Source: a virus
Direction: 5' to 3' (one strand)
Length of the DNA: 35,388 nucleotides
Virus record (IMG/VR): IMGVR_UViG_3300042430_000221
Coordinates: 1-35,388 of that record
A model generated the notes under the pieces. That model was not told where the DNA came from, did no database searches, and saw only the letters and a program-made list of their open reading frames with translations. Below are positions 1 to 35,388 of the stretch, piece by piece. The position numbers were made by a program, and so were the translations under genes. Within the stretch, counting starts at the first letter, position 1, and each line of letters opens with the position of its first letter.

Positions 1-597
1 ATAGGTTGTTATGTGCCTGGGACTAGCGGGTCAACCTTGATAAAAAATGTTAACGGCACTTACGGGTACACCGTTGTTGGCTCGAATGTTGAAATTGAAC
101 CTGGATATAGACAGCGTGTGATTGGGTTTGTCCGAAATGACAACGGCGCGTTTGCTGCTGGGTTACTCAACGATGCGGTAAACTTGACTGGTGACGGAAC
201 AAATTATTCGTTTAATTCGCTGGCATGGAACCAAGAATACGATCTTGCGTCAGCGTTTAATGCAGCCACAGGCGTATTTACCGCACCTTTGTTTGGCTAC
301 TATGAGTTCAAAGTTCAATTAGCCTTAGACAATCTTGCGGTGGGTCACACAGAGGGCTTGCTGTCTTTGGTGGTCGGCGGAACAACCTATCAATTAAACC
401 TTGGTAACTATGGGGCCATGCGAACTTCATCAAACAACTTGACTCAGCAAGGAACTGTTACTGTGTACATGGTGCCCAACGACACCGCGTACATTCAATT
501 AAGAATTTCTAACTCCACGAAATCAGTGGGTGTTCTTTCAGGCAATGCCACTGCCGGATCAAGCTGGCGCACTCGGTTTGAAGGCCGAATGATTTAA
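1..597 (+). CDS. Tail fibre/spike C-terminal part with C1q-like domain (5'-truncated)
   Basis: The frame is open from base 1, so the gene starts outside the window; the GTG at 13 is only the first possible start inside it. The first ~45 residues look like the end of a beta-helix. Residues ~70-198 resemble a C1q/TNF-like jelly roll: AWNQEYDLA, then FTAPLFGYYEFKV, alternating beta strands, and a terminal SWRTRFEGRMI strand. Such domains cap fibres or spikes of aquatic phages and trimerise or bind receptor. Gene 611 follows after 13 bp with its own Shine-Dalgarno, so these are co-transcribed host-range genes. It may be the distal part of the spike that begins at 34368, but a direct end-to-start join is out of frame. 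Confidence 0.7.
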   Translation: MGCYVPGTSGSTLIKNVNGTYGYTVVGSNVEIEPGYRQRVIGFVRNDNGAFAAGLLNDAVNLTGDGTNYSFNSLAWNQEYDLASAFNAATGVFTAPLFGYYEFKVQLALDNLAVGHTEGLLSLVVGGTTYQLNLGNYGAMRTSSNNLTQQGTVTVYMVPNDTAYIQLRISNSTKSVGVLSGNATAGSSWRTRFEGRMI

Positions 598-610
598 TTG
601 GAGTAGAAAA

Positions 611-1435
611 ATGGCAGATAAAAAAATCTCAGCGTTAACCGCAGCTACAACACCACTTGCAGGCACAGAAGTCTTGCCGATTGTGCAGGGTGGATCAACT
701 GTAAAGGTTAGTATAGACAACGTGACCGCTGGCCGCACAGTTTCAATGTCTAAATTGGAAGCTGGTTTGGCCACTCTCGGCACTACTGTCGCGCTTTCTG
801 GACATCAGTTGACCGCTGAAGGCAATGGCGCGTATCTTGGTATAAATTGTACACCCGCTGCTGGATTTACGCTTGTTCGTGGGTACAACTCAAGTGTTCA
901 GAGATGGGCAGTTGGCCAGCAATCGGGCGGCGACTTTGACTATCTGGAGCTTATTTATGGCTCAACTAGGGGTGCGTTGTTAGATGCCAACGGACTTACG
1001 GTGTCAAACAACAACCTCATAATCGGCACTGCTGGCAAAGGCATCGACTTCAGCGCAAACACGCACGCTGCTGGCATGACCAGCGAATTGCTGAACTGGT
1101 ATGAAGAAGGTGTTTTTACACCAAACCAAGGTGGCGGACTAGTTGTCGTAGGTGCGTTTTCTTCATCTGGACGATACGTCAGATACGGAAACATGATAAC
1201 TGTTCAAGTTTTTCTTCAAGGAGCAACCAGCATTGCGTGGGCTTCGGGGGCTGCGGTACTATTTACAAACCTTCCATTTACCGCAAAAACTGGTTTTGAA
1301 TGTACTGGCAGTGGACATAACTCAAACTACACGACCAGCTTTTCGGTTATCACCGCCGGCACAAACACAGTTTTTTCAGTGGAAGCGCAAGGCGCTGTTG
1401 CAAATGTTAGCATAACGCTAACATATTTTGTGTAA
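611..1435 (+). CDS. Tail fibre-type structural protein
   Basis: 274 aa. The N-terminus (ADKKISALTAATTPLAGTE then LPIVQGGSTVKVSIDNVTAG) is a short attachment module common in fibres of environmental podoviruses. The middle has TVSNNNLIIGTAGKGIDFS and NWYEEGVFTP, a pattern seen repeatedly in phage fibre proteins of unknown fold. The C-terminus is Gly/Ser/Thr-rich and beta-predicted. GGAG lies 7 bases before the ATG. It stands between two other fibre/spike genes. Receptor binding is inferred from context; no catalytic motif is seen. Confidence 0.65.
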   Translation: MADKKISALTAATTPLAGTEVLPIVQGGSTVKVSIDNVTAGRTVSMSKLEAGLATLGTTVALSGHQLTAEGNGAYLGINCTPAAGFTLVRGYNSSVQRWAVGQQSGGDFDYLELIYGSTRGALLDANGLTVSNNNLIIGTAGKGIDFSANTHAAGMTSELLNWYEEGVFTPNQGGGLVVVGAFSSSGRYVRYGNMITVQVFLQGATSIAWASGAAVLFTNLPFTAKTGFECTGSGHNSNYTTSFSVITAGTNTVFSVEAQGAVANVSITLTYFV

Positions 1436-1444
1436 GGATTTTTC

Positions 1445-3016
1445 ATGACGCTGACTAAAGCTACTTACTCAATGATTAACGGCGCTGTTGTCAATGTGCT
1501 TGACTTCGGCGCGGTTGGCGATGGAACAGCCAATGACACAGCGGCTATTCAGGCAGCTATTGACTCGCTTTCTGTCACTTCATCGGCTACGAGTAATGGT
1601 AGCGGAACGGTATATTTTCCTGCTGGCAACTACCGTATCACAGACACAATTCGTATTGGGTATGGCATTACTCTTTTAGGCGATGGTGCTGGTGGCTATC
1701 CCTTTGTGGGCGCTAACGCACATATCAGCAGAATTACCGCTGACTTTGGCGCAAGCAACAGCAAATGGGCTATAGACAGCGCAACGTACATAACATCTAC
1801 TGGCCTGCCAGTAGCGTACAATGCTTTTGTAGATGCTGCGATTGATACAACCTACAACAGCTTGCATAACGTAGCTATTAAAGGCTTGTACATATTTGAC
1901 GCAAACGCAAGTTTGCAGACCAACGTAGTCTACGGGGCTATCCGTTTGATCGGTTGCCCTAACGCTATAATTTCTGACGTTAGCATTTTAGGATTTGGCG
2001 TTGGCGTCCAACTTAACACTTGTTTCGGCACGACCATCAGCAACATCACATCGCTGACAAACTATTATGGTTTGATGGCGTATAATGCGAACAACAACAT
2101 TTCGGTTCAAGGTCAGTTCGATAAGATTATTGACCCAAGTGATTTGACGATTCCAGTAGGTAACATCCCATCATGGATGCCTACTGGGGCCAGTTTTACA
2201 ACCGATTTTTATATGGACTCGTCTCACAACGCATCTACAAAAGGCGTGACGATTGCTGCGGCTGCGGCAGTTGGCTCAAACTCTGCTACGATCAATGTCA
2301 TTGGGCAATATTGGCAGGATACTGCGTTTCTGTTTAACAGCTATGCTAACACATTTGTAAGCCTGTACGCTGAAAACAATAGGTGCGAAAATGTTTTGTC
2401 TTCAGCCCAATCCTCTTGGTCTGTTCTGAATATGCAGAACTTTACGTCTTCGGCATCATATGTCGTTGACGCTGGTTTGCAATCTGTCGGTTATATTAAC
2501 ATCGGCGGCAACAATCTTTCTGCGGACTTTTTCAACAACCTGTGGGGCAGTCTTTCTTCGGCTGATCCTTCGTATGTGCTTGTTGAAAATAAATCCAATA
2601 CTCTGACTGCCTTTGCTATCCCAGACCATCCCCGCTTGCGGCGCGTTGCTGGTCAAGGCAGAGATACAGTTACGCCAACCGTTGCATCCAGCGCGGGTAC
2701 AATTACATCGGTTACTAACGGCGAAGCTAGTTGGGTCAAAAACGGCAATCAGATAACAGTGTATTTCACGTTTACTGTGGCTGATAATGGTACTGGCTCC
2801 GCAACAATCACTGTCGAAGATGTTATGCCCTTCCCTTGTTCCAGCACAATAGGCGCAAGCGGAACCGCTGTAAGCAGCACCGCTGGAATGTGCCTTGTTA
2901 CGGCTGCGCCTACATTCAGCACTTTCGTAATTAGAAAATACGACAGCACATATCCTGCGGTTACTGGATCGGTGATTTATGGTTCATTTACCTACTACGC
3001 AAGTTCAACGATATAG
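1445..3016 (+). CDS. Tailspike with pectate-lyase-superfamily beta-helix
   Basis: 523 aa. Residues 17-27 (NVLDFGAVGDG) followed by TANDTAAIQAAID are the start of a Pectate_lyase_3 / glycosyl-hydrolase-28-like right-handed beta-helix, which continues to about residue 400 (YFPAGNYRI, repeated short beta rungs). Residues ~405-523 form a separate beta-rich tail (VASSAGTITSVTNGEASW, then VYFTFTV), likely a trimerisation or carbohydrate-binding cap. There is no N-terminal head-binding domain, so it probably docks on another tail protein. It depolymerises or binds surface polysaccharide by family analogy. AAGGAT precedes the ATG. The gene ends with TAG. Confidence 0.75.
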   Translation: MTLTKATYSMINGAVVNVLDFGAVGDGTANDTAAIQAAIDSLSVTSSATSNGSGTVYFPAGNYRITDTIRIGYGITLLGDGAGGYPFVGANAHISRITADFGASNSKWAIDSATYITSTGLPVAYNAFVDAAIDTTYNSLHNVAIKGLYIFDANASLQTNVVYGAIRLIGCPNAIISDVSILGFGVGVQLNTCFGTTISNITSLTNYYGLMAYNANNNISVQGQFDKIIDPSDLTIPVGNIPSWMPTGASFTTDFYMDSSHNASTKGVTIAAAAAVGSNSATINVIGQYWQDTAFLFNSYANTFVSLYAENNRCENVLSSAQSSWSVLNMQNFTSSASYVVDAGLQSVGYINIGGNNLSADFFNNLWGSLSSADPSYVLVENKSNTLTAFAIPDHPRLRRVAGQGRDTVTPTVASSAGTITSVTNGEASWVKNGNQITVYFTFTVADNGTGSATITVEDVMPFPCSSTIGASGTAVSSTAGMCLVTAAPTFSTFVIRKYDSTYPAVTGSVIYGSFTYYASSTI

Positions 3017-3059
3017 TGCCTAACAAGATTGCCAGACTGCATCAAATGAGTGAGACAAA

Positions 3060-3242
3060 ATGAACACGATTGACAAAACACAGGCTCAACTCAACACTCA
3101 TGAAGAAGTCTGTGCATTTAGATACGAAAGCATCTGCGCCAGGATGAAGCGCCTAGAAAGTATTGGCATCACTGCTTGTGGCACAATCATTATGTTGTTA
3201 ATTGGCATTTTGTTAAGCATCTTACTCAAAGGTACTCCATGA
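3060..3242 (+). CDS. Small single-span membrane protein, holin-like or antiholin-like
   Basis: 60 aa. The N-terminal half is charged and probably helical (THEEVCAFRYESICARMKRLE); the C-terminal half is one hydrophobic span at about residues 36-56 (TACGTIIMLLIGILLSILL) ending in KGTP. The HEEVC-x-RY signature recurs in short phage proteins beside endolysins. The stop overlaps the endolysin start as ATGA, showing translational coupling. A second, different holin-like gene lies at 4229, so this may be a holin, an antiholin or an accessory lysis protein. Confidence 0.6.
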   Translation: MNTIDKTQAQLNTHEEVCAFRYESICARMKRLESIGITACGTIIMLLIGILLSILLKGTP

Positions 3243-3676
3243 GTATAATTCTTGGTCAACGTAGCCTTTCACGGCTTGAGGGTGTCCACCCTGATCTAGT
3301 GCGCGTTGTAAAGAAGGCTGCGACAATATCTGACTTGGACTTTACTGTGCTTGAGGGTCTCCGCACTCTTGAACGGCAACGTAAATTGGTTGCAGAGGGC
3401 GCATCAAGGACAATGAAGTCTCGCCACCTTACTGGACACGCTGTTGACCTAGCGCCGCTGATTGACGGGAAAGTGTCATGGGACTGGCCTATTTACCATA
3501 GACTAGCTGAAGTTATGCGGGAAGCATCTTTAGCCGAAAAGATTCCAATCCGTTGGGGCGGAACTTGGAAATTGCTGTCCGCCATAAATGGGCCTATAAC
3601 TGCTAAAATTCTTAGTCGGTCGTTTCCTGATGGGCCACATTTTGAGATCGACCCGAAGAAGTATCCTCACAAATGA
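3239..3676 (+). CDS. Endolysin, peptidase M15 (L-Ala-D-Glu peptidase type)
   Basis: 145 aa from the ATG that overlaps the upstream stop; the longer frame from 3176 would overlap the membrane-protein gene far more. The N-terminal LEGVHPDLVRVVKKA is typical of phage M15 endolysins. Zinc ligands are visible: H63 and D70 in SRHLTGHAVDL, and H134 in DGPHFEI, with D131 as the likely catalytic acid. It cleaves peptidoglycan stem peptides after release by a holin. No signal peptide is present. The minus-strand HNH gene overlaps its last 10 bases. Confidence 0.88.
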   Translation: MSIILGQRSLSRLEGVHPDLVRVVKKAATISDLDFTVLEGLRTLERQRKLVAEGASRTMKSRHLTGHAVDLAPLIDGKVSWDWPIYHRLAEVMREASLAEKIPIRWGGTWKLLSAINGPITAKILSRSFPDGPHFEIDPKKYPHK

Positions 3677-4182
3677 GACCAGTTGATACCTCTGTTTATA
3701 AGCCTGACCATAGCGGCACTCACAGGATAGCTTTCAGCTACTTCTTTCGCAGGTCTGGTGTCTTTTCGTATTGCAAGAACCTGCTTGTCGGTAAGTTTTG
3801 CCATGCCATGTGCTTCACCCAATGGGTGAATACCCATACGAATGTTGTCCGCAATATTCTGTTTGCGCGTTCCCCAGTAAAGGTTATCGGCGCAGTTATT
3901 GCTTTTATTGCCATCACGATGACACACTTCGTGCTTAGGTGGACATGGGCCACTAAATACCAAAGTCACCAAGCGATGAACATACGCATTCCGTTTGCGC
4001 CCTTCTTTGCCAAGCTTAACCGTATGGTATCCAGTAGGGCGAATATAGGGCAGGATTACTTTCTCTGGCGTGACCCGCTGACTGTTGCCAAAAGACACTA
4101 TTCGTGAGAGACTTCGAATCTGCCCTTTATCAGAGACTTCGTAAAGCCCTTCGTATTCTGGTATAGGTTTCCAAGTTTCCAT
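3667..4182 (-). CDS. HNH homing endonuclease (NUMOD4 + HNH_3)
   Basis: 171 aa. Residues 1-35 (ETWKPIPEYEGLYEVSDKGQ, then IRSLSR) are a NUMOD4 motif. HRLV and HRDGNKSNN-x-x-x-NLYWGTRKQN form the HNH_3 nuclease core. The C-terminus (LTDKQVLAIRKD, then VSAAMVRLINRG) is a helix-turn-helix-like NUMOD DNA-binding part. It is a selfish element: it lies opposite to all neighbours, splits the lysis cassette, and overlaps the endolysin stop by 10 bases. No clear ribosome-binding site is seen before the ATG at 4182. Confidence 0.88.
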   Translation of the reverse strand: METWKPIPEYEGLYEVSDKGQIRSLSRIVSFGNSQRVTPEKVILPYIRPTGYHTVKLGKEGRKRNAYVHRLVTLVFSGPCPPKHEVCHRDGNKSNNCADNLYWGTRKQNIADNIRMGIHPLGEAHGMAKLTDKQVLAIRKDTRPAKEVAESYPVSAAMVRLINRGINWSHL

Positions 4183-4228
4183 GTGCGGTAGTTACCATAT
4201 GAGGCCCATCGAGTAAAGGAAAAATGAC

Positions 4229-4411
4229 ATGAATAAAGATCAATTGTTTGGAATCGTTCGTACACTTGCTGCTGCTGGCTTTGGCTATCTTGCTGGTAAA
4301 GGTCTGATTGATGGCGCAACGGCTGAAGCATTGGCTGGCGCGGTTGCCACTATCGGCGTTGCTGTATGGTCTGTGATAAGCAAAAAAACTGTAGTTGAAT
4401 CCGCAGAGTAA
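4229..4411 (+). CDS. Holin (Pam3_gp28-like small membrane protein)
   Basis: 60 aa with two hydrophobic stretches: residues 7-24 (FGIVRTLAAAGFGYLAGKG) and 30-50 (TAEALAGAVATIGVAVWSV), then a charged tail ISKKTVVESAE. The pattern KDQLFGIVRT...AGKGLID matches small phage holins of the Pam3_gp28 type. AAAGGAAAAA precedes the ATG at a suitable distance. The stop overlaps the next start as TAATG. It should permeabilise the inner membrane for the M15 endolysin. The HNH insertion separates it from the endolysin gene. Confidence 0.72.
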   Translation: MNKDQLFGIVRTLAAAGFGYLAGKGLIDGATAEALAGAVATIGVAVWSVISKKTVVESAE

Positions 4412-4623
4412 TGAAGTTTCTGACGCTCTTGCTGGGCATTCTGGACAAGCTGTTGGGTGCTTGGGCGGAAAGCCGTTGGAAGCAGCAAGGGCGTCAGGAA
4501 ACTATCAAGGAAACGAACGATGCCATCAATGAGCAAATCGCACTTGGTGAAGCTGCCATCATTACTCCTGATCCTGAGCGCACTGAGCGGCTGCGCGACC
4601 GTTTCGACCGTTCCCGTAAATAG
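4411..4623 (+). CDS. Probable i-spanin (Rz-like)
   Basis: 70 aa. A short N-terminal hydrophobic anchor (MKFLTLLLGILDKLLGAW) is followed by a charged helical segment (RWKQQGRQETIKETNDAIN) and ends in RLRDRFDRSRK. This is the architecture of an inner-membrane spanin. The decisive evidence is context: a lipoprotein gene (4520-4753) is nested in the +1 frame, as in Rz/Rz1 pairs, and the gene follows the holin with a one-base overlap. It is shorter than lambda Rz, so assignment rests on architecture. Confidence 0.65.
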   Translation: MKFLTLLLGILDKLLGAWAESRWKQQGRQETIKETNDAINEQIALGEAAIITPDPERTERLRDRFDRSRK

Positions 4624-4753
4624 CTACTGCGCTATTGCAAAACCTATCACCTATGACGCAAAGCAAGACACGCCTGAAACGGTAGCAGAAGTCGAGCTCC
4701 ATAATAGCGTATTTATTTGCTTATGCGAGGCTGATTGTCCGAAAGGCAAGTAA
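4520..4753 (+). CDS. Probable o-spanin (Rz1-like lipoprotein)
   Basis: 77 aa from ATG 4520, which has AAGGA 8 bases upstream; a frame extension to 4457 exists but lacks this site. The signal peptide (SHLVKLPSLLLILSALSGC) carries a type II lipobox LSGC, so the mature protein is an outer-membrane lipoprotein starting at Cys. The mature part is short with four further Cys residues near VFICLCEADC, unusual for Rz1. It overlaps the i-spanin in another frame by 104 bases. Together they should fuse inner and outer membranes in the last lysis step. Confidence 0.72.
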   Translation: MPSMSKSHLVKLPSLLLILSALSGCATVSTVPVNSYCAIAKPITYDAKQDTPETVAEVELHNSVFICLCEADCPKGK

Positions 4754-5932
4754 ATGGCTTTCCCATTAAAAATAGATGAAGCGTTGTTTCAATATGCAAC
4801 GCCCCGCCAGCGCGAGGTGCTTGAAGCAGTTAATCTACATGGAAGCGCCAAAGCCGCCTCTATTGCATTAGGTATCAATGTGGGCGCAGCAAGTGACGCC
4901 TATGTTGCAGTGAAAAAGAAAGCGGAGTTGCGGGGATACTCTCCTAGTCATAATTTCACGCGACCCGTGCCAGAAGGTTATGTCACAAAAGGCGTATCGA
5001 CCTATTATAATGCTGAAGGCAAACCATCTGGTCAATGGGTAAAGGCATCATTGACGCATGAGGCGCTCATAGAAGCCCTGAGAGAGACAGTTGATGGATT
5101 TAAGGATCAAATAGACCCAGCAAGCGTTATCGTTGCTCCTGAGGCTTCTGACGAGCTTCTATGCAACCTTTATACGTTTACGGATTACCATTTAGGTATG
5201 CTGGCGTGGCATCAAGAGGGTGGAAGCGATTGGAATGTATCGCTGGCAGAAAAAACTATTCTTGCTGCACTTGCTCAGATGATCAATCAAAGCCCCCAGG
5301 CGCACACGGCAGTATTAAATATTCAGGGAGACTTTCTGCATACGGATGGCAAGACACCTGTAACGCCAGCAAGCAAACACGTTCTGGATGCTGATAGCCG
5401 ATTCCCAAAGATTCGCAGGGCAGCAATCCGCATCATTCGATCACTGGTAGCTATATCTTTGCAGCGCCATCAGGAAGTGTATCTGATTATAGCAGAAGGC
5501 AATCACGACGAAGAAAGCAGCGGCTGGCTATCTGATTTGTTTGCTGTGCATTACGAGGAAGAACCTCGCGTCACTGTCAGCGATAGCGTTCTACCATTCT
5601 ATGTGTTTGAATGGGGCAACACCATGCTAGGCGTTCATCATGGGCATAAGGTCAAGAATGAATCCCTACCGCTCTTGTTTGCGGCACAGTTTCCCCAGCA
5701 ATGGGGCAGAACCACCCGCAGAGAGATACACTGCGGTCACAGACACCACAGGGACGAGAAAGAGTATAATGGGGTAACAGTCGTTCAGCATCCAACCTTG
5801 GCAGCGCGTGATGCTTATGCGGCGCGTGGAGGCTGGATTGCTGATCGAGCAGCCTGGGCAATAACGTACCATAAAAAATACGGAGCCGTAGGGCGGGTGA
5901 TGATTACCACTGAGATGCTCGAGGTAGCTTAA
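4754..5932 (+). CDS. Metallophosphoesterase with N-terminal helix-turn-helix
   Basis: 392 aa; the ATG follows the o-spanin stop directly, with AAAGG upstream. Residues ~15-65 (TPRQREVLEAVNLHGSAKAA, SIALGINVGAAS) look like a LuxR/sigma-type HTH. The calcineurin-like core has the usual metal motifs in order: TDYHLG (~144), GDFLHTD (~192), EGNHDE (~248), HHGH (~296) and CGHRHH (~330). The family includes nucleases (SbcD/Mre11-like) and phosphatases; the HTH suggests a DNA-acting nuclease. Similar HTH-MPE proteins occur in many podoviruses without a proven role. Confidence 0.82.
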   Translation: MAFPLKIDEALFQYATPRQREVLEAVNLHGSAKAASIALGINVGAASDAYVAVKKKAELRGYSPSHNFTRPVPEGYVTKGVSTYYNAEGKPSGQWVKASLTHEALIEALRETVDGFKDQIDPASVIVAPEASDELLCNLYTFTDYHLGMLAWHQEGGSDWNVSLAEKTILAALAQMINQSPQAHTAVLNIQGDFLHTDGKTPVTPASKHVLDADSRFPKIRRAAIRIIRSLVAISLQRHQEVYLIIAEGNHDEESSGWLSDLFAVHYEEEPRVTVSDSVLPFYVFEWGNTMLGVHHGHKVKNESLPLLFAAQFPQQWGRTTRREIHCGHRHHRDEKEYNGVTVVQHPTLAARDAYAARGGWIADRAAWAITYHKKYGAVGRVMITTEMLEVA

Positions 5933-6032
5933 TGTTGTTTGAAGTGCATATCCCGTAAACCCAAGCTGTGCGCCTGTTTGCGAAATATTCTTGTTAGAAA
6001 ATCGACATGATTGATAATTGACGGTTTATAAA

Positions 6033-6212
6033 TCAATCTTCACCAATATAATAAAGCAACCATTTTAGCGCCTTAACGTCTTTCTTATACGTTTTGGCAT
6101 CTTCTGGGTGAACGTAAAGTGAGGCTGCGTTGTGCTGCACTGACTCCAGTGTTTCCTTCAACCATGCGCGGACTATGCCGTCCAACTGGTTTGGGTCTAC
6201 TTCAATCATCAT
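6033..6212 (-). CDS. 59-aa hypothetical early protein
   Basis: A short frame starting at ATG-ATG with AAGGAG 8 bases upstream, ending TGA at 6033. The protein begins MMIEVDPNQLDGIVRAW and ends KKDVKALKWLLYYIGED, a mixed-charge helical sequence typical of small phage early proteins. Its start overlaps the stop of the upstream gene by 11 bases. It is the last gene of the leftward cluster and converges on the metallophosphoesterase gene; the 100 bp between them holds only a weak inverted repeat (GATTGAT at 6009, ATCAATC at 6032). Function unknown. Confidence 0.72.
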   Translation of the reverse strand: MMIEVDPNQLDGIVRAWLKETLESVQHNAASLYVHPEDAKTYKKDVKALKWLLYYIGED

Positions 6213-6519
6213 TTGCTTTGCTCCTTATCTCCAGCCCACGAGCTTCTAGTGCGGCGCGAAAGTCTTCTGCATCTGGCATAAACCCGCCAAAATCTTTCAG
6301 CACCTCTACCAGCGGGTCAGGCTTGGTCGCAGGGATGATGCCCTGCATGACTGAGCGTGTGCAGCCATCGTAATAGCCTTGGTCATAACCATACTGGCGG
6401 TGATGGGCGAACGCTTGTGCAATAGCCTCTTGGTCATCAATAATTGTATTCACCCAAAGAATACTTTCCATTGCATATCTATCCGCTTGCGTCACTGCGC
6501 TGTCTTTATCATCGGTCAT
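6202..6519 (-). CDS. 105-aa hypothetical early protein
   Basis: Starts MTDDKDSAVTQADRYAMESI and has a helical N-terminal half ending in AIAQAFAHHRQYGYDQGYY, a layout seen in short phage early proteins of unknown function (Q-ADR... then FA-x-HR). The C-terminal half (VEVLKDFGGFMPDAEDFRAA) looks like a second helical domain. It lies 4 bases after the stop of gene 6524 and overlaps the next gene, so all are translated from one message. No enzymatic motif seen. Confidence 0.7.
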   Translation of the reverse strand: MTDDKDSAVTQADRYAMESILWVNTIIDDQEAIAQAFAHHRQYGYDQGYYDGCTRSVMQGIIPATKPDPLVEVLKDFGGFMPDAEDFRAALEARGLEIRSKANDD

Positions 6520-6523
6520 TTGC

Positions 6524-6715
6524 CTATCCCAATCTAGTTATAAACGTCAGTCCCTTGACCACATCTGTGCGGCACTTAAACGCCTTGCCATTGCGAATAC
6601 CATACTGGCTAACGTTACGGCTGGTGCGCTTGGCACAACCCCTTTCCGTTGCTGGCATAGTCTCTACATCACCGATAACCATTCTTCCCATTGGATACGT
6701 CATTGGGCGACTCAT
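6524..6715 (-). CDS. 63-aa basic hypothetical protein
   Basis: Starts MSRPMTYPMGRMVIGDVET and ends DVVKGLTFITRLG; Arg/Lys-rich in the middle (RGCAKRTSRNVSQYGIRNGK), with two Cys. AAGGA precedes the ATG. Its start overlaps the stop of the 45-aa gene at 6712-6849 by ATGA, which supports both calls. I do not recognise the family; the basic centre would suit nucleic-acid binding, but that is a guess. Confidence 0.62.
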   Translation of the reverse strand: MSRPMTYPMGRMVIGDVETMPATERGCAKRTSRNVSQYGIRNGKAFKCRTDVVKGLTFITRLG

Positions 6716-6849
6716 TTATTTGATTCCTTTTCTCGCTCTGCGCGTCTTTCCGCAAATGTCTTTCCGTCTAATCCTCTAAGTGGCCATGCGCTCTCAGAAG
6801 ATACGCGATACGTCTTGCCTAAAGGCGCTGCTTGTGCTGGTTTAATCAT
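6712..6849 (-). CDS. 45-aa hypothetical early protein
   Basis: A short frame, MIKPAQAAPLGKTYRVSSES through RAEREKESNK. The start overlaps the upstream gene's stop (ATGATTAA) and the end overlaps the next start as ATGA, so it fits exactly into a chain of coupled genes. The C-terminal third is a charged helix. No homologue recognised. Confidence 0.6.
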   Translation of the reverse strand: MIKPAQAAPLGKTYRVSSESAWPLRGLDGKTFAERRAEREKESNK

Positions 6850-7030
6850 CTGCCAATACCTCTGGTGCTGGCTGCAAGCCTTCCATAAACTTTGCCCAGA
6901 TCGCTAAAGCGCCTATTATGAATGGGCCATCATCCTGCTCACCATCTCTGATTTGGCGGATAAATTCTGGGTTGCCGTGCATCATTTGAACATGATCCGC
7001 GACGATGTTTCTAAGTTCGATCAATGTCAT
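6842..7030 (-). CDS. 62-aa hypothetical early protein
   Basis: Starts MTLIELRNIVADHVQMMHGN and ends LQPAPEVLADD. The ATG at 7030 has GGAGAGG upstream and lies one base after the stop of the 29-aa membrane protein; the longer TTG-started form to 7066 would overlap that gene and is less likely. Two predicted helices (LRNIVADHV and GALAIWAKFMEGL) with an acidic tail. Function unknown. Confidence 0.68.
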   Translation of the reverse strand: MTLIELRNIVADHVQMMHGNPEFIRQIRDGEQDDGPFIIGALAIWAKFMEGLQPAPEVLADD

Positions 7031-7031
7031 C

Positions 7032-7121
7032 TTAAAATGTCCTCTCCGTTGCAAACATAATAACAACCAAAACCAACCATATTGCGGTCAGCCAAAATTG
7101 AACTGGTGATATTTTCTTCAT
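7032..7121 (-). CDS. 29-aa single-span membrane microprotein
   Basis: A very short frame with a strong Shine-Dalgarno (GGGGAG, 6 bases before ATG). The protein is MKKISPVQFW, LTAIWLVLVVIMFA, TERTF: a positively charged N-terminus, one hydrophobic span of about 16-18 residues, and a short tail, so N-in/C-out topology is expected. It sits one base after the stop of gene 7123 and one base before the next ATG, an arrangement unlikely unless it is translated. Possible superinfection-exclusion or membrane-enzyme modulator; unproven. Confidence 0.62.
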   Translation of the reverse strand: MKKISPVQFWLTAIWLVLVVIMFATERTF

Positions 7122-7122
7122 G

Positions 7123-7413
7123 TCAAACTCCCCTTGACGTTAGATAATCAAAGCGTCCGCCATCATAATCATCTGGCTCGTCCGTGCTATGCAGTTTAAA
7201 TTCTTCCAGCGTTCCCATTGGATCGCAATCAAAGTCGGTAATGACCTCAAGTAGCTCCATGTGCAGATGTTCTGCAATTTCTGGGCGGGTGCTGATATAT
7301 TGGCCGTGGCCGCTTTTAAGCTTTAATTGCTCAAGCCAATCCTTGTGGATGGCATTGATAGCTGTCAGCGCGTCAATTGCAGCTTGGGCTAGTTCGTTGA
7401 TGCTTTGTGTCAT
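7123..7413 (-). CDS. 96-aa hypothetical early protein
   Basis: Starts MTQSINELAQAAIDALTAIN. ATG 7413 has GGAGAG at good spacing; an upstream ATG at 7473 lies among promoter-like sequence and has no ribosome-binding site. The N-terminal half is a long amphipathic helix with coiled-coil character; the C-terminal half is acidic (ITDFDCDPMGTLEEF, STDEPDDYDGG). First gene of the second leftward transcription unit, after the terminator at 7508-7544. Not recognised. Confidence 0.68.
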   Translation of the reverse strand: MTQSINELAQAAIDALTAINAIHKDWLEQLKLKSGHGQYISTRPEIAEHLHMELLEVITDFDCDPMGTLEEFKLHSTDEPDDYDGGRFDYLTSRGV

Positions 7414-7475
7414 GCTACTCTCCGTATTGGCGGGGCAAGGCCCCTTGGTTGATGCCCTCTTATAAAAAGCCATTT

Positions 7476-7504
7476 ATTATATGTAAACAACTTTTTTCAT
7501 CTAA
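7476..7504 (-). promoter_or_regulatory. Candidate leftward promoter for the small-gene cluster
   Basis: Reading leftward, a perfect -10 box TATAAT (7481-7476) follows a weak -35 TTAGAT (7504-7499) with 17 bases between. It lies just after the terminator of the recombination operon and 60 bases before the ATG at 7413. A GC-rich stem (GGGGC-AAG-GCCCC, 7432-7444) is in the predicted leader. The poor -35 suggests an activator or weak promoter. Confidence 0.4.
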
Positions 7505-7507
7505 CAT

Positions 7508-7544
7508 AAAAATAATGGCGGGAAGCGCATTGCCACCCGCCATT
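7508..7544 (-). terminator. Rho-independent terminator of the recombination operon
   Basis: Reading leftward: a perfect 9-bp stem AATGGCGGG (7544-7536) with CCCGCCATT (7522-7514), a 13-base loop, then ATTTTT. It starts 4 bases past the stop of gene 7548 and separates two leftward transcription units. Confidence 0.75.
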
Positions 7545-7547
7545 TTG

Positions 7548-7781
7548 TTAGCGCCAGGTATGTTGCAGAAGCGCAAATTGCCAGCCGTATTTCTTAGCTA
7601 TGCCGACAAAGGATTCGCGTGTTAGCTTATGGTGACCAGTTGCAAGCTGGGCCTTCAGAAGCTTTCGACTGCTTTCGGCAATCTCTGTGTCGATCCTTGC
7701 GCTCTTAGCCTCGAGATAATCAGAAGGTGGAGGAATGTTTCTGGATCGCATTGGCAGTTCGTTGCGAGTTTTAATAGACAT
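7548..7781 (-). CDS. 77-aa hypothetical protein, last gene of recombination operon
   Basis: Start chosen at ATG 7781 (MSIKTRNELPMRSRNIPPPS): GAGG lies 9 bases upstream and overlaps the SSB stop. The longer frame to 7952 would run inside the SSB gene. The protein has a basic, Pro-containing N-terminus, a charged helix (LEAKSARIDTEIAESSRKLL) and a C-terminal LTRESFVGIAKKYGWQFALL segment. Followed by the terminator. Function unknown; position after SSB suggests an accessory to recombination or regulation. Confidence 0.6.
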   Translation of the reverse strand: MSIKTRNELPMRSRNIPPPSDYLEAKSARIDTEIAESSRKLLKAQLATGHHKLTRESFVGIAKKYGWQFALLQHTWR

Positions 7782-7791
7782 GGCTGCATCC

Positions 7792-8175
7792 TCAAAATGG
7801 AACGTCTGAATCCAGATCATCATCGTATGAAGTATGCTGATTCTGGCTAGGCGCACTGGATTGCGTGTTGCTTGCACCAGCTTCAGATCGTGGAGCAGTG
7901 TCGATGCTACCGACCCGCACATTATACTGTGGCTTGCCTTCGTATTCGTCATGCGTCAGGTCGCCAATGATAAACACTTTGGTTCCCTTCTTTAGACTGC
8001 CAGAGAATGATTCCGCCGCTTTTCCCCACAAGCTGCACCGATACCAAACGCTGCCAGCATCTTTGCCAAATCCGTTCTTAACGGCTACGTTAAAGCTCAA
8101 AACCTTGCTGTCACGAGTGTCGCGTAACTCAGCATCCTTGCCTACGTTTCCTGATATTATAACTTGCTGTGTCAT
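7792..8175 (-). CDS. ssb: Single-stranded DNA-binding protein
   Basis: 127 aa. An OB-fold core of about 93 residues (QQVIISGNVGKDAELRDT; VLSFNVAVKNGFGKD; WYRCSLWGKAAESFSGSLKKG; VFIIGDLT) is followed by a disordered Ser/Gln/Asn linker and the acidic tip DDDLDSDVPF, the usual docking site for partner proteins. GGGAGG in the end of the GapR gene serves as ribosome-binding site. In an operon with ERF, YqaJ exonuclease and NinB, it protects single strands during recombination and replication. Shorter than bacterial SSB (~170 aa), as usual in phages. Confidence 0.92.
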   Translation of the reverse strand: MTQQVIISGNVGKDAELRDTRDSKVLSFNVAVKNGFGKDAGSVWYRCSLWGKAAESFSGSLKKGTKVFIIGDLTHDEYEGKPQYNVRVGSIDTAPRSEAGASNTQSSAPSQNQHTSYDDDLDSDVPF

Positions 8176-8178
8176 GGC

Positions 8179-8412
8179 TTAACCTCCCAATGCGTTCATG
8201 TATGTTTCAAGCAGGACTTCGTATTCTGCTCGTTCGTTCTTTTCCATCTTGCGAAGGCGGATCACAGCGCGAAGGATTTTAACATCGTATCCGTGTCCCT
8301 TTGCCTCGCTGTAAATCTCTCTAATGCTGTCGGAGATAGTTTTCTTTTCTTCCTCCTGGCGTTCAATGCGCTCAATTAGCAAACGCAGCATATCATCATT
8401 CATATCACTCAT
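8179..8412 (-). CDS. gapR: GapR-like DNA-binding protein (DUF2312/UPF0335)
   Basis: 77 aa from ATG 8412, with GGAG 8 bases upstream; a GTG at 8421 is possible but too close to that site. The sequence [40 protein letters not shown] and [13 protein letters not shown] is a clear DUF2312 match. GapR is an alphaproteobacterial nucleoid protein that clamps overtwisted DNA ahead of forks and stimulates type II topoisomerases. It overlaps the NinB stop and supplies the SSB ribosome-binding site. Likely role here: managing supercoils during phage replication, or competing with host GapR (inference). Confidence 0.88.
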
Positions 8413-8785
8413 ATTCTTCACTCCATTTTATATCGTGTTTGCTTCCATAAAAATACATATATTCAATTAAATCAGCCATTTGTGTTTTGCTTAGGTTCGA
8501 TGACCTAAAGCCGATTGGGAATGGCTTATTGTCCAGGCCGTTTTCAAACTGCACCTCATGCCCACAAGCAGCCATAAAGATTGCTTTCCATACCTCTGGA
8601 ACATGAGTGCGGCCCTCTGGCTTCTGTCTGCTAACGTCTGAGATCATGGCCCACATTTTATTGTTCTGATGCAGTGACCTTTGTTCAGGCGATATTTTGA
8701 CCACCGCATTGATTGGCGCTTTGTCAATTAACTGGTGCGCCAACCTTCTTTGATGCTCACCACGAAGCCAAACAGTTTGCGTCAT
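8405..8785 (-). CDS. ninB: NinB/Orf-family recombination mediator
   Basis: 126 aa. The core [20 protein letters not shown] and later [20 protein letters not shown] with [12 protein letters not shown] match the NinB family. Lambda Orf (NinB) binds single-stranded DNA and SSB and substitutes for RecFOR in loading recombinase. Start and stop overlap the neighbours (ATGA with the HNH gene). Its placement with SSB, YqaJ and ERF matches this role. Confidence 0.88.
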
Positions 8786-9114
8786 TGGCTTTGAGCCTCT
8801 TTAATCTCACGCGCCTTTGGGCTGGCTTTGCAGAATGCTTCTATCAGGGCCTCTACGTCGATGCCCTTCCAGAACGTCTGCTCACCAACTGTATGCTGCT
8901 GGCCGTGATGTTCGCGGCATAATGGGACTACTCGCCAATCATCTGGCTTTTGTCCCATCCCTGCACCGCTACCATTACGAACGTGAGCGCATTCGATTGG
9001 CATCTGCTGGCAACCATCTATTGAGCAATGGAATGATCGAATGAAGTTCAAGTGCCCCTGGGAGCGCCAGCGCGATGAACGCTTAGGCTTCTTGGCAATG
9101 CGGTTAGGCAGCAT
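8782..9114 (-). CDS. HNH-like nuclease of the DUF968/YbcO type
   Basis: 110 aa from ATG 9114, which overlaps the stop of the winged-helix gene; longer forms to 9156 lie inside that gene. The N-terminus is strongly basic (NRIAKKPKRSSRWRSQGHLN). The core CSIDGC ... ECAHVRNGSGAGMGQKPDDW ... PLCREHHGQQH ... GEQTFW is the compact zinc/His nuclease fold of DUF968/YbcO proteins. In lambdoid phages such proteins sit near ninB and may process branched DNA in place of Rap or RusA; here that is inference. Not a homing nuclease: it lies in the operon with coupled starts. Confidence 0.8.
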   Translation of the reverse strand: MLPNRIAKKPKRSSRWRSQGHLNFIRSFHCSIDGCQQMPIECAHVRNGSGAGMGQKPDDWRVVPLCREHHGQQHTVGEQTFWKGIDVEALIEAFCKASPKAREIKEAQSQ

Positions 9115-9325
9115 CTTCAAGCACCAAGCTATATTCAGCGATGTAAGATGATTCACCCCAGCGATTTACAACCTCAACCTTTTTGGTTTTAATCTTATGC
9201 CCAGCCTTACGCAGATCATTAATCCTCGATGCCAAGCGATAAACCCCTAGCTCATGCAGTGCTACCATTGGACGGATTGGCCCGACTGCTAACAGATGAT
9301 CGTATATTCTTTCGTTCTGTGTCAT
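9104..9325 (-). CDS. Winged-helix protein (HTH_39-like)
   Basis: 73 aa. MTQNERIYDHLLAVGPIRPM, ALHELGVYRLASRINDLRKA and GHKIKTKKVEVVNRWGESSY are the helices, recognition helix and wing of the small phage helix-turn-helix family HTH_39. Start overlaps the exonuclease stop (ATGA). Likely regulates early genes or assists the recombination complex on DNA; direct role unknown. Confidence 0.8.
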   Translation of the reverse strand: MTQNERIYDHLLAVGPIRPMVALHELGVYRLASRINDLRKAGHKIKTKKVEVVNRWGESSYIAEYSLVLEDAA

Positions 9326-9954
9326 TTTGATTCTCCCAACTCTAATAACGCTTTTACGTCTACGTCAACTTCCACAAGGAATGCAGCAACCTCTGATTCT
9401 AGAATTGCAAGCATATCATTGTCACGTTCAATCCGCTGGATGTAGAGCGATAGATTGTCTGGCATCCGTGGATCAAAGCTCACAAAATCGCACCACTGCC
9501 TATCAGCGCAAGCCATCTGCCATTGCATTTGGAGTATATATTTGTGTGCAATTTGATTGTTTTTGAGCACTTCTATGTGTGTGCTACTGTTTGGGCATTT
9601 AATCTCTATGCACCCATCATCCCCTACAAGCCCATCTGGGCTGGCGTGGGAGCCTATAATGGTGGGATGCTTATACAGCCCTACCTCAAGCACTTCATTG
9701 CCTGTAACGAAGCTGTAGGCAGTTCTGGCTTCTTCTTCTTTCTCCACTCCCCAGATCATAGCGGCGCTGCTAAAGCTTTCTTCCTGCCGACCCGTAAGCC
9801 GTTCGATTACAAGCTTCGCCTGTAAGTTAGCGCGAGATGCTCCCCAGCCAGATTTGGTCTTAGCTAGTGCGTCTGCAAGTTGGGAAGCGCCAAGGCTTCC
9901 ACAACGTGCTGCAAACCATTCTGGGCTGCGTTGGATAATAGCTGCGTCTGTCAT
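9322..9954 (-). CDS. YqaJ-family (lambda-exonuclease-like) recombination exonuclease
   Basis: 210 aa. The N-terminal QRSPEWFAARCGSLGAS is the YqaJ signature. Active-site residues of the PD-(D/E)XK fold are visible: D in SPDGLVGDDG, then E and K in CIEIKCP, followed by the conserved Gln-rich helix YILQMQWQMACADR. Such enzymes degrade one strand of a duplex end to give 3' tails for an annealase. It is coupled by ATGA to the ERF gene, as expected for a two-component recombination system. Confidence 0.92.
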   Translation of the reverse strand: MTDAAIIQRSPEWFAARCGSLGASQLADALAKTKSGWGASRANLQAKLVIERLTGRQEESFSSAAMIWGVEKEEEARTAYSFVTGNEVLEVGLYKHPTIIGSHASPDGLVGDDGCIEIKCPNSSTHIEVLKNNQIAHKYILQMQWQMACADRQWCDFVSFDPRMPDNLSLYIQRIERDNDMLAILESEVAAFLVEVDVDVKALLELGESK

Positions 9955-10520
9955 GCTGCTTTCCCCAACTTCTTTACCAATGCAGTATGAACCACATTGA
10001 ATTGGCTTTCAGGGACTGATTCAAGAGCGTCAATTTTGTAATGCTTGCAGAGCACATCTACATCTGTTTTGGTCTTTTCTACCAAAGATTGCAATGAATC
10101 AAACTGCGCTTTGCTAATGTAGCGAATGCTTGGCGTGTCTTTATTCTTTCCCGTGGTAGCATCCAGTGCGTCATGCTCGACAATGCAAAGGGCTGCTGTC
10201 CAGAGGTAGCGGGTTGAGTAAGTCTCACATGCGCCAATGTTCTGAATCTCATGGCAACCTTTAAGATTGGCTGAACCCATTGGGCTGTGAATGATAACCT
10301 GTGAACCATCTTCTACATCAACGATATGCATTGACGCTGTGCTTTCGGAAAAGCTAATAACCGCGCAAAGCCCAACATCATTAAAGATTCGCAGGGCTGG
10401 GACAAGAAAATCGGAAAGCTCAAAGTATTTATATCCAGCAAAAGTATTCTGCCCAGACTTCTTTAGCGGTAAAGCATGAAACGCTAATCGCGCCTCGTTT
10501 AGTTTTTTATGAATCGGCAT
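9951..10520 (-). CDS. erf: ERF-superfamily single-strand annealing protein
   Basis: 189 aa. IHKKLNEARLAFHALPLKKS, GYKYFELSDFLVPALRIFND and MGSANLKGCHEIQNIGACET followed by YSTRYLWTAALCIVEHDALD are characteristic of ERF proteins (P22 Erf family). These form rings on single strands and anneal complementary DNA, often circularising or recombining phage genomes. The C-terminal ~60 residues are a less conserved tail. AAGGAG precedes the ATG. Works with the downstream YqaJ exonuclease, SSB and NinB. Confidence 0.92.
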   Translation of the reverse strand: MPIHKKLNEARLAFHALPLKKSGQNTFAGYKYFELSDFLVPALRIFNDVGLCAVISFSESTASMHIVDVEDGSQVIIHSPMGSANLKGCHEIQNIGACETYSTRYLWTAALCIVEHDALDATTGKNKDTPSIRYISKAQFDSLQSLVEKTKTDVDVLCKHYKIDALESVPESQFNVVHTALVKKLGKAA

Positions 10521-10531
10521 TCTATTTCTCC

Positions 10532-10738
10532 TTATGCAAAACGTGGATATTTAAAGCGGATCGGTTCTGCTGACCAATTCCGAATCGTCATAACGTCACC
10601 TATAAGCTCGGCTAGGTGTTCACCATAGTTTGCGTGGCAAGCGCCAGCATTGATTGCCATCTCAACAAAGTCGCATGGCAAGCATTCAAATGTGTCGGTC
10701 ATGGTGTGACCACAAACTGTGCATTTTTCTTTCGGCAT
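10532..10738 (-). CDS. 68-aa zinc-ribbon-like protein, first gene of leftward operon
   Basis: Start chosen at ATG 10738 with AAGGAAG upstream; the frame extends to 10780 without a site. MPKEKCTVCGHTMTDTFECL followed by PCDF gives two CxxC knuckles (CTVC and CLPC), then a helix with MAINAGACHANYGEHLAELI. Probably binds one zinc. It lies first after the divergent control region, so it is the earliest leftward product. No family recognised. Confidence 0.7.
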   Translation of the reverse strand: MPKEKCTVCGHTMTDTFECLPCDFVEMAINAGACHANYGEHLAELIGDVMTIRNWSAEPIRFKYPRFA

Positions 10739-10828
10739 GGTTGCTTCCTTTTTATTTTGTAAATACCTTGTAAACATCATGAACGGGAATTAAAAGCGTT
10801 TTTTATCGCAAAACGAAAGAAAAGTTAA
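10739..10828. promoter_or_regulatory. Divergent early control region with tandem TTGTAAA repeats
   Basis: This 90-bp region separates the leftward recombination operon from the rightward replication operon, the position of pL/pR-like promoters. TTGTAAA occurs at 10757-10763 and 10768-10774, 11 bp apart, so on one face of the helix: a candidate operator for the HTH protein encoded next door. A possible rightward promoter is TTGTAA (10768) with TAAAAG (10791) at 17 bases. The leftward promoter was not resolved. Confidence 0.45.
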
Positions 10829-11035
10829 ATGGACTATACCGCACACGCAATTGCAGAGCTTTACGCTGTGGCAAAGCATCACAATATCAAGGCTTATGAG
10901 ATTGCCAACGAAGCTGGCATCACTCGCGTCACGCTATCTAACTGGAAGAACAAACGCAGCGAACCAATGCTGGGCGCATACCTGGCAGCGTTTCATGCAC
11001 TCGAGCGCATAATTGCAGCCAGGGCAGTCGATTGA
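10829..11035 (+). CDS. Cro/C1-type helix-turn-helix regulator
   Basis: 68 aa. Residues ~8-50 (ELYAVAKHHNIKAYEIANEA and GITRVTLSNWKNKRSEPMLG) form a Cro/XRE HTH with recognition helix TRVTLSNWKNKR. The rest is a single helix, so it probably acts as a dimer with no ligand or cleavage domain. First gene of the rightward operon, placed like cro in lambda, and the likely reader of the tandem repeats upstream. No CI-like partner is visible. Confidence 0.78.
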   Translation: MDYTAHAIAELYAVAKHHNIKAYEIANEAGITRVTLSNWKNKRSEPMLGAYLAAFHALERIIAARAVD

Positions 11036-11037
11036 TC

Positions 11038-11382
11038 ATGAAGCGATTCGGTAAATACCGCGCTGTCAAGGCGCAGTGCAATGCTGGTCACACGCATGAT
11101 AGCAAGCGTGAAGCCCTGTGTTGCAATGAGCTTCACATATTGCAAGCGGCTGGTGAGATAAGTGATCTGACGATCCACCCGACATATTATTTCGTCATCA
11201 ATGGCAAGCAGCTAAAGCATCCTAATGGTAGGCGCGTTGCTTATAAATCTGACTTTGAATATGTTGAAAACGGTATGTTAGTGACCCACGAAGTTAAGGG
11301 AGTCGTTGTCAGAGATTGGCCCCTGCGCCGCGCTGTCTTTAAGGCTCTGTTCCCGAATCACGATCTACGGGAGACCAAATAA
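11038..11382 (+). CDS. DUF1064 family putative endonuclease
   Basis: 114 aa from ATG 11038, two bases after the HTH stop. Family features: FGKYRAVK, THDSKREALCCNELHILQAA, GEISDLTIHPTYYF, YKSDFEYVENGMLVTHEVKG. The E in SKREA and the D / E-x-K in SDFEY...HEVKG fit a minimal PD-(D/E)XK nuclease core. DUF1064 proteins lie in phage replication operons and are thought to process recombination or replication intermediates; activity is not proven. Confidence 0.82.
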   Translation: MKRFGKYRAVKAQCNAGHTHDSKREALCCNELHILQAAGEISDLTIHPTYYFVINGKQLKHPNGRRVAYKSDFEYVENGMLVTHEVKGVVVRDWPLRRAVFKALFPNHDLRETK

Positions 11383-11405
11383 AAATGGGTGACCGAAGCC
11401 ACCCA
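11377..11405 (-). terminator. Leftward intrinsic terminator with UUCG tetraloop
   Basis: On the minus strand TGGGTGGC - TTCG - GTCACCCA forms an 8-bp stem with one G-U pair and a stable UUCG loop, then TTTTTATTT. On the plus strand the G-U becomes an A-C mismatch and no T-run follows, so the leftward reading is better. No leftward gene lies to its right, so it probably ends a leftward non-coding RNA. Confidence 0.6.
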
Positions 11406-11413
11406 AGGTTGTT

Positions 11414-11442
11414 TTGGCAAGGAGCACCAAGCGGCGGATAAT
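11414..11442 (+). promoter_or_regulatory. Predicted sigma-70 promoter for the replication genes
   Basis: TTGGCA (11414-11419) and GATAAT (11437-11442) are separated by exactly 17 bases, each one mismatch from consensus. It lies just after the leftward terminator and would start a transcript near 11449 that carries a ~140-base leader before the leader ORF at 11588 and the initiator gene. Confidence 0.6.
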
Positions 11443-11587
11443 ACGGAAAAACTGTGCGCTGGTCAATGATGTATAAATTCGCTTTTATAAATCACGGAAT
11501 GCGGTTATATAAGAGCGAGCGGGGAATGCTGAAAAAGCAAAAGCACTCGACCCGCTCTAACAACGCCTAACACAGGAAGGCATCGCT

Positions 11588-11638
11588 ATGTTGTGTAATA
11601 CACGCCACAGAACCATCACGCAAGACTTTGCGTCATGA
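11588..11638 (+). CDS. 16-aa leader peptide coupled to the replication initiator
   Basis: ATG 11588 follows a strong AGGAAGG at good spacing and encodes MLCNTRHRTITQDFAS. Its TGA overlaps the ATG of the initiator gene (ATGA). The initiator ATG has no Shine-Dalgarno of its own, so it appears to depend on translation of this short ORF. The ORF also contains an 11-bp palindrome, GTGTAATACAC (11593-11603). Leader ORFs of this kind control plasmid replication proteins. Confidence 0.55.
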   Translation: MLCNTRHRTITQDFAS

Positions 11639-12333
11639 GTATCAAATTAATGACAGCAGTATGGGATAGGGAAGACCTATCATCTACGCAAAAGCTTGTC
11701 CTTCTGTCTTTGGCAGATTGGGCAAACGATGAAGGTTTGTGCTGGCCTTCAATTGAGCGAGTAGCTAAAAAATCATCATTAAAAAAACGGGCTGTTCAAC
11801 TGGCAATTAGATCGCTGGAAGAAATGCAGTTTATTCGCCGTGAAGAAGTGATCGGCAAGGGCAATAGGTATTGGATTCAGATACCCATGCAGCAAATGCA
11901 CCCGTGCACTAAAGACATACCACCCGTGCACCAGATGCATGAGACCCCTGCACCAGATGCACCCAATACATTAAAGATACATCAATTAACCACCAAGTAT
12001 ATAATAGAGGGGTATCCAGTTTGGTTGCCGATTGATTCTTGGAAGGGTTGGGTGGAGATGCGAAAGCAACGCAAGCGCCCATTAACCGATAGAGCAAAAG
12101 CACGGGCGTTCACCAAGCTGGAAGCCCTGCACTTGGCAGGACACGACATAAACGAATTGCTAGATCGTTCGACAATCAACGGCTGGCTGGATATATACGA
12201 ACCGAAAGGCGCGACCAATGCAGGAAATAGCAAACACGCAGCAGAGCCAACCAACCCAATGGTCAGAGCAGTCATTGCCAGCCAAGCTAGACGAGCTGCT
12301 GATGGGGAGCGACCTACCGACGATTGGGCCTAA
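11635..12333 (+). CDS. Replication initiator, lambda-O-like (HTH_36 type)
   Basis: 232 aa. Residues 1-82 (MTAVWDREDLSSTQKLVLLS; NDEGLCWPSIERVAKKSSLK; KRAVQLAIRSLEEMQFIRRE) are a helix-turn-helix/winged domain as in phage O-type initiators. Residues ~84-128 are a His/Pro/Met-rich linker whose DNA carries iterons (see 11888). Residues ~129-185 (LPIDSWKGWVEMRKQRKRPL; AKARAFTKLEALHLAGHDIN; STINGWLDIYEP) are a C-terminal domain that in O-like proteins contacts the helicase loader. Expected to bind the internal iterons and start replication. Overlaps gene 12218 by 116 bases. Confidence 0.82.
   Translation: MSIKLMTAVWDREDLSSTQKLVLLSLADWANDEGLCWPSIERVAKKSSLKKRAVQLAIRSLEEMQFIRREEVIGKGNRYWIQIPMQQMHPCTKDIPPVHQMHETPAPDAPNTLKIHQLTTKYIIEGYPVWLPIDSWKGWVEMRKQRKRPLTDRAKARAFTKLEALHLAGHDINELLDRSTINGWLDIYEPKGATNAGNSKHAAEPTNPMVRAVIASQARRAADGERPTDDWA
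11888..12010. other. Candidate replication origin: four iterons plus AT-rich flank inside the initiator gene
   Basis: Imperfect direct repeats start at 11888, 11905, 11927 and 11949, each beginning TGCA. The first unit is 17 bp, the next two 22 bp. TGCACCAGATGCA is identical at 11927 and 11949; TGCAGCAAATGCA is at 11888; CACCCGTGCAC is identical at 11899 and 11921, again 22 bp apart. An AT-rich stretch follows (11964-12010, including ATACATTAAAGATACATC and TATATAATAG). This is the lambda ori design: iterons and a melting region within gene O. Confidence 0.62.
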
Positions 12334-12748
12334 GTCGGCTGAGACCCTTCAACAGTTTGTTGATGCCGCTAGACCACCAATGCCCGAGCGCGAACAGGTG
12401 GAGGTCATGATCGCCAAGCTATCATTAGCCACTGCCAGCCAGAAGCGCAGTCAGGAAGAAGAAGCAGAGCGCCTGGAGCTATATTGGCTGACGTTGCGAA
12501 TTTATCCCTTGGTCGATCTTCGAAGTGCGTTTCTAAAGCTACTGCGAACGTGCAAGTTTATGCCAACACCAGCGGAGATAGATTCGGTTGTTCAGAATGA
12601 AGGCTATGATCGCAGACGCAAGATCAATCGCGCCAAGCATCTCTTGATGATCCACTATCGTGATTATGAGCCGCCCCAAGAATATGTCACAGCCCTAGAG
12701 CTTGAAGATTTAAGAAGGAATCTGGAAATTGGCACAGCCCACAAATAG
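12218..12748 (+). CDS. Possible helicase loader / replication protein P-like
   Basis: 176 aa, overlapping the initiator gene by 116 bases in another frame; AAAGG lies before ATG 12218. Later starts at 12302 or 12377 are possible but have no better site. Conserved-looking part: ELYWLTLRIYPLVDLRSAFL, KLLRTCKFMPTPAEIDSVV, a pattern found in proteins following O-like initiators. The N-terminal 50 residues are low-complexity and the C-terminus is a basic helix (GYDRRRKINRAKHLL). No ATPase motif. The loader role is from position; sequence alone does not prove it. Confidence 0.6.
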   Translation: MQEIANTQQSQPTQWSEQSLPAKLDELLMGSDLPTIGPKSAETLQQFVDAARPPMPEREQVEVMIAKLSLATASQKRSQEEEAERLELYWLTLRIYPLVDLRSAFLKLLRTCKFMPTPAEIDSVVQNEGYDRRRKINRAKHLLMIHYRDYEPPQEYVTALELEDLRRNLEIGTAHK

Positions 12749-12905
12749 CGCAGCTACCAGTTTGATGTGCGACCTAGCCAAGTATCAGTCAGGAAGTATA
12801 TCACTGAATGATATACGCCAGAACTGGGCAAATGGTAAGTATGCTGAAGCGCCAAGAGAATGGGCTATTGCTGCGATTGAAGAAGCGAAGAAGCAGAAAT
12901 CATAA
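12729..12905 (+). CDS. Small hypothetical protein in replication operon (46-58 aa)
   Basis: A short frame overlapping the end of gene 12218. TTG 12729 follows GGAATCTGGAAA; ATG 12765 has no site. From the ATG the protein reads MCDLAKYQSGSISLNDIRQN through WAIAAIEEAKKQKS, with helices and a basic tail, codon use like its neighbours. Such short genes are common in nin-like regions. Function unknown. Confidence 0.42.
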   Translation: MAQPTNSAATSLMCDLAKYQSGSISLNDIRQNWANGKYAEAPREWAIAAIEEAKKQKS

Positions 12906-12916
12906 TTAATTGAACA

Positions 12917-12948
12917 ATACGCTTTACACAGAAATCTGTTGAGCGTAT
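12917..12948. promoter_or_regulatory. Nested inverted repeat upstream of the DnaA-like gene
   Basis: ATACGCT (12917-12923) pairs with AGCGTAT (12942-12948), and inside it ACAGA (12928-12932) pairs with TCTGT (12935-12939). No T-run follows on either strand, so it is not a terminator. It could be an operator, a cruciform or an mRNA structure controlling gene 12996. Confidence 0.5.
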
Positions 12949-12995
12949 GAAAATACATCAGCTAGGGGATGCTTCCCGCCAACATGGAGACTGAA

Positions 12996-13241
12996 ATGAC
13001 ACCTAGAGGCCGTAACTTTGCAGAGATAGATGCTATTGCAGAGATGTATGATTACACTCTTGCTGATATTTTAGGCAAACAAAAAAATAGGACATTGGTT
13101 AAGGTAAGGCGCAAGTGCGTGGTTATGCTGCGAGACAAAGGCTATTCTACCACAGAGATTGGCCGCATCATGCAGCGCGACCACAGCACCATATGCCATG
13201 CGTTAAATATGTATGTAGTGAAAGGCGAGGGCGATGACTGA
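12996..13241 (+). CDS. Stand-alone DnaA domain-IV-like DNA-binding protein
   Basis: 81 aa from ATG 12996, which has GGAG 6 bases upstream; the frame extends to 12969 without a usable site. After an N-terminal helix, residues 24-70 match the C-terminal domain of DnaA: DILGKQKNRTLVKVRRKCVV, MLRDKGYSTTEIGRIMQ, RDHSTICHAL. The DHST motif (62-65) is what DnaA uses to read DnaA boxes. The AAA+ ATPase is absent, so it may mark or block DnaA boxes, or act as a regulator. Lies just after the O/P-type genes. Confidence 0.82.
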   Translation: MTPRGRNFAEIDAIAEMYDYTLADILGKQKNRTLVKVRRKCVVMLRDKGYSTTEIGRIMQRDHSTICHALNMYVVKGEGDD

Positions 13242-13983
13242 GCAATCTAATCCATATTTCATTGCTGGCCCCGCACTTATATCGTTCAGCGGCGGCAGAA
13301 CGTCTGGCTATATGCTGAAACAAATAATTGATGCACACGGCGGAATATTGCCTAATGACGTTTATGTTGTTTTTGCAAACACGGGAAAGGAGCGGGAAGA
13401 AACGCTTCGTTTTGTTCATGAGTGTGGAACTCGTTGGGGCATATATATTCATTGGGTAGAGTGGGCGGAATCTCCTAAAAGACGGAAAGCTGGCGAGCTA
13501 AAGCTTGACCCAATATCTGACGCACAACGCCGCTTCAGTTTTGTAGGATATAACAGCGCCAGCCGTAATGGGGAGCCGTTTGCAAAACTAATAGAGCGAA
13601 AGCGTTTCCTGCCAACAACCACAATGCGATATTGCACTTCAACCCTTAAAGTTGAAACACTAAAGTGGTTTATGATTGCCCAAGGTCATGAAACTTGGTT
13701 AAATGTTATTGGCCTTCGTGGTGATGAAATGCACCGCGTTTTCAAACAAATTGAGCGCAATGAACAGGCAAAGGAACGTTGGCAATCTGTAATGCCAATG
13801 GCAAAAAATGGCTCTGGAGCAAATGGCAGAATGGTAAGGGAGCAGGATGTTTTAGATTTTTGGAAGCAACAGCCTTTTGATTTGGGTTTAAAAAGCTATG
13901 AAGGTAATTGCGACCTATGCTTTCTAAAAAGCAGAGGCAAACTGTTGAAATTAATTAGAGACAATCCAACCAGTGCAGAGTAG
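13234..13983 (+). CDS. PAPS-reductase-like (PP-loop) protein, interrupted by amber codon
   Basis: 249 aa before an in-frame TAG. PP-loop SFSGGRTSGYM (17-27), NTGKEREETLRFV, TMRYCTSTLKVETLKWF and IGLRGDE are the adenylyl-binding core of phage phosphoadenosine-phosphosulfate-reductase-like proteins; CDLCFLKS follows. The downstream frame continues as coding sequence to 14175, so the TAG looks like a mutation (probably TGG to TAG). In phages these proteins are seldom true PAPS reductases; they may serve DNA or nucleotide modification. The start overlaps the DnaA-like gene by 8 bases. Confidence 0.8.
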   Translation: MTEQSNPYFIAGPALISFSGGRTSGYMLKQIIDAHGGILPNDVYVVFANTGKEREETLRFVHECGTRWGIYIHWVEWAESPKRRKAGELKLDPISDAQRRFSFVGYNSASRNGEPFAKLIERKRFLPTTTMRYCTSTLKVETLKWFMIAQGHETWLNVIGLRGDEMHRVFKQIERNEQAKERWQSVMPMAKNGSGANGRMVREQDVLDFWKQQPFDLGLKSYEGNCDLCFLKSRGKLLKLIRDNPTSAE

Positions 13984-14175
13984 TGGTCGGAGCAAGAAAA
14001 AATACGGTCGCAACGCAACGGCGGAAATGTATCAAAAAGTTCTGGGCAATTTAGGAGAGATGAAGGTTATAATCAAATTGCAGCAGCTGCTGTAAATAGC
14101 ATAGAGTTGCCAATGTTTGATGATGGTGAAGAATATGACGCAGAATGCGGATTATGGTGTGGAGAAGCAGCATGA
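13984..14175 (+). pseudogene. C-terminal remainder of the PAPS-reductase-like gene after TAG
   Basis: In frame with 13234-13983. After the TAG the frame reads WSEQEKIRSQRNGGNVSKSS, then GYNQIAAAAVNSIELPMFDD and ends CGLWCGEAA. Homologues usually have two adjacent Trp here followed by x-x-QE, so TAG very likely replaces a Trp codon. The TGA (14173-14175) overlaps the next ATG as ATGA, so the full-length frame is the ancestral one (313 codons). Translated only if the amber is suppressed. Confidence 0.7.
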
Positions 14176-14384
14176 CACCAGCGAAGCTTAAACTTGCTAG
14201 AGTAGCTATGGGCTACAGTGTAACAGAGATGGCTGACGCTTTACGCCTATCGCCAGACAACGGCGCAACAAGCATACGCAAGATGGAATCTGGCAAGGTG
14301 CGTATCAGTGGGCCTATTATGGTTGCAGTCGATGCAATGCTAAAGGGCTATGACCCATTCGGTGATGATTATGACGCAGAATAG
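14172..14384 (+). CDS. XRE-like helix-turn-helix protein
   Basis: 70 aa starting MTPAKLKLARVAMGYSVTEM at the ATG overlapping the upstream TGA; a start at 14145 would lie within the previous gene. Residues ~3-55 form an HTH in which the recognition helix region (NGATSIRKMESGKVRISGP) matches phage transcriptional regulators. Acidic tail GDDYDAE. May control middle or late genes. Ends with TAG. Confidence 0.75.
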   Translation: MTPAKLKLARVAMGYSVTEMADALRLSPDNGATSIRKMESGKVRISGPIMVAVDAMLKGYDPFGDDYDAE

Positions 14385-15006
14385 GTCTAGTGCTGTAATG
14401 CAGCAACGGTCTGAGCCTCACGATAGCTTGGATGACTTTCCAACACCACCTTGGGCAACTAGAGCTTTGTGTGAGTGGTTGCGTGACTTTCATGAAGAAC
14501 AAATGCACACCATGAACGTAAGGGAACCAGCAGCAAATCGTGGTCATATGGTAAAAGTATTATCTGAATACTTTGCTTATGTTGAAGCATCAGATGTTCA
14601 CGATTATGGCGTTGGCTATCCTGTTGCTGATTATCTTTGGGGGCAGAATCCAGACGATGCTGATTGGACAATAACAAATCCTCCGTTTCGTTTGGCAGAG
14701 CAGTTTATACAACGGGCATTGGCAAGCAGCAGAGGTGGGGTTGCAGTTATTGTCAGAAGTGCTTTTCTTGAAGGTAAAGCACGTTTTGAAAATTTATTTA
14801 GTAAAACACCACCGAGGTATGTTCTGCAATTTGTTGAACGTGCGCCAATGTGCAAGGGAAAGATTGACCCGAATGTATCAAGCGCAACTTCTTATAGCTG
14901 GCTTGTTTGGTTTCCATATTTAGTTGATGTTGAAACAACTTTGCAATGGATAGCGCCTTGCCGCAAACGCTTAGAGCGTGCATCTGATTATGAGGAAACA
15001 ACATGA
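14371..15006 (+). CDS. Phage DNA adenine methyltransferase-like protein
   Basis: 211 aa from ATG 14371 (MTQNRSSAVMQQRSEPHDSL), overlapping the HTH gene end. DDFPTPPWATRALCEWL is typical of a phage methylase family. REPAANRGHMVKVLSEYF holds the S-adenosylmethionine site (motif I) and TNPPF the catalytic motif IV of N6-adenine methyltransferases. C-terminal YSWLVWF is conserved in the family. It should methylate phage DNA, probably against host restriction. Coupled by ATGA to the next gene. Confidence 0.82.
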   Translation: MTQNRSSAVMQQRSEPHDSLDDFPTPPWATRALCEWLRDFHEEQMHTMNVREPAANRGHMVKVLSEYFAYVEASDVHDYGVGYPVADYLWGQNPDDADWTITNPPFRLAEQFIQRALASSRGGVAVIVRSAFLEGKARFENLFSKTPPRYVLQFVERAPMCKGKIDPNVSSATSYSWLVWFPYLVDVETTLQWIAPCRKRLERASDYEETT

Positions 15007-15206
15007 TTGATACTGGTGAGGGCTCTAACTGGAAGTCTGCACTTGAGCCAGACAATCGCAGTTTGAAATTTTACACAACAGAAGAACTTAACGCTCCGTT
15101 TGTGTTGGAAGCAATTCAACGCTGGCACGGATGCACAATAGGTGAGGCAGTCATTAAGCGCGATGAAGAATTAGCTTGTCGCACAGAGGTGGATGAACAT
15201 GGATAA
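15003..15206 (+). CDS. 67-aa hypothetical protein
   Basis: Starts MIDTGEGSNWKSALEPDNRS by ATGA overlap with the methyltransferase stop and ends in an acidic HGCTIGEAVIKRDEELACRT segment. Overlaps the DUF3310 gene by 8 bases. No family recognised; position suggests an early accessory protein. Confidence 0.6.
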   Translation: MIDTGEGSNWKSALEPDNRSLKFYTTEELNAPFVLEAIQRWHGCTIGEAVIKRDEELACRTEVDEHG

Positions 15207-15450
15207 TCCCAGTAGCTACCAGATCGGCGGAGATCACTACGCATCAAAGGCTGTCCAGCCTTGGCAAGCAATGGCAGCATGGATGACTAAGGAAGCATTT
15301 GCTGGATTTTTACATGGCAACTGCATAAAATATCTGGCTCGATATAAAGACAAGAATGGAGTGCAGGACTTACAGAAGTGCCAGCACTATCTTTCAAAGC
15401 TTATTGAGTTGGAATCTGGACACAATGAAGAAGATGCTTTAAAAGGTTAG
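15199..15450 (+). CDS. DUF3310 family protein
   Basis: 83 aa from ATG 15199 with AGGTGG upstream; ATG 15193 is too close to that site. SSYQIGGDHYASKAVQPWQAM, GFLHGNCIKYLARYKDKNGV, QDLQKCQHYLSKLIELE is an unmistakable DUF3310 pattern. Members are widespread in phage early regions, sometimes annotated as nucleotide kinase, without a proven activity. Last early gene before the packaging genes. Confidence 0.85.
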   Translation: MDNPSSYQIGGDHYASKAVQPWQAMAAWMTKEAFAGFLHGNCIKYLARYKDKNGVQDLQKCQHYLSKLIELESGHNEEDALKG

Positions 15451-15463
15451 CACCAGACCTTTT
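15441..15463 (+). terminator. Weak hairpin between early and packaging genes
   Basis: AAAAGGT (15441-15447) pairs with ACCTTTT (15457-15463), 9-base loop; the DUF3310 stop codon lies in the loop. The T-run is inside the stem, so this is at best a weak terminator or attenuator separating early from late genes. Confidence 0.3.
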
Positions 15464-15479
15464 ATGGAAGCTGAGACAC

Positions 15480-15884
15480 ATGGCGTTAACACCTAAACAA
15501 GAGCGATTCGCTCACGAAGTTGCATCGGGCAAAAGTCAAGCAGAGGCTTACAGAACAGCCTTTAATGTTAAGCCGACAACTAAACCAGAGACCAGCCAAG
15601 CAAATGCTTGTAGGCTAATGGCAGATAGCAATGTTTCAACAAGGGTTGCTGAATTACGAGCAGCAGTTGCTGAACGTGTCACATGGACGCTGGCAGACAG
15701 CCTTGATGTGTTGTCTACGATAGCCAAAGGATTAGACGCAGACGCAAAGCCAAGCGACAAGGTAAACGCTGTAAAGGCCATCAACGCAATGATTGGGCTT
15801 GACGCTCCATCTAAGCTTAGTGTCACTGGCAGTCTCGTTACACACATCCAGCGCGAAGTGATTGATGACAACGCTGAAGATTAA
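15480..15884 (+). CDS. Terminase small subunit (Terminase_2 family)
   Basis: 134 aa. ALTPKQERFAHEVASGKSQA, EAYRTAFNVKP, then SQANACRLMADSNVSTRVAE match the N-terminal DNA-binding HTH of Terminase_2 proteins; a helical oligomerisation segment follows, with a C-terminal tail that would contact the large subunit. It recognises the packaging start. Overlaps the large-subunit gene by 20 bases. A headful (pac) site is expected in or near this gene; none was identified by eye. Confidence 0.85.
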   Translation: MALTPKQERFAHEVASGKSQAEAYRTAFNVKPTTKPETSQANACRLMADSNVSTRVAELRAAVAERVTWTLADSLDVLSTIAKGLDADAKPSDKVNAVKAINAMIGLDAPSKLSVTGSLVTHIQREVIDDNAED

Positions 15885-17088
15885 AACCCCGCGCTGGTTC
15901 AAGCCATTCCTAAAGCCTAGTCGCTATAAAGGCGCACATGGTGGTCGTGGATCGGGAAAGAGCCATGCCTTTGCGGAAATGGTAATAGAAGCGCACGTTA
16001 TGGATCAGCGGCGCAGAACAGTTTGCGTTCGTGAAATACAGAAGTCGCTATCGCAGTCGGTCAAGCGTTTGCTGGAGCTAAAGATTGAGCAGCTTGGCGT
16101 TCAGGATTACTTTGAGATTCAGGAAAGCCAGATCAAGTCACGGCATGGCGATGGCCTAATCATCTTCCAGGGGATGCAGAACCACACGGCTGACTCCATC
16201 AAGTCGCTAGAAGGTTATGACTGCGCCTGGGTGGAAGAATCGCAGACACTATCGCAACGCTCGCTCGATCTATTGCGTCCGACAATCCGTAAGCCAGACA
16301 GTGAGCTATGGTTCACATGGAACCCGCTTAACAGCAGCGACCCGATTGATATGCTCCTGCGTGGCCCAAGCCCACCGCCTGACGCTGTGGTTGCACAGGT
16401 AAACTATCGAGACAACCCTTGGTTCCCTGATGTGCTTAAATCAGAAATGGAATACGATAGGGATAGAGACCCTGACAAATACAAGCACGTTTGGCTGGGC
16501 AGCTATTCATCTAACAGCGAAGCGCGTGTATTCCGTAACTGGAAGGTTGAGGACTTCGAAACACCAGAGGACGCAACGCATCGCTTTGGTGCTGACTGGG
16601 GCTTTGCATCTGACCCGACTGTTCTAATCCGCTGCCATGTTGTTGGCCGCACAATCTATGTCGATCATGAAGCGTATCGTGTAGGCTGTGAGATCATGGA
16701 CACGCCAGACCTATTCTTCACTGTGCCTGACTCTGAAAAGTGGCCCATCGTTGCTGACAGCGCCAGACCTGAAACGATTAGCCACATGAGAAAGCACGGC
16801 TTCCCAAAGATTATGGCGGCAGTCAAAGGGCCTAAGTCTGTAGAGGAAGGCGTTGAATGGTTGAAGTCATATGACATCATTGTCCACCCTCGCTGCCAAC
16901 ACACGATTGACGAATTAACGTGCTATAGTTATAAAACTGACCCCTTGACAGGACAAATCTTGCCAATCCTTGCAGATCGTGATAATCACCTTATAGACGC
17001 GCTACGTTATGCGTGCGAGGCCATACGTCGAGCAGTCCCTGCAAAGACTTTCGATGTGCAACCTTTGGCAACTGTGAGTAGGTGGTAA
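15865..17088 (+). CDS. terL: Terminase large subunit (PBSX/Terminase_3 type)
   Basis: 407 aa from ATG 15865 (a TTG three bases upstream is also possible). Walker A GGRGSGKS (26-33), Walker B-like YDCAWVEES, coupling region FTWNP. Nuclease domain acidic residues in GADWGFASDPT, VADSARPE and DNHLIDALRYA. It drives ATP-dependent DNA translocation into the prohead and cuts the concatemer, docking on the P22-type portal encoded next. Confidence 0.93.
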   Translation: MTTLKIKTPRWFKPFLKPSRYKGAHGGRGSGKSHAFAEMVIEAHVMDQRRRTVCVREIQKSLSQSVKRLLELKIEQLGVQDYFEIQESQIKSRHGDGLIIFQGMQNHTADSIKSLEGYDCAWVEESQTLSQRSLDLLRPTIRKPDSELWFTWNPLNSSDPIDMLLRGPSPPPDAVVAQVNYRDNPWFPDVLKSEMEYDRDRDPDKYKHVWLGSYSSNSEARVFRNWKVEDFETPEDATHRFGADWGFASDPTVLIRCHVVGRTIYVDHEAYRVGCEIMDTPDLFFTVPDSEKWPIVADSARPETISHMRKHGFPKIMAAVKGPKSVEEGVEWLKSYDIIVHPRCQHTIDELTCYSYKTDPLTGQILPILADRDNHLIDALRYACEAIRRAVPAKTFDVQPLATVSRW

Positions 17089-19161
17089 ATGGCTCGATTG
17101 AATAAAGAACAACGGTTCCAGAACATCCATCAACAGGCGATGACGGAGTTCGACCGTGTTCAAACATCTGTGCGTGATGAACGCTTGCAGTGCTTACAAG
17201 ATCGACGCTTCTACTCCATAGCTGGAGCGCAGTGGGAAGGCCCACTAGGTGACCAATACGAAAACAAACCACGCTTTGAGGTGAACAAGATTCACCTTAG
17301 CGTCATTCGTATCATCAACGAATATCGCAACAACCGCATCGCTGTAGACTTTGTTAGCAAAGATGGCGAAGCAAACGACAAGCTAACCGAAACGTGCAAT
17401 GGTCTCTATCGTGCAGACGAACGGGACAGCGGCGCAGAAGAAGCATACGACAACGCTTTTGAGGAAGCTGTAGGCGGTGGCTATGGCGCTTGGCGTTTAC
17501 GCACTGCGTATGAAGATGAAGAAAACGACGAGGACGAACGCCAGCGCATCCGCATAGAACCAATCTATGACGCTGATAGCTCTGTGTTCTTTGACCTTGA
17601 TGCAAAGCGCCAGGACAAGGCAGACGCTAAGTATTGCTTCGTGCTGTATTCAATGACCTATGAGGCTTACAAGGCTGAATGGAATGATGACCCAGCAACA
17701 TGGCCCAAGGTAATCCATCAGTACGAGTTTGATTGGGATACGCCTGACGTTGTGTTTGTCGCTGAGTATTATCGCGTTGAAGAAGTGCGTGAGACAGTCC
17801 GCATCTTCCTGACGATCCAAGGCGAAGAAGAACGCTACATGCAAGCGGACTTCGACGCTGACGAAACGCTAGAGGAAACACTAGCTGCTGTTGGCACTGT
17901 AGAAGTACGCCAGAAGCGTACTAAGCGTAAGCGCGTCCGCAAGTATATCATGAGCGGTGGCGGCATCCTTGACGATATGGGTTACATCGCTGGCAAGAAC
18001 ATTCCTATTGTTCCTGTCTATGGCAAGCGTTGGTTCGTTGATAACGTAGAGCGTTGCATGGGCCATGTTCGTTTAGCCAAAGACCCACAGCGACTGAAGA
18101 ATATGCAGCTATCTAAGCTGGGTGAGATCAGTGCGCTTTCGTCGATTGAAAAGCCCATCTTGATGCCAGAGCAAGTCTCAGGCCATCAGGTAATGTGGGC
18201 AGAGGATAACCTACGCAATTATCCTTATCTGTTAATCAATCCAATTACAGGGCCAAACGGCGAGACTACTGCTGCTGGCCCAGTTGCTTACACTAAGTCC
18301 GCACAGATTCCGCCAGCAATGGCAGCATTACTTGCTCTGACTGAGCAGGACATGGCTGAGATACTGGGAAGCACCCAGCAAGCCGACAAGATGGTCAGCG
18401 GTATCAGTGGTAAGGCTGTGGAGCTAATCCAGACCCGCCTAGATATGCAGACGTTCATCTACATGAGCAACATGGCTAAGGCTGTGCGCCGCTGTGGTGA
18501 GATATGGCTGTCAATGTCGAAAGACATCTACGTTGAAGAAAAACGCAAGATGAAAACTGTTGGCGCTATGGAAGAAGTTGGTTCGATTGAACTGATGAAG
18601 CCACAAATCGACGAAGAAACAGGCGAACTGATTTACGAGAACAACCTGGGCGATGCCTTGTTTGATGTTGCCGTAGACGTTGGCCCATCGTCGAGCAGCC
18701 GCCGTGACGCTACAGTCCGTGCGCTTACAGGCATGATGCAAGTTACCACCGATCCAACAACCCAACAGGTTCTGCAAGCTATGGCTATCATGAACATGGA
18801 AGGCGAAGGCATTGGAGACATCAAGGAATACTTCCGTAAGCAGCTAGTCCAGATGGGCGTTCTGAAGCCAACGGAAGAAGAACAGCAGCAGATGATGGAA
18901 GCACAGGCTAACGTGCAGCAAGACCCACAATCTGCTTACTTGCTGGCCGAAGCCGCTAAGTCACAGGCTCAAGCTATCCAAGCACAAGCTAACACTGAAT
19001 ACACCTTGGCGCGTTCTGAAGAAACGAAGGCTAAGACTATTCAAACATTATCAAGCGTTGATATAGACGAACGAAAGTCCGCTATTGAGACTGCTGAAAA
19101 GATTGGGGCCGCAATTAGGCCGCAAACGAATGTGGTTCCACCCTCCACTATATTAGGGTGA
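17089..19161 (+). CDS. Portal protein, P22 type
   Basis: 690 aa, the length of P22-type portals (~725). LQCLQDRRFYSIAGAQW, NKPRFEVNKIHLSVIRIINEY and VPVYGKRWFVDNVERCMGHVR with LAKDPQRLKNMQLSKLGEIS are conserved portal segments; the C-terminal ~100 residues are Gln/Ala-rich helix (EAQANVQQDPQSAYLLAEAA), matching the barrel. It forms the 12-mer DNA channel and nucleates assembly. Starts directly at the terminase stop. Confidence 0.92.
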   Translation: MARLNKEQRFQNIHQQAMTEFDRVQTSVRDERLQCLQDRRFYSIAGAQWEGPLGDQYENKPRFEVNKIHLSVIRIINEYRNNRIAVDFVSKDGEANDKLTETCNGLYRADERDSGAEEAYDNAFEEAVGGGYGAWRLRTAYEDEENDEDERQRIRIEPIYDADSSVFFDLDAKRQDKADAKYCFVLYSMTYEAYKAEWNDDPATWPKVIHQYEFDWDTPDVVFVAEYYRVEEVRETVRIFLTIQGEEERYMQADFDADETLEETLAAVGTVEVRQKRTKRKRVRKYIMSGGGILDDMGYIAGKNIPIVPVYGKRWFVDNVERCMGHVRLAKDPQRLKNMQLSKLGEISALSSIEKPILMPEQVSGHQVMWAEDNLRNYPYLLINPITGPNGETTAAGPVAYTKSAQIPPAMAALLALTEQDMAEILGSTQQADKMVSGISGKAVELIQTRLDMQTFIYMSNMAKAVRRCGEIWLSMSKDIYVEEKRKMKTVGAMEEVGSIELMKPQIDEETGELIYENNLGDALFDVAVDVGPSSSSRRDATVRALTGMMQVTTDPTTQQVLQAMAIMNMEGEGIGDIKEYFRKQLVQMGVLKPTEEEQQQMMEAQANVQQDPQSAYLLAEAAKSQAQAIQAQANTEYTLARSEETKAKTIQTLSSVDIDERKSAIETAEKIGAAIRPQTNVVPPSTILG

Positions 19162-19178
19162 GTTAATGGGGTTAAAAC

Positions 19179-20030
19179 ATGAAAACGGCAGAACTGGATA
19201 ACGACAACATCGACACAATAGACATCGACACAGACATCAATGACCAAGCGGAAGATGAGACCAATTCCATCGACCAGGCTGATGATGACGAAGAAGATGA
19301 CGAAGATGAAGTCGTAATATCTATCGGAGAGGAATCGCCACCTCAAGATGAAGAAGTTCGTGCGCCAGCTTGGGTGCGTGAATTGCGTAAATCGAATCGG
19401 GAAAAAGAGCGGAAGATACGCGAACTTGAAGCAAAGCTTAATACGGCAGCAACTGAGACCAAACCAGTTGCATTAGTATCTAAGCCAACGCTTGAAAGTT
19501 GCGACTATGACTCCGACGAGTATGAACAAAAGCTTGCTGATTGGTATGAGCATAAACGCGAATACGATTCAGTGGAAGCCAAGGCAGAAGCGCAGCGAGA
19601 TGCTGAGTCTAAAGCATGGCAGGACAAGCTTGATTCCTATGCGAAGGCAAAATCTTCGTTAAAGGTGCGGGACTATGACGAAGCTGAAGCTACGGCTTTA
19701 GATACGTTTAACGTCACGCAGCAAGGAATAGTTCTACAAGGCTCTGACAATCCTGCTTTGCTTATTTACGCAATTGGCAAAAGCACTAAGCGAGCTAAGG
19801 AACTTGCAGCAATCACCGACCCCGTGAAGTTTGCCTTTGCGGTAGCAAAACTGGAGACTCAGTTGAAAGTAACTAACCGTAGGGCGACAACCGCGCCAGA
19901 ACGTACAATCACCTCAAACGGTGGGCGTGTGTCTGGTTCCATTGATTCACAACTTGAACGCTTACGCGCTGAAGCTCTGAAGACCGGAGACTTATCAAAG
20001 GTCATGGCTTACAAGCGAAGCAAGAAATAA
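19179..20030 (+). CDS. Scaffolding protein
   Basis: 283 aa between portal and coat, the P22 gene 8 position. The first ~55 residues are extremely acidic (DDDEEDDEDEVVISIGEE); a charged coiled coil follows (ELRKSNREKERKIRELEAKL), then helical segments, and a basic C-terminus (LSKVMAYKRSKK) that would bind coat protein, as in P22 scaffold. It directs prohead assembly and leaves before maturation. Confidence 0.8.
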   Translation: MKTAELDNDNIDTIDIDTDINDQAEDETNSIDQADDDEEDDEDEVVISIGEESPPQDEEVRAPAWVRELRKSNREKERKIRELEAKLNTAATETKPVALVSKPTLESCDYDSDEYEQKLADWYEHKREYDSVEAKAEAQRDAESKAWQDKLDSYAKAKSSLKVRDYDEAEATALDTFNVTQQGIVLQGSDNPALLIYAIGKSTKRAKELAAITDPVKFAFAVAKLETQLKVTNRRATTAPERTITSNGGRVSGSIDSQLERLRAEALKTGDLSKVMAYKRSKK

Positions 20031-20060
20031 ACCTAATTTAGAAAGAATAGGGAATTAAAT

Positions 20061-21335
20061 ATGGCTAACGCTTTTTCGAAAGAAGAAATTGTTGCCTTTG
20101 AGAATATCCTCGAAGGCTTCCATGACGCTTTGATCCTTTCAAAGAACGTCAACATCTACAACACCAACGGCGTAACTATGGAACGCGCTCGTGACACCAT
20201 GTGGCGTCCGCAACCATACATCGCTCAGTCGTTCACTCGTACTGTTGGCACGACGATTGCTTCTAGTGTTCAGACGATGACCCAGCTTTCTGTTCCTTCG
20301 ACCTTGGGCTTCAGCCCTTGCTCTGCGTGGGAAATGAATGCTTTGGAACTTCGTGATGCACTGCAAGAAAACCGTCTTGGCGATGCTGCAAAGCAGAAGC
20401 TTGCTTCGGACATCAACCTTTCCGTTATGGATTTGGCTGCTGCTCAGGGTACGCTTGTTGTTGACGTAGCTACCGCTGCTGGCGATTATGACGATGTTGC
20501 ACTTTGCGACAGCATCATGAACGAACAGGGTGTTATGGCTGGTGATCGCTACCTTGCTTTGTCGAGCCGCGATTATAACGGCATGGCTGGTAACTTGGCA
20601 GTAGCGACTCGCTCGTTCACTGGCACGAAGTCGGCTAACGCATATGAGCGTTCGTTCGTTGGTGAAGTCGCAAGCTTCTCAACCTACAAGCTTGACTATG
20701 CTAACCGTTGTGCTGCTAACACTGCAACTGTCACCATCAACACTACTGGCGCTCAAGCTCAGTATGTTCCACAGGCGACAACCAACAGTGTTTCGGGTAT
20801 CCTGAACGTTGACAACCGCTATCAGACTGTCACTGTCTCCTCGACAACTGGCGTTCTTGCTGGCGATGCGTTCACGATTGATGGCATTGAAGCTGTTCAC
20901 CACATCACGAAGCGTTCGACTGGCGAACTCAAGACGTTTCGCGTCATTGAAGTTGTCAACGGCACATCGATGGTTATCTCGCCACCGATCATCGCTGCGA
21001 CTGCTCCAGCAACTGATGCTGAATTGCAGTACAAGAACGTTGAATTGGTTGCAGCCGCATCGTCTGCTCCGCTCAACTTCTTGAACATTGCTGCTTCAAG
21101 CATCAACCCGTTCTGGCGCAAGGATTCGATTGAACTCCTCCCAGGCCGCTATGCTGTTCCAGATGGCGCTGGCGTTGACGTTCTTCGTGCATCAACGGAT
21201 CAGGGTATCGAATTGGTCATGACCAAGCGTTTCGATCCACTGACCTTCCAGACGCTTTACACGCTGGACACACTGTATGGTGTGGTTATGACGAACCCAG
21301 AAATGGCAGGTATCCTGCTTTTCAACCAAACTTAA
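20061..21335 (+). CDS. Major coat protein, P22 gp5-like
   Basis: 424 aa (P22 coat 430). ANAFSKEEIVAFENILEGFH starts a helical N-arm; RARDTMWRPQPYIAQSF and FSPCSAWEMNALELRDALQE fit P22_CoatProtein. Residues ~215-335 (TINTTGAQAQYVPQ; DNRYQTVTVSSTTGVLAGDAF; DGIEAVHHITKRSTGELKTF) are a beta-rich insertion in the place of the P22 I-domain. The rest is HK97 fold, ending NPEMAGILLFNQT. Followed by a strong hairpin terminator. Codon use looks more G+C-rich in third positions than neighbours, as in highly expressed genes. Confidence 0.93.
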   Translation: MANAFSKEEIVAFENILEGFHDALILSKNVNIYNTNGVTMERARDTMWRPQPYIAQSFTRTVGTTIASSVQTMTQLSVPSTLGFSPCSAWEMNALELRDALQENRLGDAAKQKLASDINLSVMDLAAAQGTLVVDVATAAGDYDDVALCDSIMNEQGVMAGDRYLALSSRDYNGMAGNLAVATRSFTGTKSANAYERSFVGEVASFSTYKLDYANRCAANTATVTINTTGAQAQYVPQATTNSVSGILNVDNRYQTVTVSSTTGVLAGDAFTIDGIEAVHHITKRSTGELKTFRVIEVVNGTSMVISPPIIAATAPATDAELQYKNVELVAAASSAPLNFLNIAASSINPFWRKDSIELLPGRYAVPDGAGVDVLRASTDQGIELVMTKRFDPLTFQTLYTLDTLYGVVMTNPEMAGILLFNQT

Positions 21336-21342
21336 TAGGGAT

Positions 21343-21373
21343 GGGGGGAGCTTCGGCTTCCCCCTCTTTCTTC
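21343..21373 (+). terminator. Terminator with UUCG tetraloop after the coat gene
   Basis: GGGGGGAGC (21343-21351), loop TTCG, GCTTCCCCC (21356-21364): nine pairs including one G-U, then TCTTTCTTC. It starts 8 bases after the coat stop and should partly end transcription, raising coat mRNA over later genes and stabilising its 3' end. Confidence 0.85.
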
Positions 21374-21386
21374 AAGGAGCGAACCA

Positions 21387-21560
21387 ATGCCATTGAAAAA
21401 AGGTTTCAGCCGCGCAACCATCGGCAAGAATATCAAGATGGAAGAAAAGTCTGGTCGCCCTAGAAAGCAAGCCATCGCTATTGCGCTCAATGTAGCACGC
21501 GATGCAGCAATGAAAGCAGGGAAGCCATCGAAGGCTCCAAAGCGGAAGGCAAAGAAATGA
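21387..21560 (+). CDS. 57-aa Lys-rich phage protein (MPLKKG family)
   Basis: Begins MPLKKGFSRATIGKNIKMEE, then SGRPRKQAIAIALNVARDAA, ending in a Lys-rich tail. This SGRPxKQAIAIAL pattern is a small conserved phage family found beside capsid genes. AAGGAGCG lies upstream of the ATG. ATGA overlap with the next gene. Strongly basic; may bind packaged DNA or act in head assembly. No experimental role known to me. Confidence 0.78.
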   Translation: MPLKKGFSRATIGKNIKMEEKSGRPRKQAIAIALNVARDAAMKAGKPSKAPKRKAKK

Positions 21561-21733
21561 AGATGGGCCTGTACGCAAATATCAATGCGAAGCGTAAGCG
21601 CATCAAGGCGCAGAAGGCTGCTGGCAAGACACCAGAGCGTATGAAGAAGCCTGGTAGCAAAGGTGCGCCAACAAAGGCTGACTTCGTTGCATCGGCAAAG
21701 ACTGCCAAGCCAGTTAAGGGCAAAACCAAGTGA
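21557..21733 (+). CDS. 58-aa basic phage protein (GLYANINAKRKRI family)
   Basis: MKMGLYANINAKRKRIKAQK then ERMKKPGSKGAPTKADFVAS with a basic tail. The motif GLYANINAKR...KPGSKGAPT is widespread in podovirus and siphovirus head regions. Start overlaps the upstream TGA (ATGA); stop overlaps the next GTG start (GTGA). Two consecutive basic proteins here suggest DNA contact inside the head; unproven. Confidence 0.8.
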   Translation: MKMGLYANINAKRKRIKAQKAAGKTPERMKKPGSKGAPTKADFVASAKTAKPVKGKTK

Positions 21734-22047
21734 CAGACTTCCCAACCATTCTTTATCGCATCCCTGGGCCTCACAAGAAGAAACGTGGGTTGACCTATGG
21801 TTACAGAGGCGCTGCAGATCAGGAAGCATTTGACGCATTGATCGCTAAGGGCTGGTCTGCGTCTTATGAAGATGCTGCAAGCAAGCTAGATAAGAAGCCA
21901 AAGGCTAAAGCCGTTGAGATTGATGAAGTCTCTGGCCCAAGCCGTGAGGAACTGGAAGTTAAGGCGAAAGAATTAGGGGTATCGTTTAATGCACGAACTT
22001 CTGATATAACGCTGTCAGATCGCATAACGTCAGCATTGGAAGTCTGA
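21730..22047 (+). CDS. 105-aa head-region protein with HeH/LEM-like C-terminus
   Basis: GTG start overlapping the upstream TGA. N-terminal MTDFPTILYRIPGPHKKKRG, YGYRGAADQEAFDALIAKGW is a recurrent phage head-region motif; a Lys-rich linker leads to SREELEVKAKELGVSFNART and ITLSDRITSAL, a two-helix HeH/LEM-like module. Between the coat and gp4-like genes, it is probably a minor virion or assembly protein. Confidence 0.72.
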   Translation: MTDFPTILYRIPGPHKKKRGLTYGYRGAADQEAFDALIAKGWSASYEDAASKLDKKPKAKAVEIDEVSGPSREELEVKAKELGVSFNARTSDITLSDRITSALEV

Positions 22048-22048
22048 A

Positions 22049-22528
22049 ATGGGATATACAAAGCGCCAGTTCGTAACGTCAGCCTTTGAAGAAATAGGCT
22101 TGGCAGATTACGTCTTTGACCTTCAGCCTGAACAGCTAGAGGCCGCTTTGCGCCGTTTAGATTCCATGATGGCTGAATGGAACGCTGCTGGCATCCGTCT
22201 TGGCTACGCAATGCCAAGCAGCCCACAAGATAGCGACCTAGATACAGAAACCAATGTGCCTGACAGCGCATGGGAAGCTATCATCACCAACCTAGCCATT
22301 AGGATTGCTCCTGGCTATGGTAAGGCTGTAGCTGCTGACACTAAGGTATCAGCTAAGGGCGCTTACAATGTATTGCTGCAACGCGCTACATTCCCGCTTG
22401 AACAACAGCTTCCATCAACAATGCCATTAGGTCAAGGCAACAAGCCTTGGCGGTGGGATAATCCTTATGTGCGGATTCCTTATGATTCTGTAAATGCTGG
22501 GCCTGATGGCCCCCTTGATTGGAGTTAA
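22049..22528 (+). CDS. P22 gp4-like tail accessory factor
   Basis: 159 aa, similar to P22 gp4 (166 aa). GYTKRQFVTSAFEEIGLADY, LQPEQLEAALRRLDSMMAEW, NAAGIRLGY and WEAIITNLAIRIAPGYGK are characteristic helices. gp4 binds the portal after packaging and provides the platform for gp10. Its downstream neighbours include gp10-like (24966), consistent with this role. Confidence 0.87.
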   Translation: MGYTKRQFVTSAFEEIGLADYVFDLQPEQLEAALRRLDSMMAEWNAAGIRLGYAMPSSPQDSDLDTETNVPDSAWEAIITNLAIRIAPGYGKAVAADTKVSAKGAYNVLLQRATFPLEQQLPSTMPLGQGNKPWRWDNPYVRIPYDSVNAGPDGPLDWS

Positions 22529-22531
22529 ACC

Positions 22532-22858
22532 ATGCCTACCATTAATCAGCTACCAACCGTAACACAGGTCTCTGGCGGAGATCAGTTACCATTATTCGTA
22601 ACGAACCAAGGTGACGCTCGTCGTTGCTCTGTCACAACCCTTATTGGATACGTTGAGGAAAACTTTGACGCTGTTGTTTGTAATTCGGTTCAGACAACGC
22701 CATCGACCTTTGCCCAGCTTATCAACCCTGTCGGTAACACTGGCGCACGAGCGTTCATTACTGACGGTAGCACCACAACATTCGCTGCCACTGTTGCAGG
22801 CGGTGGCGCTAACTTCGTTCCTGTCTACAGTGACGGCGTTGTGTGGAAAGTTGGCTAA
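22532..22858 (+). CDS. 108-aa structural protein with fibre-anchor-like N-terminus
   Basis: PTINQLPTVTQVSGGDQLPL then VTNQGDARRCSVTTLIGYVE resembles the N-terminal attachment module of many tail fibres and spikes; the rest is a compact beta domain ending PVYSDGVVWKVG. It stands alone here, without a receptor domain. It is likely a small virion protein, perhaps a decoration or an adaptor; it also resembles the N-terminus of the fibre at 611 in style. Confidence 0.68.
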   Translation: MPTINQLPTVTQVSGGDQLPLFVTNQGDARRCSVTTLIGYVEENFDAVVCNSVQTTPSTFAQLINPVGNTGARAFITDGSTTTFAATVAGGGANFVPVYSDGVVWKVG

Positions 22859-22883
22859 TTAACTGCAATAAAAGGATTGAGAT

Positions 22884-24071
22884 ATGATTATTCAACCAGG
22901 TCTAACTCAGACCATTACAGATGTAATTGTTCCTGCTGGTCAGTATATCAGCGTTGGGAATGTAGGCAATGATGCCACAACCGTTTCGCTTGAGGCAATC
23001 GGCCCAGTAAGCTATGACTCCTACACCCAGATTGCGTCGCTTTCTAACAGCGCAGAGATGTTTGGCCCGTATCCTGTTGATCGCACTGTGCGTATTGTCA
23101 GTGGGATTGAGTCAACAGCGCAATATGACGTAGGCGATCAACCAACGCTGCGTGACTTCCCGCCTTTGACAATCGGAAGCCTTGAGCCTGTTAGCCTTGT
23201 TGAGCCAGCAGCTGCCTTTGTAACGCTTACCTATGACGATGATGCGGGTGACGTAAAGCTGGTAAGTGCTGGCGTTCATGGCCTTACAAACGCAGTATCG
23301 CAAGGCGCTGACCTTTATATCACTTGGACGGGTGGAACGGCATCCACTGGCTTTTATGAAGTGCTGGACGCTGATACAGATACTAAGGAGGTAACCATTG
23401 ACCTACCTTACATTGATTCGACCGTCACGATTAGCATCGCTGCACCAGGCGTTATAACTTGGGCTGGACATGGCTTATCGGTAAACGACACGATTCGCTT
23501 TACCACTACTGGTGCATTGCCGACCGGATTGGCTATCAACACCACATACTATGTGAAGCAAGTGCTTTCAGCTAACACCTTCACCGTGTCCACATCAGCA
23601 GGCGGCGCAGCAGTCACCACCAGCGGTACGCAGTCTGGCACACAAACTGCTCTCGTTTGGTACGGCGTTGCCGTAGTTGCTGTAGCTAACACCGAAATTA
23701 CTTTAGCATCCGTCACAGTCCCTGGCTGGTCGATGGGCGTTGGTGGCGGTATGGAGATTGACGCTCTGTTTACGTTGACCAATAACGCTACAGTTAAAAC
23801 CTTGGGCATGACATATGGCGGCGGCGTTCTCTTGGCTGCTGCTGCGGCAAACAACGCTAGTGCGTCTGTTCAGAAGCTACTATACAATCGTGGTGGCTCA
23901 CAAGTTGTCAGCAACTCAACAACTTCTATAGGTCATGGCCTATCGACTGGTGCCAACGTGTTCTTGAGCGTCGATGCTACACAGGATCAGACATTTACAA
24001 TCACTGCAAAGCCAGCGACTGCGAATAACCTGATGCGCCTTGAAGCGTTTAATCTTTACGTAACTTTCTAA
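22884..24071 (+). CDS. Virion protein with FCCH-like beta domain
   Basis: 395 aa, Gly/Ala/Ser/Thr-rich. Residues ~180-250 (VTISIAAPGVITWAGHGLSV; NDTIRFTTTGALPTGL; NTTYYVKQVLSANTFTVST) are the repeat often labelled ubiquitin-activating-E1 FCCH domain, a beta sandwich common in phage fibres and head decorations. The rest is beta-rich with a hydrophobic Ala/Gly patch near 310. In the head-to-tail region, so a decoration or fibre-type structural protein. No enzymatic motif. Confidence 0.65.
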   Translation: MIIQPGLTQTITDVIVPAGQYISVGNVGNDATTVSLEAIGPVSYDSYTQIASLSNSAEMFGPYPVDRTVRIVSGIESTAQYDVGDQPTLRDFPPLTIGSLEPVSLVEPAAAFVTLTYDDDAGDVKLVSAGVHGLTNAVSQGADLYITWTGGTASTGFYEVLDADTDTKEVTIDLPYIDSTVTISIAAPGVITWAGHGLSVNDTIRFTTTGALPTGLAINTTYYVKQVLSANTFTVSTSAGGAAVTTSGTQSGTQTALVWYGVAVVAVANTEITLASVTVPGWSMGVGGGMEIDALFTLTNNATVKTLGMTYGGGVLLAAAAANNASASVQKLLYNRGGSQVVSNSTTSIGHGLSTGANVFLSVDATQDQTFTITAKPATANNLMRLEAFNLYVTF

Positions 24072-24084
24072 TAGGAGAATTGAA

Positions 24085-24207
24085 ATGCCAATGGTCGGTG
24101 GAAAAAAGTTCAGCTACGATGCAAAAGGTATGGCGATGGCTAAGAAAGCTGCAGCTAAAGCTGGCAAGTCAATGACTATGACCAAAGCCAAGAAGAAAAA
24201 GAAGTAA
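24085..24207 (+). CDS. 40-aa Lys/Ala-rich phage protein
   Basis: MPMVGGKKFSYDAKGMAMAK, KAAAKAGKSMTMTKA plus a poly-Lys end. GGAGAAT lies before the ATG. The MPMVGGKKFxYxxKGM pattern recurs in small head-region proteins. Very basic, likely DNA or RNA contact in assembly or in the capsid. Confidence 0.74.
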   Translation: MPMVGGKKFSYDAKGMAMAKKAAAKAGKSMTMTKAKKKKK

Positions 24208-24225
24208 GAACGCCACGAGGCTCAG

Positions 24226-24507
24226 ATGAAAAAGGATTCGCGCCTTACTCGTGTTGGTGTAGCTGGCTATAACAAGCCCAAGCGCACACCATCGCATCCG
24301 AAGAAGTCGCACGTTGTTGTCGCTAAAGAAGGCGATAAGATCAAGACAATCCGCTTCGGACAGCAGGGCGTAATGGGTTCACCCGCCAGCAAAGGCGAAA
24401 GCGAATCTAATAAGAAGCGCCGCGCATCGTTTAAGGCTAGGCATTCAAAGAATATAGCTAAGGGTAAAATGAGCGCGGCGTTTTGGGCCGACAAAGTAAA
24501 GTGGTAA
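24226..24507 (+). CDS. 93-aa basic conserved phage protein
   Basis: SRLTRVGVAGYNKPKRTPSH, PKKSHVVVAKEGDKIKTIRF, GQQGVMGSP and RASFKARHSKNIAKGKMSAA with FWADKVKW: a well-recognised conserved phage family of unknown function found in structural regions. GAGG upstream. The HV-V and IRFGQQG segments suggest a beta core with basic arms. The fourth basic small protein in the late operon. Confidence 0.8.
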   Translation: MKKDSRLTRVGVAGYNKPKRTPSHPKKSHVVVAKEGDKIKTIRFGQQGVMGSPASKGESESNKKRRASFKARHSKNIAKGKMSAAFWADKVKW

Positions 24508-24519
24508 AGGAATTAAACT

Positions 24520-24822
24520 ATGGATGATATTAGAACATTTGCACCAGCTTACGGACAAGCTATTGCCGTAGCTCCTGGCGTTGCTAGTGCGAACTCCGTT
24601 ATTGGTAAGAACGTGACATCGATGTGCATCACCAGCCGCAATTCGGTTGAGTGCTTTGTCCGCATCGGCACGGGCGCTGGTCTAGCTGCAACGACTGCTG
24701 ACTATCTGGTTCCGCCAAACGGTCAGGTAAGCATTAGCAAGTTTCTGGATTATGATCGGATCGCATACATTGCCCCTGCTGGCGGTGGTTCGCTCCACAT
24801 TATTCCAGGCGAAGGCTTCTAA
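24520..24822 (+). CDS. 100-aa hypothetical virion protein
   Basis: DDIRTFAPAYGQAIAVAPG, then RNSVECFVRIGTGAGLAATT and LVPPNGQVSISKFLDYDRI: a compact beta fold with an apparent repeated strand pattern, ending HIIPGEGF. This looks like a small beta-sandwich decoration or stopper protein. The stop overlaps the next ATG as TAATG. Not matched to a named P22 gene. Confidence 0.65.
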   Translation: MDDIRTFAPAYGQAIAVAPGVASANSVIGKNVTSMCITSRNSVECFVRIGTGAGLAATTADYLVPPNGQVSISKFLDYDRIAYIAPAGGGSLHIIPGEGF

Positions 24823-24956
24823 TGTTTCTGCTAACGCGCCTTCGGAATCGCTTGCGTTATTACAACGCAGACGGTGGCCCCGTTCTTGGTGCGCTTCTTT
24901 TAGAGAATGGTGACTTCCTAACTCTTGAAGATGGCGGCTTTCTTCTGCTGGAATAA
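24822..24956 (+). CDS. 44-aa hypothetical protein
   Basis: TAATG overlap with the preceding gene. MFLLTRLRNRLRYYNADGGP, VLGALLLENGDFLTLEDGGF, LLLE: the repeated L-LENGDFLTLEDGGFLLLE pattern is typical of short phage fibre-type motifs that form beta-ladders. Located directly before the gp10-like gene. Function unknown. Confidence 0.6.
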   Translation: MFLLTRLRNRLRYYNADGGPVLGALLLENGDFLTLEDGGFLLLE

Positions 24957-24965
24957 ACTATATCC

Positions 24966-26378
24966 ATGACACAGATTCCAATCCTGAGCGGCATATTTAC
25001 AGACAACGGGCCAGACTTTAGAACGTCTTATCCCGTTAACTTTGTTCCTGTGCCAAAAGCGAATGGAATCAGTAATGGATACTTGCGACCCGCTGAAGGC
25101 ATTGTCGGCAACGGTACTGGCCCTGGCATTGATCGCGGTGGCATAAACTATAACAACGTATGCTATCGCGTCATGGGTTCTAAGTTCGTATCAGTTGCCA
25201 GCAATGGCGCTGTGACGATCTTGGGAGATGTCGGCAATGATGGCGATTACGTTACGCTAGACTATAGCTTTGAATATATTGGCATCGCATCGAACAACAA
25301 TCTATTCCTATGGGATATAGCAACAGGCGTTCTCGCTCAGAACACCGACCCTGATCTTGGCATAGTTCTTGATACAGTGTGGGTGGATGGCTACTGGATG
25401 ACCACTGATGGCGAGTTTCTGGTGGTCACTGAACTAAACAATCCGTTCGCAGTGAACCCGTTAAAATATGGTTCGTCAGAAGCTGACCCTGATCCAGTGG
25501 TTGCCCTGTTAAAGCTACGCAATGAAGTCTATGCGCTTAACCGTCACACCATCGAAGTGTTTGACAACCGTGGTGGAGAGCTATTCCCGTTCCAACGTAT
25601 CGAAGGAGCTCAGGTTGAAAAGGGCGTTGTCGGCACACACGCTTGCTGCGTATTCCTTGAGAACATCGCATTCCTTGGTAGTGGCTTCAACGAAGCGCCA
25701 TCTATTTATCTTGCCGCAAACGCAACCGCAAATAAGGTTAGCACGCAAGAGATTGACGAACTGCTTGCAACATTCACTGAAGCGCAGTTAGCGACTGTAA
25801 AGCTAGAGGCAAGGAACGATAGAGCGCACGAGCATCTATATATCCACCTTCCAGATCGCACGATTGTATTTGACGCAGCGGCATCGCAAGAATTGGGCCA
25901 GCCTGTTTGGTTCACGTTGACGAGCAGCCTTGTGGACTTCGCTCGCTATCGCGCTCAGAACTTCGTGTGGTGCTATGACAAGTGGTTGCTAGGCGACCCT
26001 ACCAGCAATGCCATTGGGTATCTGGTAAAGGATATATCGACGCACTGGGGGCAAAAGGTGCGTTGGGAATTTGGCACAACCATTCTATATAACGAAGGTC
26101 GCGGCGCGATATTGCAGAACCTTGAACTGGTTTCGCTAACAGGCTCGGTTGCGTTCGGCTTAGACCCAACGATTAACACCAGCTACTCAACTGATGGGCA
26201 GAACTGGAGCCAGCAGAAGTTCATCAAGGCTGGTAAGACTGGAGAGCGAGCCAAGAGACTTGTATGGTTCCACCAAGGCTGGATGCGTAACTGGCGCGTT
26301 CAACGTTTCCAGGGCACATCAGACGCTCATATGTCTTTTGCTAGGCTAGAGGCGGCAATAGAGCCATTGGCTTACTGA
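24966..26378 (+). CDS. P22 gp10-like packaged DNA stabilisation / tail hub protein
   Basis: 470 aa (P22 gp10 472). MTQIPILSGIFTDNGPDFRT, SYPVNFVPVP, PAEGIVGNGTGPGIDRGG; later VVALLKLRNEVYALNRHTIE, FQRIEGAQVEKGVVGTHACC and RVQRFQGTSDAHMSFARLEA follow the phage_stabilise family, with blade-like beta repeats. It closes the portal-gp4 channel after packaging and anchors tail needle and spikes. Stop overlaps the next ATG as TGATG. Confidence 0.9.
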   Translation: MTQIPILSGIFTDNGPDFRTSYPVNFVPVPKANGISNGYLRPAEGIVGNGTGPGIDRGGINYNNVCYRVMGSKFVSVASNGAVTILGDVGNDGDYVTLDYSFEYIGIASNNNLFLWDIATGVLAQNTDPDLGIVLDTVWVDGYWMTTDGEFLVVTELNNPFAVNPLKYGSSEADPDPVVALLKLRNEVYALNRHTIEVFDNRGGELFPFQRIEGAQVEKGVVGTHACCVFLENIAFLGSGFNEAPSIYLAANATANKVSTQEIDELLATFTEAQLATVKLEARNDRAHEHLYIHLPDRTIVFDAAASQELGQPVWFTLTSSLVDFARYRAQNFVWCYDKWLLGDPTSNAIGYLVKDISTHWGQKVRWEFGTTILYNEGRGAILQNLELVSLTGSVAFGLDPTINTSYSTDGQNWSQQKFIKAGKTGERAKRLVWFHQGWMRNWRVQRFQGTSDAHMSFARLEAAIEPLAY

Positions 26379-27025
26379 TGGCTGTAACTCCAAGAAGATT
26401 AAGCCTGACACGGGATCAGTTTGCCTCGTTCCTTCAGGACTTTGAGCAGATTAAACAATTCGAAAATCTATTTGCTACCGTTGATACGATGGCGAACGTT
26501 ACTGTTGATGATATTAGTATTGCGGCTGGCAATGCCAATGCTGCTGCGAATGAAGCAAATGACAGCATTCAAAGTCTTCTGGATTCTTTAGACAGAGGCC
26601 CACCAGCGGCATCTCAGGAGCAGATTGCAGCACTGCAAGAGCAAATAACGACACTTCAACAATTGCCGCCAGCATTGGATGCGCTGGCTGTGCAAGCAAT
26701 CATTAATGCGTCATCGTCGCCTGTAATTAAAACAGCGGACTTCACGGTAGCATCTGGTGAGCTTTGGATTATTAATGACAAGTCAGGTTCGACTTGCACT
26801 GTCACGCTGCCTACCGCTTCGGTATATGCTGGCCGTACTCTTAACTTTCAGAACTACCAAGATCAGTCACTTGTATCTGCGTCAAGCGATGTCATTCCGC
26901 AAGGTGGCGGTTCGGCTGGTTCTGCGATTTTGACAAATGTTGCTGGAAATTGGGCAACACTAGTGTCAAACGGCACAAATTGGGTTATAACGCAAGCAGC
27001 ATCATTTAATTGTTTGTTGTATTAA
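26378..27025 (+). CDS. Virion protein with coiled coil and beta tip (possible tail needle)
   Basis: 215 aa coupled to the gp10-like gene, the position of the gp26 tail needle in P22. Residues ~40-110 are Ala/Gln-rich helix with heptad character (AANEANDSIQSLLDSLDR; SQEQIAALQEQITTLQQL). The C-terminus (DFTVASGELWIINDKSG; GRTLNFQNYQDQS; NVAGNWATLVSNGTNWVI) is a small beta domain common in fibre tips. Coiled coil plus beta knob fits a needle, but the coil is short, so a fibre is also possible. Confidence 0.6.
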   Translation: MAVTPRRLSLTRDQFASFLQDFEQIKQFENLFATVDTMANVTVDDISIAAGNANAAANEANDSIQSLLDSLDRGPPAASQEQIAALQEQITTLQQLPPALDALAVQAIINASSSPVIKTADFTVASGELWIINDKSGSTCTVTLPTASVYAGRTLNFQNYQDQSLVSASSDVIPQGGGSAGSAILTNVAGNWATLVSNGTNWVITQAASFNCLLY

Positions 27026-27035
27026 AGGATTAGAC

Positions 27036-27371
27036 ATGGCTGTAAATACCAGAAACATCATTCCAGCAAAGACTGCGGAAAACACACAGACAACGCAATA
27101 TACCTCTGTGAACGTTACAACGGTCATTGATAAGTTCACAGCAACTAATTACACCGCAACGGCTGCAACGATCAGCGTTAACCTTGTGGCAGTGTCTGGC
27201 AGCGCAGGAAATGACAACCTTATCGTCATGACCAAAACGCTTCAGCCATCGGAAACCTACACGTTTCCTGAGCTAGTCGGCCAGGTAATTGCGTCAGGCG
27301 GGTTTATTTCAACTATTGCGGGAACAGCCACAGCTATCAACATCCGCGCATCTGGACGGGAAATATCGTAA
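27036..27371 (+). CDS. 111-aa hypothetical virion protein
   Basis: Begins MAVNTRNIIPAKTAENTQTT and is beta-rich with Thr/Ala repeats (TNYTATAATISVNLVAV; MTKTLQPSETYTFPEL). The pattern is seen in small conserved proteins next to tail genes of environmental phages. The stop overlaps the next ATG (TAATG). Function unknown. Confidence 0.65.
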   Translation: MAVNTRNIIPAKTAENTQTTQYTSVNVTTVIDKFTATNYTATAATISVNLVAVSGSAGNDNLIVMTKTLQPSETYTFPELVGQVIASGGFISTIAGTATAINIRASGREIS

Positions 27372-27766
27372 TGAAAAAGCCAATGATGATTATTGAAGGC
27401 TTTGCTGGTCTGCGTGAAAGCGAACCATTCATCACCACTGCTGAGAACAAGAAGAACACGAAGATCGTCATTGACGATTGGATGCTTGGCCCTGAAAACC
27501 CAAGCAACGAGCGTGGCGCTAATCCTGAATACTGGGTGGCCTTGGGTGTAGCTATGCAAGTGGATGAGACTGAAGCTCGTCGGCGCAGATGTTCTAACTG
27601 CGAGTATTTTATTAACTCAACGCTTATGCAATCAAAAATGGATAAAATTCCGTGGAACGCATGGGATGTAGACGCAGGTTATCGTGGATATTGTGAAAAA
27701 TTTGAATTTATTTGTCACGACATGAGAGCGTGTCAGGCTTGGGAAGAACGTGAAGATGAGGATTAA
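27371..27766 (+). CDS. 131-aa cysteine-containing conserved phage protein
   Basis: N-terminal half disordered; the C-terminal half has RRCSNCEYF, GYRGYCEKFEF, ICHDMRACQAWEE: five Cys in a spacing that could bind zinc or an Fe-S cluster. The pattern with C-terminal CQAW is conserved among phages carrying this tail module. Unusual for a late-region protein. The HNH gene at 27763 overlaps the stop by 4 bases. Confidence 0.68.
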   Translation: MKKPMMIIEGFAGLRESEPFITTAENKKNTKIVIDDWMLGPENPSNERGANPEYWVALGVAMQVDETEARRRRCSNCEYFINSTLMQSKMDKIPWNAWDVDAGYRGYCEKFEFICHDMRACQAWEEREDED

Positions 27767-28245
27767 ATTACACATCCCTCATGTAGTTTACGTTTCGCTG
27801 TCAGATAAGCATTGTGGGCATCTAATGAATCGCCAAAAACACCAAGGTAAATGCTTTTGCCATTAACGGAGATTGCGGCAACAAATTTATTAGGCCCATG
27901 ATAACGAACACCTAGGTATCCAGTTTTGCTTGTTCGCTTTGCCCTATTTTGATTTTGAGCGTTTACACTGCGAGAAACGTCACGAAGATTATTAAATGAG
28001 TTGTTAGATTTATTACCGTCTACATGGTCAATATCAGCAATAGGCCATTTACCAGTTATATACATCCATGCAAATCTATGAGCCATAGTTCTATGCCCAT
28101 CAATCATAATGTAAACATAGCCATCTTTTCGCAACGATCCAGCTTGCATTCCAGCTTTCTTGCGACGATTGCTTTCGAGGTGGGTAAATATGCCAGTCTC
28201 AGGGCAATAGCGGACAAGCTCACGCAAACGTTCTTGAGTAATCAT
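27763..28245 (-). CDS. HNH homing endonuclease with AP2 domain
   Basis: 160 aa from ATG 28245, with GAGG 6 bases upstream; the frame extends to 28260. HRFAWMYITGKWP then DIDHVDGNKSNNSFNNLRDV and SRSVNAQNQN are HNH_3; TSKTGYLGVRYHGPNKFVAA and SIYLGVFGDSLDAHNAYL are an AP2 DNA-binding domain. Selfish element, opposite to the late genes; its end overlaps the upstream gene by 4 bases. A second, unrelated insertion compared with 3667-4182. Confidence 0.9.
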   Translation of the reverse strand: MITQERLRELVRYCPETGIFTHLESNRRKKAGMQAGSLRKDGYVYIMIDGHRTMAHRFAWMYITGKWPIADIDHVDGNKSNNSFNNLRDVSRSVNAQNQNRAKRTSKTGYLGVRYHGPNKFVAAISVNGKSIYLGVFGDSLDAHNAYLTAKRKLHEGCVI

Positions 28246-28348
28246 AAAACACCTCATCAAAGTGCTGCATCAGGAAAATTACAGCAAGCGATGATGAGTC
28301 GCCTGTCCCCCGTCAGGTAAGCTGCGTGATGATAATTAAGATACTTTA

Positions 28349-28378
28349 TTGCCAAAGGCAAACAAATTGTGATATGGT
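28349..28378 (+). promoter_or_regulatory. Candidate promoter upstream of the cupin-SET gene
   Basis: TTGCCA (28349-28354) and TATGGT (28373-28378) with an 18-base spacer. It is followed by GCCACAG ... CTGTGGC (28379-28385 region and 28405-28411), which can form a leader hairpin. The presence of the HNH insertion just upstream makes a local promoter plausible. Moderate match only. Confidence 0.4.
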
Positions 28379-28432
28379 TTTGCCACAGAGCCTTAAAGAG
28401 CAGCCTGTGGCTCATTTCGTAAAGGTGATGCT

Positions 28433-29320
28433 GTGACTGCAATATGCCGCACAAAAGACATTGATACAGTTGAAAGCGTTCTTATTGAGCCTTTCACAAA
28501 GGCTTTCAATGAAGCTGATGTTCAGCGTCTAGAGTCGGCACTTCTTGACCTACCACAAGCTGACTGCCCTATTACACATCGCTTTGCTCCAGGCATTTAC
28601 ATTCGTGAAGTTCGTATGCCAGCGGATTCATATATAGTAGGCCATCATCACAAGACTGCCCATTTCAACAATATGCTATCTGGTCGCCTGACTATCTTAA
28701 ATGACGATGGCACAAAGACAGAGCTAGTGGCCCCACAGTCGTTCATCGCACCTCCTGGCCGCAAGATAGCCTATATCCATGAAGATGTGATTTGGCAGAA
28801 CATCTTTTCAACCGACGAGCGTGACGTTGATACGCTTGATGAAATGTTCTTAGACAAAAGCGAGTCATGGCAGGAATCAAAGAAGTTTAACCAAATGCTG
28901 TTAAGCTTTGATCACTCTGAAGACATTGCTGACTTTTACGCAGCGATTGAGGAGTTTGGCTTTGACGCTGAAACAGTGCGGGAAATATCTGAATTACAAT
29001 ATGACCAGATTCCGTTTCCGCATGGCGAGTATAAAGTTGCGCTGGGTGATAGCCAGATCGAAGGCAAAGGATTGTTTGCATCTGGTAACATTCCACAGTT
29101 TGAGGTAATTGCGCCAGCATTGATGGGCGGACTACGCACACCAGCAGGGCGCTACACCAACCATTCTAAGAATCCGAATGCAATGATGTTCCGTATGGAA
29201 AATGGTGATATATATGTTGTTGCAATGCGCGACATCTCAGGATGCAAGGGCGGCAGCAACGGCGAAGAAATTACAGTAGATTATCGTCAGGCTTTGATAG
29301 TGACGATAGGGGGATATTGA
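28433..29320 (+). CDS. Cupin-SET fusion protein (putative lysine methyltransferase)
   Basis: 295 aa from GTG 28433 (AAAGGTG upstream). N-terminal ~45-135 is a cupin: GIYIREVRMPADSYIVG, HHH at 71-73, MLSGRLTI, APPGRKIAYIHEDVIWQNIF. C-terminal ~200-290 is a SET domain: IEGKGLFASG (209-218), YTNHSKNPNA with the NHS motif (241-250), GEEITVDYRQAL (277-288) with the catalytic Tyr. SET domains methylate lysines using S-adenosylmethionine. Lies between tail and ejection genes. Target may be a virion protein or host protein; unknown. Confidence 0.85.
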   Translation: MTAICRTKDIDTVESVLIEPFTKAFNEADVQRLESALLDLPQADCPITHRFAPGIYIREVRMPADSYIVGHHHKTAHFNNMLSGRLTILNDDGTKTELVAPQSFIAPPGRKIAYIHEDVIWQNIFSTDERDVDTLDEMFLDKSESWQESKKFNQMLLSFDHSEDIADFYAAIEEFGFDAETVREISELQYDQIPFPHGEYKVALGDSQIEGKGLFASGNIPQFEVIAPALMGGLRTPAGRYTNHSKNPNAMMFRMENGDIYVVAMRDISGCKGGSNGEEITVDYRQALIVTIGGY

Positions 29321-29321
29321 T

Positions 29322-30038
29322 ATGAGTGCGGTAGCAGCGGCAACAATCGGTAGCGCCATCATCGGCGCAGGGGTGTCAATTAGTGCCTCTAAAAGAGCGA
29401 GTAAAACACAACTTGCGGCGGCTGACAGAACAGCAGACGAACAGCGTGCGGCTCGTGAGGAAATGCGGACGCTGCTTAACCCGTATGTGTCCGCTGGCAC
29501 ACCAGCCTTGCAAGCTCAGATGGCGTCATTGGGTCTGTCAGGCCCAGAAGCACAGCAAGCCTATATATCGCAGCAAGAGCAAAGCCCATTCTTTCAGGCA
29601 TTGGCTGCACAAGGAGAGGATGCCATTCGGCAAAACGCATCAGCAACTGGTGGACTTCGCGGCGGCAACATTCAGGGCGCATTAGCTCAGTTTCGCCCCG
29701 CATTATTGACTCAGTTTTTAGATCAGCAATATGGACGTTTGGCTGGGCTTTCAACTCTTGGCCAAGCCTCTGCTGCTGGCGTTGCAACCAATACACTTAA
29801 CTCTGCAACCAATATTGGCAACGCATATACGCAAGCGGGACAAGCACAAGCTGGTGGTATATTAGGACAGGCCAATGCCTTTAATCAGGCAATCGGCACT
29901 ATAGGTGGACAGCTACCAGGGCTGTTTAAGCCACCCGTGACTCCATCGGGCGTTCCAACGCCTCCAGTGCCACCACAAAGCGGAATGATTGGGCCTAGTG
30001 GCTTCACTATGTCTAATATAAACCAGAGAACATTCTAA
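29322..30038 (+). CDS. Ejection protein (gp7/gp20-type position), Ala/Gln-rich
   Basis: 238 aa. N-terminal hydrophobic Ala/Gly segment (AVAAATIGSAIIGAGVSI), then AADRTADEQRAAREEMRTLL, NPYVSAGTPALQAQMASLG and TGGLRGGNIQGALAQFRPAL with LLTQFLDQQYGRLAGL, the typical beginning of podovirus DNA-transfer proteins; a Pro-rich C-terminus. Injected with the genome in P22-like phages to build a periplasm channel. Coupled by TAATG to the next gene. Confidence 0.75.
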   Translation: MSAVAAATIGSAIIGAGVSISASKRASKTQLAAADRTADEQRAAREEMRTLLNPYVSAGTPALQAQMASLGLSGPEAQQAYISQQEQSPFFQALAAQGEDAIRQNASATGGLRGGNIQGALAQFRPALLTQFLDQQYGRLAGLSTLGQASAAGVATNTLNSATNIGNAYTQAGQAQAGGILGQANAFNQAIGTIGGQLPGLFKPPVTPSGVPTPPVPPQSGMIGPSGFTMSNINQRTF

Positions 30039-30793
30039 TGCCTGATCCATTTAACTATAACATTGCAAGCCCTATGGCAGCTTTCGAAGGCTCGCTTAAC
30101 TTTGCTCAAGCTCAAGAGCAAAGGCAACGTGCTGAACAGGCTGCTGTCTTAAAGCAGCAACGCGCTGCGGAGATAAAGCAAGCGATGGCATCGTATCAAC
30201 AAGATAGATCGGCTCCTAACTTAGCACGACTAGCGATGGCGTTCCCTGAACTTAATGACCAGATCAAGGCGTCAGAATCTATTTTGAATGAAGATGAAAA
30301 AAAGAACGCAAATTTGCTTCGCTCAGAAGTCATTACTTTAGTAAAGAACGGCAAGCGTGAGTTAGCTCGCGCTCGTTTAAAAAAGCAATTGGAAGGTTAT
30401 CAAGGAACAGTAGGGCAGGAAAAACAAGCAAAAGCAGCCCAAGATATGATAACAGCCTTTGATACAGACCCTGACCTTGTAGTGCTTCCAATGGAACTAG
30501 CTTTAATTCAAAGCGACAAAGATTTATACGAGAAGGTTGTTGGCATAACTCAAAACCTTTCGCCTGTAGGTAAAGAGTATCAGGATCGCGTGCGTATTTT
30601 AGGCAAGGCGGCAGCAGATACATGGTTAAAAACTGAGGGTATGAAACTTATTCCCGTTCAGCCTGGTGGTAAAATTGTAAATGCTGAGAGTTTCATAGGT
30701 AATGTTACTGGCAATGAAGCCCCTCCTGAGGTTACTTTTACAATTGATGATACAGGAGGTCAGACTAGCACAACGCAGTCTGGTACCTTTTAA
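30038..30793 (+). CDS. Internal virion / ejection protein (0-frame product)
   Basis: 251 aa, mostly helical: FNYNIASPMAAFEGSLNFAQ, AQEQRQRAEQAAVLKQQRAA; DDTGGQTSTTQSGTF at the end. Gln/Ala-rich coiled-coil protein following the ejection protein at 29322, as in P22-like order. It ends at TTT-TAA (30788-30793), where +1 slippage would continue into the M15-like frame (to 31112), giving a 357-aa fusion. Homologues in similar phages commonly have a wall-active C-terminal domain. Confidence 0.72.
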   Translation: MPDPFNYNIASPMAAFEGSLNFAQAQEQRQRAEQAAVLKQQRAAEIKQAMASYQQDRSAPNLARLAMAFPELNDQIKASESILNEDEKKNANLLRSEVITLVKNGKRELARARLKKQLEGYQGTVGQEKQAKAAQDMITAFDTDPDLVVLPMELALIQSDKDLYEKVVGITQNLSPVGKEYQDRVRILGKAAADTWLKTEGMKLIPVQPGGKIVNAESFIGNVTGNEAPPEVTFTIDDTGGQTSTTQSGTF

Positions 30794-31112
30794 GGGTAGT
30801 AACATTAACCCAATAAAGGATTTAGGCGCACTTGGCTTTAGTCCAACAAGTGGATTCAGGACGCAAAAGCACCAAGATGCATTAAGGGCGCAGGGTTTGA
30901 CAACAACAAAGACGGGATCGCACCAAAAAGGTGACGGTCTTGACTTTTTCCCGCCAAAAGGAATGAAGATGTCTGAAGCGATTGCCTTAGTAAAACGAAC
31001 ATATCCAGGCACTCGCGTTGCTGCTAGTAACAAAGGCGCATTACATATAACCTTCCCTGGTTGGGGTAAGGCTCCTGACGTAAGTCGTTCTCGTAAAAGA
31101 TATGGTGATTGA
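30702..31112 (+). CDS. M15-peptidase-like domain in +1 frame of the ejection protein
   Basis: The frame is open from 30702, but recognisable sequence starts near 30792 (KGSNINPIKDLGALGFSP, TSGFRTQKHQDALRAQGL). GSHQKGDGLDFFPP carries the H and D ligands and GALHITFPGWG the third H of an M15-type DD-peptidase fold. No ATG/GTG with a ribosome-binding site lies close before 30792, so it is probably the C-terminal part of the protein at 30038, made by frameshift. The acid usually just before the last His is missing, so activity is uncertain. Confidence 0.6.
   Translation: MLLAMKPLLRLLLQLMIQEVRLAQRSLVPFKGSNINPIKDLGALGFSPTSGFRTQKHQDALRAQGLTTTKTGSHQKGDGLDFFPPKGMKMSEAIALVKRTYPGTRVAASNKGALHITFPGWGKAPDVSRSRKRYGD
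30788..30794 (+). other. Putative +1 ribosomal frameshift site TTT-TAA-G
   Basis: In frame 0 the gene reads ACC TTT TAA. A P-site tRNA-Phe can slip from TTT (30788-30790) to TTT (30789-30791) without losing pairing, next to a stop codon, then read AAG GGT AGT into the M15-like frame. This is the logic of prfB (CTT-TGA). An extra T in a homopolymer (mutation or read error) would look the same. Confidence 0.45.
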
Positions 31113-31114
31113 TT

Positions 31115-34100
31115 ATGGCAGTTAAGTACAAAGAAGGTGATCAGCTCACAGGTAGCGATGGCAAAAAATACATTGTTCAGGGTGGCGTGCCTCGTGAAAA
31201 GCTTTCGATTCCGAAAATTAATGTCATTGATATTCCAAGGTCGCCTGAGCAGATAGCTGAAGAAAGTCGCAAGGTTTCTGGTGAGACACGCGACGAAGAA
31301 CGCTTGCGATTAGCTCAGGAAGCAGCTGACCTTGCTAAACGCCAAGAACAGAAGGGTGTTGAAACTGAAGGTCGAACAAAATTTGAATCTCTTTTTTCAA
31401 AGTATGGAACTGAGCCTGCTGTAGTTAAATATCAAAAGGTTTTGCCTATATTTGATACTATGGTGACGATTGCCAGCCGCACTAATCCAAGCAAAGCTGA
31501 TGACAATTTTTTAATTACATTAGGTAGCAAAATCAAAGACCCCAGCACTGGCGTGTTGGGCGGAGAATTTGAAACAACTAAAGATATTCAAACTTCTATT
31601 GATAGAACCATAACTGATTTGAAGGGTCTTTATGACCCAGAATCTGGGTTTGTATCTCCACAAGCTCGCCGCCAGTTTCTTATCGCAACGAGAGATTTGA
31701 TTGCGTCTGATAGACTTGCATATGACTTTGCGCGTAATCGGTTTAGACAACTTTCTACAGACCCGACTTACAATGTTAATCCAGACGCTGTTATTGGTGA
31801 AGATTTTGCTAACGCTTACAAAGACAGAATAAAAGAAAATTTCTTAAAGGTCATGGGCGGTGCGGAAGCTGAAACCGCTGGTGGCGTCCCTGTGCTTAAA
31901 GTTGCTGAAGGCGATAAGTTCTCAACTGATAAAGATATTTCCATAGCAAGCGAGCTTCAGGGGATGTGGGCTGCTGGCAGAACACTTGATGAAGTTAATG
32001 CCAAGGCTATAGAGTTGACTGGTGGAAATCCCCTCAGCGCAGAAACGGTTAAGGCTCTAAGCGAAGATCCACAGCGCACAATTAGATTCACTCCTAATCG
32101 TTCAGGCATACGTGAACCATCTGCTCCAGGAATGGAAACCGCTATTGGTACAGCTGCTGTTCGTGGATTCACAAGTAATCTTGGGGAAGAAATTCTTTCT
32201 ACAGTATTTAAGTCCCCAGAAGCTGCTGCAAAGCTCCAGGCTGCTGGTGAGTATAGCATGGAGAATTATCCAATAACATCTATGCTTGCTGAAATACCAA
32301 GCAGCATTGTGTCTCCCGTTAACAAGCTTACAAAGTTTATTCCTGGAGGCCCAGTAGTACGAGACATCGTTGAGGGTGGCATTTATGGCGGCGGCGAAGG
32401 ACGGCCTGACGCTAGTGCTTTAGAGCGTGCAAAAACCGCTGCTGCTGGAGGCATATTGCAATCAGGATTTGGTGCTGCTGCTCGACGCTTTATGCCAGGT
32501 GGCGCTGCTCCAGATGGGATGGCTCCAGATGGGACTGGTATACCTGAAGGTGAATTTGTTAATGTAACGGGGGAAGTGCCTACAGGCATGGTTCCTGATA
32601 TTGGTATGGGCGGACAAGCGGCTCCGTCACCAACTGGATTCGATATCCCAACTGGTGCGCCTACTGGCATGGCTCCGCCTACTGCTGGTATGGCCGCGCC
32701 CATCGCTGGTGAAGCGGTAGAAGACGTAGCTGCTCAGATTAGCACTGAAGGAATGATCGACTTAGCTCAGAAAGCTGTTAGTCGTGGGCCTGGTGCTTCA
32801 AAGGCACGAGCTCAATTGGCTGAGATGGCAAAGACTAATCCAGAGGCAAAGGCTGCTGCTGATCGTCTTGGCCTTGAACTTCCAGTCGATGTTCTTAGTG
32901 ATAATTCTCAATTGAAAGAAGTCGTTGGCTTAACACGCGCACAAATCGCTTCTCAGGCAAAGGAAGTTTGGAACGAAACTGTTCAGGCTGCATCGGAACG
33001 CGCTCATAAGGCAATGGATGAACTAGATGCTGTCACTGACATTTCGCAAGTGTCGGCTGACGTATTCGACCAACTGGATAATGCTCAAAAGGGCCTCGGT
33101 AAGAAGGCTGGTGTATTACGTGATGAAGTTACTGATTCAATTGATGCTGCTGGCACAGTAAGCAGTGATAAAATTAAATCTTATCTGCAAGAACGCATTC
33201 GTCTTTTAGGTGGCGGCAAGAAAGGAATTATGAACCTTTCTGGAGAAGAAAAGAAACTATGGTCTTCTATCTCTAAGGATAATCCAACATATACTGCCCT
33301 AAATGAATATCGAGACATGATTGGTCAGGCGCTTGAGAATGGTACTGGCCCTTGGTCGGATACCAACATAAAGCGTTTAAAAGACATTTACGGAGCTTTG
33401 GCTGACGATCAAATTAATTTCATTGAGGCAAGCGCGGGTAAGGAAATTGCTGACAAGCAGCGTGCAGCAAATACTCTGTTCAAGCAGATGTATGAAGGCC
33501 GCGAACAGATGGAGCGGATCTTCACCAAGAACCTATCTGGAAGCCTTGCACCGCTAATGCAGCGTGCAATTACACAAGGAACAAAGGGTAACGTTCAAAC
33601 GCTAAATACTCTTGTTAAGATCATCCCAGAAAATATGCGCGGTAGGGTGCTTACCTCAGCACTGTTCAAGGCAGCAAAAGCAACTGACGAGACATTTAGT
33701 TTTACAAACTTCGCAAACATCTATCGTGACCTACGAGCTAATAGCGCAGTTTATAAGCAAGTAGCGGAGGCAGTTGGCCCAGAAGGTGATAAGCTTTTGA
33801 CTGATCTATATGCTGTGTCTCGACGTCTGAGCGATGCTGACAAAGCTATTACGCGCACTGGTGCTTCAAATCAGCTACAACTGCTAAATTCAGAAAGGCT
33901 TCTAAGCAGAATCCTTATGGCATCTGGTGGCGCTGCTGGCGCTGCTATGATCGGCAACGTGCTTGGTGGCCCTCTCATGGCTGTGGCAGGCGCTGGCTTG
34001 GCTGCTGCTGCCCCTGAGATTGCACAACGGCTTGGCAAGACGAATGCTCAGAAGTTACATAACCTGATAAGTAGCGAACCATTCCGCGATTTAACAGTAA

Positions 34101-34309
34101 GCGCAGCAACTGGCGATGCGCTTGAGCGCAACATCAATCGTGTTGCTGGCAGTAAGCAGTTCAGCGACTACGCTAAGTTAGTTGGCATCGACATGAAGGA
34201 CGCTCGCAATTGGTTGAACTCTGCAATAGCAAAGGGTGCGACGATTGGTGGCACAGAAGCTGTAGGTTCTAAACCAGACGAAGCACCAACAGTAGAAATG
34301 CCACAATGA
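31115..34309 (+). CDS. Large ejection / internal virion protein (gp16-like position)
   Basis: 1064 aa from ATG 31115, two bases after the M15 frame ends. Charged helical N-terminus (PRSPEQIAEESRKVSG; RLRLAQEAADLAKRQEQK) ; Pro/Gly/Met-rich low-complexity linker at ~465-540 (GGAAPDGMAPDGTGIPEG; TGAPTGMAPPTAGMAAP); long helical region; near 930-965 a Gly/Ala hydrophobic segment (ILMASGGAAGAAMIGNVLGG, LMAVAGAGLAAAA) that could enter membranes. Size and place fit the last, largest ejection protein. No transglycosylase motif was seen. Confidence 0.75.
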   Translation: MAVKYKEGDQLTGSDGKKYIVQGGVPREKLSIPKINVIDIPRSPEQIAEESRKVSGETRDEERLRLAQEAADLAKRQEQKGVETEGRTKFESLFSKYGTEPAVVKYQKVLPIFDTMVTIASRTNPSKADDNFLITLGSKIKDPSTGVLGGEFETTKDIQTSIDRTITDLKGLYDPESGFVSPQARRQFLIATRDLIASDRLAYDFARNRFRQLSTDPTYNVNPDAVIGEDFANAYKDRIKENFLKVMGGAEAETAGGVPVLKVAEGDKFSTDKDISIASELQGMWAAGRTLDEVNAKAIELTGGNPLSAETVKALSEDPQRTIRFTPNRSGIREPSAPGMETAIGTAAVRGFTSNLGEEILSTVFKSPEAAAKLQAAGEYSMENYPITSMLAEIPSSIVSPVNKLTKFIPGGPVVRDIVEGGIYGGGEGRPDASALERAKTAAAGGILQSGFGAAARRFMPGGAAPDGMAPDGTGIPEGEFVNVTGEVPTGMVPDIGMGGQAAPSPTGFDIPTGAPTGMAPPTAGMAAPIAGEAVEDVAAQISTEGMIDLAQKAVSRGPGASKARAQLAEMAKTNPEAKAAADRLGLELPVDVLSDNSQLKEVVGLTRAQIASQAKEVWNETVQAASERAHKAMDELDAVTDISQVSADVFDQLDNAQKGLGKKAGVLRDEVTDSIDAAGTVSSDKIKSYLQERIRLLGGGKKGIMNLSGEEKKLWSSISKDNPTYTALNEYRDMIGQALENGTGPWSDTNIKRLKDIYGALADDQINFIEASAGKEIADKQRAANTLFKQMYEGREQMERIFTKNLSGSLAPLMQRAITQGTKGNVQTLNTLVKIIPENMRGRVLTSALFKAAKATDETFSFTNFANIYRDLRANSAVYKQVAEAVGPEGDKLLTDLYAVSRRLSDADKAITRTGASNQLQLLNSERLLSRILMASGGAAGAAMIGNVLGGPLMAVAGAGLAAAAPEIAQRLGKTNAQKLHNLISSEPFRDLTVSAATGDALERNINRVAGSKQFSDYAKLVGIDMKDARNWLNSAIAKGATIGGTEAVGSKPDEAPTVEMPQ

Positions 34310-34367
34310 CCTTTCGCTGCAACATAATTTCGGCTATAAGCTCAAAGACGCAAGGGATTAAGTTCTA

Positions 34368-35388
34368 ATGGCACTTACTCAAGTTACTGGCCCTTACCCA
34401 ATATTCACTGATCTAGACGGTACGCCTCTGGATGACGGATACCTGTATATCGGTGCAATCAACGATGACCCTGAGACAAATCCGATTCAGGTGTTCTTTG
34501 ACGCAAACCTAACCATTCCAGCTACTCAGCCAATCCGCACAAGCAACGGCTACGCTTATCGTAACGGCACACCAGCACTGCTTTACACTGGTGGCGAGTT
34601 CTCCATTACAATCCGCAACAAGCGTAACGAGTTCGTTCTCTACAGTCCTGTAGGATATGGCTTCGATCCCGCTGCTGTATCTGCGTCTGTTGTCAAGAAC
34701 GACTTTGTTGGTGATGGCGTTGAGGTTGACTTCACGCTTTCGGCTGCGCCATCTACCATTCTGGCAACCAACGTTTTCATCAACGGCGTTTATCAGGAAA
34801 AGGATAGCTATAACCTTTTAGGCAATGTCATTACGTTCTCGATTGCTCCACCGCTAAATTCCAGCATTGAAGTGATGACGAACGAAACTGGCGTTATTAA
34901 CTCTGGCAACGCAACGGCTATCTCATACACCGCAACCTTTGCTGGAGCCACCGCACAGACCGTTCAGACAAAGCTGGAGCAATATGTTTCGGTAAAGGAC
35001 TTTGGCGCTGTTGGCGATGGCGTGGCTGATGACACGGTTGCTATTCAGGACGCATTAGATACAGGACACGATGTTTTTGTGCCGTTGGGTGATTACATTA
35101 TCACCAGCACTTTGCGGTACAGCGCATCGGGGCAAACGATGTATGGCGAAAACGCCAGCACTTTTACAGATTTGCCACAATGCAATTTGATTTGGGACAC
35201 TAACGGCGGGACAATGCTGTCGTTTGCGGGCGTTTCTGAAGGGCACAGTAACTGCAAACTAAGCAACATTCGATTAAATGGCAACAACAAAGCTGATGTC
35301 GGTGTAGATGTCCCAGGAAGTTATGCTGCGTATCGTTGCAGTTTTGAGCGCGTGTTTTTTGAGTTTATCAATTACACGGCAAACGCAA
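34368..35388 (+). CDS. Tailspike with P22-type head-binding domain (3'-truncated by window)
   Basis: 340 full codons are visible and the frame is open at the end. Residues ~1-105 (YLYIGAINDDPETNPIQVFF; TIPATQPIRTSNGYAYRNGT; GGEFSITIRNKRNEFVLYSP) match the P22 tailspike head-binding domain. Residues ~118-185 (DFVGDGVEVDFTLSAAPSTI; NVFINGVYQEKDSYNL) are a fibre spacer. From ~205, YVSVKDFGAVGDGVADDTVA begins a pectate-lyase-fold beta-helix. It binds and probably cleaves surface polysaccharide. The start at 34368 follows a 58-bp gap. Confidence 0.85.
   Translation, partial: MALTQVTGPYPIFTDLDGTPLDDGYLYIGAINDDPETNPIQVFFDANLTIPATQPIRTSNGYAYRNGTPALLYTGGEFSITIRNKRNEFVLYSPVGYGFDPAAVSASVVKNDFVGDGVEVDFTLSAAPSTILATNVFINGVYQEKDSYNLLGNVITFSIAPPLNSSIEVMTNETGVINSGNATAISYTATFAGATAQTVQTKLEQYVSVKDFGAVGDGVADDTVAIQDALDTGHDVFVPLGDYIITSTLRYSASGQTMYGENASTFTDLPQCNLIWDTNGGTMLSFAGVSEGHSNCKLSNIRLNGNNKADVGVDVPGSYAAYRCSFERVFFEFINYTANA

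Follow-up and report, generated by a model that had tools for sequence, protein, structure and literature searches.

The window analysed here is the whole 35,388-bp IMG/VR record IMGVR_UViG_3300042430_000221, which carries a P22-type portal gene (P22_portal, E=2.7e-156), a terminase gene, and SSB, ERF and YqaJ recombination genes. A GapR gene had been noted in the initial annotation, and this is present on the minus strand as a match to PF10073, where it adjoins SSB and NinB in a leftward recombination module. On the plus strand lies a gene for an O-like replication initiator, in which four short inverted repeats are followed by an AT-rich stretch, and the coordinates of these features are collected in Table 1. 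The gene that overlaps the end of the initiator gene has no Pfam match and its model is of low confidence (pLDDT 66.9), and its designation as a helicase loader is therefore a guess from position; 38 distinct relatives of this gene were found in loci L003-L245. Shortly after the initiator gene there is a gene for a 90-aa protein with DnaA domain IV (12969-13241, plus strand; Bac_DnaA_C, E=1.7e-12), and a PAPS-reductase-like gene (13234-13983, plus strand; PF01507, E=2.7e-5) is located beside the replication genes.

Table 1. Features of the initiator locus and of the GapR gene (positions are those of the window).
Feature	Position	Strand	Basis
O-like replication initiator gene, 232 aa, holding the presumed origin	11635..12333	+	HTH_36 and PHROG 678 matches
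Winged-helix DNA-binding domain, residues 1-84	11635..11886	+	AlphaFold model: helices 17-29, 40-47 and 51-63, wing 67-81
Block differing in relative L013, codons 40-112 (helix 2, recognition helix, wing, dyads)	11752..11970	+	DNA identity
Recognition helix, residues 51-63	11785..11823	+	AlphaFold model; covariation with half-site bases
Iteron dyad 1, TGCAGCAAATGCA	11888..11900	no strand	Sequence and comparison of relatives' linkers
Iteron dyad 2, single good arm	11905..11917	no strand	Class A mean 2.07 mismatches of 10
Iteron dyad 3, TGCACCAGATGCA, translated VHQMH	11927..11939	no strand	Exact 13-mer copy
Iteron dyad 4, same 13-mer as dyad 3, translated PAPDA	11949..11961	no strand	Class A mean 0.00 mismatches of 10
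AT-rich stretch, presumed unwinding element	11964..12008	no strand	75.6% A+T
Helical C-terminal domain, residues 133-182	12031..12180	+	Model helices 133-145, 152-167 and 172-182
Next gene, 176 aa, overlapping the end of the O-like gene; candidate helicase loader	12218..12748	+	Position only
GapR family protein, PF10073	8179-8421	-	E=9e-31

Using Pfam we detected an HTH_36 domain (PF13730) in the window initiator with E=3.6e-14 and 52.7 bits, against a curated cut-off of 25, and the top PHROG was 678, 'replication initiation O-like' (E=6.3e-29). The protein had been described beforehand as O-like with an HTH domain and both parts of this description hold, but its DNA-binding domain belongs to HTH_36 and not to the family assigned to lambda O in Pfam, PF04492 (Phage_rep_O), for which there was no match up to E 0.01. 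There was also no match to Pfam RepA_N up to E 0.01. In the AlphaFold model, ten-residue blocks covering residues 1-80 and 131-190 have pLDDT values of 86-97 and 83-89, respectively, and the pTM of the whole protein is 0.39. Residues R52, Q55 and L56 are positioned close to the start of the recognition helix. A search of solved structures by sequence gave eight weak matches, mostly MarR-type regulators (best E 0.033). Matches to the fold included initiator entries 4pql (Z 8.8) and 4pt7 (Z 8.6), and also 5kbj, all of which we take to be RepA_N proteins (they are listed only as initiator, Rep and DNA-binding protein); unrelated winged helices match the fold as well as, or better than, these three entries.

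Examination of the linker between the two domains revealed TGCA words at 11888, 11897, 11905, 11927, 11936, 11949 and 11958. Four tandem units starting at the first, third, fourth and sixth of these had been proposed, and their starts and their 13- and 11-bp identities are correct, but the spacing is 17-22-22, the repeat unit is a 13-bp inverted repeat (dyad) of the form TGCAY-N3-RTGCA, and the second copy is one-armed. The 13-mer TGCACCAGATGCA has exactly two occurrences in the whole record, at 11927 and 11949 and so 22 bp apart, and the 11-mer CACCCGTGCAC is found at 11899 and 11921, likewise 22 bp apart. Dyad 4, which adjoins the AT-rich stretch, is the best conserved of the four. Placement of the repeats between the HTH and C-terminal domains agrees with the AlphaFold model, in which the blocks of residues 81-130 are poorly ordered with a mean pLDDT of 48-71. 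The AT-rich stretch that had been noted after the repeats was also found, with the 45 bp from 11964 being the most AT-rich there and only 0.25% of all 45-bp segments of the record reaching the same A+T content.

We compared the window with the best 80 of 90 IMG/VR relatives found in one scan (L003-L082). Among these the half-site differs with the recognition helix, and three classes could be distinguished: class A, to which the window belongs, with helix KKRAVQ and half-site TGCAY; class B, with helix RSVQR and half-site TGACA; and class C, with helix R[AG]VQK and half-site TGAAC. Absence of the repeats from relatives would speak against an origin; in the window and these best 80 of 90 relatives, four sites were found at the same offsets in all 29 distinct linkers (14 class A, 6 class B and 9 class C). 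None of the 29 linkers departs from the word of its own class at more than 5 of 40 positions, whereas the word of the best other class gives 7 or more mismatches (class means 10 to 17). Mean mismatches of 10 at site 4 are 0.00, 0.00 and 0.11 for classes A, B and C, respectively, and the poorest site is site 2 in classes A and B and site 3 in class C.

Several of these genes are mosaic. DNA identity between the window and L013 (class B) is 0.99 over codons 1-39, falls to 0.67 over codons 40-47 (helix 2), 0.40 over codons 48-63 (recognition helix), 0.71 over codons 64-84 (wing) and 0.56 over codons 85-112 (iterons), and then rises to 0.80 over codons 113-122 and 0.93 over codons 123-232 (C-terminal). 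Likewise, L011 (class A) and L033 (class B) have a common C-terminal stretch of 62 codons with 99% DNA identity. Altogether, six N-terminal classes are found on closely similar C-terminal parts (at least 90% over 62 residues), three of which are variants of one HTH_36 domain. In L048-L082 comparable C-terminal parts of the initiator follow N-terminal domains that belong to none of classes A-C, and the dyads of these further classes were read without a shuffle test. Class E has three TTGCC-N6-GGCAA sites, 22 bp apart and in the corresponding place, in seven of the nine genes shown, the exceptions being L059 with two sites and L051 with none among its two best words. Class G, which also belongs to HTH_36, has GGAAC-N1-GTTCC-type dyads in all three genes, and no clear dyads were seen in the three genes shown for class F (YYKFNIGDY N-terminus). 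One 68,853-bp record, IMGVR_UViG_3300042314_000177, contains two such initiator genes (L005 and L055) with N-terminal classes A and F, and is either derived from two phages or a single record carrying two replication genes.

The working set comprised 538 records (the window and L001-L537), many of which are overlapping stretches of the same contigs, and as five scans gave the best 80 each, close relatives are over-represented. At least 436 genes in this set carry an HTH_36 domain, and at least 245 are distinct over domain and linker. When spacers of 0-8 were scanned in 244 distinct genes, spacer 3 was best in 146, spacer 1 in 67 and spacer 5 in 63 (ties counted); spacers 1 and 5 share the axis of spacer 3, and even spacers were best in just 3 to 9 genes each. 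Strong dyad clusters were present in 62 of 100 linkers, compared with 1 of 191 other segments of the same genes. The same scan, applied to lambda as a positive control, recovered the four annotated iterons, at the wider spacers 7 and 9. A control with reversed linkers was dropped, as a reversed dyad remains a dyad. The three-site threshold was missed by 66 of the 244 genes, and half-sites were called in the other 178, which have at least three sites and a sufficient score.

These calls gave 75 distinct helix/half-site pairs, of which the 70 with R52 served as training pairs. Within these, R56 is accompanied by C at half-site position 4 in 14 of 15 cases, against 0 of 55 without R56; R55 by G at position 1 in 8 of 9, against 3 of 61 without R55; and K56 by C at position 5 in 9 of 9, against 11 of 61 otherwise. 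G at position 2 is present in 69 of the 70. The exceptions to these patterns in training are L288, which has R55 and T1, three genes with G1 and no R55, and L247 (SDRT), which has CGCAG and not CGAAG. Helices without R52 (e.g. GESTVRT, CSRSAVRA and GRTAVIEA) go with other words and were excluded from the code.

Held-out genes were obtained from 157 profile hits at 157 new loci, from which 69 that were at least 80% identical to training, 24 that were anchorless and 6 that were too short were dropped. The 58 left were deduplicated to 51, and removal of 22 with weak dyads, 10 without R52 and one truncated copy of a training gene gave a set of 18, with identity to training of at most 69%. R56 coincided with C4 in 5 of 5 of these, against 0 of 13 without it (P=1.2e-4), R55 with G1 in 4 of 4, against 0 of 14 (P=3.3e-4), and G2 was present in all 18. 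The R56 rule was fixed before the held-out set was collected, and the R55 rule was seen in training and written down after the held-out listing. Two held-out genes were exceptions in their words, namely L605 (RAVQK), with TGCAC instead of TGAAC, and L678 (RSVQR), with TGACT. Within the weak-dyad set, L679 (RSVQR) has only a weak ACCAC, contrary to the R56 rule, and L634 (RTVMR, GTCAC) fits this rule only after a one-base register shift. Eleven further named records included four with R52 that were new to training (L699, L700, L701 and L705), and all four fit the R56 rule, with only L701 above the score threshold. The other seven were left out, as L708 is 94% identical to training, L709 has a truncated frame, L702, L703 and L706 are without R52, L704 is misaligned and L707 is anchorless.

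Mutual information was calculated over 122 distinct domains, which are unevenly related and have an effective number of about 53. Residue 56 ranked first among the domain positions for base 4 (0.65; next 0.38) and base 5 (0.51; next 0.33), and for base 2 R52 had a narrow lead (0.63; next 0.56). Residue 62 (0.30) was above residue 55 (0.27) for base 1, and base 3 had no clear partner and no single-residue rule among the 122 domains. Domain and linker are adjacent and co-inherited, the training set is uneven and each scan gave its closest relatives first (the best 80), all of which would favour the view that the covariation reflects mere common descent of domain and linker and not contacts. We nevertheless consider this unlikely, given the margin by which residue 56 exceeds other positions for bases 4 and 5 and the persistence of the R55 and R56 rules in held-out genes so far from training. 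Furthermore, RSVQR is found with TGACA, as in class B, in L382-L384, the domains of which are just 48-51% identical to that of the window.

Judged from these alignments, it is somewhat probable that a simple code applies to HTH_36 initiators, both of phages and of phage-like plasmids. In this code R52 would specify G2, residue 55 would specify base 1 (R giving G) and residue 56 would specify bases 4 and 5 (R giving CA and K giving AC). Since the sites to be bound are part of the same gene, this gene could then by itself reveal replication specificity and incompatibility group for very many phages, and the ~220 bp spanning helix, wing and iterons may represent a mobile specificity cassette.

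Covariation and the mosaic relatives both indicate that the repeats match the specificity of the encoded protein. A lambda-style origin within the initiator gene had been proposed for this locus, and the in-gene dyads, the neighbouring AT-rich stretch, conservation in the family and covariation with the recognition helix all argue for it. We therefore think it very likely that the window contains a theta-type origin of this style inside its own initiator gene, with the four dyads as the presumed initiator sites. We infer that the winged-helix domain would bind as a dimer to each of the four 13-bp dyads, and that the start of recognition helix 3 would read the half-site, with R52 contacting G2, residue 55 contacting base 1 and residue 56 contacting bases 4 and 5. 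With the sites spaced 17-22-22 bp, the four bound dimers may then assemble into a nucleoprotein knot, by which the AT-rich stretch on the right would be opened. The C-terminal domain may recruit the replicative helicase, perhaps via the product of the next gene.

It is quite unlikely that the protein binds the dyads for control (repression, a transcription block, or titration/handcuffing) and that replication starts elsewhere. The sites are located about 250 bp within the gene and not at its start, the AT-rich stretch comes after them, and in lambda, P22 and pSK41 the equivalent location in the gene has been annotated or reported as an origin. While the covariation with the recognition helix points to specific matching and not to an origin, and the small protein with DnaA domain IV could serve another origin, the record holds merely two degenerate DnaA-box-like words, at 15069 and 27701. 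Perfect DnaA boxes (TTATCCACA or TTATACACA) are absent from the record, and a DnaA-type origin is therefore not supported here. GC skew had been suggested as a further check around 11.9 kb, and a cumulative minimum does lie near 9-12 kb, but this coincides with a change in gene direction and is therefore not counted as evidence for the in-gene origin.

The dyads were also assessed against the coding constraint of the linker. When the protein was kept fixed and codons were redrawn from 11 genes of the record (20,000 draws), seven TGCA words in the 84-nt linker had P = 0.0018, and three TGCA-N5-TGCA dyads had P = 0.0023. In a blunter scan for the best dyad of any word, 6 of 60 synonymous shuffles were as good as the window linker, which is not significant (the figure was taken from L011, whose linker is the same as that of the window), a weakness explained by the residue pairs MH and MQ, which dictate three of the seven TGCA words. 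Of 102 distinct recognition segments, 62 scored above every one of their 60 synonymous shuffles and 71 scored above 57 or more (approximately the 5% level), while 31 did not reach this level, and the family evidence for the dyads outweighs that of the window linker alone. Thus, for all that the forced words and the blunt scan of the window might lend it, the view that a repeated or low-complexity peptide gave rise to the repeats, which the initial annotation had named as grounds for abandoning its reading, is highly improbable and already contradicted by the redrawn codons, by those 62 segments, by the use of one 13-mer in two frames (VHQMH at 11927 and PAPDA at 11949), and by class B and C relatives, in which the layout persists although both word and peptide differ.

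In this family, a DNA-binding domain and the sites presumed to belong to it occur within a single gene in some 245 distinct natural combinations, and rules of initiator recognition can therefore be read from sequence and tested with natural variants. Furthermore, as recognition helix, wing and sites all lie within about 220 bp of one gene, a single recombination event could swap protein specificity and origin together. That protein and site travel together is a possible reason for the location of origins inside initiator genes, since a phage could in this way switch its replication specificity in one recombination step.

An initiator gene that contains its own origin is textbook knowledge for lambda, in which the helicase is loaded by O and P. 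Like the window, lambda has four repeated binding sites in the middle of gene O, with an annotated spacing of 20-24-23, and phi80 has sites in gene 15 that are annotated as gp15 binding; by our scan the repeats of both are also dyads. Lambda O matches phrog_678, the best PHROG of the window initiator, at 1.7e-35, which indicates a shared remote family, whereas lambda, P22 (gp18) and phi80 have an N-terminal PF04492 (Phage_rep_O) domain and the window initiator has HTH_36. The half-sites also differ, being TCCCT-N7-AGGGA in lambda and of the 5-N3-5 form in the window. Complexes of O with the iterons, and an AT-rich region beside these, are described for lambda in PMC7466680. P22 (gene 18) and Salmonella phage L are P22-type like the window, and a rep_origin is annotated inside the initiator gene in both. 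The earlier claim that no such origin had been described for a P22-type phage is thus incorrect, and PMC8022706 likewise states that lambda, P22 and L carry iterons within their initiator genes. The phage L initiator has no HTH_36 match, and unlike the window its repeats are 11 bp in length and gave no strong dyad in the spacer-3 scan (score 3; best 6 at spacer 0).

We found no description of the dyad layout or of a residue-to-base code for these initiators in the open-access literature, which is weak evidence of absence as subscription papers were mostly outside its scope. A further parallel is found in the staphylococcal plasmids pSK41 (RepA_N) and pPR9 (an HTH_36 chimera of it). PMC5703833 places the origin of pSK41 centrally in rep, where it encodes a linker, and reports that in pPR9 about 500 bp, comprising the N-terminal domain and the origin, are replaced relative to pSK41, with the new N-terminal domain being a putative HTH of pfam13730. 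According to the same paper, a pPR9 mini-replicon is functional and compatible with pSK41. As described there, pPR9 resembles the window in having an HTH_36 (pfam13730) N-terminal domain and an origin in rep, but pSK41 and pPR9 are Firmicute plasmids, with the C-terminal domain of pSK41 Rep. The in-gene origin is thus already known, including an HTH_36 case in pPR9, and what is new here is the member in the window, the breadth of the family and the apparent residue-to-base code.
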